Shown here: positions 1 through 46,352 of the stretch, in pieces
Numbering within the stretch: the first letter of the stretch is position 1
How the letters are laid out: each line of letters opens with the position of its first letter
DNA from: Psychromonas sp. B3M02
Lineage (GTDB): Bacteria; Pseudomonadota; Gammaproteobacteria; Enterobacterales; Psychromonadaceae
Assembly: GCF_003318165.1 (NCBI RefSeq)
Contig: NZ_QOCB01000060.1
Span: forward strand, 1-46,352
DNA: 46,352 bases
Direction: 5' to 3'
Program-made: the position numbers and the translations under genes
Notes under the pieces: generated by a model
The model's database searches: none
Told to the model about the DNA's origin: nothing
The model's input: only the letters and a program-made list of their open reading frames with translations

Positions 1-42
1 TACTAGATACTAGATGCTAGATGCTAGATGCTAGATGCTAGA
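1..42. repeat. Heptanucleotide tandem repeat
   Basis: Six consecutive 7-bp units begin the window: two TACTAGA followed by four TGCTAGA. The array is cut by the window edge, so its true length is unknown. The unit is not a codon multiple and no ORF covers it, so it is an intergenic microsatellite-like array prone to slippage. Confidence 0.85.
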
Positions 43-626
43 TTGTGAAATTGGCTTTGTCCCTTAATTGGAAATATAACTAAACACGGTTATAAAACTC
101 ACTAGAAAAATGAATTCTTGTATTCAGTTACTCCCTTTTCTATAGACAATAACTCAGCCTATATTTTTATGTAAATAAACTGTAATTATTTTTGTTAATT
201 TTGTTGCCTTATTGTAATTACAGCAACATTTTCCTGAATAACAATCTTTCACTGTTTAATTTCCCAGTAAATATAACTTCACATAACTTCTCCAGAAGCC
301 TATTAAATAAGCACATTTGCGCTTACGCGTACAATCCCTTCTGAAAAGACAATAACCTTATTTTTCATAAATATGCTTGTTGTTTAAAAAACTAAAATTG
401 TAATAACGCATTTATAAAACAACAAAATCGATTTATTCTTTGATCTGTTCTACCCTGATCAAGTTTCCTATGACTGTTTAAATTCTCACCATCCTTTTTA
501 GATACAAACTAAAGTGTCAGTAAATTAATCAATTAAACTTATTTTTCAATCACATTCAATGCAATTGATTCGCTTTTTAAAGGTAAATTCGACACAATAT
601 AACGACATTAATTACGGGTAAATAAT
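43..626. other. Gene-free AT-rich region upstream of sbcB
   Basis: About 580 bases without a credible ORF on either strand. It is very AT-rich and should contain the sbcB promoter, but no single -35/-10 pair stands out. I see no strong hairpin, terminator or CRP-type palindrome. Confidence 0.5.
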
Positions 627-2054
627 ATGAATCAAGTATCACCAAGCCTTTTATGGCATGACTATGAAACCTTTGGCTTAAATCCAGGCACAGATCGTCC
701 TTCACAGTTTGCCGGTATTCGCACCGATCTTGATTTAAATATTATTTCAGAACCTTATCAATGGTACTGCCGACCACCCAATGATTATTTACCTGCACCT
801 GAAGCTTGTTTAGTCACCGGCATTACACCGCAATACGCACTTCAGCACGGTGAATTTGAAAACCAATTTATTTTTAATATTTTACAACAATTTCAACAGG
901 CTAATACCTGTGTTGTGGGGTACAACAATATTCGTTTTGACGATGAAGTCACTCGCTTTACCTTGTATCGAAACTTTCATGATGCTTACCAAAGAGAATG
1001 GCAAAATGGTTGTTCACGTTGGGATATTATCGATATGGTAAGAGCGTGCTATGCCTTAAGACCTGAAGGTATTGAATGGGTATTTGATGAAAATGATGTT
1101 CCCTCTTTTAAGTTAGAGTTATTAACTAAAGCCAATGACATAGTGCATCAACAGGCACATGATGCAATGTCCGATGTTTACGCGACTATCGCCATGGCTA
1201 AATTGATCAAAGAAGCTCACCCTAAACTTTATGAATACTGCTTTAACTTAAGACAAAAGAATAAAGTAAAAGACGTATTAAAAATGGGAAGTTTTTCCCC
1301 TTTGGTACATATATCAGGCATGTTCCCAGCCTTACAAGGTTGTTGTTCTTATATTTTACCTATTGCACAACACCCCACTAACAGCAATGCAGTGATCGTA
1401 GTTGATTTAAATAAAGATTTATCGCAATTATTATCATTAGATATCGATCAAATTCAATCCTATTTGTATACCGCAACGGACAATTTACCAGAAGGAATCA
1501 ATCGTCCACCGATTAAACTTATTCATATAAATAAATGCCCGATTGTTGCCAGTGCAAAAACCTTAACCGCTGAACGCGCAAAAGAGTTAGGGGTTGATGC
1601 GAAACAATGTCGCGAATCAATGAATTTATTCCTCGCTAATAAACAACTAGTAGAAAAACTAACCGCAGTTTTTGACACTGAAGTAAAAAGCACTGGGCAG
1701 CAACAACCAGAACAAAAACTGTATTCTGGTGGTTTTCCTTCGGCAAACGATAAAAAACAAGCCAAAGAGATCACCCAATTATCGCCACAACAGATAGAAT
1801 CTTACCAAGTACACTTTGATGATCCTAACCTTGAAATGTTATGGCACCGCTATAAAGCGAGAAATTACCCACAAACCTTAACTAGCGAAGAGTCACAAAA
1901 ATGGAATCGTCATCGTGAAGCGTATTTCATTGAAAATGTTGATAACTACATCGCTCGTTTAGAGATGCTTGCTATTGAACATCAACATAATGAAGAGAAG
2001 ATTGCGATTTTACAAAAACTTGGACACTACTTAGAGTTTGTAACCAATAACTGA
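627..2054 (+). CDS. sbcB: Exodeoxyribonuclease I
   Basis: Exonuclease I degrades single-stranded DNA 3'-to-5' and works in recombination and mismatch repair with SSB. The protein is 475 aa, the same length as E. coli ExoI. The DEDDh catalytic set is visible: D12 and E14 in WHDYETFG, D105/D106 in NIRFDDEVTR, H178 and D183 in AHDAMSDVYATIAMAKL. The SH3-like and C-terminal helical regions that complete ExoI are present, for example LVHISGMFPA and YKARNYPQTL. The ATG is preceded by only a weak ribosome-binding sequence. It is probably monocistronic: cysK follows after 263 bases and a hairpin lies directly downstream. Function is firm from family similarity. Confidence 0.96.
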   Translation: MNQVSPSLLWHDYETFGLNPGTDRPSQFAGIRTDLDLNIISEPYQWYCRPPNDYLPAPEACLVTGITPQYALQHGEFENQFIFNILQQFQQANTCVVGYNNIRFDDEVTRFTLYRNFHDAYQREWQNGCSRWDIIDMVRACYALRPEGIEWVFDENDVPSFKLELLTKANDIVHQQAHDAMSDVYATIAMAKLIKEAHPKLYEYCFNLRQKNKVKDVLKMGSFSPLVHISGMFPALQGCCSYILPIAQHPTNSNAVIVVDLNKDLSQLLSLDIDQIQSYLYTATDNLPEGINRPPIKLIHINKCPIVASAKTLTAERAKELGVDAKQCRESMNLFLANKQLVEKLTAVFDTEVKSTGQQQPEQKLYSGGFPSANDKKQAKEITQLSPQQIESYQVHFDDPNLEMLWHRYKARNYPQTLTSEESQKWNRHREAYFIENVDNYIARLEMLAIEHQHNEEKIAILQKLGHYLEFVTNN

Positions 2055-2072
2055 TTAAAAAACAGCATACAA

Positions 2073-2106
2073 ATTGCTAGAGAGATGATCTATTTTCTCT
2101 AGCAAT
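2073..2106 (+). terminator. Hairpin after sbcB
   Basis: An 11-bp perfect inverted repeat, ATTGCTAGAGA at 2073-2083 and its complement at 2096-2106, starts 18 bases after the sbcB stop. There is no T-run on the + strand, so it is a 3'-end-protecting hairpin or a non-canonical terminator. Confidence 0.45.
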
Positions 2107-2211
2107 ACCACCTTTCACTTATAAACAAGTCATTTAAAATCAACAATCAATAAAACAAAAATGTAAATTCATTTAGTAAACAATTACTTTAAAAAAGTGT
2201 GATATTCCAAC

Positions 2212-2238
2212 ATATGGTAAAAACCTATATGGTATAAC
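2212..2238 (+). promoter_or_regulatory. Possible cysK promoter/operator with direct repeat
   Basis: The octamer ATATGGTA occurs at 2212-2219 and again at 2227-2234, so the two copies are 15 bp apart centre to centre. The second copy runs into TGGTATAAC, an extended -10-like element about 80 bases upstream of cysK. The paired spacing is compatible with activator half-sites next to a promoter. CysB is the obvious candidate, but I cannot match its loose consensus with confidence. Confidence 0.3.
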
Positions 2239-2317
2239 AAAATTTCACTTCCGCATTTTAAAACATTGGATATGCTATTAGCCTATCTATAAAAAACACC
2301 CAACCAATAGGAACAAT

Positions 2318-3286
2318 ATGATGAGTAAGATTTTTAGCGATAATTCACAAGCAATTGGTAACACTCCACTAGTACGTTTAAACAATGTAACTACAGGCAA
2401 TGTATTTGCAAAAGTTGAAAGTCGCAACCCAAGCTTCAGCGTAAAATGTCGTATTGGTGCAAACATGATCTTAGCTGCTGAAAAAGACGGTACGTTAACA
2501 AAAGATGTTGAATTAGTTGAAGCAACTAGTGGTAATACAGGTATCGCGCTTGCTTTTGTTGCTGCAGCTCGAGGTTACAAAATCACCCTAACTATGCCTA
2601 ACACAATGAGTGTTGAGCGTCGTAAACTATTAAAAGCATTGGGTGCAAATTTAGTACTTACTGATGGTGCTCTTGGTATGAAAGGTGCAATCAACAAAGC
2701 TGAAGAATTAGCTCAGTCTGAAACTAAAAAATACCTTGTAATGCGTCAATTCGAAAATCCAGCAAACCCTGAGGTTCACGTAGAGACAACTGGCCCAGAA
2801 ATCTGGAATGATACAGACGGTGAAATCGATGTATTTGTTGCAGGTGTTGGTACAGGCGGTACTATTTCAGGTGTAAGTCGTTACATTAAAGAAATCCAAG
2901 GTAAAGCAATTACAAGTGTTGCCGTTGAACCTACAGATTCACCAGTCATTTCACAAACGTTAGCCGGTGAAGAAGTTAAACCTGGACCACACAAAATCCA
3001 AGGTATTGGTGCTGGCTTCATTCCTAAAAACTTAGATATGTCATTAATAGACCGTGCAGAGCAAGTAAGCAACGAAGATGCTATTGCAATGGCTCGTCGT
3101 TTAATGGAAGAAGAAGGTATTCTAGCCGGTATTTCTTCTGGTGCGGCAGTCGTTGCTGCAGCACGTTTAGCAGCAGAGCCGGAATACAAAGATAAGAACA
3201 TCGTTGTTATTTTACCAAGCTCTGGTGAGCGTTACTTATCAACAGCTCTTTTTGCAGGTGTTTTTGAAGGTGAAAACTTCGCTTAA
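2318..3286 (+). CDS. cysK: Cysteine synthase A (O-acetylserine sulfhydrylase)
   Basis: This PLP enzyme makes L-cysteine from O-acetyl-L-serine and sulfide in the cytoplasm. The 322-aa protein follows E. coli CysK closely along its whole length. The PLP lysine is K43 in [14 protein letters not shown], the substrate loop TSGNTG and the phosphate-binding GTGGT are intact, and the C-terminal [12 protein letters not shown] is conserved. Two adjacent ATGs (2318, 2321) follow an AGGA ribosome-binding site; the second gives the usual MSKIF start and has the better spacing (8 nt). It precedes ptsHI-crr as in enterics, but a strong terminator and 400 bases separate it from ptsH, so it is its own unit. 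Confidence 0.97.
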
Positions 3287-3305
3287 TTTACCTCATAAAT
3301 AGCTT

Positions 3306-3334
3306 AAAAAAGGTGCTTTTTAGCACCTTTTTTT
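3306..3334 (+). terminator. Rho-independent terminator of cysK
   Basis: The stem AAAAAAGGTGCT (3306-3317) pairs with AGCACCTTTTTT (3322-3333) around a 4-base loop and is followed by T residues. It begins 20 bases after the cysK stop. The matching A and T tracts would also let it act weakly on the opposite strand. Confidence 0.92.
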
Positions 3335-3685
3335 ATATCTAAATATTGGAAAAACTGAGCTTTGCTTAAAAAACACTCAAAAACAACAATAATACATAGT
3401 TTTCCCCTTTAAAGAGGAGAAAATCGTTGACCTAGTACGTCATATTTAGGATCATTAAATATGATATTGAACGTTTTAATAACGGGTATTTAAAGATAAG
3501 TAAGGTGAGAGAAAAACTTAATATTTAGTTAATCGCTATTATCAATTTTTTCTTTTATTCCTACCTCTCATTTTTAAAGTTTATACGCTGCATTTTAACA
3601 ATTTCAATGTCGTTCAATAGCAATTTTTTTTTACATCAATTAAAATTTGCTATCATTACAAATTTAAATTTATTAAGGTGTTACC
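3335..3685. other. ptsH upstream region
   Basis: Gene-free stretch between the cysK terminator and ptsH, very AT-rich. It must carry the ptsHI-crr promoter. A TTGACC at 3427-3432 is the best -35-like hexamer but has no good -10 at 16-18 bp. I see no consensus CRP site, unlike the enteric pts promoter. Confidence 0.4.
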
Positions 3686-3943
3686 ATGTATCAAAAAACA
3701 GTAACTATCACGGCTCCAAACGGTCTTCATACTCGCCCTGCAGCACAATTTGTTAAAGAAGCAAAATCATTTGCATCTGACATTTCTGTTGAAGTAGGTA
3801 GCAAATCTGCAAGTGCAAAAAGTCTTTTCAAACTACAAACTCTTGGTTTAACTCAAGGCACATCAGTGAACATTAAAGCTGAAGGCGCAGACGAGCAAAA
3901 AGCTGTTGATACGCTTGTTGAGTTAATGGCAACATTAGTTTAA
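3686..3943 (+). CDS. ptsH: Phosphocarrier protein HPr
   Basis: HPr carries phosphate from enzyme I to the EIIA domains of the sugar phosphotransferase system. The 85-aa length equals E. coli HPr. The phosphorylated H15 sits in NGLHTRPAA, and S46 lies in [10 protein letters not shown], the second family signature. The start has a good AAGG ribosome-binding site. ptsI follows after 50 bases with no terminator, so the two are co-transcribed. Confidence 0.97.
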
Positions 3944-3993
3944 TACATATATCTTTCAATAAGATAAATATTTAGTAGTTTTAAGGATAGGTT

Positions 3994-5715
3994 ATGATAT
4001 CTGGCATACTGGCATCCCCTGGTATTACGTTTGCAAAAGCATTGTTATTACAAGAAGACGAAATTTCTCTCAATACTGAGAAAGTAAGCAATATTGAACA
4101 TGAAATTACTCGATTTCTTGACGGCCGAGCAAAAACTTCAGCTCAACTAGAAGTAGTTAAGCAAAAAGCTCTTGAGACATTTGGTGAAGAGAAAGAAGCT
4201 ATCTTTGAAGGGCATATAATGCTACTTGAAGATGAAGAGCTTGAAGAAGATATCATCACCTATATCAAGAAAAACAAAGCAACTGCCGACTTTGCTGTTA
4301 ACGCAGTCGTGGAAGAAAATGCACAAATGTTACAAGAGTTAGACGACCCTTACTTGCGTGAACGTGCAGCTGACTTCCGTGACATCGGTAACCGTTTATT
4401 AAAGAACGTATTAGGCATTGACATTGTTAATCTAAGTGATATTTCAGAAGAGGTTGTGTTAATTGCAAATGATTTAACACCTTCTGAAACGGCACAAATT
4501 AACCTAGATAAAGTATTAGGCTTTATTACAGACATTGGTGGCCGTACTTCACATACGTCTATCATGGCTCGCTCACTAGAGATTCCAGCCATTGTTGGTA
4601 CTAACGATATTACTCAAAAAGTAGAGAATGGCGACCTAGTTATTCTTGATGCTTTAAACAATAAAGTAATCATCAACCCAACTGATGCAGAAATGGAAGA
4701 AGCTAAAGCTGTACGTGAAGAGTTCTTACACGAAAAAGCTGAGCTAGCTAAATTAAAAGATTTACCAGCTACAACGACTGATGGTCATCAGGTTGAAGTT
4801 GGGGCAAACGTTGGTTCTGTAAAAGACACTGACGGTGCTAAGCGCAACGGCGCAGAATGTGTTGGTTTATACCGCACAGAATTCCTATTCATGGATAGAG
4901 ATCAACTTCCTACTGAAGAAGAACAGTTCCTTGCTTACAAAGATGTTGTAGAAGCAATGGAAGGTAAAGCATGTATTATCCGTACTATGGATATCGGTGG
5001 TGATAAAGACCTACCTTACTTAGACTTACCAACGGAATTAAACCCATTTTTAGGATGGCGTGCAATCCGTATCTGTTTTGATCGTCCAGAGATCATGAAT
5101 CCACAATTACGTGGTTTATTACGTGCTTCTGCCTTTGGTAAAATCCGTATCATGTTCCCAATGATCATCTCAGTTGAAGAAGTTCGTAAATTAAAAGCTA
5201 TCCTAGAAACATTAAAAGCTGAATTAAGAGATGAGAATCTTGCTTTTGATGAAGAGATTGAGATTGGTGTAATGATCGAAACACCAGCGGCTTCTGCAAT
5301 TGCGCACCACTTAATTAAAGAAGTAGATTTCTTCAGTATCGGTACTAACGATTTAACACAGTACACACTAGCTGTGGACCGTGGTAATGAATTAATTTCT
5401 GATCTTTACAACCCATTAACACCTTCTGTTTTAACTATCATTAAAACAGTAATCGATGCATCTCATGCAGCGGGTAAATGGACTGGTATGTGTGGTGAGT
5501 TAGCAGGTGATGAACGTGCAACTCTATTACTACTAGGTATGGGCTTAGATGAATTCTCAATGAGTTCAATTTCAATTCCTACGGTTAAGAAAGTTATCCG
5601 TAGCACTAGCTTTGCAGATGCCAAAGCGCTAGCTGATAAAGCATTATCAATGGCGACTGCGGGAGAGATAGAAGCCTTAGTTAACGACTTCAATAAAGCT
5701 AAAGGTATTAGTTAA
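3994..5715 (+). CDS. ptsI: PTS enzyme I (phosphoenolpyruvate-protein phosphotransferase)
   Basis: Enzyme I takes phosphate from phosphoenolpyruvate and passes it to HPr. The 573-aa protein is two residues shorter than E. coli EI. Domains in order are the N-terminal HPr-binding helical domain (about 1-145), the phosphohistidine domain with active H187 in [13 protein letters not shown], and the PEP-binding TIM barrel (about 260 onward) with [13 protein letters not shown] and the catalytic-cysteine segment GMCGELAGD. It starts 50 bases after ptsH with an AAGGA ribosome-binding site. A hairpin with a T-run follows the stop before crr, as described separately. Confidence 0.97.
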
Positions 5716-5724
5716 CTGATTGAT

Positions 5725-5757
5725 AAGAAAGGTAGGTTATCGCTTACCTTTCTTTTT
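5725..5757 (+). terminator. Internal terminator/attenuator between ptsI and crr
   Basis: The perfect 10-bp stem AAGAAAGGTA (5725-5734) and TACCTTTCTT (5745-5754) encloses a 10-base loop and ends in T residues. It lies only 27 bases upstream of the crr start. It probably terminates part of the ptsHI transcripts, so EIIA-Glc would be set partly by read-through or by a separate promoter. Confidence 0.7.
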
Positions 5758-5783
5758 ATTTTATAAAATTGGAGTTTAGTTAT

Positions 5784-6293
5784 ATGGGTTTTTTTGATTC
5801 TTTAAAAAAAGCAGTAAGCGGCAATACACAAACAGCAAACACCATTGATATTATTGCACCACTATCAGGTGAGATCATTGCTATTGAAGATGTGCCAGAT
5901 GTCGTTTTTGCTGAAAAAATTGTTGGTGATGGCATTGCGATTCGCCCTACCGGAAATAAAATGGTTGCACCATGTGATGGTGAAATTGGTAAGATTTTCG
6001 AAACTAACCATGCCTTTTCACTAGAGTCTGCAGATGGTATTGAATTATTTGTTCACTTTGGTATTGATACAGTTGAGCTAAAAGGCGAAGGTTTTACTCG
6101 CGTTGCTCAAGAAGGTCAAAAAGTAAAAGCGGGTGATACTATCATCGAGTTCGATCTTGCTTTATTAACTGAAAAAGCTAAATCTATTTTAACGCCTGTT
6201 GTTATCTCTAACATGGATGAGATTAAAGAGTTACAGAAAATGTCTGGTACTGTTGAAGTAGCGTCAGATCCTGTGCTTAAAATCGTTAAATAA
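5784..6293 (+). CDS. crr: PTS glucose-specific EIIA component
   Basis: EIIA-Glc accepts phosphate from HPr, passes it to EIIBC permeases, and in enterics controls adenylate cyclase and inducer exclusion. The start is ATG 5784 (MGFFDSL), 9 nt after a GGAG; this gives 169 aa, exactly the E. coli length. A longer in-frame start at 5769 would overlap that ribosome-binding site. H76 (NHAFS) and the phosphorylated H91 (LFVHFGID), numbered with Met, are both present. A terminator follows closely, so crr ends the PTS cluster. No EIIBC gene is next to it. Confidence 0.97.
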
Positions 6294-6313
6294 TGATAAA
6301 CAAGTTCCAATAT

Positions 6314-6338
6314 AAAAAGTCGCTTAGGCGGCTTTTTT
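6314..6338 (+). terminator. Terminator of the pts cluster
   Basis: AAAAAGTCGC (6314-6323) pairs with GCGGCTTTTT (6328-6337) around a TTAG loop, with one G-T pair and a T-run. It is 20 bases past the crr stop. Confidence 0.9.
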
Positions 6339-6417
6339 CATTTTAGCCCTCCTTGTTCTTAACTTCTCTTTCTTGTTACAATCATGCATCTTTTTATTTA
6401 ATAATAGAAGCATTTCA

Positions 6418-6768
6418 ATGACAACAACTATGTACGGTATCCCAAATTGCGATACTATTAAAAAAGCGCAAAAATGGCTTAAAGAAAACGACATTGCCTT
6501 CACCTTTCATGACTACCGTAAAGATGGGTTAGATGAAGATTTATTAGCTCAGTTTTATGCTGTTTCTTCTTGGGGTGAGCTGTTAAATAAACGTAGCACT
6601 AGCTATCGTGCACTAACGGAGCAACAAAAAGAGACCTTAGATGAAACAACAGTTAAAGCACTGTTCATCGATTCCCCTACTTTAATAAAACGTCCGCTAA
6701 TCATTCATAACGGCGCTGCAATCGTCGGATTTAATGTTAAAAAATACCAATCTTTTTTTGCAGTATAA
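6418..6768 (+). CDS. yffB: ArsC/Spx-family protein YffB
   Basis: Small thioredoxin-fold protein of the arsenate reductase (ArsC/Spx) family, 116 aa from ATG 6418. The single cysteine motif GIPNCDTIKKA is the family signature, and KRPLIIHNGAAIVGF matches the conserved second half. The upstream in-frame start at 6373 adds residues with no counterpart in E. coli YffB and lacks a ribosome-binding site, so I rejected it. Real arsenate reduction is unlikely, because the canonical ArsC arginine cluster is not evident and YffB proteins have no proven substrate. It sits 9 bases before dapE, the same partner as in E. coli, and is probably co-transcribed with it. Confidence 0.9.
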   Translation: MTTTMYGIPNCDTIKKAQKWLKENDIAFTFHDYRKDGLDEDLLAQFYAVSSWGELLNKRSTSYRALTEQQKETLDETTVKALFIDSPTLIKRPLIIHNGAAIVGFNVKKYQSFFAV

Positions 6769-6777
6769 GGAAATACA

Positions 6778-7911
6778 ATGAGCCATTCACCAGTCGTATC
6801 ACTATTACAAGATTTAATCAGTCGTCGTTCAGTCACTCCTGAAGATGCAGGTTGCCAAGACCTTCTTATTTCACGTTTAGAAAAAATGGGTTTTGTATGT
6901 GAAACAATGGAATTTGAAGATACCTTAAACCTTTGGGCAAGACGTGGTACGGAAGCCCCCCTATTTTGTTTTGCAGGTCATACTGATGTGGTTCCACCGG
7001 GTCCAGAAAGTAAATGGAACACTCCGCCCTTCGAACCAACTATTGTTGATGGCATGTTGTATGGACGTGGTGCAGCAGACATGAAAAGTGGTATTGCTTG
7101 TTTCATGCTTGGCTTAGAAGCATTCATTGAAGAGCACCAAGAACATAAAGGCTCAATTGCGCTATTAATTACTAGTGATGAAGAAGGCCCTTTTATCAAC
7201 GGTACAACACGTGTGATAGATGTATTAGAAGCGCGTAATGAGAAAATTGATTACTGTATCGTTGGTGAACCTTCAAGTACTAACCATGTAGGTGACATTA
7301 TTAAAAATGGTCGTCGTGGTTCATTAACCGCTGATATCACTTTTAAAGGTACACAAGGACACGTTGCTTACCCGCATCTAGTTAATAACCCTATTCATTT
7401 AGCTGCCCCTGCTTTAACAGAGCTAGTACAAACAGAATGGGATAAAGGTAACCAGTACTTCCCTGCAACCAGTTTTCAAATTACTAACTTTAATTCAGGT
7501 ACTGGTGCGAGTAATGTTGTTCCTGGTGATGCGGTTGTACAATGTAACTTCCGTTATTCAACTGAACTGACAGCGGACATGTTAACTGAAAAAGTGGAAG
7601 GGATATTAAATAAATCCGGTTTTGAATACGATATTAAATGGACTTATAACGGCCAACCATTTATTACGGAACCAGGTTCGCTAACAGATGCTGTTGCTGA
7701 TGCTATTTTAGCAACAAACGGCATTACTACTGAGCTATCAACAAGTGGCGGTACATCCGATGCGCGCTTTATTGCGCCTACTGGCGCACAAGTGGTGGAA
7801 CTAGGCCCAATTAATGCCACCATCCATAAAGTAAATGAATCAACTAACATTGCCCAATTAGATGAATTAGTTGATATCTTTAAGCTAACACTTAAAAACT
7901 TACTGGCATGA
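6778..7911 (+). CDS. dapE: Succinyl-diaminopimelate desuccinylase
   Basis: DapE hydrolyses N-succinyl-LL-2,6-diaminopimelate to LL-DAP and succinate in the lysine and peptidoglycan precursor pathway. It is a 377-aa M20 dinuclear zinc enzyme. Metal and catalytic residues are visible: H68 and D70 (GHTDVVPPG), D101 ([10 protein letters not shown]), E135/E136 (SDEEGPF), the E of VGEPSS, and the C-terminal H of ATIHKVNE. An AAGGAA ribosome-binding site precedes the ATG. Its stop overlaps the next start as ATGA, so it is coupled to the downstream peptidase gene. Confidence 0.96.
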
Positions 7912-8579
7912 ACCCATTAGAATTGACCGGACAAGCGCAAACTCATTTGGTTGAGTTTGCACCGAATAGGTTACTGCATAAGCAAGTCATCGCAGACTTT
8001 ACAGCGTTACAAAGTAGCGCTAAAAGTGCAGGCTTTACGCTACATGTTGCTAGTGCTTTTCGTAGCTTTGAACGTCAATTACATATATGGAATAACAAAT
8101 ATTCCGGTGTTACTGCGATATTAGATCAGCTAGAAAAACCTATTGATATCAACAAAGTGAGCGAACGGGAAAAACTGTATCACCTGTTGCATTGGTCTGC
8201 CCTACCAAGTGCTAGTCGCCATCACTGGGGAACAGATATCGATGTATACGACCCGAGCTTATTACCACAGGGCCAATCATTGCAGTTGCAGAAAAGTGAG
8301 TATTTGAATGGTGGTTATTTTAGTGAGTTAACGGCTTGGTTAGGTGAGAATATTCAAGCATTCGGTTTTTGTCGTCCTTATCAAAAGGATCAAGGTGGAG
8401 TTGCTGAAGAGCCATGGCACTTAAGTTATTTTCCCATTGCAGAAAACTGTTTAGTACAACTAGATCTCGATTTAATTCGTGACACAATTCAATCTCATGA
8501 GATTTTAGGTAAAGAATTGATCCAACAAGAGTTAGCACATATCTATCAGCAGTATGTCTGCAATCTAACACCAAGATAA
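7908..8579 (+). CDS. M15-family (VanY/DdpX-like) D,D-carboxypeptidase
   Basis: Putative zinc D-alanyl-D-alanine carboxypeptidase or dipeptidase, 223 aa. The M15 motif S-x-H-x-x-G-x-x-x-D is seen as S103, H105, G108 and D112 within [15 protein letters not shown], and the catalytic E-x-W-H as E168 to H171 in EEPWHLSYF. No signal peptide is visible, so it may act on cytoplasmic cell-wall fragments, or export may be unconventional. It overlaps dapE by 4 bases (ATGA). Co-expression with DAP synthesis suggests peptidoglycan turnover. The family is secure; the substrate is inferred. Confidence 0.85.
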
Positions 8580-8590
8580 AAATCTAACTT

Positions 8591-8700
8591 ATACCAATCA
8601 CACTAAATAACTGATCTATTTTACTGGTTAAAATGACTTACTTCTTCGTTGTCATTTTTCCTGCGCAAAATTTAGCTCGCTTACTTAATGCAATTGGTAT
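8591..8700. mobile_element. MITE-like element, copy 1 (110 bp)
   Basis: The element starts ATACCAAT (8591-8598) and ends ATTGGTAT (8693-8700), a perfect terminal inverted repeat. The terminal repeat continues imperfectly inward for about 30 bp. An inner hairpin pairs AAAATGAC (8631-8638) with GTCATTTT. It has no coding capacity. A longer relative lies at 46144-46305 and a fragment at 17987-18014, so this is a dispersed family of non-autonomous elements. Confidence 0.75.
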
Positions 8701-8712
8701 TACTTTAAAAGT

Positions 8713-8750
8713 AAAAAGCCAAGTACATGTATGTACTTGGCTTTATTTTT
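8713..8750. terminator. Bidirectional terminator between the M15 peptidase and yajQ genes
   Basis: AAAGCCAAGTACAT (8715-8728) and its exact complement (8731-8744) form a 14-bp stem, flanked by A residues on the left and ATTTTT on the right. It lies between convergent genes and can serve both. Confidence 0.88.
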
Positions 8751-8770
8751 TAGAAACTATCCAACAAAAA

Positions 8771-9253
8771 CTAGTCTTTAAAGTTATTAAACTGGAAACC
8801 CATTCCTAAATCACACTCTTTTACTAAGCGCATCGTTTGCTGAAGGTCATCACGTTTTTTACCGGTTACACGTAATTGATCACCTTGAATAGATACCTGT
8901 ACTTTCATTTTGCTATCTTTAATGTGTTTTACTAACTTCTTAGCCGTTGGCTGATCAACACCTACTTTAAATTTCACATTTTGTGACCAGAATTTACCAG
9001 ACTGCTCGTATTTATCAGGGTCCATAGAGCGAGTATCAACACCACGTTTTACTAAGTTAGCACGTAACATATCGCGCAATGCATTGATTTGCATTTCCGC
9101 TTCTGCTTCTAATTTAACCACTTCTTTGTTTAGTGTAATAGATGCTTTTACACCACGAAAATCATAACGAGTACCGAGTTCACGGCTAGTGTTATCAACG
9201 GCATTTTTAACTTCTACTAAATCAATTTCTGATACGATATCAAATGAAGGCAT
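8771..9253 (-). CDS. yajQ: YajQ-family cyclic-di-GMP/nucleotide-binding protein
   Basis: YajQ (UPF0234) is a small two-ferredoxin-fold protein that binds nucleotides; Xanthomonas and Pseudomonas members bind cyclic di-GMP. The 160-aa length and the start [20 protein letters not shown] are typical, as are [10 protein letters not shown] and the C-terminal [18 protein letters not shown] ribosome-binding site precedes the ATG. It is monocistronic between a bidirectional terminator and the divergent panE promoter. Its in vivo role here is not visible from sequence, though a GGDEF cyclase is encoded at 25.3-26.8 kb. Confidence 0.93.
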
Positions 9254-9354
9254 CTTTGTTCCCTTTTAAAACTATAAAATATTCTAGGGTATGAATTTAC
9301 CAGAAAACGCAGTGATCATCTATGACTAAGCATTGCCATAGTGTGTTTTGTCTC

Positions 9355-9383
9355 TTGTAACTAAATCAGCAAATTAGCATAAT
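9355..9383 (+). promoter_or_regulatory. Sigma-70 promoter of panE
   Basis: TTGTAA (9355-9360), a 17-bp spacer, then CATAAT (9378-9383), about 50 bases upstream of the panE ATG. Spacing is ideal and each hexamer differs from consensus by one or two bases. Confidence 0.6.
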
Positions 9384-9431
9384 AGATGTTTATGTTAATG
9401 ATCATAGTCATTTAACGGTATAGGACACAGT

Positions 9432-10358
9432 ATGATACAAATAATTGGTGCGGGTGCAATTGGTTGCTTATGGTTAGGCAAGTTATTACAAGCAGGTTAC
9501 CCATGTCATATTGTATCGCGCTCGGTATTGTCTACAAACACTTTAACGCTCACAGACTTAATAGGTAAGTGTCACTCATTTAATGTCTCTCATGGCATGC
9601 AGTTACTGCACAAAACGGAGCAAGCACAACAAAGTAGTTTATTAGTGTGTGTTAAAGCACATCAGGTGCTTGCAGCACTGCTACAACAGCAAGCTTATAT
9701 CAAACCACAACAAGCTATTATCTTAATGCATAATGGTTATGGTTGTGCGGAGCAAGTAGCTAAACACTTCCCTAATAACCCGATTATTTGTGCCACCACT
9801 GCCAATGCTAGTTTATTAACTGATGCTTTAACCATTACACATACTGGTGCGGGGCCAAGTTACTTTGGTTTTTATCCAGGTTACGAATCAAATAATAATC
9901 ATCAACCAATGGAAGACCGATTAAACACCTATTTACACCCTCTGTTAGAGATTATGCCTGATACTCATATTAGTAATGAAATTATCGAGAAATGCTGGTT
10001 AAAGCTGATTATTAATGCCGTGATCAATCCACTGACGGCCATTCACCAGATCAAAAATGGGCAATTGCGTTGCACTGAATATGCACCGTTAATCCAGCCA
10101 TTAGTATTAGAAGTCTTTGCTATTGCAGAAGCTGAACAATTAACCTTTGATTTAAATGAATTGCAGGAAACTGTAGCAAATGTGATTAAAGCTACCGCAG
10201 AAAATTATTCCTCAATGAATAGAGATATTCACTTTGGCCGACAAACAGAGATAGAGTTTATCAATGGTTACCTGATTAAAAAGGCGTTACAACATAATAT
10301 TGAAACGCCAATTTTAAATGATTTATATGCGCAAGTTAGAGCGATGGAGAGTCACTAA
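9432..10358 (+). CDS. panE: 2-dehydropantoate 2-reductase
   Basis: Ketopantoate reductase makes pantoate with NADPH for pantothenate and coenzyme A synthesis. The 308-aa protein opens with the Rossmann motif IIGAGAIGCLWLGKLL. The catalytic-lysine segment KCWLKLIINAVINPLTAI and the C-terminal NRDIHFGRQTEIEFINGYL are the two PanE signatures. The start follows a GGACAC-type weak ribosome-binding site. Its 3' end overlaps the convergent lipoprotein gene by 23 bases, so there is no room for a separate terminator. Confidence 0.93.
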   Translation: MIQIIGAGAIGCLWLGKLLQAGYPCHIVSRSVLSTNTLTLTDLIGKCHSFNVSHGMQLLHKTEQAQQSSLLVCVKAHQVLAALLQQQAYIKPQQAIILMHNGYGCAEQVAKHFPNNPIICATTANASLLTDALTITHTGAGPSYFGFYPGYESNNNHQPMEDRLNTYLHPLLEIMPDTHISNEIIEKCWLKLIINAVINPLTAIHQIKNGQLRCTEYAPLIQPLVLEVFAIAEAEQLTFDLNELQETVANVIKATAENYSSMNRDIHFGRQTEIEFINGYLIKKALQHNIETPILNDLYAQVRAMESH

Positions 10359-11340
10359 TTAATTGCTGTAAGTATTCATCCATACGAGTGCTTAATTTGT
10401 CTTGTAAACGCAATTTTAATAGATCTTTTTGCTTTGCTGAAACCTTAATAGGCCAACGTTTACGACTGATCACTTGACCATTTTCGCTAAGACTTAACTC
10501 ATAACTACCACGTAGCCAATACCAAGACTCAATTAACGCAGGATTAGTTACATCTGCATAACCTGTTACTTCAATATTTGCATTATCAGTGACTTGAACG
10601 CCTAATGAAGAAAGGCCCGACTGAATTGCTTTTGCTTGAGACTCTGTATCAGCCTTTGCTGCGATAGCTAAAGCAGCTAGTTTTTGTTTAATTAATTGCT
10701 CAATTTTATCACTTGAAATATCTACTGGCACACCACTACCACTTATATATTGCAATTGAAAGTTTGCCATTTTACGCGTTATTTGAACATCTCGCGCTGA
10801 GCGTAACGCATTAATTGATGCAATTGCATTAGGTGCTTGATTAATACTGTAATCAATTAACTCAGCTGTTTTTTCATCTAGGGCAACGATCGATTCCGTT
10901 AAGTTTTGTGAAGCACTTAAACGATGTAATACCGCTAGTGCATAATACTCTCCGCTTGGGCTCAACCAGGTTTGTTTAATCTCAACACCTTGAATTGCTT
11001 GCTCTGTTTCGGTTTGAATATCACGTTGTAACGTACTTGAACTTTCCATGGTGACACCCAAAGCACTCTCTTGTTTAACTGCTTCGGTTAAGGTGCGGGT
11101 TTCAGCTCTGACGTTCACAGAGAATATCTCTAATAAATTAGCCACGGCATTTTTGCCTGCGCGAGTTCTATTAGAAGCTTGTCCTACCGCCGTTAAATAT
11201 TGTGATTCAGGATATTCAGTTTGTGCATGATCTATCCATGTTGGGCGCTGATTGTCAGTTTGCGTTGAAGATGGTGTGGAGCAAGCGCTCAGTAAAAATA
11301 CGCTAGATAATAGTGAAGCAAGTAAGGTGATCTTTTTCAT
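10336..11340 (-). CDS. LPP20-family outer-membrane lipoprotein
   Basis: Predicted lipoprotein of 334 aa. A signal peptide ends in the lipobox LLSAC with C20 as the lipidated residue. The mature part begins with RPTWIDHAQTEYPESQYLTA, typical of LPP20/FlgP-like lipoproteins, and continues with NRTRAGKNAVANLLEIFSVNV. The function of this family outside Helicobacter and Vibrio motility is unclear. It is the last gene of a run of lipoprotein genes (lpoB-like, COG3014-like, this one), 24 bases after its neighbour and with an AGGAG ribosome-binding site, which suggests a shared envelope role. Confidence 0.82.
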   Translation of the reverse strand: MKKITLLASLLSSVFLLSACSTPSSTQTDNQRPTWIDHAQTEYPESQYLTAVGQASNRTRAGKNAVANLLEIFSVNVRAETRTLTEAVKQESALGVTMESSSTLQRDIQTETEQAIQGVEIKQTWLSPSGEYYALAVLHRLSASQNLTESIVALDEKTAELIDYSINQAPNAIASINALRSARDVQITRKMANFQLQYISGSGVPVDISSDKIEQLIKQKLAALAIAAKADTESQAKAIQSGLSSLGVQVTDNANIEVTGYADVTNPALIESWYWLRGSYELSLSENGQVISRKRWPIKVSAKQKDLLKLRLQDKLSTRMDEYLQQLISDSPSL

Positions 11341-11364
11341 GTAAACTCCTTAACAAAAGGCTAA

Positions 11365-12597
11365 TCATTGCTGATAGTGCAATATTTTATTGGATAAATT
11401 AGTCGCTAAAATAACATGTTGATGCCCTTGCTGAAGACTCACTGAATTGTCGGCAGTCTTAGGGGGAGAAACAACAATATTATCTGAGTTAGTGTCTAAA
11501 TAAGCAAATTGAATTGTCGCAGGTAACATATTCCAACTTCGCAAATCAGCGACTTCACTGATCAAAGTGGCAAAATTAAGCAAGGTACCGATTAATTGAT
11601 CTTTCTTTTTGGCTTCCTCCACCACTTTATATTTTGCAATCGCTCTGGTGGTGGTGAGTAATAGAATAGAAGGATACTCTTTATCTAAATCCTCTCTAGC
11701 AATGTCATTAATATTTTCTGTAACTTGCGTATTTTTAATTTGTTGTCCGTCACCGACTTGTGCACTTACAGGGCGTGGCACACGTTCCGGGTAAGTTGGC
11801 ATGGCAATACGGATCAGTTGTTGGCCATTAAAACTTGGCACAGTTAAACTCGCTTGAACTTTATTAGACACAACACCGTTAAAGTACAGTACAAATACTT
11901 GCCCCTTAGCCGTTTGATGCTCTGCTAAGCTTGGGTAGGCTTGACTATATTTATCATAAGCTTGGTCATTACCCATTTTTAAGCTCATTCTTAATAAACC
12001 TAACTTCAACCCTTCTGGCAAAGCGATATGACGTTTATTAAGTACCTCTTCAGCCAATTGATAGCTAATAAAGGCATTAGAGCGTTCATCTAATAACTCA
12101 TAAATAATACCAGAAATAAGGTGGGTACTAGCCAGTTGACCACTCAAAGAGTCTTTATCAAAGAGTTTTTTCATGGCGACGTCGGCTTGTAACATTTCCA
12201 CGCGCGCGCCACCTATATCTTGATTAAATAGATAACTCAAAGCCAACATATTATGCACCATGACACGATCAAGGGGATAACCACTATAACTTCTTAAGGT
12301 CTCATTAACCGTCCCTGCCCCGATATTTTCTGACACCGAAGTCGCTGCCAGAGATCCCATCTCTTTTTTAGCAATTAATAGTGCATCAATAGACTCAGGA
12401 AAGTGCCCAGATAATAACTGTAGGTAACCTATATTAAGATAATATTGCGCTATATCTCTATCGTCAGGTTTAGTTTCTTGTAATGCTGAGAGGATGGACT
12501 CTGGTGTTTGAAATTGTAAATCATCTGCAAGTCGATTGTTAGAGTGCTGAGCACAGCCGGAAAGTAAAAAGACAAAGACAAGTAACAATTTATACAT
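11365..12597 (-). CDS. COG3014-like lipoprotein
   Basis: Predicted lipoprotein of 410 aa with signal sequence and lipobox LLSGC (C15). The mature N-terminal half is helical with TPR-like repeats (DIAQYYLNIGYLQLLSGHFPESID, NMLALSYLFNQDIGGARVEMLQ). The C-terminal half is beta-rich and ends at QHVILATNLSNKILHYQQ. I recognise it as the conserved COG3014-type protein that accompanies LpoB and LPP20 lipoproteins in marine gammaproteobacteria; no biochemical role is established. It lies between those two genes with short gaps and is probably in their operon. Confidence 0.72.
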   Translation of the reverse strand: MYKLLLVFVFLLSGCAQHSNNRLADDLQFQTPESILSALQETKPDDRDIAQYYLNIGYLQLLSGHFPESIDALLIAKKEMGSLAATSVSENIGAGTVNETLRSYSGYPLDRVMVHNMLALSYLFNQDIGGARVEMLQADVAMKKLFDKDSLSGQLASTHLISGIIYELLDERSNAFISYQLAEEVLNKRHIALPEGLKLGLLRMSLKMGNDQAYDKYSQAYPSLAEHQTAKGQVFVLYFNGVVSNKVQASLTVPSFNGQQLIRIAMPTYPERVPRPVSAQVGDGQQIKNTQVTENINDIAREDLDKEYPSILLLTTTRAIAKYKVVEEAKKKDQLIGTLLNFATLISEVADLRSWNMLPATIQFAYLDTNSDNIVVSPPKTADNSVSLQQGHQHVILATNLSNKILHYQQ

Positions 12598-12656
12598 AGT
12601 TATTCCATTTGATACAATAATAGGCTCATTACAGAGCCTATTATTGTATATAAACG

Positions 12657-13256
12657 TTACGGACGGATTTTACTGTTAGAGATAAGTTTTTTGATTTTCT
12701 TCTCACCAATCCACACTTTACGGTTATCCTTTAAGCTAATTAATTCAAGGTTGACTTGATAAAAACGCACCTGCGTAGTGCCATCTACATCAACAATGGT
12801 ATTGATTTGACCTTGCATCATGAAATCTGCACCATACTCTTGCCCAGCTTCTTTACGTGTTACTTCTGATGCATTTAAGTCTTGATCTGCACGCTCATCA
12901 CGAATTTCTTGACGACTTGAAGCACTTGCAACAAATTGTACTTCACCGGAATTAATTAATTCTCTCTCCATATTGGCAACAAAAGTATTGGTATTAATAT
13001 GCTCATGGCTTAAATTTTTAATGCGGCCAACAATAACAGCAGGGTCTTTACCTTCACTGGTCACAAACTTAGTGATCCACGGTCTTGATAATGAATCTTG
13101 GATCATCTCTTCAGCCACTAACTGAGAGTCTGTATCGTTCCATGCACCACTTAAATCAACCTGTTCGCTTGCATCTAAACGCTCTACTGACGTTGAACAA
13201 GCAGTAAGCATTACACTACTCATTACCGCCAATAAAAGACTAGTATGTATTTTCAT
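12657..13256 (-). CDS. lpoB: Penicillin-binding protein activator LpoB-like lipoprotein
   Basis: LpoB is an outer-membrane lipoprotein that reaches through peptidoglycan to stimulate PBP1b. From ATG 13256 the protein is 199 aa with lipobox MLTAC (C20). A GGAG lies 6 nt upstream of this ATG; the longer GTG start at 13268 overlaps that region and adds MEFT before the signal peptide, so I rejected it. SGAWNDTDSQLVAEEMIQDSL and KKIKKLIS match the COG3417/YcfM family. The hinT gene is next upstream, as near E. coli lpoB, though ycfL is missing here. Confidence 0.85.
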   Translation of the reverse strand: MKIHTSLLLAVMSSVMLTACSTSVERLDASEQVDLSGAWNDTDSQLVAEEMIQDSLSRPWITKFVTSEGKDPAVIVGRIKNLSHEHINTNTFVANMERELINSGEVQFVASASSRQEIRDERADQDLNASEVTRKEAGQEYGADFMMQGQINTIVDVDGTTQVRFYQVNLELISLKDNRKVWIGEKKIKKLISNSKIRP

Positions 13257-13320
13257 TGTAAACTCCACTTTGTAAAGAATAAAATAGTATCAATAACTTA
13301 TCATAACTTAATAGATAAAG

Positions 13321-13668
13321 TTAATTTACTAACTTGCCTAATCTTTTTCCACCTAATAAATGTAAATGTATGTGATAGACCTCTTGCCCGCCATCATTAT
13401 TACAGTTCATGATTAAGCGATAACCTGACTCCGCAATGCCCTCTTCTTTGGCTAACTTTTTAGCGACCGTATATAACTTCCCGATTAACACTTCATCTTC
13501 AACCTCGATATCATTAGCCGTTGCGATCAGTTTATTGGGAATAATCAAAATATGCACCGGTGCCTGCGGTGAAATATCACGAAAAGCAGTAACATACTGA
13601 TCTTGGTATAACGTATCCGACGGGATCTCTTTATCAATTATTTTTCTAAATATTGTTTCTTCAGCCAT
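13321..13668 (-). CDS. hinT: HIT-family purine nucleoside phosphoramidase
   Basis: HinT hydrolyses adenosine phosphoramidates and acyl-AMPs. The 115-aa protein carries the histidine triad H99-x-H101-x-H103 in [14 protein letters not shown], plus the conserved N-terminal [13 protein letters not shown]. An AAGGA ribosome-binding site sits 7 nt before the ATG. It leads the lipoprotein run and is 62 bases downstream of the QueD-like gene on the same strand. Confidence 0.93.
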
Positions 13669-13730
13669 CTTTAATCCTTAATCAATGTTTTTATCAATGG
13701 TGCTTGTTCATGGCCAATAACCACTGATCG

Positions 13731-14597
13731 TTATAGCTCGACAATCGCACCTTTACCAATGCCTTCATAGGCAAACACAGTGACCTTATTATCACCTTCT
13801 TCAGCTTTAATGGTTTCACAGATGAAGCGTGCTAACTCTTCTACCGTGGTATCATTGTTTAATACTTCACAGCGACTAGCAGGCATTAATAACTCAAAAT
13901 ACCCCTGCGGCGCATGATAAGCAGAACAATGAACTTCAGCAGTTGGTTTCTGTGTAATAAACGACAGGTCACTACGTTTAATCAGATCACTTTCACTGGC
14001 TAAATAGATATCTGTCCAACGCGCAGCCCATTGCTCAACCCATTGTTCGCTATATTGATCATTAATAAAAATATCAATTTTAGAACGATGACCATGTGCA
14101 ATGCGTTGGCAATTACCATTATGTTTCTTTAAACCGTGAGTGTAATGGTAAAATGGCGTATTGATCACTTCTGGATGTAAAGTGATTTGCAGTCCAGATA
14201 TATTCTCTGGTAATTTTTCTAGAATAACCTGCTCTAAATAACGCGCAATAAATGCCTCATTAATAACCTCACAATCAAGCAAACAGTATGCTTCATGTGG
14301 CGCCTTTACTTGAATAAGTTCAGCATCATTTAAATGGTAATCAACTTGAGTTCGCTCATCTTCTGCTTGCACTTTACAAGCAGCAGATAAACTTGGTACT
14401 AATAGTTTATGATCAACTTCAGCATCGATAATCGCTTTGATCTGTTTCTTCACCAAAGCAAAGTCTAAAATCATAGATTGTTCATTTAACTGCCCATCTA
14501 ACACCACATCAACTTGATAGCTTTCCCCTACAAAACCACGAGTAGCCTCTAAGTAAGTTGAATCAATAACAGTTAAATCTCGTACAAATAATTTCAT
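13731..14597 (-). CDS. Two-domain 6-carboxytetrahydropterin synthase-like (QueD/PTPS) protein
   Basis: The 288-aa protein is about twice the length of QueD and appears to be two T-folds in tandem. The C-terminal half has the zinc/cysteine region: H154 (or H151), C163, H168 and H170 in THGLKKHNGNCQRIAHGH, and the late Glu E278 in AYEGIGKGA. The N-terminal half (about 8-140) has no zinc ligands, but carries D62-H63 in AEVDHKLLV, matching the Asp-His pair of the QueD triad. The C-terminal half lacks that pair. Substrate is therefore uncertain: queuosine synthesis, or another pterin reaction. A short CCCCTT/AAGGGG hairpin (14622-14636) precedes its ribosome-binding site. It lies between yejK and hinT. 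Confidence 0.75.
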   Translation of the reverse strand: MKLFVRDLTVIDSTYLEATRGFVGESYQVDVVLDGQLNEQSMILDFALVKKQIKAIIDAEVDHKLLVPSLSAACKVQAEDERTQVDYHLNDAELIQVKAPHEAYCLLDCEVINEAFIARYLEQVILEKLPENISGLQITLHPEVINTPFYHYTHGLKKHNGNCQRIAHGHRSKIDIFINDQYSEQWVEQWAARWTDIYLASESDLIKRSDLSFITQKPTAEVHCSAYHAPQGYFELLMPASRCEVLNNDTTVEELARFICETIKAEEGDNKVTVFAYEGIGKGAIVEL

Positions 14598-14663
14598 TCT
14601 TTTATCTCTTTTTTGCTTAATCCCCTTCGCAAGGGGAATACAAGCAGTGTAATCTATTAATGC

Positions 14664-15740
14664 TTAAAAAGGTGCTTTTCCATCATCCGTAACGGTTTCA
14701 GTGATCACCATTTCACCTGCATCAATCAATGCATCACGTTTTAATTGTTCGCGTAAATTAGGCGGAATGCCTTGAATAGTTAGCGTATCAGAAGCTTCAT
14801 CATAAAGAATAGAAGAGCCTAAATGTTTTTGGTCGAAACTAATATTCATGCCGCCACCCGTTCCTACATATTTAGTTAACTTTCTAACTAAGGTTTTATC
14901 CGCAGGGAAGTTTTCCTCTAACTGATAATCTTCGCTGACAAAGTCATAGAAGCTACCTTCTAAATTTGAGGTTGATTGAAACTCTTCGGATAGGCTCGAC
15001 AGATCAATGTCTTGCCCCTCTTTGATTTGCTCTTTACAGTAATTAAAAGTAACTTCGCGGACCTCTTGCTTTTGTTCTGTTGGCAGCTCTTGCTTTTCAC
15101 AAAACTCTTCCACTGCTTTTAATAAACCTTCATTCTGCACTTTTGCATCAAACCCTTCTTTTGCGCCCATAAAGTCTAAGAAGAAATCAGAGACTTTACG
15201 ACCAACACGCCCTTTAATAAAGGAAATATAACGATTAGCTTCTGGATCACGTTTTAATAAAGTAAGGTCAATACGAGCCACTAATTGGATTTTACTGGTT
15301 TCGATATGCTGACTAACTTGTAACTCTAAATTTTCATTAACACTAATCGATTGATTATTTTGAAGTAAAGCAACCAATAAGTAATCACTGGTTGTCCATG
15401 TGTATTTACTGATCAATAACACACCTTCTTCAGCAAAATCATGATCTTTTAACTCAGCAACTAATCGACCAGCAGCCTGTTGAGAAAAACCAACAAAATC
15501 CAATTCGCCGTTCATCTCTTCAGTTAACGCACGTTGGAATACTTGTGATTTTTCCCCTTCATCGGCAAAAAATGCAAACGCTTTGTTTGATTTACTCTGG
15601 TAGCTGCGGTGTAAATCCATGACCAACTGCTCAATTGACGGCGAAATAGGTAGCTCGCCTTCACGCATTTTGCATGATAAGACACCCTCACTATTGTAAT
15701 TTAAAGAGTGTAAAATAATATTAGTAGCGGAAACGTTCAT
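14664..15740 (-). CDS. yejK: Nucleoid-associated protein YejK (NdpA)
   Basis: YejK/NdpA is a nucleoid-associated protein found by its binding to spermidine nucleoids. From ATG 15740 (MNVSATNIILHSL) the protein is 358 aa, near the family's usual 335. An upstream in-frame start at 15803 would add 21 residues with no homologous counterpart. Conserved blocks include FIKGRVGRKVSDFFLDFMGA, GLLKAVEEFC, YVGTGGGMNISFD and GIPPNLREQLKRDA. It is divergent from yejL-yejM, the same arrangement as in E. coli. Confidence 0.93.
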   Translation of the reverse strand: MNVSATNIILHSLNYNSEGVLSCKMREGELPISPSIEQLVMDLHRSYQSKSNKAFAFFADEGEKSQVFQRALTEEMNGELDFVGFSQQAAGRLVAELKDHDFAEEGVLLISKYTWTTSDYLLVALLQNNQSISVNENLELQVSQHIETSKIQLVARIDLTLLKRDPEANRYISFIKGRVGRKVSDFFLDFMGAKEGFDAKVQNEGLLKAVEEFCEKQELPTEQKQEVREVTFNYCKEQIKEGQDIDLSSLSEEFQSTSNLEGSFYDFVSEDYQLEENFPADKTLVRKLTKYVGTGGGMNISFDQKHLGSSILYDEASDTLTIQGIPPNLREQLKRDALIDAGEMVITETVTDDGKAPF

Positions 15741-15867
15741 AGAAATATGACCTTGTGAGAAACGAATAAACTTAATTGGCAAATTATACACACCGCAATC
15801 CATCTTGAAACAGTAATTATTTGCTTAATTATCTGTGTAACTTTTCAAAATCGAGGAGTTAAGTCAT

Positions 15868-15876
15868 TGGTATAAT
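15868..15876 (+). promoter_or_regulatory. Extended -10 promoter for yejL-yejM
   Basis: TGGTATAAT (15868-15876) is a consensus extended -10 (TGnTATAAT) 55 bases upstream of yejL. No good -35 lies at 16-18 bp, which extended -10 promoters tolerate. Confidence 0.6.
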
Positions 15877-15930
15877 AATACGAGTGCGGTATCATAACGC
15901 AATTATCATTCCTTATATTAGAAGTTTATT

Positions 15931-16155
15931 ATGCCAATTCAATCAAAGTACTCTAGCCAAAAAATCGAATCAATTCTGGATCAAGTAATGGATGTTTTAC
16001 ATGACAACGACGTCTCTGTAGATCTTAGCTTAATGATTTTAGGCAACAGTATTACTCATATCATTAATAGCCAAGTGCCTACAGCACAACGTCAAGCAAT
16101 CAGCGACAAATTTGTTAAAGCATTAAGTGCTTCTATTAATTCAAAAGAAAAATAA
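15931..16155 (+). CDS. yejL: YejL-family protein (UPF0352)
   Basis: Small conserved protein of 74 aa, the usual length for YejL. The start MPIQSKYSSQKIESILDQVM and the segment SLMILGNSITHIIN are family signatures. The structure known for this family is an all-helical dimer; its function is unknown. It is separated from yejM by 5 bases, so the two are translated from one message. Confidence 0.92.
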   Translation: MPIQSKYSSQKIESILDQVMDVLHDNDVSVDLSLMILGNSITHIINSQVPTAQRQAISDKFVKALSASINSKEK

Positions 16156-16160
16156 AAAAT

Positions 16161-17972
16161 ATGGTTGAAACAGGTCATAAATTTCACGATAACGTCGCCA
16201 AAAATGTCACTTGGGCACATTGGTTTACGTTCTTTAATATTATTGCTATTTCTTTAATCAGCTTACGTTACATTGCGTATTCAGGGTTAGCTGATACTGG
16301 TTTGGGCATTACTTATCAGTTTATTAGTCTACTGGGGCATTTTAGCTTTCTTGCAGCTGTGGTGTTTGGAATATTATTATTCCCACTGGCGTTTTTAATA
16401 TCGAATAATTTAATTTATCGCCTCGTTTCAATCATGATCGCCACTACTGCGATCACTTTTTTGATTGTTGATACACAGATATTTAGATTGTATGAATTCC
16501 ACCTTAACCCATTAATTTGGCAATTCTTACAGAAACCCGAACAGGTTGAAGAGATTTACTCCATCAACTTGCACTATATTTCAATCCCAATTACTTTTGC
16601 TTTAGAAGCTTTTTTCTCGATGATTTTGTGGAAAAAAGTACGCATCATACACGCGAAACAGATAGGTAAACCGATCGCGCTCTTCCTGTTTGCGAGTTTT
16701 GTACTAAGCCACTTGGTTTATATTTGGGCCGATGCGACACAGTATCGTCCGATTACCCATCAGCGTTCTTTATACCCACTCTCTTATCCGATGACCGCTC
16801 GCACCTTCCTAACTAAACAAGGTTGGTTAAATGAAGATGCGATTCAAAAAAGTGAACTAAACGCTTTAGGTACTAACCCTAAAGTACTTAACTATCCTTT
16901 AAAACCATTAACTTATGCCTCTACTCCTAGCTTTAGCGCCGATTACAATATTTTGATTGTGAATGTTGAATCGTTACGTGCTGATATGCTTAATGATCAT
17001 AATATGCCAAATTTACAGGCGATCAGTGAACAAGCAATTAATTTCAAAAATCACTTCAGTGGCGCTAATAATAGTGCTCAAGGTGTCTTTAGTTTGTTCT
17101 ATGGTTTACCTAACAGTTACTGGGACCCAATCACTGATAATCATATTGCCCCTGTATTGATGGACAAAGTGGTTGAAAGTAACCGTTCTATCGGTTTGTT
17201 CTCTAGTATTGGTTTTGTTCACCCTGAGTTTTTACAAAGTAGCTTTAGCCACCTTAAACAGCAAGCTGACGTTTACTACTCTGATGCCACTAATAATAAC
17301 CAAGTGATGCAACAGTGGGATGAATGGATTAAAACACAGCAGCAAAGCACACCTTGGTTCGCTTATGTTTATTTAGAGCAGCAGAATGATCATCTGTTTA
17401 CGCAGCCTTCTATCAAAACAATACCTGAGCAAACAGAGCAATTAACATTGTATCAATCTCAAGTATTAGCCATAGATGAAAAGATACAAACCATAGTAGA
17501 TAGTTTGAAAGCACAACAGGCTTATCAGAATACTATTATTATATTGACTGGAACCAATGGTCAGTCTTTTAAAGAGCAAAATAGTAATGACACATTAATC
17601 AGTGGCGCAAGTGTGCCAATGGTGATTGTATGGCCAAATAAACCGCCTCGTGCTGTTTACCATATGACCAGTCATGTCGATTTAGTGCCAACCTTAATGC
17701 AAGAGGTCTTTGCTGTAGACAACCCTAGTAATCAATTTAGTAGTGGCCATGACTTGTTTACTAAACAAGATCGTGACTTTATATTGTCAGGCGATAGTAA
17801 GAACTACATTATTTATGAAAACCGTAGAATTACTAAATTTTCGGGAAATGGCGACATTGATAGTATTGACTGGCAAGGTAATTACCTTGAACAAAATGCG
17901 GAAAGTGATGCTTTGAACATTACCCTGTTAATTGATGTACTTTCACGCTCAAGACGCTTTAATCAAAAATAA
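16161..17972 (+). CDS. yejM: Inner-membrane LPS sensor/regulator YejM (PbgA/LapC)
   Basis: YejM senses periplasmic lipopolysaccharide and, through LapB and FtsH, sets LpxC stability and so LPS synthesis. The 603-aa protein has about five membrane segments in the first 200 residues, a linker, and a periplasmic sulfatase-fold domain from about residue 255 (YNILIVNVESLRADML). FSGANNSAQGVFSLFYGLP corresponds to the E. coli SSGNTTDNGIFGLFYG region. The family is held to be non-hydrolytic. A terminator lies just downstream; between gene and terminator sits a MITE remnant. Confidence 0.94.
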   Translation: MVETGHKFHDNVAKNVTWAHWFTFFNIIAISLISLRYIAYSGLADTGLGITYQFISLLGHFSFLAAVVFGILLFPLAFLISNNLIYRLVSIMIATTAITFLIVDTQIFRLYEFHLNPLIWQFLQKPEQVEEIYSINLHYISIPITFALEAFFSMILWKKVRIIHAKQIGKPIALFLFASFVLSHLVYIWADATQYRPITHQRSLYPLSYPMTARTFLTKQGWLNEDAIQKSELNALGTNPKVLNYPLKPLTYASTPSFSADYNILIVNVESLRADMLNDHNMPNLQAISEQAINFKNHFSGANNSAQGVFSLFYGLPNSYWDPITDNHIAPVLMDKVVESNRSIGLFSSIGFVHPEFLQSSFSHLKQQADVYYSDATNNNQVMQQWDEWIKTQQQSTPWFAYVYLEQQNDHLFTQPSIKTIPEQTEQLTLYQSQVLAIDEKIQTIVDSLKAQQAYQNTIIILTGTNGQSFKEQNSNDTLISGASVPMVIVWPNKPPRAVYHMTSHVDLVPTLMQEVFAVDNPSNQFSSGHDLFTKQDRDFILSGDSKNYIIYENRRITKFSGNGDIDSIDWQGNYLEQNAESDALNITLLIDVLSRSRRFNQK

Positions 17973-17986
17973 GTGTTTAGACAAAT

Positions 17987-18014
17987 GAGCTATTTTACTT
18001 GTTAAAATGACTTA
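17987..18014. repeat. MITE remnant (left-arm fragment)
   Basis: GAGCTATTTTACTTGTTAAA followed by ATGACTTA repeats the left inner arm of the element at 8591-8700, with about two mismatches, and matches the same part of the copy at 46144. Both termini are missing. It abuts the yejM terminator stem. Confidence 0.6.
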
Positions 18015-18016
18015 AT

Positions 18017-18065
18017 AAAAAGCCGATAAAGCCGGAGAATTAACGCTCAACTTTATCGGCTTTTT
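18017..18065. terminator. Bidirectional terminator between yejM and pncB
   Basis: The perfect 15-bp stem AAAAAGCCGATAAAG (18017-18031) and its complement (18051-18065) has a 19-base loop and A/T tails on both sides. It serves convergent yejM and pncB. Confidence 0.92.
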
Positions 18066-18092
18066 CTATTTTATGAGTGCTTTAAAGAGTGG

Positions 18093-19313
18093 TTATTTAG
18101 CCACTTTTACTGTACTTGGGTCTATTCCGTATTGGCTGGCTAGATATTGTAAGTAACCTAAATCCTCGCACATACTTTTACCAGGCTCATCGGAAATTTT
18201 AGCAACAGGTTTACCATTAACCGTCACCATTTTAATGACAATGCTAAGCGGTTTATTACCAACATCATTCATCAAGTTAGTACCAATACCAAAAGACACT
18301 TTAATTCGTCCTCTAAAACGCTTCCAGATCTCTATCATTCTCGGGAAATCCAATGAATCGCTGAATACCAAGGTTTTGCTTAAAGGATCAATTTCCATCT
18401 TATGATATAAGTTAATTGCCTTTTCGCCCCACTCAAATGGGCAACCACTGTCATGTCGTAAACCATCGTAAAGTTTACCAAAATAAGGGTCATCGAAATC
18501 ACGCATAAAAGAATCCATAGAGTAACAGTCTGTTAAGGCAATACCTAAACGACCACGATACTCTCTTACCCAGCCTTCTAAGGCGGCTTTTTGTGCGTCA
18601 GCTAAACGTGTGACTGCTTGCCAGCTTTGAAACCATTCATGCGCCATGGTGCCCATGGCAGGTAAATCTAATTTTCTAGCAAAATGCACACAACTTGTTC
18701 CAAGGAACTCACTAGGGAACTCTGTTTTTAATGTGCTTAATACTTCCTCTTGCCACGCTTTACTCGCTCGACGGCGTGTCCCAAAATCAATAAAGGTTAA
18801 GCCCGTTAAATCTTTTTCTGCTTTTAATAAAGCGATTTTGTCTGCGAGCTTTTCTCTCGCCACAAAGAGATCAAATCCGCCACAATTTATAAAAGTATGT
18901 AATTCACTAATAATAGAAAGTGCATAGATTTCAAATAAGCTAACATGCAACAAAGGGCCATCAAAACGCAGGTTAATATTTTTACCGTCGGAATGAAGCT
19001 GGATAAATTTCATGTTCAATTTAAAGATGCGCAGAAATTCAATAAAGTCTGGCTTGATAAAATGCATTTTGCTTAAGTAATCAAGTTCTTCATCAGTAAA
19101 AGATAAGGTGCAAAGGTGTTCAAGTTGGCGCTGTATTTCAGGAATTAAAACGGTTAAATCTAACCCTTCTTGGTTCCGACATGCAAATTTCCATTGCACA
19201 TTGACCAGACGAAATTCTGCGGCATGATAAAAAGCTTGTAACATACTTATCTTATAAAAATCGATATCTGTTAAACTTTCAATCAACCAACGATCTATTT
19301 TTGTATTTTGCAT
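18093..19313 (-). CDS. pncB: Nicotinate phosphoribosyltransferase
   Basis: PncB joins nicotinate to PRPP, using ATP, to make nicotinate mononucleotide for NAD salvage. The 406-aa protein is close to the E. coli length. Family blocks are TDIDFYKISMLQAFYH at the N-terminus, FGTRRRASKAWQEEV, LPAMGTMAHEWFQSW with the phosphorylated histidine, and the C-terminal VFSDSLDFPRMIEIWKRF. Its ATG overlaps the pncA stop as TAATG, so translation is probably coupled. Confidence 0.96.
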   Translation of the reverse strand: MQNTKIDRWLIESLTDIDFYKISMLQAFYHAAEFRLVNVQWKFACRNQEGLDLTVLIPEIQRQLEHLCTLSFTDEELDYLSKMHFIKPDFIEFLRIFKLNMKFIQLHSDGKNINLRFDGPLLHVSLFEIYALSIISELHTFINCGGFDLFVAREKLADKIALLKAEKDLTGLTFIDFGTRRRASKAWQEEVLSTLKTEFPSEFLGTSCVHFARKLDLPAMGTMAHEWFQSWQAVTRLADAQKAALEGWVREYRGRLGIALTDCYSMDSFMRDFDDPYFGKLYDGLRHDSGCPFEWGEKAINLYHKMEIDPLSKTLVFSDSLDFPRMIEIWKRFRGRIKVSFGIGTNLMNDVGNKPLSIVIKMVTVNGKPVAKISDEPGKSMCEDLGYLQYLASQYGIDPSTVKVAK

Positions 19314-19957
19314 TAACGCGCTAACTCCTGACTACTGGCGATAAATATTACGCCGATATCTTGCATCTCTTGATAGGCAGACTGAATAGAATCATCTGCA
19401 ATTCCACGGCAAGCCGCTTTATTTAAAATCACTTTAAAGCCGGCTTTAACTAATTGTAAAACCGTTGTTTTCACGCAGTAATCCGTTGCTAGTCCACCAA
19501 CAATCACGTCAGTCACTTTATTTTCCTTTAACCATTCAATGACACCTGTTCCCTGTTGATCACTTAGGTCGTGATAACAAGCGCCATAGGGGTGCATCTC
19601 TGGTTCAATACCTTTTTCTACCACAAAATCATATTCCGCTTCACTGGGTAACCCTGGGATCAGTGAATTACCTTTGGTTCCTACAACACAGTGAGCAGGC
19701 CATTTAATATCTAAATTGGGGTAATCACCTTCTACTGGTGTCATTATTTGATCTGGGGATGTGGCAATCCAAGGTGCCTCTGCGGGATGACAATCTTTGC
19801 TCACTACTCGGTATTGTGCGAACTCAGCCTGTGCATTTAATTGATCAGTAATAAAGTGCCCTTCTGCTACAGGCAACTCATCAGGACAAAGTGGTGTGAA
19901 ACCACATTGTGGATCAACATCAAAACTTGCTGTAATAGATTTCTCAACTTTGACCAT
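19313..19957 (-). CDS. pncA: Nicotinamidase
   Basis: PncA deamidates nicotinamide to nicotinate, the substrate of the coupled pncB product. From ATG 19957 it is 214 aa; a GGAG lies 6 nt upstream, while the longer TTG start at 19969 overlaps that ribosome-binding site. The cysteine-hydrolase triad is visible as D13 (ASFDVDPQCGF), K115 (DFVVEKGIEP) and C161 (ATDYCVKTTV); D55 and H57 (SKDCHPAE) are likely metal ligands. The triad arrangement is that of isochorismatase-like nicotinamidases. Pairing with pncB makes nicotinamidase the most likely activity. Confidence 0.92.
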   Translation of the reverse strand: MVKVEKSITASFDVDPQCGFTPLCPDELPVAEGHFITDQLNAQAEFAQYRVVSKDCHPAEAPWIATSPDQIMTPVEGDYPNLDIKWPAHCVVGTKGNSLIPGLPSEAEYDFVVEKGIEPEMHPYGACYHDLSDQQGTGVIEWLKENKVTDVIVGGLATDYCVKTTVLQLVKAGFKVILNKAACRGIADDSIQSAYQEMQDIGVIFIASSQELAR

Positions 19958-20071
19958 TTTCTTCTCCAATTTAAAATGATGTTAACAGCGAATATGGGTA
20001 TGGAACGAGATACCTCTAGATAACCCTATACACACCTGTACTGTCAACTACAGGAACGTAAGAAGGTCTGT

Positions 20072-20095
20072 TTTTATGTCTATACGGTCATAAAA
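20072..20095. promoter_or_regulatory. Inverted repeat in the pncA/NSS divergent region
   Basis: TTTTATG (20072-20078) and CATAAAA (20089-20095) form a perfect 7-bp inverted repeat with a 10-bp spacer. Two more TTTTATG copies occur at 20123-20129 and 20142-20148. The block lies in the 310-base gap between divergent pncA and the NSS symporter gene. It could be an operator for an NAD-responsive repressor or for the transporter. Confidence 0.35.
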
Positions 20096-20267
20096 CAAGC
20101 ATCACTTGTCAAAACACCACTCTTTTATGACTTAAATTAATTTTTATGCGGGTTTCAGTAGCCTCTTTGCCGAACTTTTATTATTCTTAGGCAATTATTT
20201 ACATAATGGATATTTTTATGGCGCTTAAGGCATAAATATAGCTATTTAATTACATTCAAGGATTTAA

Positions 20268-21650
20268 ATGAGTACTGATACACAAGTGTCTAATCGATGG
20301 TCTAGTCGATACGCATATGTTTTAGCTGCAACAGGTGCAGCCGTAGGTTTAGGTAATATTTGGAAGTTCCCATACATAATGGGTGAAAATGGTGGCGGTG
20401 CTTTTGTACTTGTTTACTTAGCATGTATCCTATTAATTGGTATTCCAGTAATGATGGCAGAAGTTATCATTGGTAAACGTGGTCGCTCTACGCCAGCTAA
20501 TGCAATTGCACATGTTGCAGCCGAATCTGGTCGCTCAACGCATTGGTCATTAATTGGTACAATCGGCGTTATTGCTGGTTTCCTTATTCTAAGCTTTTAT
20601 GCAGTTATTGCTGGTTGGGCTGCAGCTTACGTATTCTTCTCTGGTTCAGGTGAATTCAGTGCAGCGGCGGCAAACCCCGCGACTAACGCTGATGTGATTG
20701 GCGCTTTATTCACTGAGTTAATTACTAGTGTGTCTCAATTGATGGTGTGGTCTACATTAACCCTGATTGCAGCTATCTATGTTATCTCTAAAGGAGTTAA
20801 AAAAGGGCTTGAAACGGCTATTACTTACCTAATGCCAGCGCTACTTATTTTATTGGTGGGCATCATGTTCTATTCTGCTGTTGTAGGTGATTTTGCAGCG
20901 GCCTTTGATTTCATGTTCCATGTTGATTTCTCACAACTTACCATTGAAGGTGCGTTAGTAGCATTAGGTCACGCCTTTTTCACTCTGAGCTTAGCAATGG
21001 GTATTATGATGACTTACGGTGCATACCTACCTAAAGGTGTGTCTATCGTTAAAACATCTATTACTATCGCTATTGCTGATACGGTTGTTGCGTTAATTGC
21101 TGGTTTAGCGATTTACCCTATCGTATTTGCTAATGGTTTAGAGCCAAGTGCAGGTCCTGGTTTATTATTCCAATCAATTCCACTAGCGTTTGGTTCAATG
21201 CCATTTGGTGACTTTGTTGGTACATTATTCTTTATCATGATTGTATTTGCAGCATTTACCTCGGTAATTGCACTATTAGAGTCTCCAACAGCCTACCTAG
21301 TTGAACGTCAAAACATGAGTCGTACTAAAGCAGCGACTGTTGCGGGCATTGGTATTTGGTTATTAAGCCTATGTACTATATTCTCATTTGCAGGCGCTGA
21401 TTGGACTAAATTGTCATTTGGTATGGGCGGAGATATCTTTGAGTTCTTAGATTACTTAACTGCAAATATCTTACTACCATTAGGCGGTATCTTTATCTCT
21501 ATCTTTGCTGGTTGGGTAATTAAACCACACATCTTACAAGAAGAGTTAAACCTAACGGGTACACCATTTGCCATTATTTTAGTGTTATTACGTTTTGTAG
21601 CACCAATCGGTATTCTATTAGTATTTGCCAATGCTATCGGCTTATTCTAA
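20268..21650 (+). CDS. Sodium-dependent transporter, NSS/SNF family
   Basis: Inner-membrane Na+-coupled symporter of the neurotransmitter:sodium symporter family, 460 aa. The N-terminal WSSRYAYVLAATGAAVGLGN and IWKFPYIMGENGGGAF contain the Na+-site TM1 signature; HAFFTLSLAMGIMMTYGAYL is the TM6 counterpart. About 11-12 hydrophobic segments are expected, as in bacterial MhsT/TnaT relatives. The substrate is probably an amino acid; which one cannot be read here. It is monocistronic, with a terminator directly after it. Confidence 0.93.
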   Translation: MSTDTQVSNRWSSRYAYVLAATGAAVGLGNIWKFPYIMGENGGGAFVLVYLACILLIGIPVMMAEVIIGKRGRSTPANAIAHVAAESGRSTHWSLIGTIGVIAGFLILSFYAVIAGWAAAYVFFSGSGEFSAAAANPATNADVIGALFTELITSVSQLMVWSTLTLIAAIYVISKGVKKGLETAITYLMPALLILLVGIMFYSAVVGDFAAAFDFMFHVDFSQLTIEGALVALGHAFFTLSLAMGIMMTYGAYLPKGVSIVKTSITIAIADTVVALIAGLAIYPIVFANGLEPSAGPGLLFQSIPLAFGSMPFGDFVGTLFFIMIVFAAFTSVIALLESPTAYLVERQNMSRTKAATVAGIGIWLLSLCTIFSFAGADWTKLSFGMGGDIFEFLDYLTANILLPLGGIFISIFAGWVIKPHILQEELNLTGTPFAIILVLLRFVAPIGILLVFANAIGLF

Positions 21651-21686
21651 ACCTTTATATTAATTAGCCTAATTAGGTTGATCCCC

Positions 21687-21716
21687 AAAAAAGCAACTCA
21701 CTGAGTTGCTTTTTTT
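21687..21716 (+). terminator. Terminator of the NSS transporter gene
   Basis: GCAACTC (21693-21699) pairs with GAGTTGC (21703-21709), extended by an A-tract before and a T-tract after, 36 bases past the stop. Confidence 0.92.
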
Positions 21717-21809
21717 ATCTTCACAATATTTGCTGAAATATAAATCACACATTAAAAGCAGTTTGATTTACAATGCTTTAACAATTTAATTTTTTAAGGA
21801 ATAAAAATA

Positions 21810-22106
21810 ATGGGATTGCTATCAAGTTTAACGTCGCTCTTTTCTGGCAATAATAATAACACTCCAGAAGCAGCACCCGTTGAAGAAAGCACTGAATATA
21901 AAGGTTTTACTATTACCCCAGCGCCAATCAGTGAAGGTGGACAATATCGTTTGTCAGCCGCAATTACGAAACAGCTTGATAACCAGTTACAAACACATAC
22001 TTTTATTCGTTCAGATGTTGTTGCTAGCAGAGATGACTGTATTGAGATGACCATTAGAAAAGCCAAAATTGCCATTGACCAAATGGGCGATAGTATCTTT
22101 AGTTAA
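21810..22106 (+). CDS. Small HlyU-family (PF10115-type) protein
   Basis: A 98-aa protein with an Asn-rich linker (FSGNNNNTPEAAPVEE) followed by YKGFTITPAPISEGGQYRLSA and FIRSDVVASRDDCIEMTIRKAK, which I recognise as the small domain family labelled 'HlyU'. The name is misleading: the characterised Vibrio HlyU activator is an ArsR-type winged helix, which this is not. No DNA-binding motif is visible and its role is unknown. An AAGGAA ribosome-binding site precedes the ATG. It stands alone between the NSS and AEC transporter genes. Confidence 0.75.
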   Translation: MGLLSSLTSLFSGNNNNTPEAAPVEESTEYKGFTITPAPISEGGQYRLSAAITKQLDNQLQTHTFIRSDVVASRDDCIEMTIRKAKIAIDQMGDSIFS

Positions 22107-22204
22107 TAACCTAATACACCTTAAAGGTAATGGATTGCATGTTAGGCATAACAACACTTGCTCTCCATTAACCGTTCATTTTCTGTTTCTGTGAGTGCTA
22201 GACT

Positions 22205-23155
22205 ATGTTCTTCGAATCCTTACAATTTTCATTTTCTATTGTTGGCCCCATTTGTTTATTACTGTTTTTAGGCTGGTTTTTAAATAATACAGGCACCATT
22301 AATGACAGCTTTATTGAAGTAGGCTCTAAGTTAGTGTTTAAAGTCACTTTACCGACCTTACTGTTTCTTAGTATTGTTAAAATGGACCATCAAGCCCAAA
22401 TTAATTTTAACCTAGTAGCGTATGGAATATCGGCTAATTTTATCTTCTTTTTATTGTGTATTATCGCGACTAAATACTGGGTAACTGAAAAAGAACACCA
22501 TGGTGCCATTATTCAAGGTGCTTTTCGGAGCAATACGGCGATCATCGGTTTAGCTTACGTTAGCAATGTTTATGGCGAAGCAACATTAGGTTTAGCTGCT
22601 GTATATGTAGCCTCTCATACCATACTTTATAATATCCTATCGGTTATTATATTATCGCCGAAAAAAGAAGGATTTAGCTTCACAATGGTGTTTAGCATGA
22701 TTAAGTCGATCCTAAAGAATCCTTTAATCATCAGTATCTTGTTAGGCTTGGTTTTCTTCTTAACTAACATCCCAGTACCTAATCTGATTGTCGATACCGG
22801 GCAATATTTTGCGGATATGACATTACCCGTTGCACTGCTTTGCACCGGAGCCAGTTTAAGTGTAGAAGCGTTAAAAAATAATAGCTTTAATTGTCGATTT
22901 TCAACTATGCTAAAAATTGTCGTTGGCCCTGTTTTAATCACGGCTGGAGCTTATTGCTTAGGTTATCAAGGAGAGTTATTAGGCTTAGTGTTCTTTATGT
23001 CTGCCGCACCAACAGCCGCCGCAAGTTATGTTATGGCAAGAGCAATGGGACACAGTGCAGAATTGGCAGCTAATATTATTGCCATGACTACCATAGGTTC
23101 ACTGATAACCTGTAGTCTGGGTGTCTCGTTATTATATTGGTTACAATTAATGTAG
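22205..23155 (+). CDS. AEC-family permease (auxin efflux carrier-like)
   Basis: Integral inner-membrane carrier of 316 aa with about ten hydrophobic segments in two halves around a central loop (SPKKEGFSFTMVF), the layout of the AEC/bile-acid-type transporters. FRSNTAIIGLAYVSNVYG in the first half and AAPTAAASYVMARAMG in the second are family signatures. Bacterial members move organic acids such as malate or malonate; the substrate here is unknown. It converges on the oxygenase gene with a 20-base gap. Confidence 0.85.
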   Translation: MFFESLQFSFSIVGPICLLLFLGWFLNNTGTINDSFIEVGSKLVFKVTLPTLLFLSIVKMDHQAQINFNLVAYGISANFIFFLLCIIATKYWVTEKEHHGAIIQGAFRSNTAIIGLAYVSNVYGEATLGLAAVYVASHTILYNILSVIILSPKKEGFSFTMVFSMIKSILKNPLIISILLGLVFFLTNIPVPNLIVDTGQYFADMTLPVALLCTGASLSVEALKNNSFNCRFSTMLKIVVGPVLITAGAYCLGYQGELLGLVFFMSAAPTAAASYVMARAMGHSAELAANIIAMTTIGSLITCSLGVSLLYWLQLM

Positions 23156-23175
23156 CCAATATAAGCAGTTTGATA

Positions 23176-23961
23176 TTAGCCTAAACGGCCAAAGAACGTC
23201 ATACGAGCAGACTCAGATAAACTAATGTTGGGTTGAGTATTATAAGCAAGTACCACCAGCATACGGGTTTGCTCACCGATAGTTGGTGTTACTCTATGCA
23301 TTGAATTCCTACCTCTAAACAATACCAACGCCCCAGGATCCATTGACAGGTTTTCAGTGATCACATTGCCATCTAAAATGTCCCCAGACATGACATAGTT
23401 CATATCACCATTATCCGCATCACGTACATCTTTTACATATTCAAAAACGCCCCCTTGTTGAGGGCTTTGCACCATTAAGGTAATAGCAAAAGAAGAGTTA
23501 TCATAATGCCAACCTAGCTCCTGCCCTTCACCTGCATAGTGTAAATTAATGGAAGAGAGTGGATCAGCATATTCATACAAGGCTTGTTCACCCAATACTT
23601 CACATAAAAAGTCACGAAATTTAGGTGCTTGGTAAAGGCTATGTAACACCGAGCTTGTCGGTATTTGATCTGTGGTAATACAACCTTTAGAAGAAGTAAC
23701 TTGACGATTTCTTGGGTGTGAATCGCTATAACTAGGATCAGTTTCAGTTAAATAAACGTTATGTTTATTGCCTGTATAATAAGCAATATGTTGATTATCT
23801 TTACCTTCTTGTTGCAATAACGAGATAACAGCAGGTTTTAAAAAATCTTTTATTACTAACGCACCATTCTCATCCAAGGTGCGCTTACAAGCCTTTCTAA
23901 ATGTCGAATCATCTATTGGGCTAGTTGTTAAATCAATAATATCAGCTAATGCGAACTCCAT
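23176..23961 (-). CDS. 2-oxoglutarate/Fe(II)-dependent oxygenase (HalD/ArpA-like)
   Basis: Non-heme iron oxygenase, 261 aa. The facial triad is H152-x-D154 in LGWHYDNSSFAITLM and H222 in RNSMHRVTPT, with R233 placed to bind 2-oxoglutarate. The segments EYADPLSSINL, GGVFEYVKDVRDAD and SARMTFFGRLG resemble, from memory, the free-amino-acid hydroxylase/halogenase group typified by HalD and BesD. Carboxylate D154 instead of the halogenase Gly points to hydroxylation, not chlorination. The substrate is unknown. It is a single gene. Confidence 0.82.
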   Translation of the reverse strand: MEFALADIIDLTTSPIDDSTFRKACKRTLDENGALVIKDFLKPAVISLLQQEGKDNQHIAYYTGNKHNVYLTETDPSYSDSHPRNRQVTSSKGCITTDQIPTSSVLHSLYQAPKFRDFLCEVLGEQALYEYADPLSSINLHYAGEGQELGWHYDNSSFAITLMVQSPQQGGVFEYVKDVRDADNGDMNYVMSGDILDGNVITENLSMDPGALVLFRGRNSMHRVTPTIGEQTRMLVVLAYNTQPNISLSESARMTFFGRLG

Positions 23962-24158
23962 TCTGCCCCTATCCTTTTCATTATTTATTACGATAACTAT
24001 TTAACCAATTAATAGTCAGTAAATTTAGTATATAAACAACCACAGGTAATCATTGATTTTTTGCCTAAGATAATCTTAGGTTAGTTAACTATTTCACTTA
24101 ATGGGATTAATTTATTATCAACCCCATTAATTAGGTTACCGACTAAGCGGTCAGTGTA

Positions 24159-25238
24159 TTACTCTTTTGGTGGTCCTTGATTATCACCAGGGCCACCTTC
24201 CGGCCCCCTCTCTGGTCGCCCTTCTTCTCCCTCAAAATACCCAGTTTCTCCCATAAAACAACCAAATATCTGGTTTGTACCGGGTGCTGAAGCATGATAA
24301 TGATAACCACGTATCGAATCTGTTTCGCCGCCACAGGCATCTAAACCGTCAGACTCAATACTGCCTTTATCTGTTTTTGCATAAATAGCATATCCATCTA
24401 GTGCATATCCGATCATCGCTGAGTGGCCATCTTCTTGAATACCAATTTCAGAGCATCCATTAGCGGAATGATAATGGTAACCTTCATGTGGGTTAGCATG
24501 TGCACCACAATCATCTAATACACCTAATGTATAAGAGCTTAAGATCATATCCAGTGGTGCTGGAGGACCAAATAACACACCATTTAAAGCAATGCCAGTG
24601 TTAGAGCGACCATTGATAGCGTTAGGTTCAGTCAGTGGCACTGGTACTTTAGGAATTAATACGGTTTTTTGAATGCCACCCTCTAAGTCTTCCAAAGAGC
24701 ACGATAAGCAGAAATTATTAAACCCAGGAATAGGTCTAGGGTCACCAGCTACTTCACAACCTTTAGCACCATCAATCACGATGACTTCACCTGTATTGAT
24801 ATCATACATTTGCCATTTTTTGTCTTTGTATAAAGTCGACAAATTTTTAATAAATTCGCCATCAACTTGATAAACAGTGCCTTCACCATCAATCCATGTG
24901 CCCCCTTCTTCAGCACTCGATTCTATTGTAGGTGGGCAGTAAGGTCCTTCTGGAGATGAATCAGGATCGGCTGGAGCCCCTGCAATGGTGATCCGATAAC
25001 AACTGGTTTCAGTTCCGCCACTTAAAGTACATTCAACGGTTTCAACATCTCCGACAATAGCACCATCGGCGAACAAACTTAAATCAACAGGTGCATTAAT
25101 CAGCTGCTCACTGGCCTTTTGTTGTTCTTGAGAGGAGTCTGTTGTGGCATTATCTTTTATAAGGGAGTCTGGTTCAGAACAACCAGCAACTAAACTGGTA
25201 AGAATAATACTCAATATTAAGGTTAATTTAATCTGCAT
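24159..25238 (-). CDS. YHYH-domain lipoprotein
   Basis: Predicted lipoprotein of 359 aa with lipobox LVAGC (C20). The mature part has two copies of the YHYH signature, HEGYHYHSANGCSE and RGYHYHASAPGTNQIFGCF, and several cysteines that could form disulfides. The C-terminal tail is Gly/Pro/Glu-rich. YHYH proteins occur in marine and planctomycete genomes; their function is not established and metal binding by the histidines is a guess. It is monocistronic, with about 200 gene-free bases downstream. Confidence 0.78.
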   Translation of the reverse strand: MQIKLTLILSIILTSLVAGCSEPDSLIKDNATTDSSQEQQKASEQLINAPVDLSLFADGAIVGDVETVECTLSGGTETSCYRITIAGAPADPDSSPEGPYCPPTIESSAEEGGTWIDGEGTVYQVDGEFIKNLSTLYKDKKWQMYDINTGEVIVIDGAKGCEVAGDPRPIPGFNNFCLSCSLEDLEGGIQKTVLIPKVPVPLTEPNAINGRSNTGIALNGVLFGPPAPLDMILSSYTLGVLDDCGAHANPHEGYHYHSANGCSEIGIQEDGHSAMIGYALDGYAIYAKTDKGSIESDGLDACGGETDSIRGYHYHASAPGTNQIFGCFMGETGYFEGEEGRPERGPEGGPGDNQGPPKE

Positions 25239-25319
25239 TAATGCACCTAAAATTTTGATAAAAAAGGTACATTAACACAATTTAAGTCAGTTAATTAAGC
25301 TGATTACTATTATTTAACC

Positions 25320-26765
25320 TTAAGCTTCTTTTTCAATTCTTTCAACTAGACTAGCTAGGAAAGTTTGATCTCTTCCTTGCTGTTTTGCTTGATACATGGC
25401 TTGGTCTGCTCGTATTAAAAAATCTTCTATTGACTCCTTAGCCTGATACACGGCTAACCCAGCGCTAAAGGTCAGCTTAGTTGCAGCACTTTCGTTTAGC
25501 TGGATACTGAGGTTTTGTAATTTATCGCGTAAGCTATTTGCAACTTGTGCAGCGCCAATTTCTCCGGATCCTGGCATCACAAAAATAAACTCTTCTCCAC
25601 CAATACGACCGCAGAAATCAGTTTCTCTCCCTAAGGTTTTCATAGTTTTAGCAAACTCAGCTAACGCAATATCGCCAGCTGCATGTCCCCATTTATCATT
25701 GATATTTTTAAAGTGGTCTATATCAATTGAAATAATACTCAAATTATAATTGGCGCGCAGTGACATCAAAGCTTGTTCACCTAAACGCGCTAATGTTGCT
25801 CGCCTATTTAACAGACCAGTTAATTCATCCGTGCTAGCCAATAACATCAGCCTTTGCTCTGATTTTTTCTTATAGATGATATAACTTAATGTATCAGCCA
25901 ATATCTCCATTAAAATATAATCATCTTTACAGAATGGCGCTGTGGGAGTGTGACTTGAAAAGTTTACTGTTCCATAAAGTTTGCCATCGACTTTAATCGG
26001 GCAGCCAATATAAGATTCTAGCTTAAAGTTTTGATAACAAGGATGGTATTTAATGTCACTTTCACCGGTAAAGTGAAAACCTACAGTTTGGCCTGCTTTC
26101 AGAGTATGGGTGCAATAGGTCCCCTCAATATCAAAATGAGTCTCCGGTTGTAGCTCATTATTCACATCAACACAACTCTCAACCACATAATCCTCGTCCA
26201 TGATGTGCGATATGATTGCGATTTCAAAACCAAAATGGCGTAAACCAACCTCAAGTAATGAAGTCATTTGTTGATCATAGGAGGCATTTGTATCAGAAGT
26301 AATATTATGAATCTGTTGTAAAGTATCTAAAGACTGTTCTGCTGAGCGAGCTGATCGAATAAATGCAATATACCCAATCACTTCACCGGATAAGTCTCGC
26401 ATGGCAGCACCAGTAGTTAATGCTAAAAATTGGTCTCCACCCTTTCGTTGATAAGTTACACGGTAGGTATCTGGCGCTGTATCATTCTTTAAGTTAAAAC
26501 GTTTCTTACCTTGCTCAAAAAAATCTGCTTGATCAGCATAAAACATTTTTGTTTGGTGACCGTACAACTCCTGTTGCGAATAACCAAAAAGCTTCACAAA
26601 CGCGTTATTTACATAAACCATTTCTCTATTGGTATTAGCCACAACAAGCGCCTCTGAGAAACCATCAAACATTGCTGTCAATAAGTTGAGTTGTAAGCTA
26701 TCTGCTTTTAAATTAACTCCATTTAATGGCCTATTTTGTTGTTGACCACTTTTATGCTCTTCCAT
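25320..26765 (-). CDS. PAS-GAF-GGDEF diguanylate cyclase
   Basis: Predicted soluble enzyme making cyclic di-GMP from two GTP. Domains in order are PAS (about 25-145), GAF (about 160-300) and GGDEF (about 305-475) in 481 aa. The catalytic loop is GGEEF at 389-393, and the product-inhibition I-site RETD is at 380-383, exactly five residues before it, so the enzyme should be active and feedback-controlled. No EAL domain or membrane segment is seen. The GAF contains FDIEGTYCTHTLKAGQ and CPIKVDGKLYGTVNF, typical of ligand- or redox-sensing GAFs. An AAGG ribosome-binding site is 7 nt upstream. Confidence 0.93.
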   Translation of the reverse strand: MEEHKSGQQQNRPLNGVNLKADSLQLNLLTAMFDGFSEALVVANTNREMVYVNNAFVKLFGYSQQELYGHQTKMFYADQADFFEQGKKRFNLKNDTAPDTYRVTYQRKGGDQFLALTTGAAMRDLSGEVIGYIAFIRSARSAEQSLDTLQQIHNITSDTNASYDQQMTSLLEVGLRHFGFEIAIISHIMDEDYVVESCVDVNNELQPETHFDIEGTYCTHTLKAGQTVGFHFTGESDIKYHPCYQNFKLESYIGCPIKVDGKLYGTVNFSSHTPTAPFCKDDYILMEILADTLSYIIYKKKSEQRLMLLASTDELTGLLNRRATLARLGEQALMSLRANYNLSIISIDIDHFKNINDKWGHAAGDIALAEFAKTMKTLGRETDFCGRIGGEEFIFVMPGSGEIGAAQVANSLRDKLQNLSIQLNESAATKLTFSAGLAVYQAKESIEDFLIRADQAMYQAKQQGRDQTFLASLVERIEKEA

Positions 26766-26825
26766 AAATAGACCTTAACTAATATTCAAGTTTATGTTTT
26801 AACAAATAATATCGACAATCATTAA

Positions 26826-27416
26826 CTAAACTAAGCCTTCTTGAAGCATCATTTTTTGCACTGCATCACGCTTTAACATGCTTTGATAATGTTTATTCAC
26901 ATTCGGCCAATCTTGAGCTCGGCTTGTGTAACGACGACTCCAATAAGCGACCATAAACAGATGAAAATCAGCGCCGCTTAACTGTTCTCCTAATAACCAA
27001 GGCCCATCACCTTCTAAAGCTTGATCAATTACTTTCCAACACCTTGCGAGTTCTTCACTTGCTTTGTCGACGACCTGTTGTAAATTAGTGTCACCATTTA
27101 CAAATTGTTCTGGATGTGCCCATCGATTCGCCGCTTCTTGCAATGTATTAGACATCCACGACATATATTGATAAAAAACTCCACGCTTTGAGCTCATTAA
27201 ATCAGGCGATAATCCTGACTTTGGATATTGGTCCAATACATACATTAAAATAGCAGAGGATTCATAAATAACCTCCCCTTTATGCACGAGTGTCGGCACC
27301 TTACCATTAGGATTAATTGCTAGGTATTCAGGCGATTTTTGCATATTTTTCGCTAGGTCAATTTCAATTAAGTCATAATTAACAGCTAACTCTTCAAAAA
27401 TCGCATGGATCGCCAT
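26826..27416 (-). CDS. Glutathione S-transferase-like protein
   Basis: GST fold, 196 aa from ATG 27416, with NPNGKVPTLVHKGEVIYESSAILMYV (glutathione-binding strand and ES motif) and an all-helical C-terminal domain. The annotated ATG removes beta-1 and part of helix 1. The frame stays open upstream to a stop at 27462-27464 and encodes FTLYWDKGGAN directly before MAIHAI, which is the missing strand. Only ATT codons (27455, 27452) fit a start there, just after TAGGAAGCA. ATG 27416 itself has a perfect AAAGGAGG 7 nt upstream. The catalytic Ser/Cys position of the first helix is not obvious. It could be a truncated or repurposed GST. Confidence 0.8.
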   Translation of the reverse strand: MAIHAIFEELAVNYDLIEIDLAKNMQKSPEYLAINPNGKVPTLVHKGEVIYESSAILMYVLDQYPKSGLSPDLMSSKRGVFYQYMSWMSNTLQEAANRWAHPEQFVNGDTNLQQVVDKASEELARCWKVIDQALEGDGPWLLGEQLSGADFHLFMVAYWSRRYTSRAQDWPNVNKHYQSMLKRDAVQKMMLQEGLV

Positions 27417-28001
27417 ATTAGCGCCTCCTTTATCCCAATATAAAGTAAAAATAATTGCTTCCTATGTTGTTTTAATTACGCGGTTTTATCTTTGTAGAAA
27501 TAGCTTGCCATTTCGCAAAGATTTTTATGAATAACAAATTCTTATATAACCCTTAAAGCTATCACTTTTTCTACACAAAATTTAAGCCCATTATGTATAG
27601 CGTTGCGCTTATTCAATTCAACTGTGATACTCACCACTGTCAATTGATCATATCATTTTAACAGTCATATAAAAAATCGTACTGTCCCTAACCTTCTCAT
27701 TTAGCAGTCATATCGATAACTAATCATTAATAAATAAACAGCACAAATAAAGATAGTACCTATTATTGACTATTCAATCTATTTAAGGATTTTAGTTATC
27801 ATTTAAGCTATTTGTTATTAAAAAACATGATTAATAGCTGAAATTCCCTTAAAATTAGCGCAGTTCAATAGAACGTATTTTAAATGTAATTGTCTGCTAC
27901 AAATAGGTTTTACGCATTGCCGTAATTAACAGATCTATTAATTAGTTAACATCATTTTTAACCATTAAAATTTTATAAATCTAAAGTTGTATTGGAGTTC
28001 A
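27417..28001. other. Divergent region between GST and xdhC genes
   Basis: About 585 AT-rich bases containing no credible ORF beyond the 39-base GST extension. A 9-bp direct repeat CAGTCATAT occurs at 27662-27670 and 27705-27713. No terminator or clear palindrome is visible. Promoters for both divergent genes must lie here but do not stand out. Confidence 0.4.
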
Positions 28002-28994
28002 ATGTCACACCATATCGAAGACTTACTAGCACAGTGGAAGCAATTTCCAAAGGATGACTGGGTGCTAGCGGTGATCACTAATATTCAAGGTTCTTCCTAC
28101 CGTAAAACCGGTGCCATGATGTTATTTCATGCCCTAGGAAAAAGTATTGGTTTAGTCAGTGGTGGTTGTTTAGAGGGTGACTTACTTCGTCATGCACAAC
28201 GTTCACTACAACAAGACCAAGCCATTAATGTGACTTACGATGCCAGCGATGAGAGTGATGCCAGTCATCAACTAGGTTGTGGCGGTATTGTTGATTTATT
28301 ATTAATCCCTGTAACACCTAACAATAACTACTTGCATTTAGAAACGCTTAGACAGCAATTACAGCATGGTCAATGTGAATTTTATATTCCTTTGGTGAAA
28401 ACCGGAACGCCATCAACATCAGTAAACACACAAGTTGTGCCTACTAATGCGCAAATTCATGACCCCAAAGCATCGTTCATTAACCCATCAGATTCACAGG
28501 TTAAGACACTCGCTATCCCATTTAGACCACGCTTTCATTTAGCAATTTTTGGCGGTGGCTTAGATGCACAGCCATTAGCTAAGTTAGCGTTACAATTAGG
28601 TTGGACTGTCTCTGTTTTTGATCAACGTAGTAGTTATGCTCATCCCATTAATTTTGTTGATACAAAGATAATTAAAGACCCTATTTCATCATTACCTTCA
28701 TCGGTGCTTAACAAGGTTGATGCTGTTGTAGTGATGCAACATAATTTAGGGTTAGATGCGTTAGCCATAAAATTGATTGCCAGTAACAGTACCGCTTACA
28801 TTGCTCTACTTGGCCCTCGTCATCGCAGAGATCAAGTATTTGCTAAAGCAAATGTGAGCTTATCGGACTTTTCAGGTTACTTTTCAGCACCAGCTGGTTT
28901 TGATATCGGAGGAGAATTACCTGAGTCTATTGCATTAAGTATTTTAGCCGAGTCCCACGCCCTATTACATGGTAAGTTACCCCTGCATGAATAA
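28002..28994 (+). CDS. XdhC-family molybdenum-cofactor maturation protein
   Basis: XdhC-type proteins bind and sulfurate molybdenum cofactor and insert it into xanthine-dehydrogenase-family enzymes. From ATG 28002 the protein is 330 aa; an upstream TTG (27987) overlaps the GGAG ribosome-binding site and was rejected. The N-terminal XdhC/CoxI part has SSYRKTGAMM and LVSGGCLEGDLLRHAQ. The C-terminal Rossmann part has HLAIFGGGLDAQPLAKLALQ. It overlaps the mocA-like gene by 8 bases and faces the hydroxylase operon it most likely serves. Confidence 0.9.
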   Translation: MSHHIEDLLAQWKQFPKDDWVLAVITNIQGSSYRKTGAMMLFHALGKSIGLVSGGCLEGDLLRHAQRSLQQDQAINVTYDASDESDASHQLGCGGIVDLLLIPVTPNNNYLHLETLRQQLQHGQCEFYIPLVKTGTPSTSVNTQVVPTNAQIHDPKASFINPSDSQVKTLAIPFRPRFHLAIFGGGLDAQPLAKLALQLGWTVSVFDQRSSYAHPINFVDTKIIKDPISSLPSSVLNKVDAVVVMQHNLGLDALAIKLIASNSTAYIALLGPRHRRDQVFAKANVSLSDFSGYFSAPAGFDIGGELPESIALSILAESHALLHGKLPLHE

Positions 28995-29649
28995 AGTTTT
29001 AAACCATAATAGCATTACCTTACTATTATTAGCGGCGGGCCAGAGTCGTCGTTTTAATGGTGTTAAATTAGCGCAGCCAATCACGGATTTAAGCATTGAT
29101 GGCAGCACAGCAAAAACTCAGCCATTATTGCTACACAGTCTAGATAAACTCAATGCGCTATCTACTTATCTCGATACCTTAAAGATACAAAACCAAGTCG
29201 TCATTGTGCTTGGGCATCATCAACAAACACTGCAACAGCTACTCCCTAAAGGCACTAAGATCATCATTAATGAAGATAGTGACCGTGGTTTATCAAGTTC
29301 TATCAAAACCGCACTGCAAGCTACTGAACAAGCCCAAGCTAACAACCTTTTAATTACTTTGGCCGACCATATTGGGATCAGTTATTCAGATTATCAGCAA
29401 CTAGTGCAATTATGGCTAAAAACCCAGAACAACGTTTGCGCTTATTATCAAGAGAAGTTAGCAGCTCCGGCTATCTTTAAGCACACGCACTTTCTAGCTT
29501 TAGGTGAGTTACAAGGAGATAAAGGAGCAAAACCACTATTAAAAAAACTAGCTGCAAGCAACGAATTAACCACCTTATTCTTAGCTAATGGTATTTATGA
29601 TATTGATACTGAGAAAGATCTATTAACTTGGCAGAAACAGTTTTACTAA
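28987..29649 (+). CDS. MocA-like nucleotidyltransferase
   Basis: NTP-transferase (MobA-like) protein, probably a molybdopterin cytidylyltransferase that makes the cytosine dinucleotide form of the cofactor. The signature LLLLAAGQSRRFNGVKLAQP is intact, with the inserted run after it that MocA-like proteins often show. From ATG 28987 it is 220 aa, overlapping the xdhC stop as ATGAATAA; the earlier ATG at 28969 would overlap more and adds six residues. Co-translation with xdhC supports a cofactor role. Confidence 0.85.
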   Translation: MNKVLNHNSITLLLLAAGQSRRFNGVKLAQPITDLSIDGSTAKTQPLLLHSLDKLNALSTYLDTLKIQNQVVIVLGHHQQTLQQLLPKGTKIIINEDSDRGLSSSIKTALQATEQAQANNLLITLADHIGISYSDYQQLVQLWLKTQNNVCAYYQEKLAAPAIFKHTHFLALGELQGDKGAKPLLKKLAASNELTTLFLANGIYDIDTEKDLLTWQKQFY

Positions 29650-29754
29650 AGATAGAGACTAAAAAAAGGTGCTATGCCAAAAATACAAAAGACAATCAAA
29701 GTACGTGTTGTTAAGTACTTAATAGCAATACTTTAACAACTCGTTATCTTTAGT
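29645..29754. repeat. Nested inverted repeats between convergent molybdenum genes
   Basis: ACTAAAGATA (29645-29654, overlapping the mocA-like stop) has its exact complement at 29745-29754, next to the end of the large-subunit gene. Inside lies a second inverted repeat, GTTGTTAA (29707-29714) with TTAACAAC (29733-29740). T-rich bases flank both sides, so it may act as a bidirectional terminator. Confidence 0.5.
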
Positions 29755-29756
29755 TT

Positions 29757-32060
29757 TTAAGCTTGATTAAGCGCTGCTCTTAAATGCTTTGGTTTCATCG
29801 GTAGTTTACGTAATCTCACACCCACCGCATTATAAATGGCATTAGCAATCGCAGGTGCAACCGGTGTTACAGCAGGTTCGCCTAAACCAGAAGGTGGATA
29901 TTGATTAACTATAAACTCAATTTTAACCTCTGGCGCTTGTGCTAAACGTAATGGCGTATAGGTATCAAAGTTAGCATCTTTATACTGACCATTAAGTAAT
30001 TCAGTCCCTTCATACAAAGCCATTGAAAGCCCCCATAAAGCCGCACCTTGGCATTGTGCTTCAGCGCCATTAGGATCAACAATAATACCTGCATCAATGG
30101 CAATCACTAACTTTTCTACGTCTACTAAGCCATTAGCTTTGTCCACTTTAACCTGAACACCACAGGCTACCCAAGTTGGCATATCACGCTCTTGACCAAA
30201 GGTAGAAGCAATACCTAAACCGCTATTTTCCGGTTGTTCACTGCCCCATCCGATCAGCTCTCCGGCTTTTTTGAGCACAGCAGCTTGTCTTGCAGCACCA
30301 CCTTCAGCAACTGGAGTTGAGCCGGCATTACGACCTTCTGCAATCAACATATCTAATCTAAATTGTAATGGATCTTTACCGGCATGATGCGCTGCTTCAT
30401 CCATAAAACTTTCAACTGCCCAACCTGTCCAACCTGGACCTACAGAGCGTAACCACCCCGGTCTAAAGGCAGCCATTGCTAGATCATTAGAGATTGCTCG
30501 AACCTTTTGTGCACCTACTTGATACCAATGGTCTGCACCAGCAATCGAGAACGGGTCATAAGGTTCATCATTAACACCTTTAGGCATAAAACCAGGTGCC
30601 AAGGCTTGAGTTGGCCAACCTGCAGCGGCATGATGTTCCATACCAATAACAGATTTATTGTTATCGAAGGCCATTTTTAACTGCTGTACTGATGCTGAAC
30701 GTGCACTATCAAACTGTGTATCTTGCGCACGAGTCAATATCATTTTAACAGGTACACCACCCATGGCTTTTGATGCTAAGGCAGCAGGCACGGTATAATC
30801 ACCATTTAAACGACGACCAAAACCACCACCTAACATGTAACTACGCAGTACGATGTTTTCTTGATCTTCGCCTAATGCTTTAGCTAACACAGGTAAAGTC
30901 AGTGATTGCCACTGACAACCAGAATGTACTTCCCACACACCATCAGGATTGTTAAAGACTAAAGCGTTCAGTGGTTCCATTTGCGCATGTAATACGGTAT
31001 CAGTAATATATTGTTCAGATATATTGCTACTTGCTTTAGCAAAAGCACTATCTGTATCGACATTGCCAGTATCTAAAATACTACCTTTACTTTGATCACT
31101 AATCAGGGTTTTACCATGATTAATAATATCCGCTTCTGACACCTTAGTTGTTGCACCAGCGTCCCAAGTAACTTTAACCAGTTTTGACGCCTTTTGCGCA
31201 GCCATAAAGCTGCTAGCAATAACCATTAACCAACCTTCCACACTGTCACTAGGATCATCCAAAATAATGGTTTTTTGGTAACCTTTAACTTGTTGTGCTG
31301 CCGTATCATCGACGCTGGCTACTTTCGAGCCATAACGAGTGGGTGGCAAAATTGGGTTGGCATAAACCATGCCATCTACTTTTGCATCGATACCATAAAT
31401 AGATTTACCATTGGTTTTGTTAGCAATATCTAATGAGGTAACTTGCTTACCCACCAGCTTAAGATCTTGATTAGGTTTAAGCGGTAAGGTTTTTAATTCA
31501 TCTTCTGTAAATTGACGCGTTAAACCTAGTTCTACTAATTTACCGTAACTTATTTCACCTTTATTAGACACAACTTTACCGTCTATTGCTTGACATTGTG
31601 CAGCAGGAATTCCCCACTTTTTAGCAGCAGACTCAATTAAGGCAATACGCCCTGCCGCGCCCGCTTTACGATACACAGGCCAACTTTGCGAGACAGACCA
31701 GCTACCACCCGTTGCCATAAAGCCCCAGCGCGGGTCACTATCTACATGAATAATTTCAATATCATCCCATGACGCTTCCAGCTCATCTGCTAAAATACGC
31801 GCAATGGCAGTACCAACATGTTGGCCCATTTCAGAGCGAATAATGTTGACTTTAATTTTGCCAGCCGTGTCGATGGAGTACCATAACGAAGGTTCATAAA
31901 CATCCCCTTCACTTGGTAAAACTTTGCCGTCAGGAGACGCAGGGTTCATTGCCGCTAATAGGTGTCGTGGGAAGCCAAAACTCATGCCCACGGAGGTCAT
32001 CGCAATTAAAAAACCACGACGAGTAATGCCACCAGATTTACCTCTAGATATTCTGCTCAT
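29757..32060 (-). CDS. Molybdopterin-binding large subunit, xanthine dehydrogenase family (IorB-like)
   Basis: Catalytic subunit of a molybdenum hydroxylase, about 767 aa from ATG 32060. A twin-arginine signal (ITRRGFLIAMTSVGM, about residues 12-26) directs export of the folded enzyme to the periplasm. The C-terminal PSGLGEPAVTPVAPAIANAI carries the catalytic Glu of the family. SEMGQHVGTAIARILADELEA and GGGFGRRLNGDY are further cofactor-binding blocks. Two tandem ATGs (32063, 32060) follow AAGGAGGG; 32060 has the better 6-nt spacing. The start overlaps iorA by 17 bases. The layout fits IorAB or periplasmic aldehyde dehydrogenases; the substrate is not determined. Confidence 0.9.
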   Translation of the reverse strand: MSRISRGKSGGITRRGFLIAMTSVGMSFGFPRHLLAAMNPASPDGKVLPSEGDVYEPSLWYSIDTAGKIKVNIIRSEMGQHVGTAIARILADELEASWDDIEIIHVDSDPRWGFMATGGSWSVSQSWPVYRKAGAAGRIALIESAAKKWGIPAAQCQAIDGKVVSNKGEISYGKLVELGLTRQFTEDELKTLPLKPNQDLKLVGKQVTSLDIANKTNGKSIYGIDAKVDGMVYANPILPPTRYGSKVASVDDTAAQQVKGYQKTIILDDPSDSVEGWLMVIASSFMAAQKASKLVKVTWDAGATTKVSEADIINHGKTLISDQSKGSILDTGNVDTDSAFAKASSNISEQYITDTVLHAQMEPLNALVFNNPDGVWEVHSGCQWQSLTLPVLAKALGEDQENIVLRSYMLGGGFGRRLNGDYTVPAALASKAMGGVPVKMILTRAQDTQFDSARSASVQQLKMAFDNNKSVIGMEHHAAAGWPTQALAPGFMPKGVNDEPYDPFSIAGADHWYQVGAQKVRAISNDLAMAAFRPGWLRSVGPGWTGWAVESFMDEAAHHAGKDPLQFRLDMLIAEGRNAGSTPVAEGGAARQAAVLKKAGELIGWGSEQPENSGLGIASTFGQERDMPTWVACGVQVKVDKANGLVDVEKLVIAIDAGIIVDPNGAEAQCQGAALWGLSMALYEGTELLNGQYKDANFDTYTPLRLAQAPEVKIEFIVNQYPPSGLGEPAVTPVAPAIANAIYNAVGVRLRKLPMKPKHLRAALNQA

Positions 32061-32523
32061 CATTACCCTCCTTAATAGTATTAGCTGCTTCATGAATCGC
32101 ATCACGGATACGAATATAGGTCATACAGCGACATAAATTACCGCCCATCACCGCATCAATATCTTTATCCGATGGATTTGGAATATCCTTTAATAAAGCG
32201 GCTGCCTGCATAATCTGCCCAGATTGACAATAACCACACTGCGGCACTTGAATTTTCTTCCAAGAGATCTGTAACGGATGATCGTCTTTTTCAGCGAGTC
32301 CTTCTATGGTAGTGATTTCAGCACCTTCAACCGAGGAAACCGGCGTGATACAAGAGCGTGTTGCACGTCCGCCGACATGTACCGTACAGGCACCACAAGT
32401 ACCAATACCACAACCGAACTTGGTGCCGGTCATCTCTAATTCGTCACGTATAACCCACAATAGAGGAGTATCGCTTTCAACATCGGCGCTTTTTGCTTCG
32501 CCGTTTAATATAAATTTTGCCAT
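32044..32523 (-). CDS. 2x[2Fe-2S] small subunit of molybdenum hydroxylase (IorA-like)
   Basis: Electron-transfer subunit of 159 aa. The plant-type ferredoxin cluster ligands are C38, C43, C46 and C58 (FGCGIGTCGACTVHV...SC), and the second cluster has C96, C99, C131 and C133 (QCGYCQSGQ, NLCRCMTY); all eight are present. It lacks its own signal, as usual, and would be carried out of the cytoplasm by the Tat signal of the large subunit. It is translationally coupled to the large-subunit gene and lies 18 bases downstream of the cytochrome gene. Confidence 0.93.
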   Translation of the reverse strand: MAKFILNGEAKSADVESDTPLLWVIRDELEMTGTKFGCGIGTCGACTVHVGGRATRSCITPVSSVEGAEITTIEGLAEKDDHPLQISWKKIQVPQCGYCQSGQIMQAAALLKDIPNPSDKDIDAVMGGNLCRCMTYIRIRDAIHEAANTIKEGNDEQNI

Positions 32524-32541
32524 GATGACGTCTCCAGTGAA

Positions 32542-33843
32542 TTAATGCTCAAATCGAGGTTGGTTACGAATCTCACCTACTTGCTCAAGCAATTTAGGCC
32601 AACTCTCTTCCCCTGCTGCTTGACGTAAATAAGCAGCTATCGATGCAATATCTTGATCACTTAATGCATCTCTGAAGCCAGGCATAACTACACCATGGAT
32701 ACCTTGGTCACTGCGTACACCGTCCAACATAATATTTACTAGGTTAGTGGGTTTATCGAGATGAGTAGACGAGCCTAAAGTAATTAAAGGACGCCCTTTT
32801 ACGATCGTTTCACTGCTGTAATGGCAAGCTTGACAAGTAGTAGCATACAGTCGAGCGCCTTGATCAATACGTAAATCGGCTTGTTCATGCTGTGCTGCAA
32901 TCGCAGACTTTAAAGACTCACTGGTGCTTGGGTCGATACTTTGATCTGTTCCATTTTCTGCAGCAAAGTAAACACTAATCGCTTCAATATCACTATTAGG
33001 TAAAGCAGATAAACCTTTGTGCATCACTGGTGCCATTGGCCCTGCTGCACTGCCATGATAAGGCGAATTACCCGTTGTTAAGTATTCATAAAAGTCTTGA
33101 GCTCGCCAAGGGATCGGCGACGTACTGGTATCAGTTAATGACGGAGCAATCCAACCATCAATCGCTGCACCTTGATACATTTTTTCGTACTGTTCACCAC
33201 CTAATGCGTTACGAGGAGTATGACAGGCACCACAATGCGCTACACCTTCTGCAAGGTAAGCACCACGGTTCCATTGCTCTGACTTATCAGTATTCTCAAC
33301 AAATGGTTCAGTATCAGCAAATAATAGTTTCCAACCTGCTTGTAGTGCTCGGATATTGAGAGGGAATGGAATGCCGTTGTCTTTCTTTTCTTGCTCAACA
33401 GCCGAGATTGAGGTCATGATATAAGCGTAAATCGCATTAATATCTTGATCGCTCATTTTGTTGAAGTGTTCATAGGGGAAAGCAGGTAATAGATGATGAC
33501 CATCACGACTCACACCAGTGCGCATAGCGCGCATAAATGCCTCTTCAGACCAACTACCAATACCCGTTTTAACATCCGGCGTGATATTACTAGAATAAAT
33601 GGTGCCAAACTCAGTATGCATCTCATAGTTACCTGCATATTCTTCACCACCTGGTGGTGTATGACAGGTACTACAATATCCAGCAGATGCTAAGATCTTA
33701 CCTTGAGCAATAACTTCTGGGGAGTAATCCTTGGTCAACGGCGGGGTAACGGGATCAATCGATGAGTTCCAAGCATATAAACTAAATAAACCTAAACCCA
33801 ACAACGATGCTCCGCCAATGCCTATTACGATGCGTTTCAACAT
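32542..33843 (-). CDS. Triheme cytochrome c subunit
   Basis: Membrane-anchored or periplasmic cytochrome c, 433 aa, with three heme sites: C57-S-T-C-H61, C204-G-A-C-H208 and C337-Q-A-C-H341. An N-terminal hydrophobic helix (about 5-24) acts as signal or anchor. The pattern is that of the alcohol/aldehyde dehydrogenase cytochrome subunits (AdhB-like) that pass electrons to ubiquinone or terminal oxidases. It is the first gene of the operon with the IorA- and IorB-like subunits, so it most likely accepts electrons from their iron-sulfur clusters. Confidence 0.92.
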   Translation of the reverse strand: MLKRIVIGIGGASLLGLGLFSLYAWNSSIDPVTPPLTKDYSPEVIAQGKILASAGYCSTCHTPPGGEEYAGNYEMHTEFGTIYSSNITPDVKTGIGSWSEEAFMRAMRTGVSRDGHHLLPAFPYEHFNKMSDQDINAIYAYIMTSISAVEQEKKDNGIPFPLNIRALQAGWKLLFADTEPFVENTDKSEQWNRGAYLAEGVAHCGACHTPRNALGGEQYEKMYQGAAIDGWIAPSLTDTSTSPIPWRAQDFYEYLTTGNSPYHGSAAGPMAPVMHKGLSALPNSDIEAISVYFAAENGTDQSIDPSTSESLKSAIAAQHEQADLRIDQGARLYATTCQACHYSSETIVKGRPLITLGSSTHLDKPTNLVNIMLDGVRSDQGIHGVVMPGFRDALSDQDIASIAAYLRQAAGEESWPKLLEQVGEIRNQPRFEH

Positions 33844-34470
33844 AATGCACAGCCTTTTTTTGAATTTAATAGTGATAAGGAGTTAATTTTCAAGCGCACT
33901 CTCCCTGTTTGGCTTTGTAAGACAGCAGTAATGTCATCAGTATTTTGTCCAGAAATACCGGCCATTAGCCATTAGTGTTTTAAATATTTGTTGTTAAAAA
34001 GAAGTGATCAAATAGAACACTTAAACAAACATGGGCACATAAAAACAATAAATTACAAACATAGTATAATGGTAGTGTTAATAAAATGTGAAAGCAACCT
34101 CTGAGAATCATATAAACGCTAGCCGCCTGCTTATTAGACAGAATAAGTTGTACACTTGCCCATCGTAACGAATATAACCTTAATACTGCGCAAAAAAGTA
34201 AATCAAACCGGTATTTACAAAGGCCTGAGTTACATTACTTTCAATAACTCGTTAATGTGCCACATATTTTCCTGAGCTCCCTATCACTAGTAGTATTGCC
34301 TAGTCATTGAGTTAACTGTCTAGTATCAGATATCAGCTGAGGGCAATTACCCTGAACTAAGGTTAAATAAGTCACTCCCTGTTATCTTACTGATAATATG
34401 TGTAAGCTTATATTAGAGAACACCTATTTATAGTAGATAACCAAGTCGAGCAGACTAATATCTTCTGACA
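33844..34470. other. Gene-free region upstream of the cytochrome operon, possible small RNA locus
   Basis: More than 600 bases without a credible ORF. The left part should hold the promoter of the minus-strand cytochrome/hydroxylase operon. A perfect TATAAT occurs on the + strand at 34065-34070, without a matching -35. The stretch ends at a strong + strand terminator that no gene explains. Confidence 0.4.
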
Positions 34471-34501
34471 AACCGAACGACTCCAACCCGTTCGGTTTTT
34501 T
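34471..34501 (+). terminator. Orphan rho-independent terminator
   Basis: AACCGAAC (34471-34478) and GTTCGGTT (34490-34497) form a stem with an 11-base loop, followed by a T-run. No + strand gene lies upstream for over 4.8 kb, and the next gene begins 108 bases downstream. It therefore ends either a small RNA or an attenuated leader of the dehydrogenase gene. Confidence 0.85.
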
Positions 34502-34608
34502 ATTAGGTGAAATTGATACTACCGATGTCTACCAATGTGATGATTTAACCTGCTATTTATTATAATTAGCTTTTCACAACTCGGTATTAATATAAGGAAT
34601 ATATAACA

Positions 34609-35754
34609 GTGGCTAACAGCAATAGATTTGATTTAACCGATACGACATTAACCATGAAAGCAGTAGTAACAACGGGTAATGGTGGCTATGACAAATTAGA
34701 TTATAGAGATGTCCCTGTACCAACACCTAGCGCTGGAGAAGTGCTGGTACAAGTCCTCGCCGCAGGTGTTAATAACACAGAGATCAATACTCGTTTAGGT
34801 TGGTACTCTTCAAAAGTAACACAAGGCACTGAAAACTTAACCAGCAATGAAGATGAGATGAGCGACGCAGCAGAAACAGCTGATGGCGGCTGGAATGACG
34901 CAACCCCTTTCCCATTTATTCAAGGTACAGACTGTTGTGGTCGTGTGATTGCCGTCGGTGAAGGTATTGACTCAGCATTAATTGGTCAGCGTATTTTAAT
35001 CCGCTCTTGTATTCGTTCAAACGGTTGGGATTCATTAGAAAACATCTGGATGGCTTCTGACTTTGATGGTGCATTTGCTCAATTTGTTAACATCGCCGCT
35101 TCTGAAGTATTCCCTGTTGACTGTGATTGGAGTGATGCTGAATTGGGGACTATCCCTTGTGCTTACGGCACTGCAGAAAACATGATTCATCGCGCAGGTG
35201 TTGATCAAAACTCGCATGTGTTAGTGGCGGGAGCATCTGGTGGTGTGGGTTCTGCCGTAGTACAACTATGTAAGCGCCGTGGAGCAAAAGTGACGGCGAT
35301 TGCTGGTAAAAGTAAAATTGAGCAAGTTAATGCATTAGGCGCCGACACTGTTATTGAGCGTAATGACAGTGTTTTAAGCATTTTAGGTGAAAAATCAGTA
35401 GACGTGGTTATCGATAACGTAGCTGGTGATGCATTCCCAGAAATGACTGAGGTCTTAAAACGTGGTGGACGTTATGCTTCTTCAGGTGCTATTGCGGGTC
35501 CGATGGTCAACTTAGATATGCGTACTATGTACCTTAAAGATCTGACCTTAATAGGCTGTACAGCATGGGATGAACCTGTATTCCCAAATCTTATTGGTTA
35601 CATTGAACGTGGTGAAATTAAGCCATTATTAGCTAAAAGCTTCCCGTTATCTGAGATTGAACAAGCACAACGTGAGTTCACCGAAAAACATCATGTGGGT
35701 AAATTTGTATTGTTACCACCAGCAATGACAGAGCAGCAAAAAAGTCATTTTTAA
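34609..35754 (+). CDS. MDR-family zinc-less alcohol dehydrogenase/quinone oxidoreductase
   Basis: Medium-chain dehydrogenase/reductase of 381 aa starting at GTG with AAGGA 10 nt upstream. The nucleotide-binding motif is HVLVAGASGGVGSAVVQLCKRRGA, and the N-terminal GroES-like fold starts at MKAVVTTGNGG (residue 16). The residues usually binding catalytic and structural zinc in ADHs are not in place, so a quinone-reductase or enoyl-reductase type reaction is likelier. A polar insert (about 64-90, EDEMSDAAETADGG) lies before GTDCCGRV. The gene follows the orphan terminator, so it may be leader-regulated. Confidence 0.82.
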   Translation: MANSNRFDLTDTTLTMKAVVTTGNGGYDKLDYRDVPVPTPSAGEVLVQVLAAGVNNTEINTRLGWYSSKVTQGTENLTSNEDEMSDAAETADGGWNDATPFPFIQGTDCCGRVIAVGEGIDSALIGQRILIRSCIRSNGWDSLENIWMASDFDGAFAQFVNIAASEVFPVDCDWSDAELGTIPCAYGTAENMIHRAGVDQNSHVLVAGASGGVGSAVVQLCKRRGAKVTAIAGKSKIEQVNALGADTVIERNDSVLSILGEKSVDVVIDNVAGDAFPEMTEVLKRGGRYASSGAIAGPMVNLDMRTMYLKDLTLIGCTAWDEPVFPNLIGYIERGEIKPLLAKSFPLSEIEQAQREFTEKHHVGKFVLLPPAMTEQQKSHF

Positions 35755-35782
35755 TTAAACAATATTTTTACTGCCCATCAGC

Positions 35783-35810
35783 CCTGCTTTATCAATCATA
35801 ATAAAGCAGG
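35783..35810 (+). terminator. Hairpin after the MDR dehydrogenase
   Basis: CCTGCTTTAT (35783-35792) and ATAAAGCAGG (35801-35810) form a perfect 10-bp stem with an 8-base loop, 29 bases past the stop. There is no long T-run, so termination may be partial. Confidence 0.5.
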
Positions 35811-35858
35811 TTATCGGAGAACACACATCACTACGCTAAGTAGCAACCTGAGGTACAC

Positions 35859-36698
35859 ATGTTTTCAACTTTTAAAGCGACTATCTGCAAAGCTTTTAAA
35901 CGTCTAGACACCATCAAAAATGAGAACCCCAATCTCAATCAACAAACTTGGTTTGAGATACAACCCTGCTCCACAATCAATATGTTTGGCAAACAGGTTG
36001 TTATCACCCAACCTAGCTCCTCTTTTCTCGTTTATCTTCTAGGTGTGTTAACAACTGCAGTAGGCATCTATTACCTCGCTATTGAAGATGGTCATATGTC
36101 ACGTATCTTATGGGGCTGGTCTTTGATTCTTTGGGGTGTTGGTGCATTGATTGCGGGCACCAGTTATCAAGCCTTTGGTTACCAATTGAAATGCCAAAAT
36201 CGCTCGGTTTGTCGTTGGACAAGTTGGTGGGAAGTGATTTACATGATGTTTCAGCAAGTCAGTATGAACGTGATGTTAGTGGCCGTTTGTTACTCTTGCA
36301 CTCAGGGAGAGCTACTCACCGCTTCTATTATTTATGCTGTCGCCTGTAGCATTATCTACATCATACTCACTTTTATTGGTGGATTTAAACCAATTAAATC
36401 CTGGATCACCTTTGAGCGTATGGTATGGTTTTGTGCTCCTATTATGTTCTTTTTCATGGGCCTTAATGGCTGGCGCTATTTCACCTTAGGCACAGCGGTT
36501 GATCTAGCCTTACTTGGATCTTGGGCTTTAATCTGGTTAACCATGATCTTATTCTGGATATACGATTATCTAGGATGGACAAACAAGCTCTGGGAAGCAA
36601 AACGCATTTGGTTCTCTGAAAACGATGTATTACATGTTGTTTTAATTATTTGGGCTATTTACCTGATTCCAATGGCAGAATATATTGTAGATCTGTAA
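35859..36698 (+). CDS. Polytopic membrane protein of unknown function
   Basis: A 279-aa protein I do not recognise. About 45-50 soluble N-terminal residues precede roughly seven or eight hydrophobic segments (about 56-75, 82-101, 125-145, 152-173, 187-203, 210-233, 258-276). Histidine and acidic residues near the last segment (SENDVLHVVLIIWAIY) recall polytopic hydrolases of the ceramidase/CREST type, but the full motif set is not evident. GAGG precedes the ATG. It follows the dehydrogenase gene by 104 bases on the same strand with a hairpin between them. Confidence 0.65.
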   Translation: MFSTFKATICKAFKRLDTIKNENPNLNQQTWFEIQPCSTINMFGKQVVITQPSSSFLVYLLGVLTTAVGIYYLAIEDGHMSRILWGWSLILWGVGALIAGTSYQAFGYQLKCQNRSVCRWTSWWEVIYMMFQQVSMNVMLVAVCYSCTQGELLTASIIYAVACSIIYIILTFIGGFKPIKSWITFERMVWFCAPIMFFFMGLNGWRYFTLGTAVDLALLGSWALIWLTMILFWIYDYLGWTNKLWEAKRIWFSENDVLHVVLIIWAIYLIPMAEYIVDL

Positions 36699-36769
36699 GC
36701 TATTATATAAATCTAAATCTTATTTATAAGTAATTTGATACTGATAGGGATGTTTTATCGCTCAATCAA

Positions 36770-36804
36770 CACTATTCGTTATAGGATCGATTCAATGAAT
36801 AGTG
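36770..36804. promoter_or_regulatory. Inverted repeat upstream of the thioesterase gene
   Basis: CACTATTC (36770-36777) and GAATAGTG (36797-36804) are exact complements with 19 bases between them, ending 11 bases before the GGAG ribosome-binding site. It could be an operator or an mRNA stem hiding the leader. Confidence 0.3.
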
Positions 36805-36825
36805 CACTCTCACTTGGAGAATATG

Positions 36826-37395
36826 ATGAAATCAGTCAAACCCATTGATAGAAAGCAAGTAAGACCCACTGACGCTTACATCGAAGATAACATGGAGCCA
36901 AAATCAATCGCATTCAGTAGCATCACTGTGGTGCAACAAATGATGGATGCCGATGCAAATATCGCCGGTAATGTACACGGTGGTTCAATCATGAAACTAG
37001 TGGATAACACAGCTTGTATGGTAGGCATGCGACACACAGGCGGTAATGCGGTGACTGCCTCTTTAGACCGTCTGGATTTCCACTCGCCTGTTTATGTCGG
37101 TGATATTCTTCGCATCAAAGCCAGTGTTAACTATGTTGGCTCAACCTCAATGGAAATAGGCGCTCGAGTTGAAGCTGAAGCGGTATTAACCGGAGAAGTT
37201 CGTCATACCGCCTCTGCGTATTTAACCTTTGTTTCACTTGGTCCAGATAGTAAACCACGTCAAATACCTAAAATAATTTGTGAAACAGACAGAGAAAAAG
37301 CACGTTTTGCGGCAGCCTTGGTACGTAAAAAGAAACGTTCAGAAGCGATTAAAGAATCACGTGCGCAACGTGAATTAAGCCTTCAAAAATCATAA
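36826..37395 (+). CDS. Acyl-CoA thioesterase (hotdog fold)
   Basis: Hotdog-fold thioesterase, about 189 aa from ATG 36826, hydrolysing acyl-CoA to free acid and CoA. The catalytic block is ANIAGNVHGGSIMKLVDNTA (Asn/His-Gly-Gly and Asp), with LDRLDFHSPVYVGDILRIKA as the second conserved stretch, typical of the YciA/BACH group. A longer GTG start (36802) lies in the inverted repeat and has no ribosome-binding site; GGAG sits 6 nt before ATG 36826 (an ATG at 36823 is also possible). The basic C-terminal tail (KKKRSEAIKESRAQRE) is extra to the fold. Confidence 0.88.
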   Translation: MKSVKPIDRKQVRPTDAYIEDNMEPKSIAFSSITVVQQMMDADANIAGNVHGGSIMKLVDNTACMVGMRHTGGNAVTASLDRLDFHSPVYVGDILRIKASVNYVGSTSMEIGARVEAEAVLTGEVRHTASAYLTFVSLGPDSKPRQIPKIICETDREKARFAAALVRKKKRSEAIKESRAQRELSLQKS

Positions 37396-37431
37396 TCTAA
37401 TTTGTAGAGTATACACCCCTTCCACTAGAGC

Positions 37432-37456
37432 ATTTGGCGTATAGTACGCGCCAAAT
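37432..37456 (+). terminator. Hairpin after the thioesterase gene
   Basis: ATTTGGCG (37432-37439) pairs with CGCCAAAT (37449-37456) around a 9-base loop, 36 bases after the stop and followed by T-rich sequence. The rest of the gap to 37741 is AT-rich with no other feature visible. Confidence 0.6.
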
Positions 37457-37741
37457 ATTCCTTCTTACATTTTTATTTTTCCCCAGTAAATTAGTATTAT
37501 TCCCAAAAAATATAAACTGATTATCAATATCGATTAAATGTTAGTAATTAATCTTAAATTTTTACCATGAATAGCGGATGCTGAAATTTAAAAATAGCAA
37601 TCAGGTCTTGTTAAACAATCACACTGCATTTTTAACATGTAGATGAGATTAATCTTAAAGCGTTGAACGTTAACTGAATAATTCGATTATTTAGTATCAC
37701 TATTCGCTATTTTTAAAACTAACTTTAAAGGCAATTTTATA

Positions 37742-38518
37742 ATGATAAACCTGAAATCTTTCATGATCGGTTTGGTAATTTCAACGGGCTTCCTTTCCAA
37801 TGTAGTTAATGCAACAACCACAAAACAACAAGATAAAATAACACCTAAAGTAATTTTCTTTGACGTTAATGAAACACTGCTAGACTTGGGTAACGTTGGG
37901 AAGTCAGTATCCGCAGCGCTAGGTGGGCGAGATGAATTAGTCCCATTTTGGTTCACGACCATGCTCCATTATTCATTGGTGAGTAATGAAACAGGCGAGT
38001 ACCACAGCTTCGCAGAGATAGGTATAGCCTCATTAGAGATGATAGCCAATCAACAAAACATTGAGTTAACTCCAGAGCAAGCAAAAACAGCTGTATTAAC
38101 GCCCTTTAGAGATCTTGCACCTCACGCAGATGTAGTAGAAGGCTTAACAAGAATTCGAGCACTGGGTTATAAGATGATCACATTAACTAACTCTTCAGAT
38201 GCGGGTATTGCAGCACAATTGAAAAACTCAGGATTAGCGCAATACTTCGATGGTTCATTAACAGTACAAAACTTACAAACCTTTAAGCCTGATTTAAAAG
38301 TGTACCAGTGGGCAGAAAAAGAGATGGATGTTGCACCTGAAGATGCGATGTTAATTGCAGCACATGCTTGGGATATTGCCGGTGCCGATAAAGTAGGTTG
38401 GAAAACGGCTTATATTCTTCGCCCTGGTAAAGCGCTTTACCCATTAGCAAACACGCCTAGCTTAACTGGAAAAGATTTAATTGAAATTGCAGCACAGTTA
38501 GAAGCAGACGCTAAATAG
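37742..38518 (+). CDS. Exported haloacid dehalogenase type II-like hydrolase
   Basis: HAD-superfamily enzyme of 258 aa related to L-2-haloacid dehalogenases. The nucleophile is D41 in FFDVNETLLDL, with TLTNSS (motif II), the Lys of FKPDLKVY (motif III) and LIAAHAWDIAGA near the C-terminus. A cleavable signal peptide (residues 1-24, ending VVNA-TTT) makes it probably periplasmic, which is unusual for the family. The TFKPDLKVYQWA and AHAWDIAGA blocks favour dehalogenase over phosphatase. No haloacid permease is nearby, so the real substrate is open. Confidence 0.88.
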   Translation: MINLKSFMIGLVISTGFLSNVVNATTTKQQDKITPKVIFFDVNETLLDLGNVGKSVSAALGGRDELVPFWFTTMLHYSLVSNETGEYHSFAEIGIASLEMIANQQNIELTPEQAKTAVLTPFRDLAPHADVVEGLTRIRALGYKMITLTNSSDAGIAAQLKNSGLAQYFDGSLTVQNLQTFKPDLKVYQWAEKEMDVAPEDAMLIAAHAWDIAGADKVGWKTAYILRPGKALYPLANTPSLTGKDLIEIAAQLEADAK

Positions 38519-38604
38519 ATTGACTGGTTTGAGTTATTGCATCAAAAACATTGATGATGTAGTAAAAGAATTTGTAATCGATAGCAATATCGGTTAATCC
38601 TACT

Positions 38605-38641
38605 TAAGGACTACATCACTGATTATAGTGATGTAGTCCTT
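38605..38641. terminator. Bidirectional terminator, 16-bp perfect stem
   Basis: TAAGGACTACATCACT (38605-38620) and its exact complement (38626-38641) enclose GATTAT. It lies between the convergent HAD and exonuclease genes and is one of the most stable-looking hairpins in the window. Confidence 0.85.
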
Positions 38642-38666
38642 ATTATTAGTGTAGTACCTATAGCCG

Positions 38667-39173
38667 TTAAGTCTGTTTTACTAGCGCATTCGTTTGACGG
38701 TAGGTTTCCTGTATCACCCAAGCATCATTGGTGGCACGATGTCGCTGTATTTTAGTTTGAACGATAATTTTGTCCTTGGTTTCATGCCATATTTTCATCT
38801 GATGTTCCGACAAAATCATCTCTAATGGGCTAACATCAAATTTCATTTCTACACCAGACGCATGAAACAAACGAATCAACCAAGGTTTATCCACTACCCA
38901 ACCATCAGAATATAAGGTCATTCCGGCCAATATTTCATTGAGTTGATGTGCCACTTCAACAACAGGTTTACCATAACGTTTTAATGTTTCACGAGAAATA
39001 TTATGCACCTGCTCAGCTTCTTCATTCCAATAATCCCAATCTTTTGAAGGTGAGATTAACGTACAAAATTTTGTTCCATCACTTAATACCAACCCCACTT
39101 CAATGGGGTAACTTTCACCTCCAAAACCAGAGGCTTCAATATCAATAATATTAGGGCATCCTTTAGGTTGCAT
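38667..39173 (-). CDS. DEDDh 3'-5' exonuclease-family protein
   Basis: Small RNase T/DnaQ-fold nuclease, 168 aa. The DEDDh set is D11 and E13 (IIDIEASGFG), D90 or D95 (YSDGWVVDKPW), H145 and D150 (HRATNDAW). WDYWNEEAEQVHNISRETL is the usual second block. No accessory domain is present, so it could act on DNA or RNA. It is the last gene of the putative FNT-kinase operon, 35 bases after the DUF4174 gene; no functional link to the channel is apparent. Confidence 0.85.
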   Translation of the reverse strand: MQPKGCPNIIDIEASGFGGESYPIEVGLVLSDGTKFCTLISPSKDWDYWNEEAEQVHNISRETLKRYGKPVVEVAHQLNEILAGMTLYSDGWVVDKPWLIRLFHASGVEMKFDVSPLEMILSEHQMKIWHETKDKIIVQTKIQRHRATNDAWVIQETYRQTNALVKQT

Positions 39174-39208
39174 AAAGTATCCTATTACATGTGGAGAGTT
39201 TATTTATA

Positions 39209-39631
39209 TTAGTCATTTTGTTGCAGCATCTCTTGTTGTCGCATTGGCATTGAATCTATGGTCGAGATTAGCTCCGTTATATCCAATTGTTGTGCGCGCA
39301 ATTTAATGCCGCCATCTTTACCAATCAATAAAACCCGATATTTATTCAGAGGAAACGTGTCTTTTGTGCGCTCAACAAATTGCATAGATATCCCGCCCTG
39401 ATAATTGCTGATCACCTGTGTATCTTGAACAATAAACCATACAAGATCCCGATCGATAACAGCCTCTTTATACTTGGCGAATAACTGTTGATTACGTTTA
39501 TCATCGTCGCTTGATAACAATAAAATAACGCGATTTTTCCACATTAATTCACTGATATTATTTAAATTTTCCGCTTGTGCTTCGCAACTAGTGGTTGTCA
39601 ACATAACTAGCAGCAGTAATATATATTGCAT
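39209..39631 (-). CDS. DUF4174-domain lipoprotein or secreted protein
   Basis: A 140-aa exported protein from ATG 39631; an earlier GTG at 39643 has no ribosome-binding site. The signal sequence ends at TTTSC (C16), a possible but weak lipobox. The mature part reads MWKNRVILLLSSDDD, DRDLVWFIVQD, YRVLLIGKDGGIKLRAQ and MPMRQQEML, the DUF4174 pattern. The fold looks thioredoxin-like without a CxxC, so a redox role is unlikely. The function is unknown. It is sandwiched between the kinase/phosphatase and exonuclease genes. Confidence 0.8.
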   Translation of the reverse strand: MQYILLLLVMLTTTSCEAQAENLNNISELMWKNRVILLLSSDDDKRNQQLFAKYKEAVIDRDLVWFIVQDTQVISNYQGGISMQFVERTKDTFPLNKYRVLLIGKDGGIKLRAQQLDITELISTIDSMPMRQQEMLQQND

Positions 39632-39686
39632 AATGATACTCACTTTTAATTAGGTTTATATTTACGACTGACCTCATAACGTCTCT

Positions 39687-41396
39687 TTACCTCGTTAACA
39701 ATAATCCAATAATAATGAACAGCAACAGCGTACTCATACCTTGCCAAAACACCACGGGTTTACGCTCTATTAAAGGTGCTCGCCCTTTTGCTAAAAACTG
39801 CTTGCTTGGATGCCTTAAATCATAGATAAATTCAGATAACACTGAATAACGATGCTTAGGCTCAACTTGTAAAGCCCGTTGCAAAGTATCATCAATCCAC
39901 AAAGGTAATTCTGTATCAGCAGTAATAATAGGTCGATACCTTAACTTGCGTTGCGCGGATAGGCTCCTAGCCTGTGTTATTTCTGCCTTGTAAGGAAATT
40001 TTCCCGATAACATCTGGTAGGTGATAACTGCAATGGAATAGATATCCGACGCCGCAGTCCCCCACTCACCTAAAAAATATTCTGGCGCAGAATAACGCAA
40101 AGTACCGCGTAACATTTGCTCCTGTTCAACATAACTAACACCAGCAATATAGGTAGAGCCAAAATCAATAATTTTTACCGTATTATCACTATCGATCATA
40201 ATATTTTGTGGGCGTAAATCTTGATGAATCATCTCCTGACGATGAAAGGCTTGCACTCCTTTCACTACCTGCTCAATAATATTACGCACAACTTCCAAGC
40301 TAGGGGTTGGGTTATCGATGATCCACTGTTGCAGTGATTTCCCTTCAATATATTCACTAACAAGGTATACAAAATTTTGCTTGCGATTAGCGTTAATGGC
40401 TTTAGCCACATATGGGTTATTAATGCGCTTTGCAACCCATTGCTCTAACATAAAATGTTCAAGATATTGTTCATCAGTGCGCATTTCCACTGAGGGTGTT
40501 TTAATCACAGCCTGTTTTTGTGTCGTCAGATCTTTAGCTAAAAATACATGACTACGGCTGCTTATATATAACTCCCGTAATATTTGATAACCATCAAATT
40601 CCATTCTTGGTGCTAAATTGGGTGGCATCGGCAGTTGTGTTAACTGATGTACTTCATCTAATTGATAATCGGGTATACTATTTACTCGTACAATTTGAAC
40701 GCTTAAATTATCATTACTGCCGGCAGCCATTGCTTGCACAATAACCTCGTTCGCTGCCTCAGCTAAGTTCGACTTTTGTTGAATAATCTTTGATATTTTA
40801 TAACCATCAATAAACTCGAATACACCATCGGTAGCGAGTATAAACAGATCGTCTTTTTGTATTTGCAAACTTGTATAATCGATGGGTAAGGTTTTATCAA
40901 TTCCTAATGCACGTGTTAAATAACTAACCTCATCGGATACACGTAGACGATGATCTTCAGTAAATTGTTCTAATTGTTCACCCGATAACCGATAGATGCG
41001 ACTATCGCCAGAATGGAATATATGTGCCGTATTAGATTTTAAGATTAATGCACTAAAGGTACAGACATAGCCTTTATTCTTATCAAAACGGTTAGGGCTA
41101 TCTAAGGTTTGTGCATGTAACCACGAGTTAATTGATTTAAGGACAGTTTGCCCCGAACTTTTAACTGACCAAGTATCAGCTGTACAATAATAATCAGCTA
41201 AAAAACTTGAAACTGCTGTTTTACTAGCGATTTGACTCACTTGACTGGAGCTGATGCCATCGGCGATAGCCAGCACCACTCCTTTTGTGCTTAACAAAGG
41301 CTCGTTAGGTATTAAGTGTCCAATGTGATCTTGGTTAATTGCTTTAATGCCTTTATCACTTGCACTACCAATACTCACACTCAATGGTAATCCCAC
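39687..41396 (-). CDS. Bifunctional PP2C phosphatase-Ser/Thr kinase membrane protein
   Basis: One chain holds a PP2C phosphatase (about 1-240) and a Hanks-type kinase (about 270-535), then one membrane helix at the C-terminus (VVFWQGMSTLLLFIIIGLLL). PP2C metal residues appear in NQDHIG, AIADGISS, HSGDSR, ATDGVFE and SNDNLS. The kinase keeps the VAIK-type Lys (AVIKTP), IHQDLRPQNIMID (Gln for the usual Arg of HRD), IDFGSTY and SAPEY. Its glycine loop (ELYISSRSHVFLA) has lost the glycines. I chose GTG 41396, because AGGAGG lies 4 nt upstream and inside the longer TTG reading (41414). It lies 44 bases after the FNT gene. Similar fusions accompany nitrite/nitrate transport genes in Pseudomonas. 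Confidence 0.88.
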   Translation of the reverse strand: MGLPLSVSIGSASDKGIKAINQDHIGHLIPNEPLLSTKGVVLAIADGISSSQVSQIASKTAVSSFLADYYCTADTWSVKSSGQTVLKSINSWLHAQTLDSPNRFDKNKGYVCTFSALILKSNTAHIFHSGDSRIYRLSGEQLEQFTEDHRLRVSDEVSYLTRALGIDKTLPIDYTSLQIQKDDLFILATDGVFEFIDGYKISKIIQQKSNLAEAANEVIVQAMAAGSNDNLSVQIVRVNSIPDYQLDEVHQLTQLPMPPNLAPRMEFDGYQILRELYISSRSHVFLAKDLTTQKQAVIKTPSVEMRTDEQYLEHFMLEQWVAKRINNPYVAKAINANRKQNFVYLVSEYIEGKSLQQWIIDNPTPSLEVVRNIIEQVVKGVQAFHRQEMIHQDLRPQNIMIDSDNTVKIIDFGSTYIAGVSYVEQEQMLRGTLRYSAPEYFLGEWGTAASDIYSIAVITYQMLSGKFPYKAEITQARSLSAQRKLRYRPIITADTELPLWIDDTLQRALQVEPKHRYSVLSEFIYDLRHPSKQFLAKGRAPLIERKPVVFWQGMSTLLLFIIIGLLLTR

Positions 41397-41440
41397 AATA
41401 CCTCCTGTACCCAACAGCCTAAGTTAAACACTTGATGCAA

Positions 41441-42253
41441 TTAACGCATTACACGTTGTGCTGATGTTTTCACGTGTGTGTAATAAAGTGGTAAGCCAAC
41501 TAAACATAAGCCACCCACTAAATTACCCAATACGGTTGGTAACTCATTCCATAACAGATAATCAGTAACAGTGAAGTCACCCCCCATGATCATTGAAAAA
41601 GGAAATAGGAACATATTTACAATTGAGTGCTCAAATCCCATATAAAAGAACAGCATAATTGGCATCCACATTGCCGCCATTTTACTCCCTGCAGAAGTTG
41701 AGATCATAGCGCCCACGACGCCCATTGACACCATCCAGTTACATAACATGCCACGGATAAAGATAGTAAACCAACCACCAACGCCATGGGCTTGATAACC
41801 TAAGGTTCTCGACTCACCAATGGTAGCGACTTTTGCAGCAATCGCACCACCATCTGTCCCATAACCTAAGGTTAGGATAAATGACATCATAAATGCCACG
41901 GTGATCGCACCAAAAAAGTTACCAATAAATACCAGTCCCCAATTACGCATAACACCAGAGAAGGTCACTCCTGGTCGTTTGTCTAATAACGATAAAGGAA
42001 CCAAAGTAAACACACCGGTAAGCAGATCAAATTTCATTAAATAGAGCATGATAAAGCCGACAGGGAATAAACAGGCGCCAAGAATTGCACTGCCGGTTTT
42101 AGTGGCCACGGTTATCGCAAAAACAGCCGCTAAAGCGAGAATAGCCCCCGCCATAAAAGCCCTGATCAAGGTATCTTTCGTGGACATATAAACTTTAGAT
42201 TCACCTGCATCGACCATTTTAGTAACAAATTCACTGGGTTCTAAATATGACAT
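41441..42253 (-). CDS. Formate/nitrite transporter (FNT) family channel
   Basis: Pentameric inner-membrane channel family (FocA/NirC), 270 aa with six hydrophobic segments. GFEHSIVNMFLFPFSMIMG contains the conserved pore histidine; FDLLTGVF and NWGLVFIGNFFGA are other signatures. The cargo could be formate, nitrite or hydrosulfide, and no nir or pfl gene is nearby to decide. The close kinase/phosphatase gene favours nitrite by analogy with the pseudomonad nitrate-assimilation locus. AAGGAAAGG precedes the ATG. Confidence 0.9.
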   Translation of the reverse strand: MSYLEPSEFVTKMVDAGESKVYMSTKDTLIRAFMAGAILALAAVFAITVATKTGSAILGACLFPVGFIMLYLMKFDLLTGVFTLVPLSLLDKRPGVTFSGVMRNWGLVFIGNFFGAITVAFMMSFILTLGYGTDGGAIAAKVATIGESRTLGYQAHGVGGWFTIFIRGMLCNWMVSMGVVGAMISTSAGSKMAAMWMPIMLFFYMGFEHSIVNMFLFPFSMIMGGDFTVTDYLLWNELPTVLGNLVGGLCLVGLPLYYTHVKTSAQRVMR

Positions 42254-42488
42254 AACTACCTTTCCTTAGATTAATTAAAAAACAACCACTTACGTTAATA
42301 CAAAGCACAAACAATGCCACAAACTAAACCATTGATTTATAGCTCATTTTTTTAACGCTATATTTTTAATTCACTAATTTTATACATTTAAAAGTATAAT
42401 AATTTATAATTGCACCAAAATAGAGCGCTAAAATTCAAACGTTAATTTCTAATAACACAAATAACTTACTAGCGACTTAATACTGACA

Positions 42489-42505
42489 TGTCGGTAAAAT
42501 TTACC
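42489..42505 (+). promoter_or_regulatory. Upstream activator motif 1 for the PEP-CTERM gene
   Basis: TGTCGGTAAAATTTACC. It shares 14 of its first 16 bases with the motif at 42636 and lies 210 bp upstream of the sigma-54 -12 element. The pattern TGT..ACA-like and its repetition suggest an enhancer-binding-protein site, probably of the PrsR type linked to exosortase systems. Confidence 0.5.
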
Positions 42506-42635
42506 TAGCATTCAGTTTATTCATTAAATCAACCTATTAGGTTACCTGCCTATAAAAAGTACGTTTTCAGCCTGTATGCCTATTGCTAGGTAGTTTTTAT
42601 GTTAGCTAACAATCTCTAACTCACATAAAACAACC

Positions 42636-42652
42636 TGTCGGAAAAGTTTACA
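42636..42652 (+). promoter_or_regulatory. Upstream activator motif 2 for the PEP-CTERM gene
   Basis: TGTCGGAAAAGTTTACA, second copy of the same motif, ending 63 bp before the sigma-54 -12 GC. This distance is typical for a bacterial enhancer-binding protein acting by DNA looping. Confidence 0.55.
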
Positions 42653-42700
42653 AAAAGTATCATAAAGAAAAATAACTCGAATATAACAACAACTTATAAA

Positions 42701-42718
42701 TTGGTATGTTACTTGCTA
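42701..42718 (+). promoter_or_regulatory. Sigma-54 promoter of the PEP-CTERM gene
   Basis: TTGGTATGTTACTTGCTA has the invariant -24 GG (42703-42704) and -12 GC (42715-42716) exactly 10 bp apart and matches TTGGCAC-N5-TTGCTA at most positions. The ATG is 72 bases downstream. Confidence 0.7.
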
Positions 42719-42789
42719 ATTCCTAGTCGCTGTTGTGACAGATAAACAATGGCATAGGCATTAATAATTGATTTAAAAGGATTTTTAAA

Positions 42790-43323
42790 ATGAAAAAACG
42801 ACTGGGTCTAACCACCCTCTTATTTGCAATGAATGCTAATGCAGCATTAATTAACTTTGAGAGCACAAGTGCAAGTAATAGCGGCGCGCTTATTAACTAC
42901 GATAATGTTGTCACTCCCACTTCCATTGTAGGCGATGCGATTTTTACATTAAATGTTAATGGCGATTTCAACTCTAACTATGAATATGCGGATCTAGTAT
43001 TGAATGGATTTAGTTTAGGACGTATTTTAGATAGTAATACAAGCAATGATTTATTTAATTTTACCAATGATGTCGGTAATCAGTCTATCTCGACCATCAC
43101 AGGAACAGCGACAATCTCAGAGAGCGTTTTCTCGTCATTAATAAGTGATGGTTTTCTTGATTTCTCTTTTGATGCCAGTTCAAGTGTGAATTGTTGCGGT
43201 ACGATCAATGAACTATCTGGAACAATATCTTTCACTGAATCAACATCAATCCCAGAGCCGGCTCCACTTATGTTATTAGGACTGGGTTTATTAGGTTTTG
43301 CAAAATTAAGAAAGAAAAAGTAG
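42790..43323 (+). CDS. PEP-CTERM sorting-domain protein
   Basis: Exported protein of 177 aa. The N-terminal signal peptide ends near ANA (residues 16-18). The body is low in charge and rich in Ser, Asn, Thr and Asp (NSNYEYADLVLNGFSLGRIL). The C-terminus is a classical exosortase signal: PEP at 155-157 (SIPEPAPLMLLG), a hydrophobic helix, and a basic end KLRKKK. An exosortase would cleave it and probably anchor it to, or release it with, exopolysaccharide. No exosortase gene is in the window. An AAAAGGA ribosome-binding site is present. Its sigma-54 promoter and paired upstream sites fit the known link of such proteins to RpoN. Confidence 0.9.
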   Translation: MKKRLGLTTLLFAMNANAALINFESTSASNSGALINYDNVVTPTSIVGDAIFTLNVNGDFNSNYEYADLVLNGFSLGRILDSNTSNDLFNFTNDVGNQSISTITGTATISESVFSSLISDGFLDFSFDASSSVNCCGTINELSGTISFTESTSIPEPAPLMLLGLGLLGFAKLRKKK

Positions 43324-43340
43324 TTTTATTCAGTAAAACT

Positions 43341-43381
43341 TAGTCCCTAACTAGGTCACTATTGACGATAGTTGGGGACTA
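43341..43381. terminator. Hairpin between convergent PEP-CTERM and lipoprotein genes
   Basis: TAGTCCC (43341-43347) pairs with GGGACTA (43375-43381), extended by AACTA with TAGTT inside. It sits 17 bases after the PEP-CTERM stop and lacks a long T-run. Confidence 0.55.
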
Positions 43382-43419
43382 TATTTAATGTTCGACAAAT
43401 TGATGGCAAAATAGGTTTA

Positions 43420-43836
43420 TTATAACAAGCGCGCCACTTTATCCTTATTCACATCTGTAGCAGTATTCGCTATGGTTTGTACATTGTCGTCGTCAAGATC
43501 AACCCTATTACCTGTGTGCTCGAAAATAGCTTGTTGAATTTTTTCATTAGTCATTTCACCTTCAATTTTCACAATATTATTGTTTTCTTTTCCATTTGAA
43601 GCAGAGCCTCCCGGCAAGTAAATAGTGCCATTACTAAAATCCACTGCGAAGGCAATCACACCAGGCACTAAAAAAAACAATAAGCCAATGGCATTTAGAG
43701 CAACGATACTGGCATCCAGTTGCCCAGCGCTTTGCCCTTTTCTCTCTGGTTTAAGGATTGTGCCACAACCTGACAATTGAATACTTAACCCCACTATTAA
43801 TGGTAATGCAATGCGCTTTTGTATTTTTATATTCAT
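43420..43836 (-). CDS. Small conserved lipoprotein
   Basis: Predicted lipoprotein of 138 aa with lipobox IQLSGC (C24). The mature part opens GTILKPERKGQSAGQLDASIVALNAIG, then a hydrophobic stretch (about 47-66) and VDFSNGTIYLPGG; the tail is Asp/Asn-rich. I recognise it as a conserved marine gammaproteobacterial protein without known function (homologues have carried misleading polynucleotide-phosphorylase names). The second hydrophobic stretch suggests a double membrane contact. It is monocistronic. Confidence 0.72.
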   Translation of the reverse strand: MNIKIQKRIALPLIVGLSIQLSGCGTILKPERKGQSAGQLDASIVALNAIGLLFFLVPGVIAFAVDFSNGTIYLPGGSASNGKENNNIVKIEGEMTNEKIQQAIFEHTGNRVDLDDDNVQTIANTATDVNKDKVARLL

Positions 43837-44170
43837 AATATTCCTTTGAAATTGTGCTTTGTTTGATGACTTTTTTGAATATGTAATAAGTTAATCAATG
43901 CCAGATTAACCTCGTATACCCATTAAGACATAAAAGTGAAATTGAAGTTCATTTTGCTAACCGTAAGAGCCCAAGTAATAATTTACTAAGTCTCCCTTAA
44001 ACCAGTTAACAAACAATAAAGCAAAAAATTCACTTAATAATGCTTATTGCATATCAATTATATAATAGGTTTACTAATGGTTAATTAGTAAACAAAAATT
44101 CAGTAATGAAAAATATTTTGAATAAATAACCGCCAGTCATTCTAAAAATCAACAACCTCGAATACATCGA
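43837..44170. other. Divergent region between lipoprotein and AGCS genes
   Basis: AT-rich stretch, the left half of a 620-base gene-free gap. No ORF, terminator or strong palindrome is visible; it should hold the lipoprotein promoter. The regulatory elements of the symporter gene lie to its right and are listed separately. Confidence 0.4.
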
Positions 44171-44186
44171 TGTGATATTGATCACA
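44171..44186 (+). promoter_or_regulatory. CRP (cAMP receptor protein) binding site
   Basis: TGTGATATTGATCACA has both consensus half-sites, TGTGA and TCACA, at the correct 6-bp spacing. Its centre is about 41 bp upstream of the start site expected from the TATGAT at 44207, the spacing of a class II CRP-activated promoter. Confidence 0.85.
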
Positions 44187-44206
44187 TAATGTTCAATAAA
44201 AACTCG

Positions 44207-44212
44207 TATGAT
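44207..44212 (+). promoter_or_regulatory. -10 element of the CRP-dependent promoter
   Basis: TATGAT, one mismatch from consensus, placed so that transcription would begin near 44219. No good -35 is present, as expected where CRP replaces it. The leader would be about 240 bases. Confidence 0.55.
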
Positions 44213-44340
44213 AAAAAGGAATCGCTTGATAGGCAAATGATATGATCTACTTTATAGTAAGTTCAATTAGGTTGGTTTCACTTAACATATTTAATAATTC
44301 AGTTTTTTATACTGCTTAAGGAAATAAAACAGCATAAAAC

Positions 44341-44362
44341 TCTTTTTAATCAATTAAAAAGA
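44341..44362. promoter_or_regulatory. Perfect palindrome in the AGCS leader
   Basis: TCTTTTTAAT (44341-44350) and ATTAAAAAGA (44353-44362) are exact complements separated by CA. Its very short spacer makes a protein operator more likely than an RNA hairpin. It lies about 95 bases upstream of the AGCS start codon. Confidence 0.45.
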
Positions 44363-44456
44363 TTGAATTTTAGTTAATGAAACTAAACAAAAGCACATAC
44401 ACTATTAAGTAGCACAAGGATTTGTTCTAAAACAATAAAACTACAAGGAAGTAAAT

Positions 44457-46004
44457 ATGAAAAAAATTAGAGATGTCTTATCTGTCTTTTTATTAGCATT
44501 TAGCACCACCGCTTTTGCTGAAGAGACCAACTCATTTAGCCAAGCAATCGCAAGCCTGAGTGAATCTGTTGATGGATTCTTCAATGATTATACCGGCTGG
44601 TTTGTCGGCTTAATTTTTAAAAGCGTTCCAGTTGGCGACGCAAACTTTCCTCTTATCGTAGGCTGGTTATTAATTGCAGCTATCATTTTTACTCTTTATT
44701 TTGGTTTTATACAGTTTAGAAAAGCTGGTTTGGCTATCGATATTGTTAAAGGTAAATATACGGATCCTAATTCAAAAGAAGAAGGTGAAGTATCTCACTT
44801 CCAAGCATTAACAACGGCATTATCAGGTACTGTTGGCCTGGGTAACATTGCTGGTGTAGGTGCTGCACTTGCTATCGGTGGACCTGGTGCAACATTCTGG
44901 ATGATTTTATGTGGCTTACTAGGTATGGCTTCTAAGTTCTGTGAATGTACATTAGGTGTAAAATACAGAACTATCTTACCATCAGGTGCAGTTTCAGGTG
45001 GTCCAATGTACTACTTGAGCCAAGGTTTAGGTGAGAAAGGATTAGGTGGTTTAGGTAAAGCGTTAGCAATTGGTTTCGCATTAATGTGTATTTTAGGTTC
45101 ATTGGGTGGCGGTAACATGTTCCAAGCTAACCAAGCACACGCAATGTTAACTTACGCATTTGATGTACCAAGTGAATACGGCATTATTACAGGTGTAGTA
45201 TTAGCAGCATTAGTATTCTCTGTAATTGTAGGTGGTATGCCTTCAATCGCTTCTGTAACTGAGAAAGTAGTTCCTTGGATGGCAGCGTTATACGTTGGTA
45301 TGGCTTTAATCGTTATTGGTGCAAATATCGGTCAAGTTGGTCCAGCATTCGCAGCAATCTTTGAAGGTGCCTTTACTGGTGCAGGTGTTGTTGGTGGTTT
45401 TGTTGGCGCATTAATCCAAGGTTTAAAACGTGCAACCTTCTCTAATGAAGCGGGTGTAGGTTCGGCGGCTATTGCTCACTCTGCAGTAAAAACAAAAGAA
45501 CCAGTCACAGAAGGTTTAGTGTCATTACTAGAACCATTTGTAGATACTGTTGTAATTTGTACTATGACAGCATTAGTTATCACTATTGCTGGTCTAAACG
45601 TTGCACCATTTGACGGTAGTGGCTTAACAGGTGTAACACTAACAGCGGCTTCATTTACTGAAACAGCAGGTGTATTTAAATACCTACTAGCATTGGCTGT
45701 AGTTATGTTTGCTTTCTCTACTATGATCTCATGGTCATACTACGGTCTAAAAGCTTGGACTTACCTGTTTGGTGAAGGTAAAGGTACTGAATTAGTGTTT
45801 AAACTTATGTTCTGTGTCTTTGTTGTAGTCGGCGCAACTATTCAGTTTGGGGCGGTAATCGACTTCTCTGATGCAGCTATCTTTGCAATGTCTATCTTTA
45901 ACATTATTGGCCTATACTTCTTAATGCCAGTGGTTAAGAAAGAGCTACATTCATTTATTGCACGTGTTAAATCAGGTGAAATAAAAAGGTACGATACAAA
46001 ATAA
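44457..46004 (+). CDS. Sodium:alanine/glycine symporter, AGCS family
   Basis: Inner-membrane Na+-coupled amino-acid symporter, 515 aa with about eleven hydrophobic segments. Signatures are TALSGTVGLGNIAGVGAALA, GGPGATFWMILCGLLGMASK, ATFSNEAGVGSAAIAHSA and MISWSYYGLKAWTYLFG. It carries an extra N-terminal signal-like helix (residues 1-21, ending TAFA-EE), longer than in minimal AGCS proteins. The substrate is probably alanine or glycine. AAGGAAG lies 6 nt before the ATG. Regulation is probably by CRP, giving catabolite control of amino-acid uptake; a separate perfect palindrome sits in the leader. Confidence 0.94.
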   Translation: MKKIRDVLSVFLLAFSTTAFAEETNSFSQAIASLSESVDGFFNDYTGWFVGLIFKSVPVGDANFPLIVGWLLIAAIIFTLYFGFIQFRKAGLAIDIVKGKYTDPNSKEEGEVSHFQALTTALSGTVGLGNIAGVGAALAIGGPGATFWMILCGLLGMASKFCECTLGVKYRTILPSGAVSGGPMYYLSQGLGEKGLGGLGKALAIGFALMCILGSLGGGNMFQANQAHAMLTYAFDVPSEYGIITGVVLAALVFSVIVGGMPSIASVTEKVVPWMAALYVGMALIVIGANIGQVGPAFAAIFEGAFTGAGVVGGFVGALIQGLKRATFSNEAGVGSAAIAHSAVKTKEPVTEGLVSLLEPFVDTVVICTMTALVITIAGLNVAPFDGSGLTGVTLTAASFTETAGVFKYLLALAVVMFAFSTMISWSYYGLKAWTYLFGEGKGTELVFKLMFCVFVVVGATIQFGAVIDFSDAAIFAMSIFNIIGLYFLMPVVKKELHSFIARVKSGEIKRYDTK

Positions 46005-46022
46005 TCCTAATTAACATTTAAT

Positions 46023-46042
46023 ATGCGACATATTCGTCGCAT
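46023..46042 (+). repeat. Small hairpin after the AGCS stop
   Basis: ATGCGAC (46023-46029) and GTCGCAT (46036-46042) pair perfectly around a 6-base loop, directly before the terminator. It may protect the mRNA end. Confidence 0.5.
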
Positions 46043-46047
46043 TAAAT

Positions 46048-46074
46048 AAAAAGCTCACTTCGGTGAGTTTTTTT
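46048..46074 (+). terminator. Terminator of the AGCS gene
   Basis: AAAAAGCTCAC, a stable TTCG tetraloop, then GTGAGTTTTTTT. The stem CTCAC/GTGAG is extended by the A and T tracts. Confidence 0.92.
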
Positions 46075-46143
46075 GTATATGATATTCGCTATATGATAGT
46101 CATATTGATGACATAACGGCTACCATCTTTACATAAAGGCATA

Positions 46144-46305
46144 ATACCAATCATAGTAAGTAACTGATCTATTTTACTTGTTAAAACAACTTATTTTTTC
46201 GTTGTAAGTTTCGTATAAGGAACAACCATTTACATCAACTTACGCCTCTAACTAAGCCATTTTTCCGGCGCAAAATTTAGATCAGTTATTTAATACAATT
46301 GGTAT
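46144..46305. mobile_element. MITE-like element, copy 2 (162 bp)
   Basis: It has the same ends as the copy at 8591 (ATACCAAT...ATTGGTAT); here the perfect terminal repeat is 10 bp, TAATACCAAT, counting two flanking bases. The right arm (TTTAGATCAGTTATTTAATA) is nearly the complement of the left arm, so terminal repeats span about 30 bp. About 55 extra bases lie between CGTTGT and CATTTTTCC compared with copy 1. It is non-coding. Confidence 0.78.
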
Positions 46306-46352
46306 TAGCGGGTTAACCGGCTTACTGGCTTTAGCAACGACCACTTCAGTGT

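Follow-up and report, generated by a model that had tools for sequence, protein, structure and literature searches.

The analysed stretch of DNA, hereafter called the window, comprises 46,352 nucleotides of Psychromonas sp. B3M02. It contains a gene for a PEP-CTERM protein, preceded by two predicted PrsR boxes and a sigma-54 element and separated by an intergenic region of 536 bp from a divergent transporter gene. The features are as follows:

42790 to 43323, plus strand: gene of a PEP-CTERM protein (177 aa, tail IPEPAPLMLLGLGLLGFAKLRKKK), from the open reading frame and family profile matches
42701 to 42718, plus strand: sigma-54 -24/-12 element (motif 2), TTGGTATGTTACTTGCTA, with an exact GG-N10-GC
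42636 to 42652, plus strand: predicted proximal PrsR box (motif 1), TGTCGGAAAAGTTTACA
42489 to 42505, plus strand: predicted distal PrsR box (motif 1), TGTCGGTAAAATTTACC
42411 to 42427, minus strand: tentative NtrC-like site for the divergent promoter, agreeing with 9 of 12 positions of the NtrC consensus
42303 to 42320, minus strand: divergent sigma-54 element before the transporter gene, GTGGCATTGTTTGTGCTT, probably outside the PrsR unit
41441 to 42253, minus strand: formate/nitrite transporter gene, the divergent neighbour, from the open reading frame and family profile matches

The product of the gene at 42790-43323 scored above the curated cut-offs of TIGR02595 (22.3 bits, cut-off 16) and PF07589 (28.1 bits, cut-off 20.7), which agrees with the PEP-CTERM identity proposed in an earlier note on this DNA. 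The same note described the gene as standing alone, and the open reading frames on both sides (41441-42253 and 43420-43836) are indeed located on the minus strand. The predicted structure of the 177-aa protein is beta-rich with a helix at the C-terminus; its mean pLDDT was 56 and the model was therefore too poor for a fold search. Beside the transporter gene, an open reading frame on the minus strand (39687-41414) encodes a 575-aa product which by eye resembles a fusion of a PP2C phosphatase and a Ser/Thr kinase.

In the sigma-54 element, GG (42703-42704) and GC (42715-42716) are separated by ten bases, exactly the spacing that had been claimed for it. Transcription would presumably start at 42727-42728 on the plus strand, about 12 nt past the GC, a position expected from the geometry of sigma-54 promoters. 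The start codon lies 71 nt past 42718. The two boxes are identical in 14 of 17 positions, end with TTTACA (proximal) and TTTACC (distal), and are placed 147 bp apart from start to start, corresponding to 14.0 turns of 10.5 bp. Counted from the end of each box to the G at 42715, they are located 63 and 210 bp upstream of the -12, as had been reported earlier. The proximal box ends 50 bp from the GG, with 48 nt between it and 42701. In order to score these elements, leave-out matrices were derived for boxes and promoters, with six further PEP-CTERM genes of the genome as the source and the tested gene excluded. On both strands of the 46-kb window, the distal and the proximal box ranked first and second (17.6 and 17.1 bits, next match 11.5 bits). 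The promoter at 42701-42718 was second among the sigma-54 sites of the window, the top site being found at 42320-42303 on the minus strand before the divergent gene. Scans for sigma-70 promoters and terminators gave matches no commoner than those in shuffled sequences.

A search of 23 further genomes of the genus (E 1e-10) gave a single orthologue of the gene, in genome G021, with a protein identity of 78%. The distal box is kept there in 14 of 17, the proximal box in 15 of 17 and the promoter in 15 of 18 positions, and the gaps of 197 and 50 bp are the same as in the window, with the DNA between the elements being 50% identical (65/130 and 24/48). Loose matches to the box are common across the genome and a loose 16-base pattern with up to two mismatches showed no genome-wide enrichment (40 matches compared with 76 for the reversed control), as would be expected if the motifs were chance matches in AT-rich DNA; the matrices were used instead for this reason. 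However, the leave-out ranks, the conservation in G021 despite a diverged background and the shuffle controls make an origin by chance exceedingly improbable, and the observation of two boxes together with a sigma-54 element was confirmed as real.

The ungapped pattern TGTCGGWWWWWTTWACA with at most one mismatch had 13 matches in the genome compared with 5 for the reversed control. An identical end of 161 bases is common to contigs C78 and C125 (L052 1-161 and the end of L056), so that the box at C78:64 is the same as the C125 box and the two contigs are probably adjacent in the genome. The matches represent 12 distinct places, seven of which are upstream of PEP-CTERM genes. Around C13:9392, which is inside a coding region, and around C70:4520, C76:8205, C89:36015 and C94:62110, box-promoter pairs reaching 20 bits were not detected. 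The match at C70:4520 is located between open reading frames resembling, by eye, parB and a gene of the ATP-synthase cluster. Exact box matches in the 24 genomes of the genus amounted to 30, compared with one for the reversed pattern; 28 of them occur in the 16 genomes with PrsR and two in genomes without it (G006 and G019). A repeat-like sequence with two mismatches from the loose 16-base pattern, TGTCGGCTAATTTCAC, is present in four copies within about 0.8 kb in another place (G000:C1:13314-14132).

The genes which the earlier note had suggested looking for elsewhere in the genome, prsK, prsR and an exosortase gene, were all found above cut-off. PrsR is encoded at C146:80831-82150 (678.7 bits, cut-off 502.6). 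The gene for PrsK (448.5 bits, cut-off 300) belongs to this cluster too, with four genes separating prsK from prsR. RpoN is also present (502.9 bits, cut-off 277.35), so that the link between PrsK/PrsR and RpoN put forward in that note fits this genome. The exosortase was recognized by PF09721 (170.8 bits, cut-off 25.7) and by the general exosortase model TIGR02602 (145.4 bits, cut-off 105.55); with the XrtA model it scored 173.3 bits, below the cut-off of 208. Of the XrtA system, the chain-length and the export proteins scored above their cut-offs, the associated tyrosine kinase below. The gene adjoining prsR encodes a PrsT-like TPR protein (275.1 bits, below the cut-off of 312.2), and contig C146 carries the genes for PrsR, PrsK, the PrsT-like protein, one exosortase and polysaccharide genes. 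Also adjoining prsR is a gene for a 426-aa product (L048 10189-11466, minus strand) without an NCBIfam match at 1e-5.

Of the 24 genomes of the genus, 16 have both PrsR (E 1e-120) and PEP-CTERM proteins (E 0.05) and the other 8 have neither. Three of these 8 fall short of 90% completeness; among the 21 genomes that are at least 90% complete, both are present in 16 and both absent in 5. This concordance bears on the idea that the boxes are bound by a sigma-54 activator other than PrsR, for which six other places in the genome offer candidates, as they resemble the PrsR model strongly (312.8-395.6 bits), all below the cut-off. Since the over-cut-off PrsR tracks PEP-CTERM genes in all 24 genomes, and since the site corresponds to the element described by Haft et al. 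2006 (PMC1569441), from whose phylogenetic profile PrsR had been identified, such a different activator is very unlikely.

Ten PEP-CTERM matches over the family cut-off were found in the genome, seven of them with a box and a promoter. At an eighth gene (L045) the promoter is present and the contig ends just above it, and two genes (L037 and L043) have neither element. According to the earlier note, the motif pair should recur before other PEP-CTERM genes. The outcome was in favour of the note, a box with a GG-N10-GC element at matching distance being present at six of the nine other genes; if two boxes were meant by the pair, none of these six promoters showed a second one. The genus set consisted of 118 PEP-CTERM genes, namely the 10 own genes and 108 of 140 matches in 15 other genomes, the 32 omitted matches being mostly weaker ones. 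With matrices from the own genome, pairs of at least 20 bits were detected at 77 of the 108 non-own genes compared with 0/540 shuffled and 0/108 reversed sequences, and with a stricter cut per element at 76/118 genes, including 7/10 own ones. The phylum sample consisted of 199 genomes including the own one; all 55 PEP-CTERM matches (E 1e-4) in 11 other genomes were examined. By mismatch scoring, with a consensus written after the genus data had been inspected, a pair was found at 36 of these 55 genes (3/275 shuffled), with none of the seven G169 genes among them, and at 96/118 genes of the genus set (14/590 shuffled), resulting in 132 box-promoter pairs among 173 PEP-CTERM genes.

Tandem boxes occur elsewhere in the genus. 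A further box of at least 12 bits, above the first and in the same orientation, was found at 13 of the 76 paired promoters, the one in the window included, compared with 4/760 in shuffled sequences, which indicated that tandem boxes are real; a second box in opposite orientation occurred at 1/76. The phase of the second box relative to the first was not significant (mean cosine 0.15, 13 boxes).

The distal box is located 168 bp from the divergent sigma-54 element, which scored highest among the sigma-54 sites of the window, is directed towards the transporter gene and is kept in G021. One could thus suppose that the distal box, or both boxes, serve the transporter promoter and that the intergenic region acts as a shared two-way PrsR switch. 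A total of 92 transporter upstream regions were collected (12 of 26 matches in the genus and the best 80 of 591), giving 87 regions of at least 280 bp, own region included, after two evident duplicates had been dropped, though more duplicates may remain. Only two of them, that of the window and the orthologous one of G021, had a PrsR box of at least 13 bits, and boxes were absent from the other 22 of the 24 genus transporter regions. In contrast, 53 of the 87 regions have a sigma-54 site (23/870 shuffled), and in 34 of them this site is preceded at 60-160 bp by an NtrC-like site (2/870 shuffled). As PrsR boxes are rare and sigma-54 and NtrC-like sites common upstream of these transporters, the transporter seems to be under its own control. 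The boxes in the window are, furthermore, oriented as before PEP-CTERM genes, and a two-way switch is accordingly unlikely. The distal box as a part of the transporter promoter was set aside, because the sigma-54 site of the relatives comes without PrsR boxes.

The distances of the NtrC-like sites leaned to a periodicity of 10.5 bp (R 0.42, p 0.0015). At the cut applied, the G021 copy lacked an NtrC-like site, and a 90% identical transporter paralogue of the own genome (C14) had neither a sigma-54 site nor a box. A 6-5-6 layout is common to the NtrC consensus and the PrsR box. Judged by sequence, the divergent sigma-54 site is probably of the NtrC type, and the 536-bp intergenic region houses two sigma-54 promoters, probably with different activators.

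The distances from box to GG in the 132 pairs form a ladder of 50-55, 61-66, 70-76, 84 and 94 bp with rungs about one helical turn apart, and with two exceptions of 137-138 bp. The 96 genus pairs are distributed over 50-53 (15), 61-65 (64), 70-75 (10), 84 (2), 94 (3) and 137-138 bp (2), the promoters with the last gap having a nearer box at 62-63 bp; the 36 phylum pairs fall at 51-55 (12), 62-66 (20), 74-76 (3) and 84 bp (1). When each protein cluster was represented by one distance, the median, the 49 of 58 genus clusters with a pair gave 50-53 (10), 61-65 (31), 70-75 (7) and 94 bp (1), and the 28 of 43 phylum clusters 51-55 (8), 62-66 (16), 74-76 (3) and 84 bp (1). The zones 56-60 and 66-69 together contained 0/49 genus and 1/28 phylum clusters. 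The phase coherence at 10.5 bp was 0.77 in the genus and 0.81 in the phylum, compared with means of 0.13 and 0.17 after each distance had been shifted by up to 5 bp (p ≤5e-5 each); part of this coherence is carried by the tight main peak. The off-peak distances are also in phase with the main peak (mean cosine 0.62, p 2e-4, 15 clusters of the matrix-scored genus set). One off-ladder gap of 39 bp appeared at a laxer cut (pairs of at least 20 bits). The proximal gap of the window promoter, 50 bp, lies at the low edge of a rung.

The orientation of the box is also fixed in the genus set, for which matrix scoring gave 76 forward and 0/118 reverse pairs. Loose mismatch scoring, the method by which the phylum set was scored, gave reverse pairs at 20/118 genus and 6/55 phylum genes, compared with 16/590 and 4/275 shuffled; at least 4 of the 14 that were inspected (8 genus and 6 phylum) were TGT...ACA boxes which can also be read forward (L060, L066, L177 and L183). 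These sequence comparisons suggest that the proximal box must be separated from the promoter by an integral number of helical turns and must face one way. The discrete distances and the one-way asymmetric box point to a rigid short-loop contact of PrsR with the sigma-54 polymerase. Across Proteobacteria, PrsR enhancers are thus likely to be phase- and direction-locked (at about 53, 63, 73, 84 and 94 bp) by such a contact rather than freely movable. The published spacer, with a mean of 62.8 and an S.D. of 10.6 (Haft et al. 2006, PMC1569441), would fit such a ladder. In the accessible part of that text, a word search returned nothing on whether the spacing is helically phased, periodic or oriented, and no paper joining PEP-CTERM with helical phasing was found in the literature searched, which left subscription papers mostly outside. 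The phase and orientation rule for PrsR boxes is possibly new.

The sites, their conservation and the presence of the regulators in the genome make it highly probable that the window promoter is a target of PrsK, PrsR and RpoN, which supports the reading given in the earlier note. The sigma-54 RNA polymerase would bind to 42701-42718 as a closed complex. PrsR, an NtrC-type activator, would be phosphorylated by the kinase PrsK and would oligomerise on the proximal box at 42636-42652, aided by PrsR at the distal box (42489-42505). It would then loop the short DNA and open the promoter with ATP, and because this loop is short, the proximal box would need an integral number of helical turns to the promoter and a single direction. 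The gene product would be exported and its PEP-CTERM tail handled by the exosortase of the genome. For the activation of PEP-CTERM surface protein genes, the mechanism predicted in 2006 is supported here with independent genomes, and the spacing ladder is a sharp, testable rule by which PrsR targets might be predicted more precisely.

The element is of a known, previously predicted kind, to which a proposed phase and orientation rule is added. The accessible part of Haft et al. 2006 (PMC1569441) describes a two-part element, a predicted PrsR site and a sigma-54 site, before proteobacterial PEP-CTERM genes: a 17-nt motif 1 ending with TTTACA and sometimes repeated, a motif 2 with GG/GC, and a spacer ranging from 32 to 92. 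The window shares the 17-nt box with this ending (proximal), the GG/GC of motif 2 and, with 48 nt, a spacer within that range. The published genes stand alone with more than 200 nt of non-coding DNA upstream and a start codon on average 71 nt past motif 2; the window gene also stands alone, with 536 nt of non-coding DNA upstream and its start codon at the same 71 nt. As in the genomes of that description, PrsK, PrsR and an exosortase are present, the element occurring before 7 of the 10 PEP-CTERM genes. However, prsK and prsR were reported there to lie close together in every one of 13 genomes, in 12 of them in tandem, whereas four genes lie between them here. Tandem boxes were noted there in R. 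rubrum; two boxes 147 bp apart and conserved in one orthologue go beyond the description as far as its accessible text reaches.

A precedent for this kind of regulation is found, in the accessible parts of two papers, in pepA, which is RpoN1-dependent with a mapped start and a -24/-12 element in Aquincola tertiaricarbonis (PMC9850573) and, according to PMC9012009, under RpoN and PrsK-PrsR in Zoogloea resiniphila. The window gene is likewise a PEP-CTERM gene, here with a predicted RpoN promoter; unlike PepA, its 177-aa product scored 32.7 bits with the PepA flocculation model NF033554, below the cut-off of 80. As far as can be taken from the accessible part of PMC7408454, activator boxes upstream of the -24/-12 element are shared with NtrC-activated sigma-54 promoters, at one of which, nifLA of K. 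pneumoniae, a dependence on the face of the helix is known (Minchin et al. 1989, as cited there). According to the same source, the NtrC sites of glnA function at distances that begin at 70 bp and reach 1000 bp or more, whereas the PrsR boxes stand on discrete rungs and, in the genus, in one orientation.
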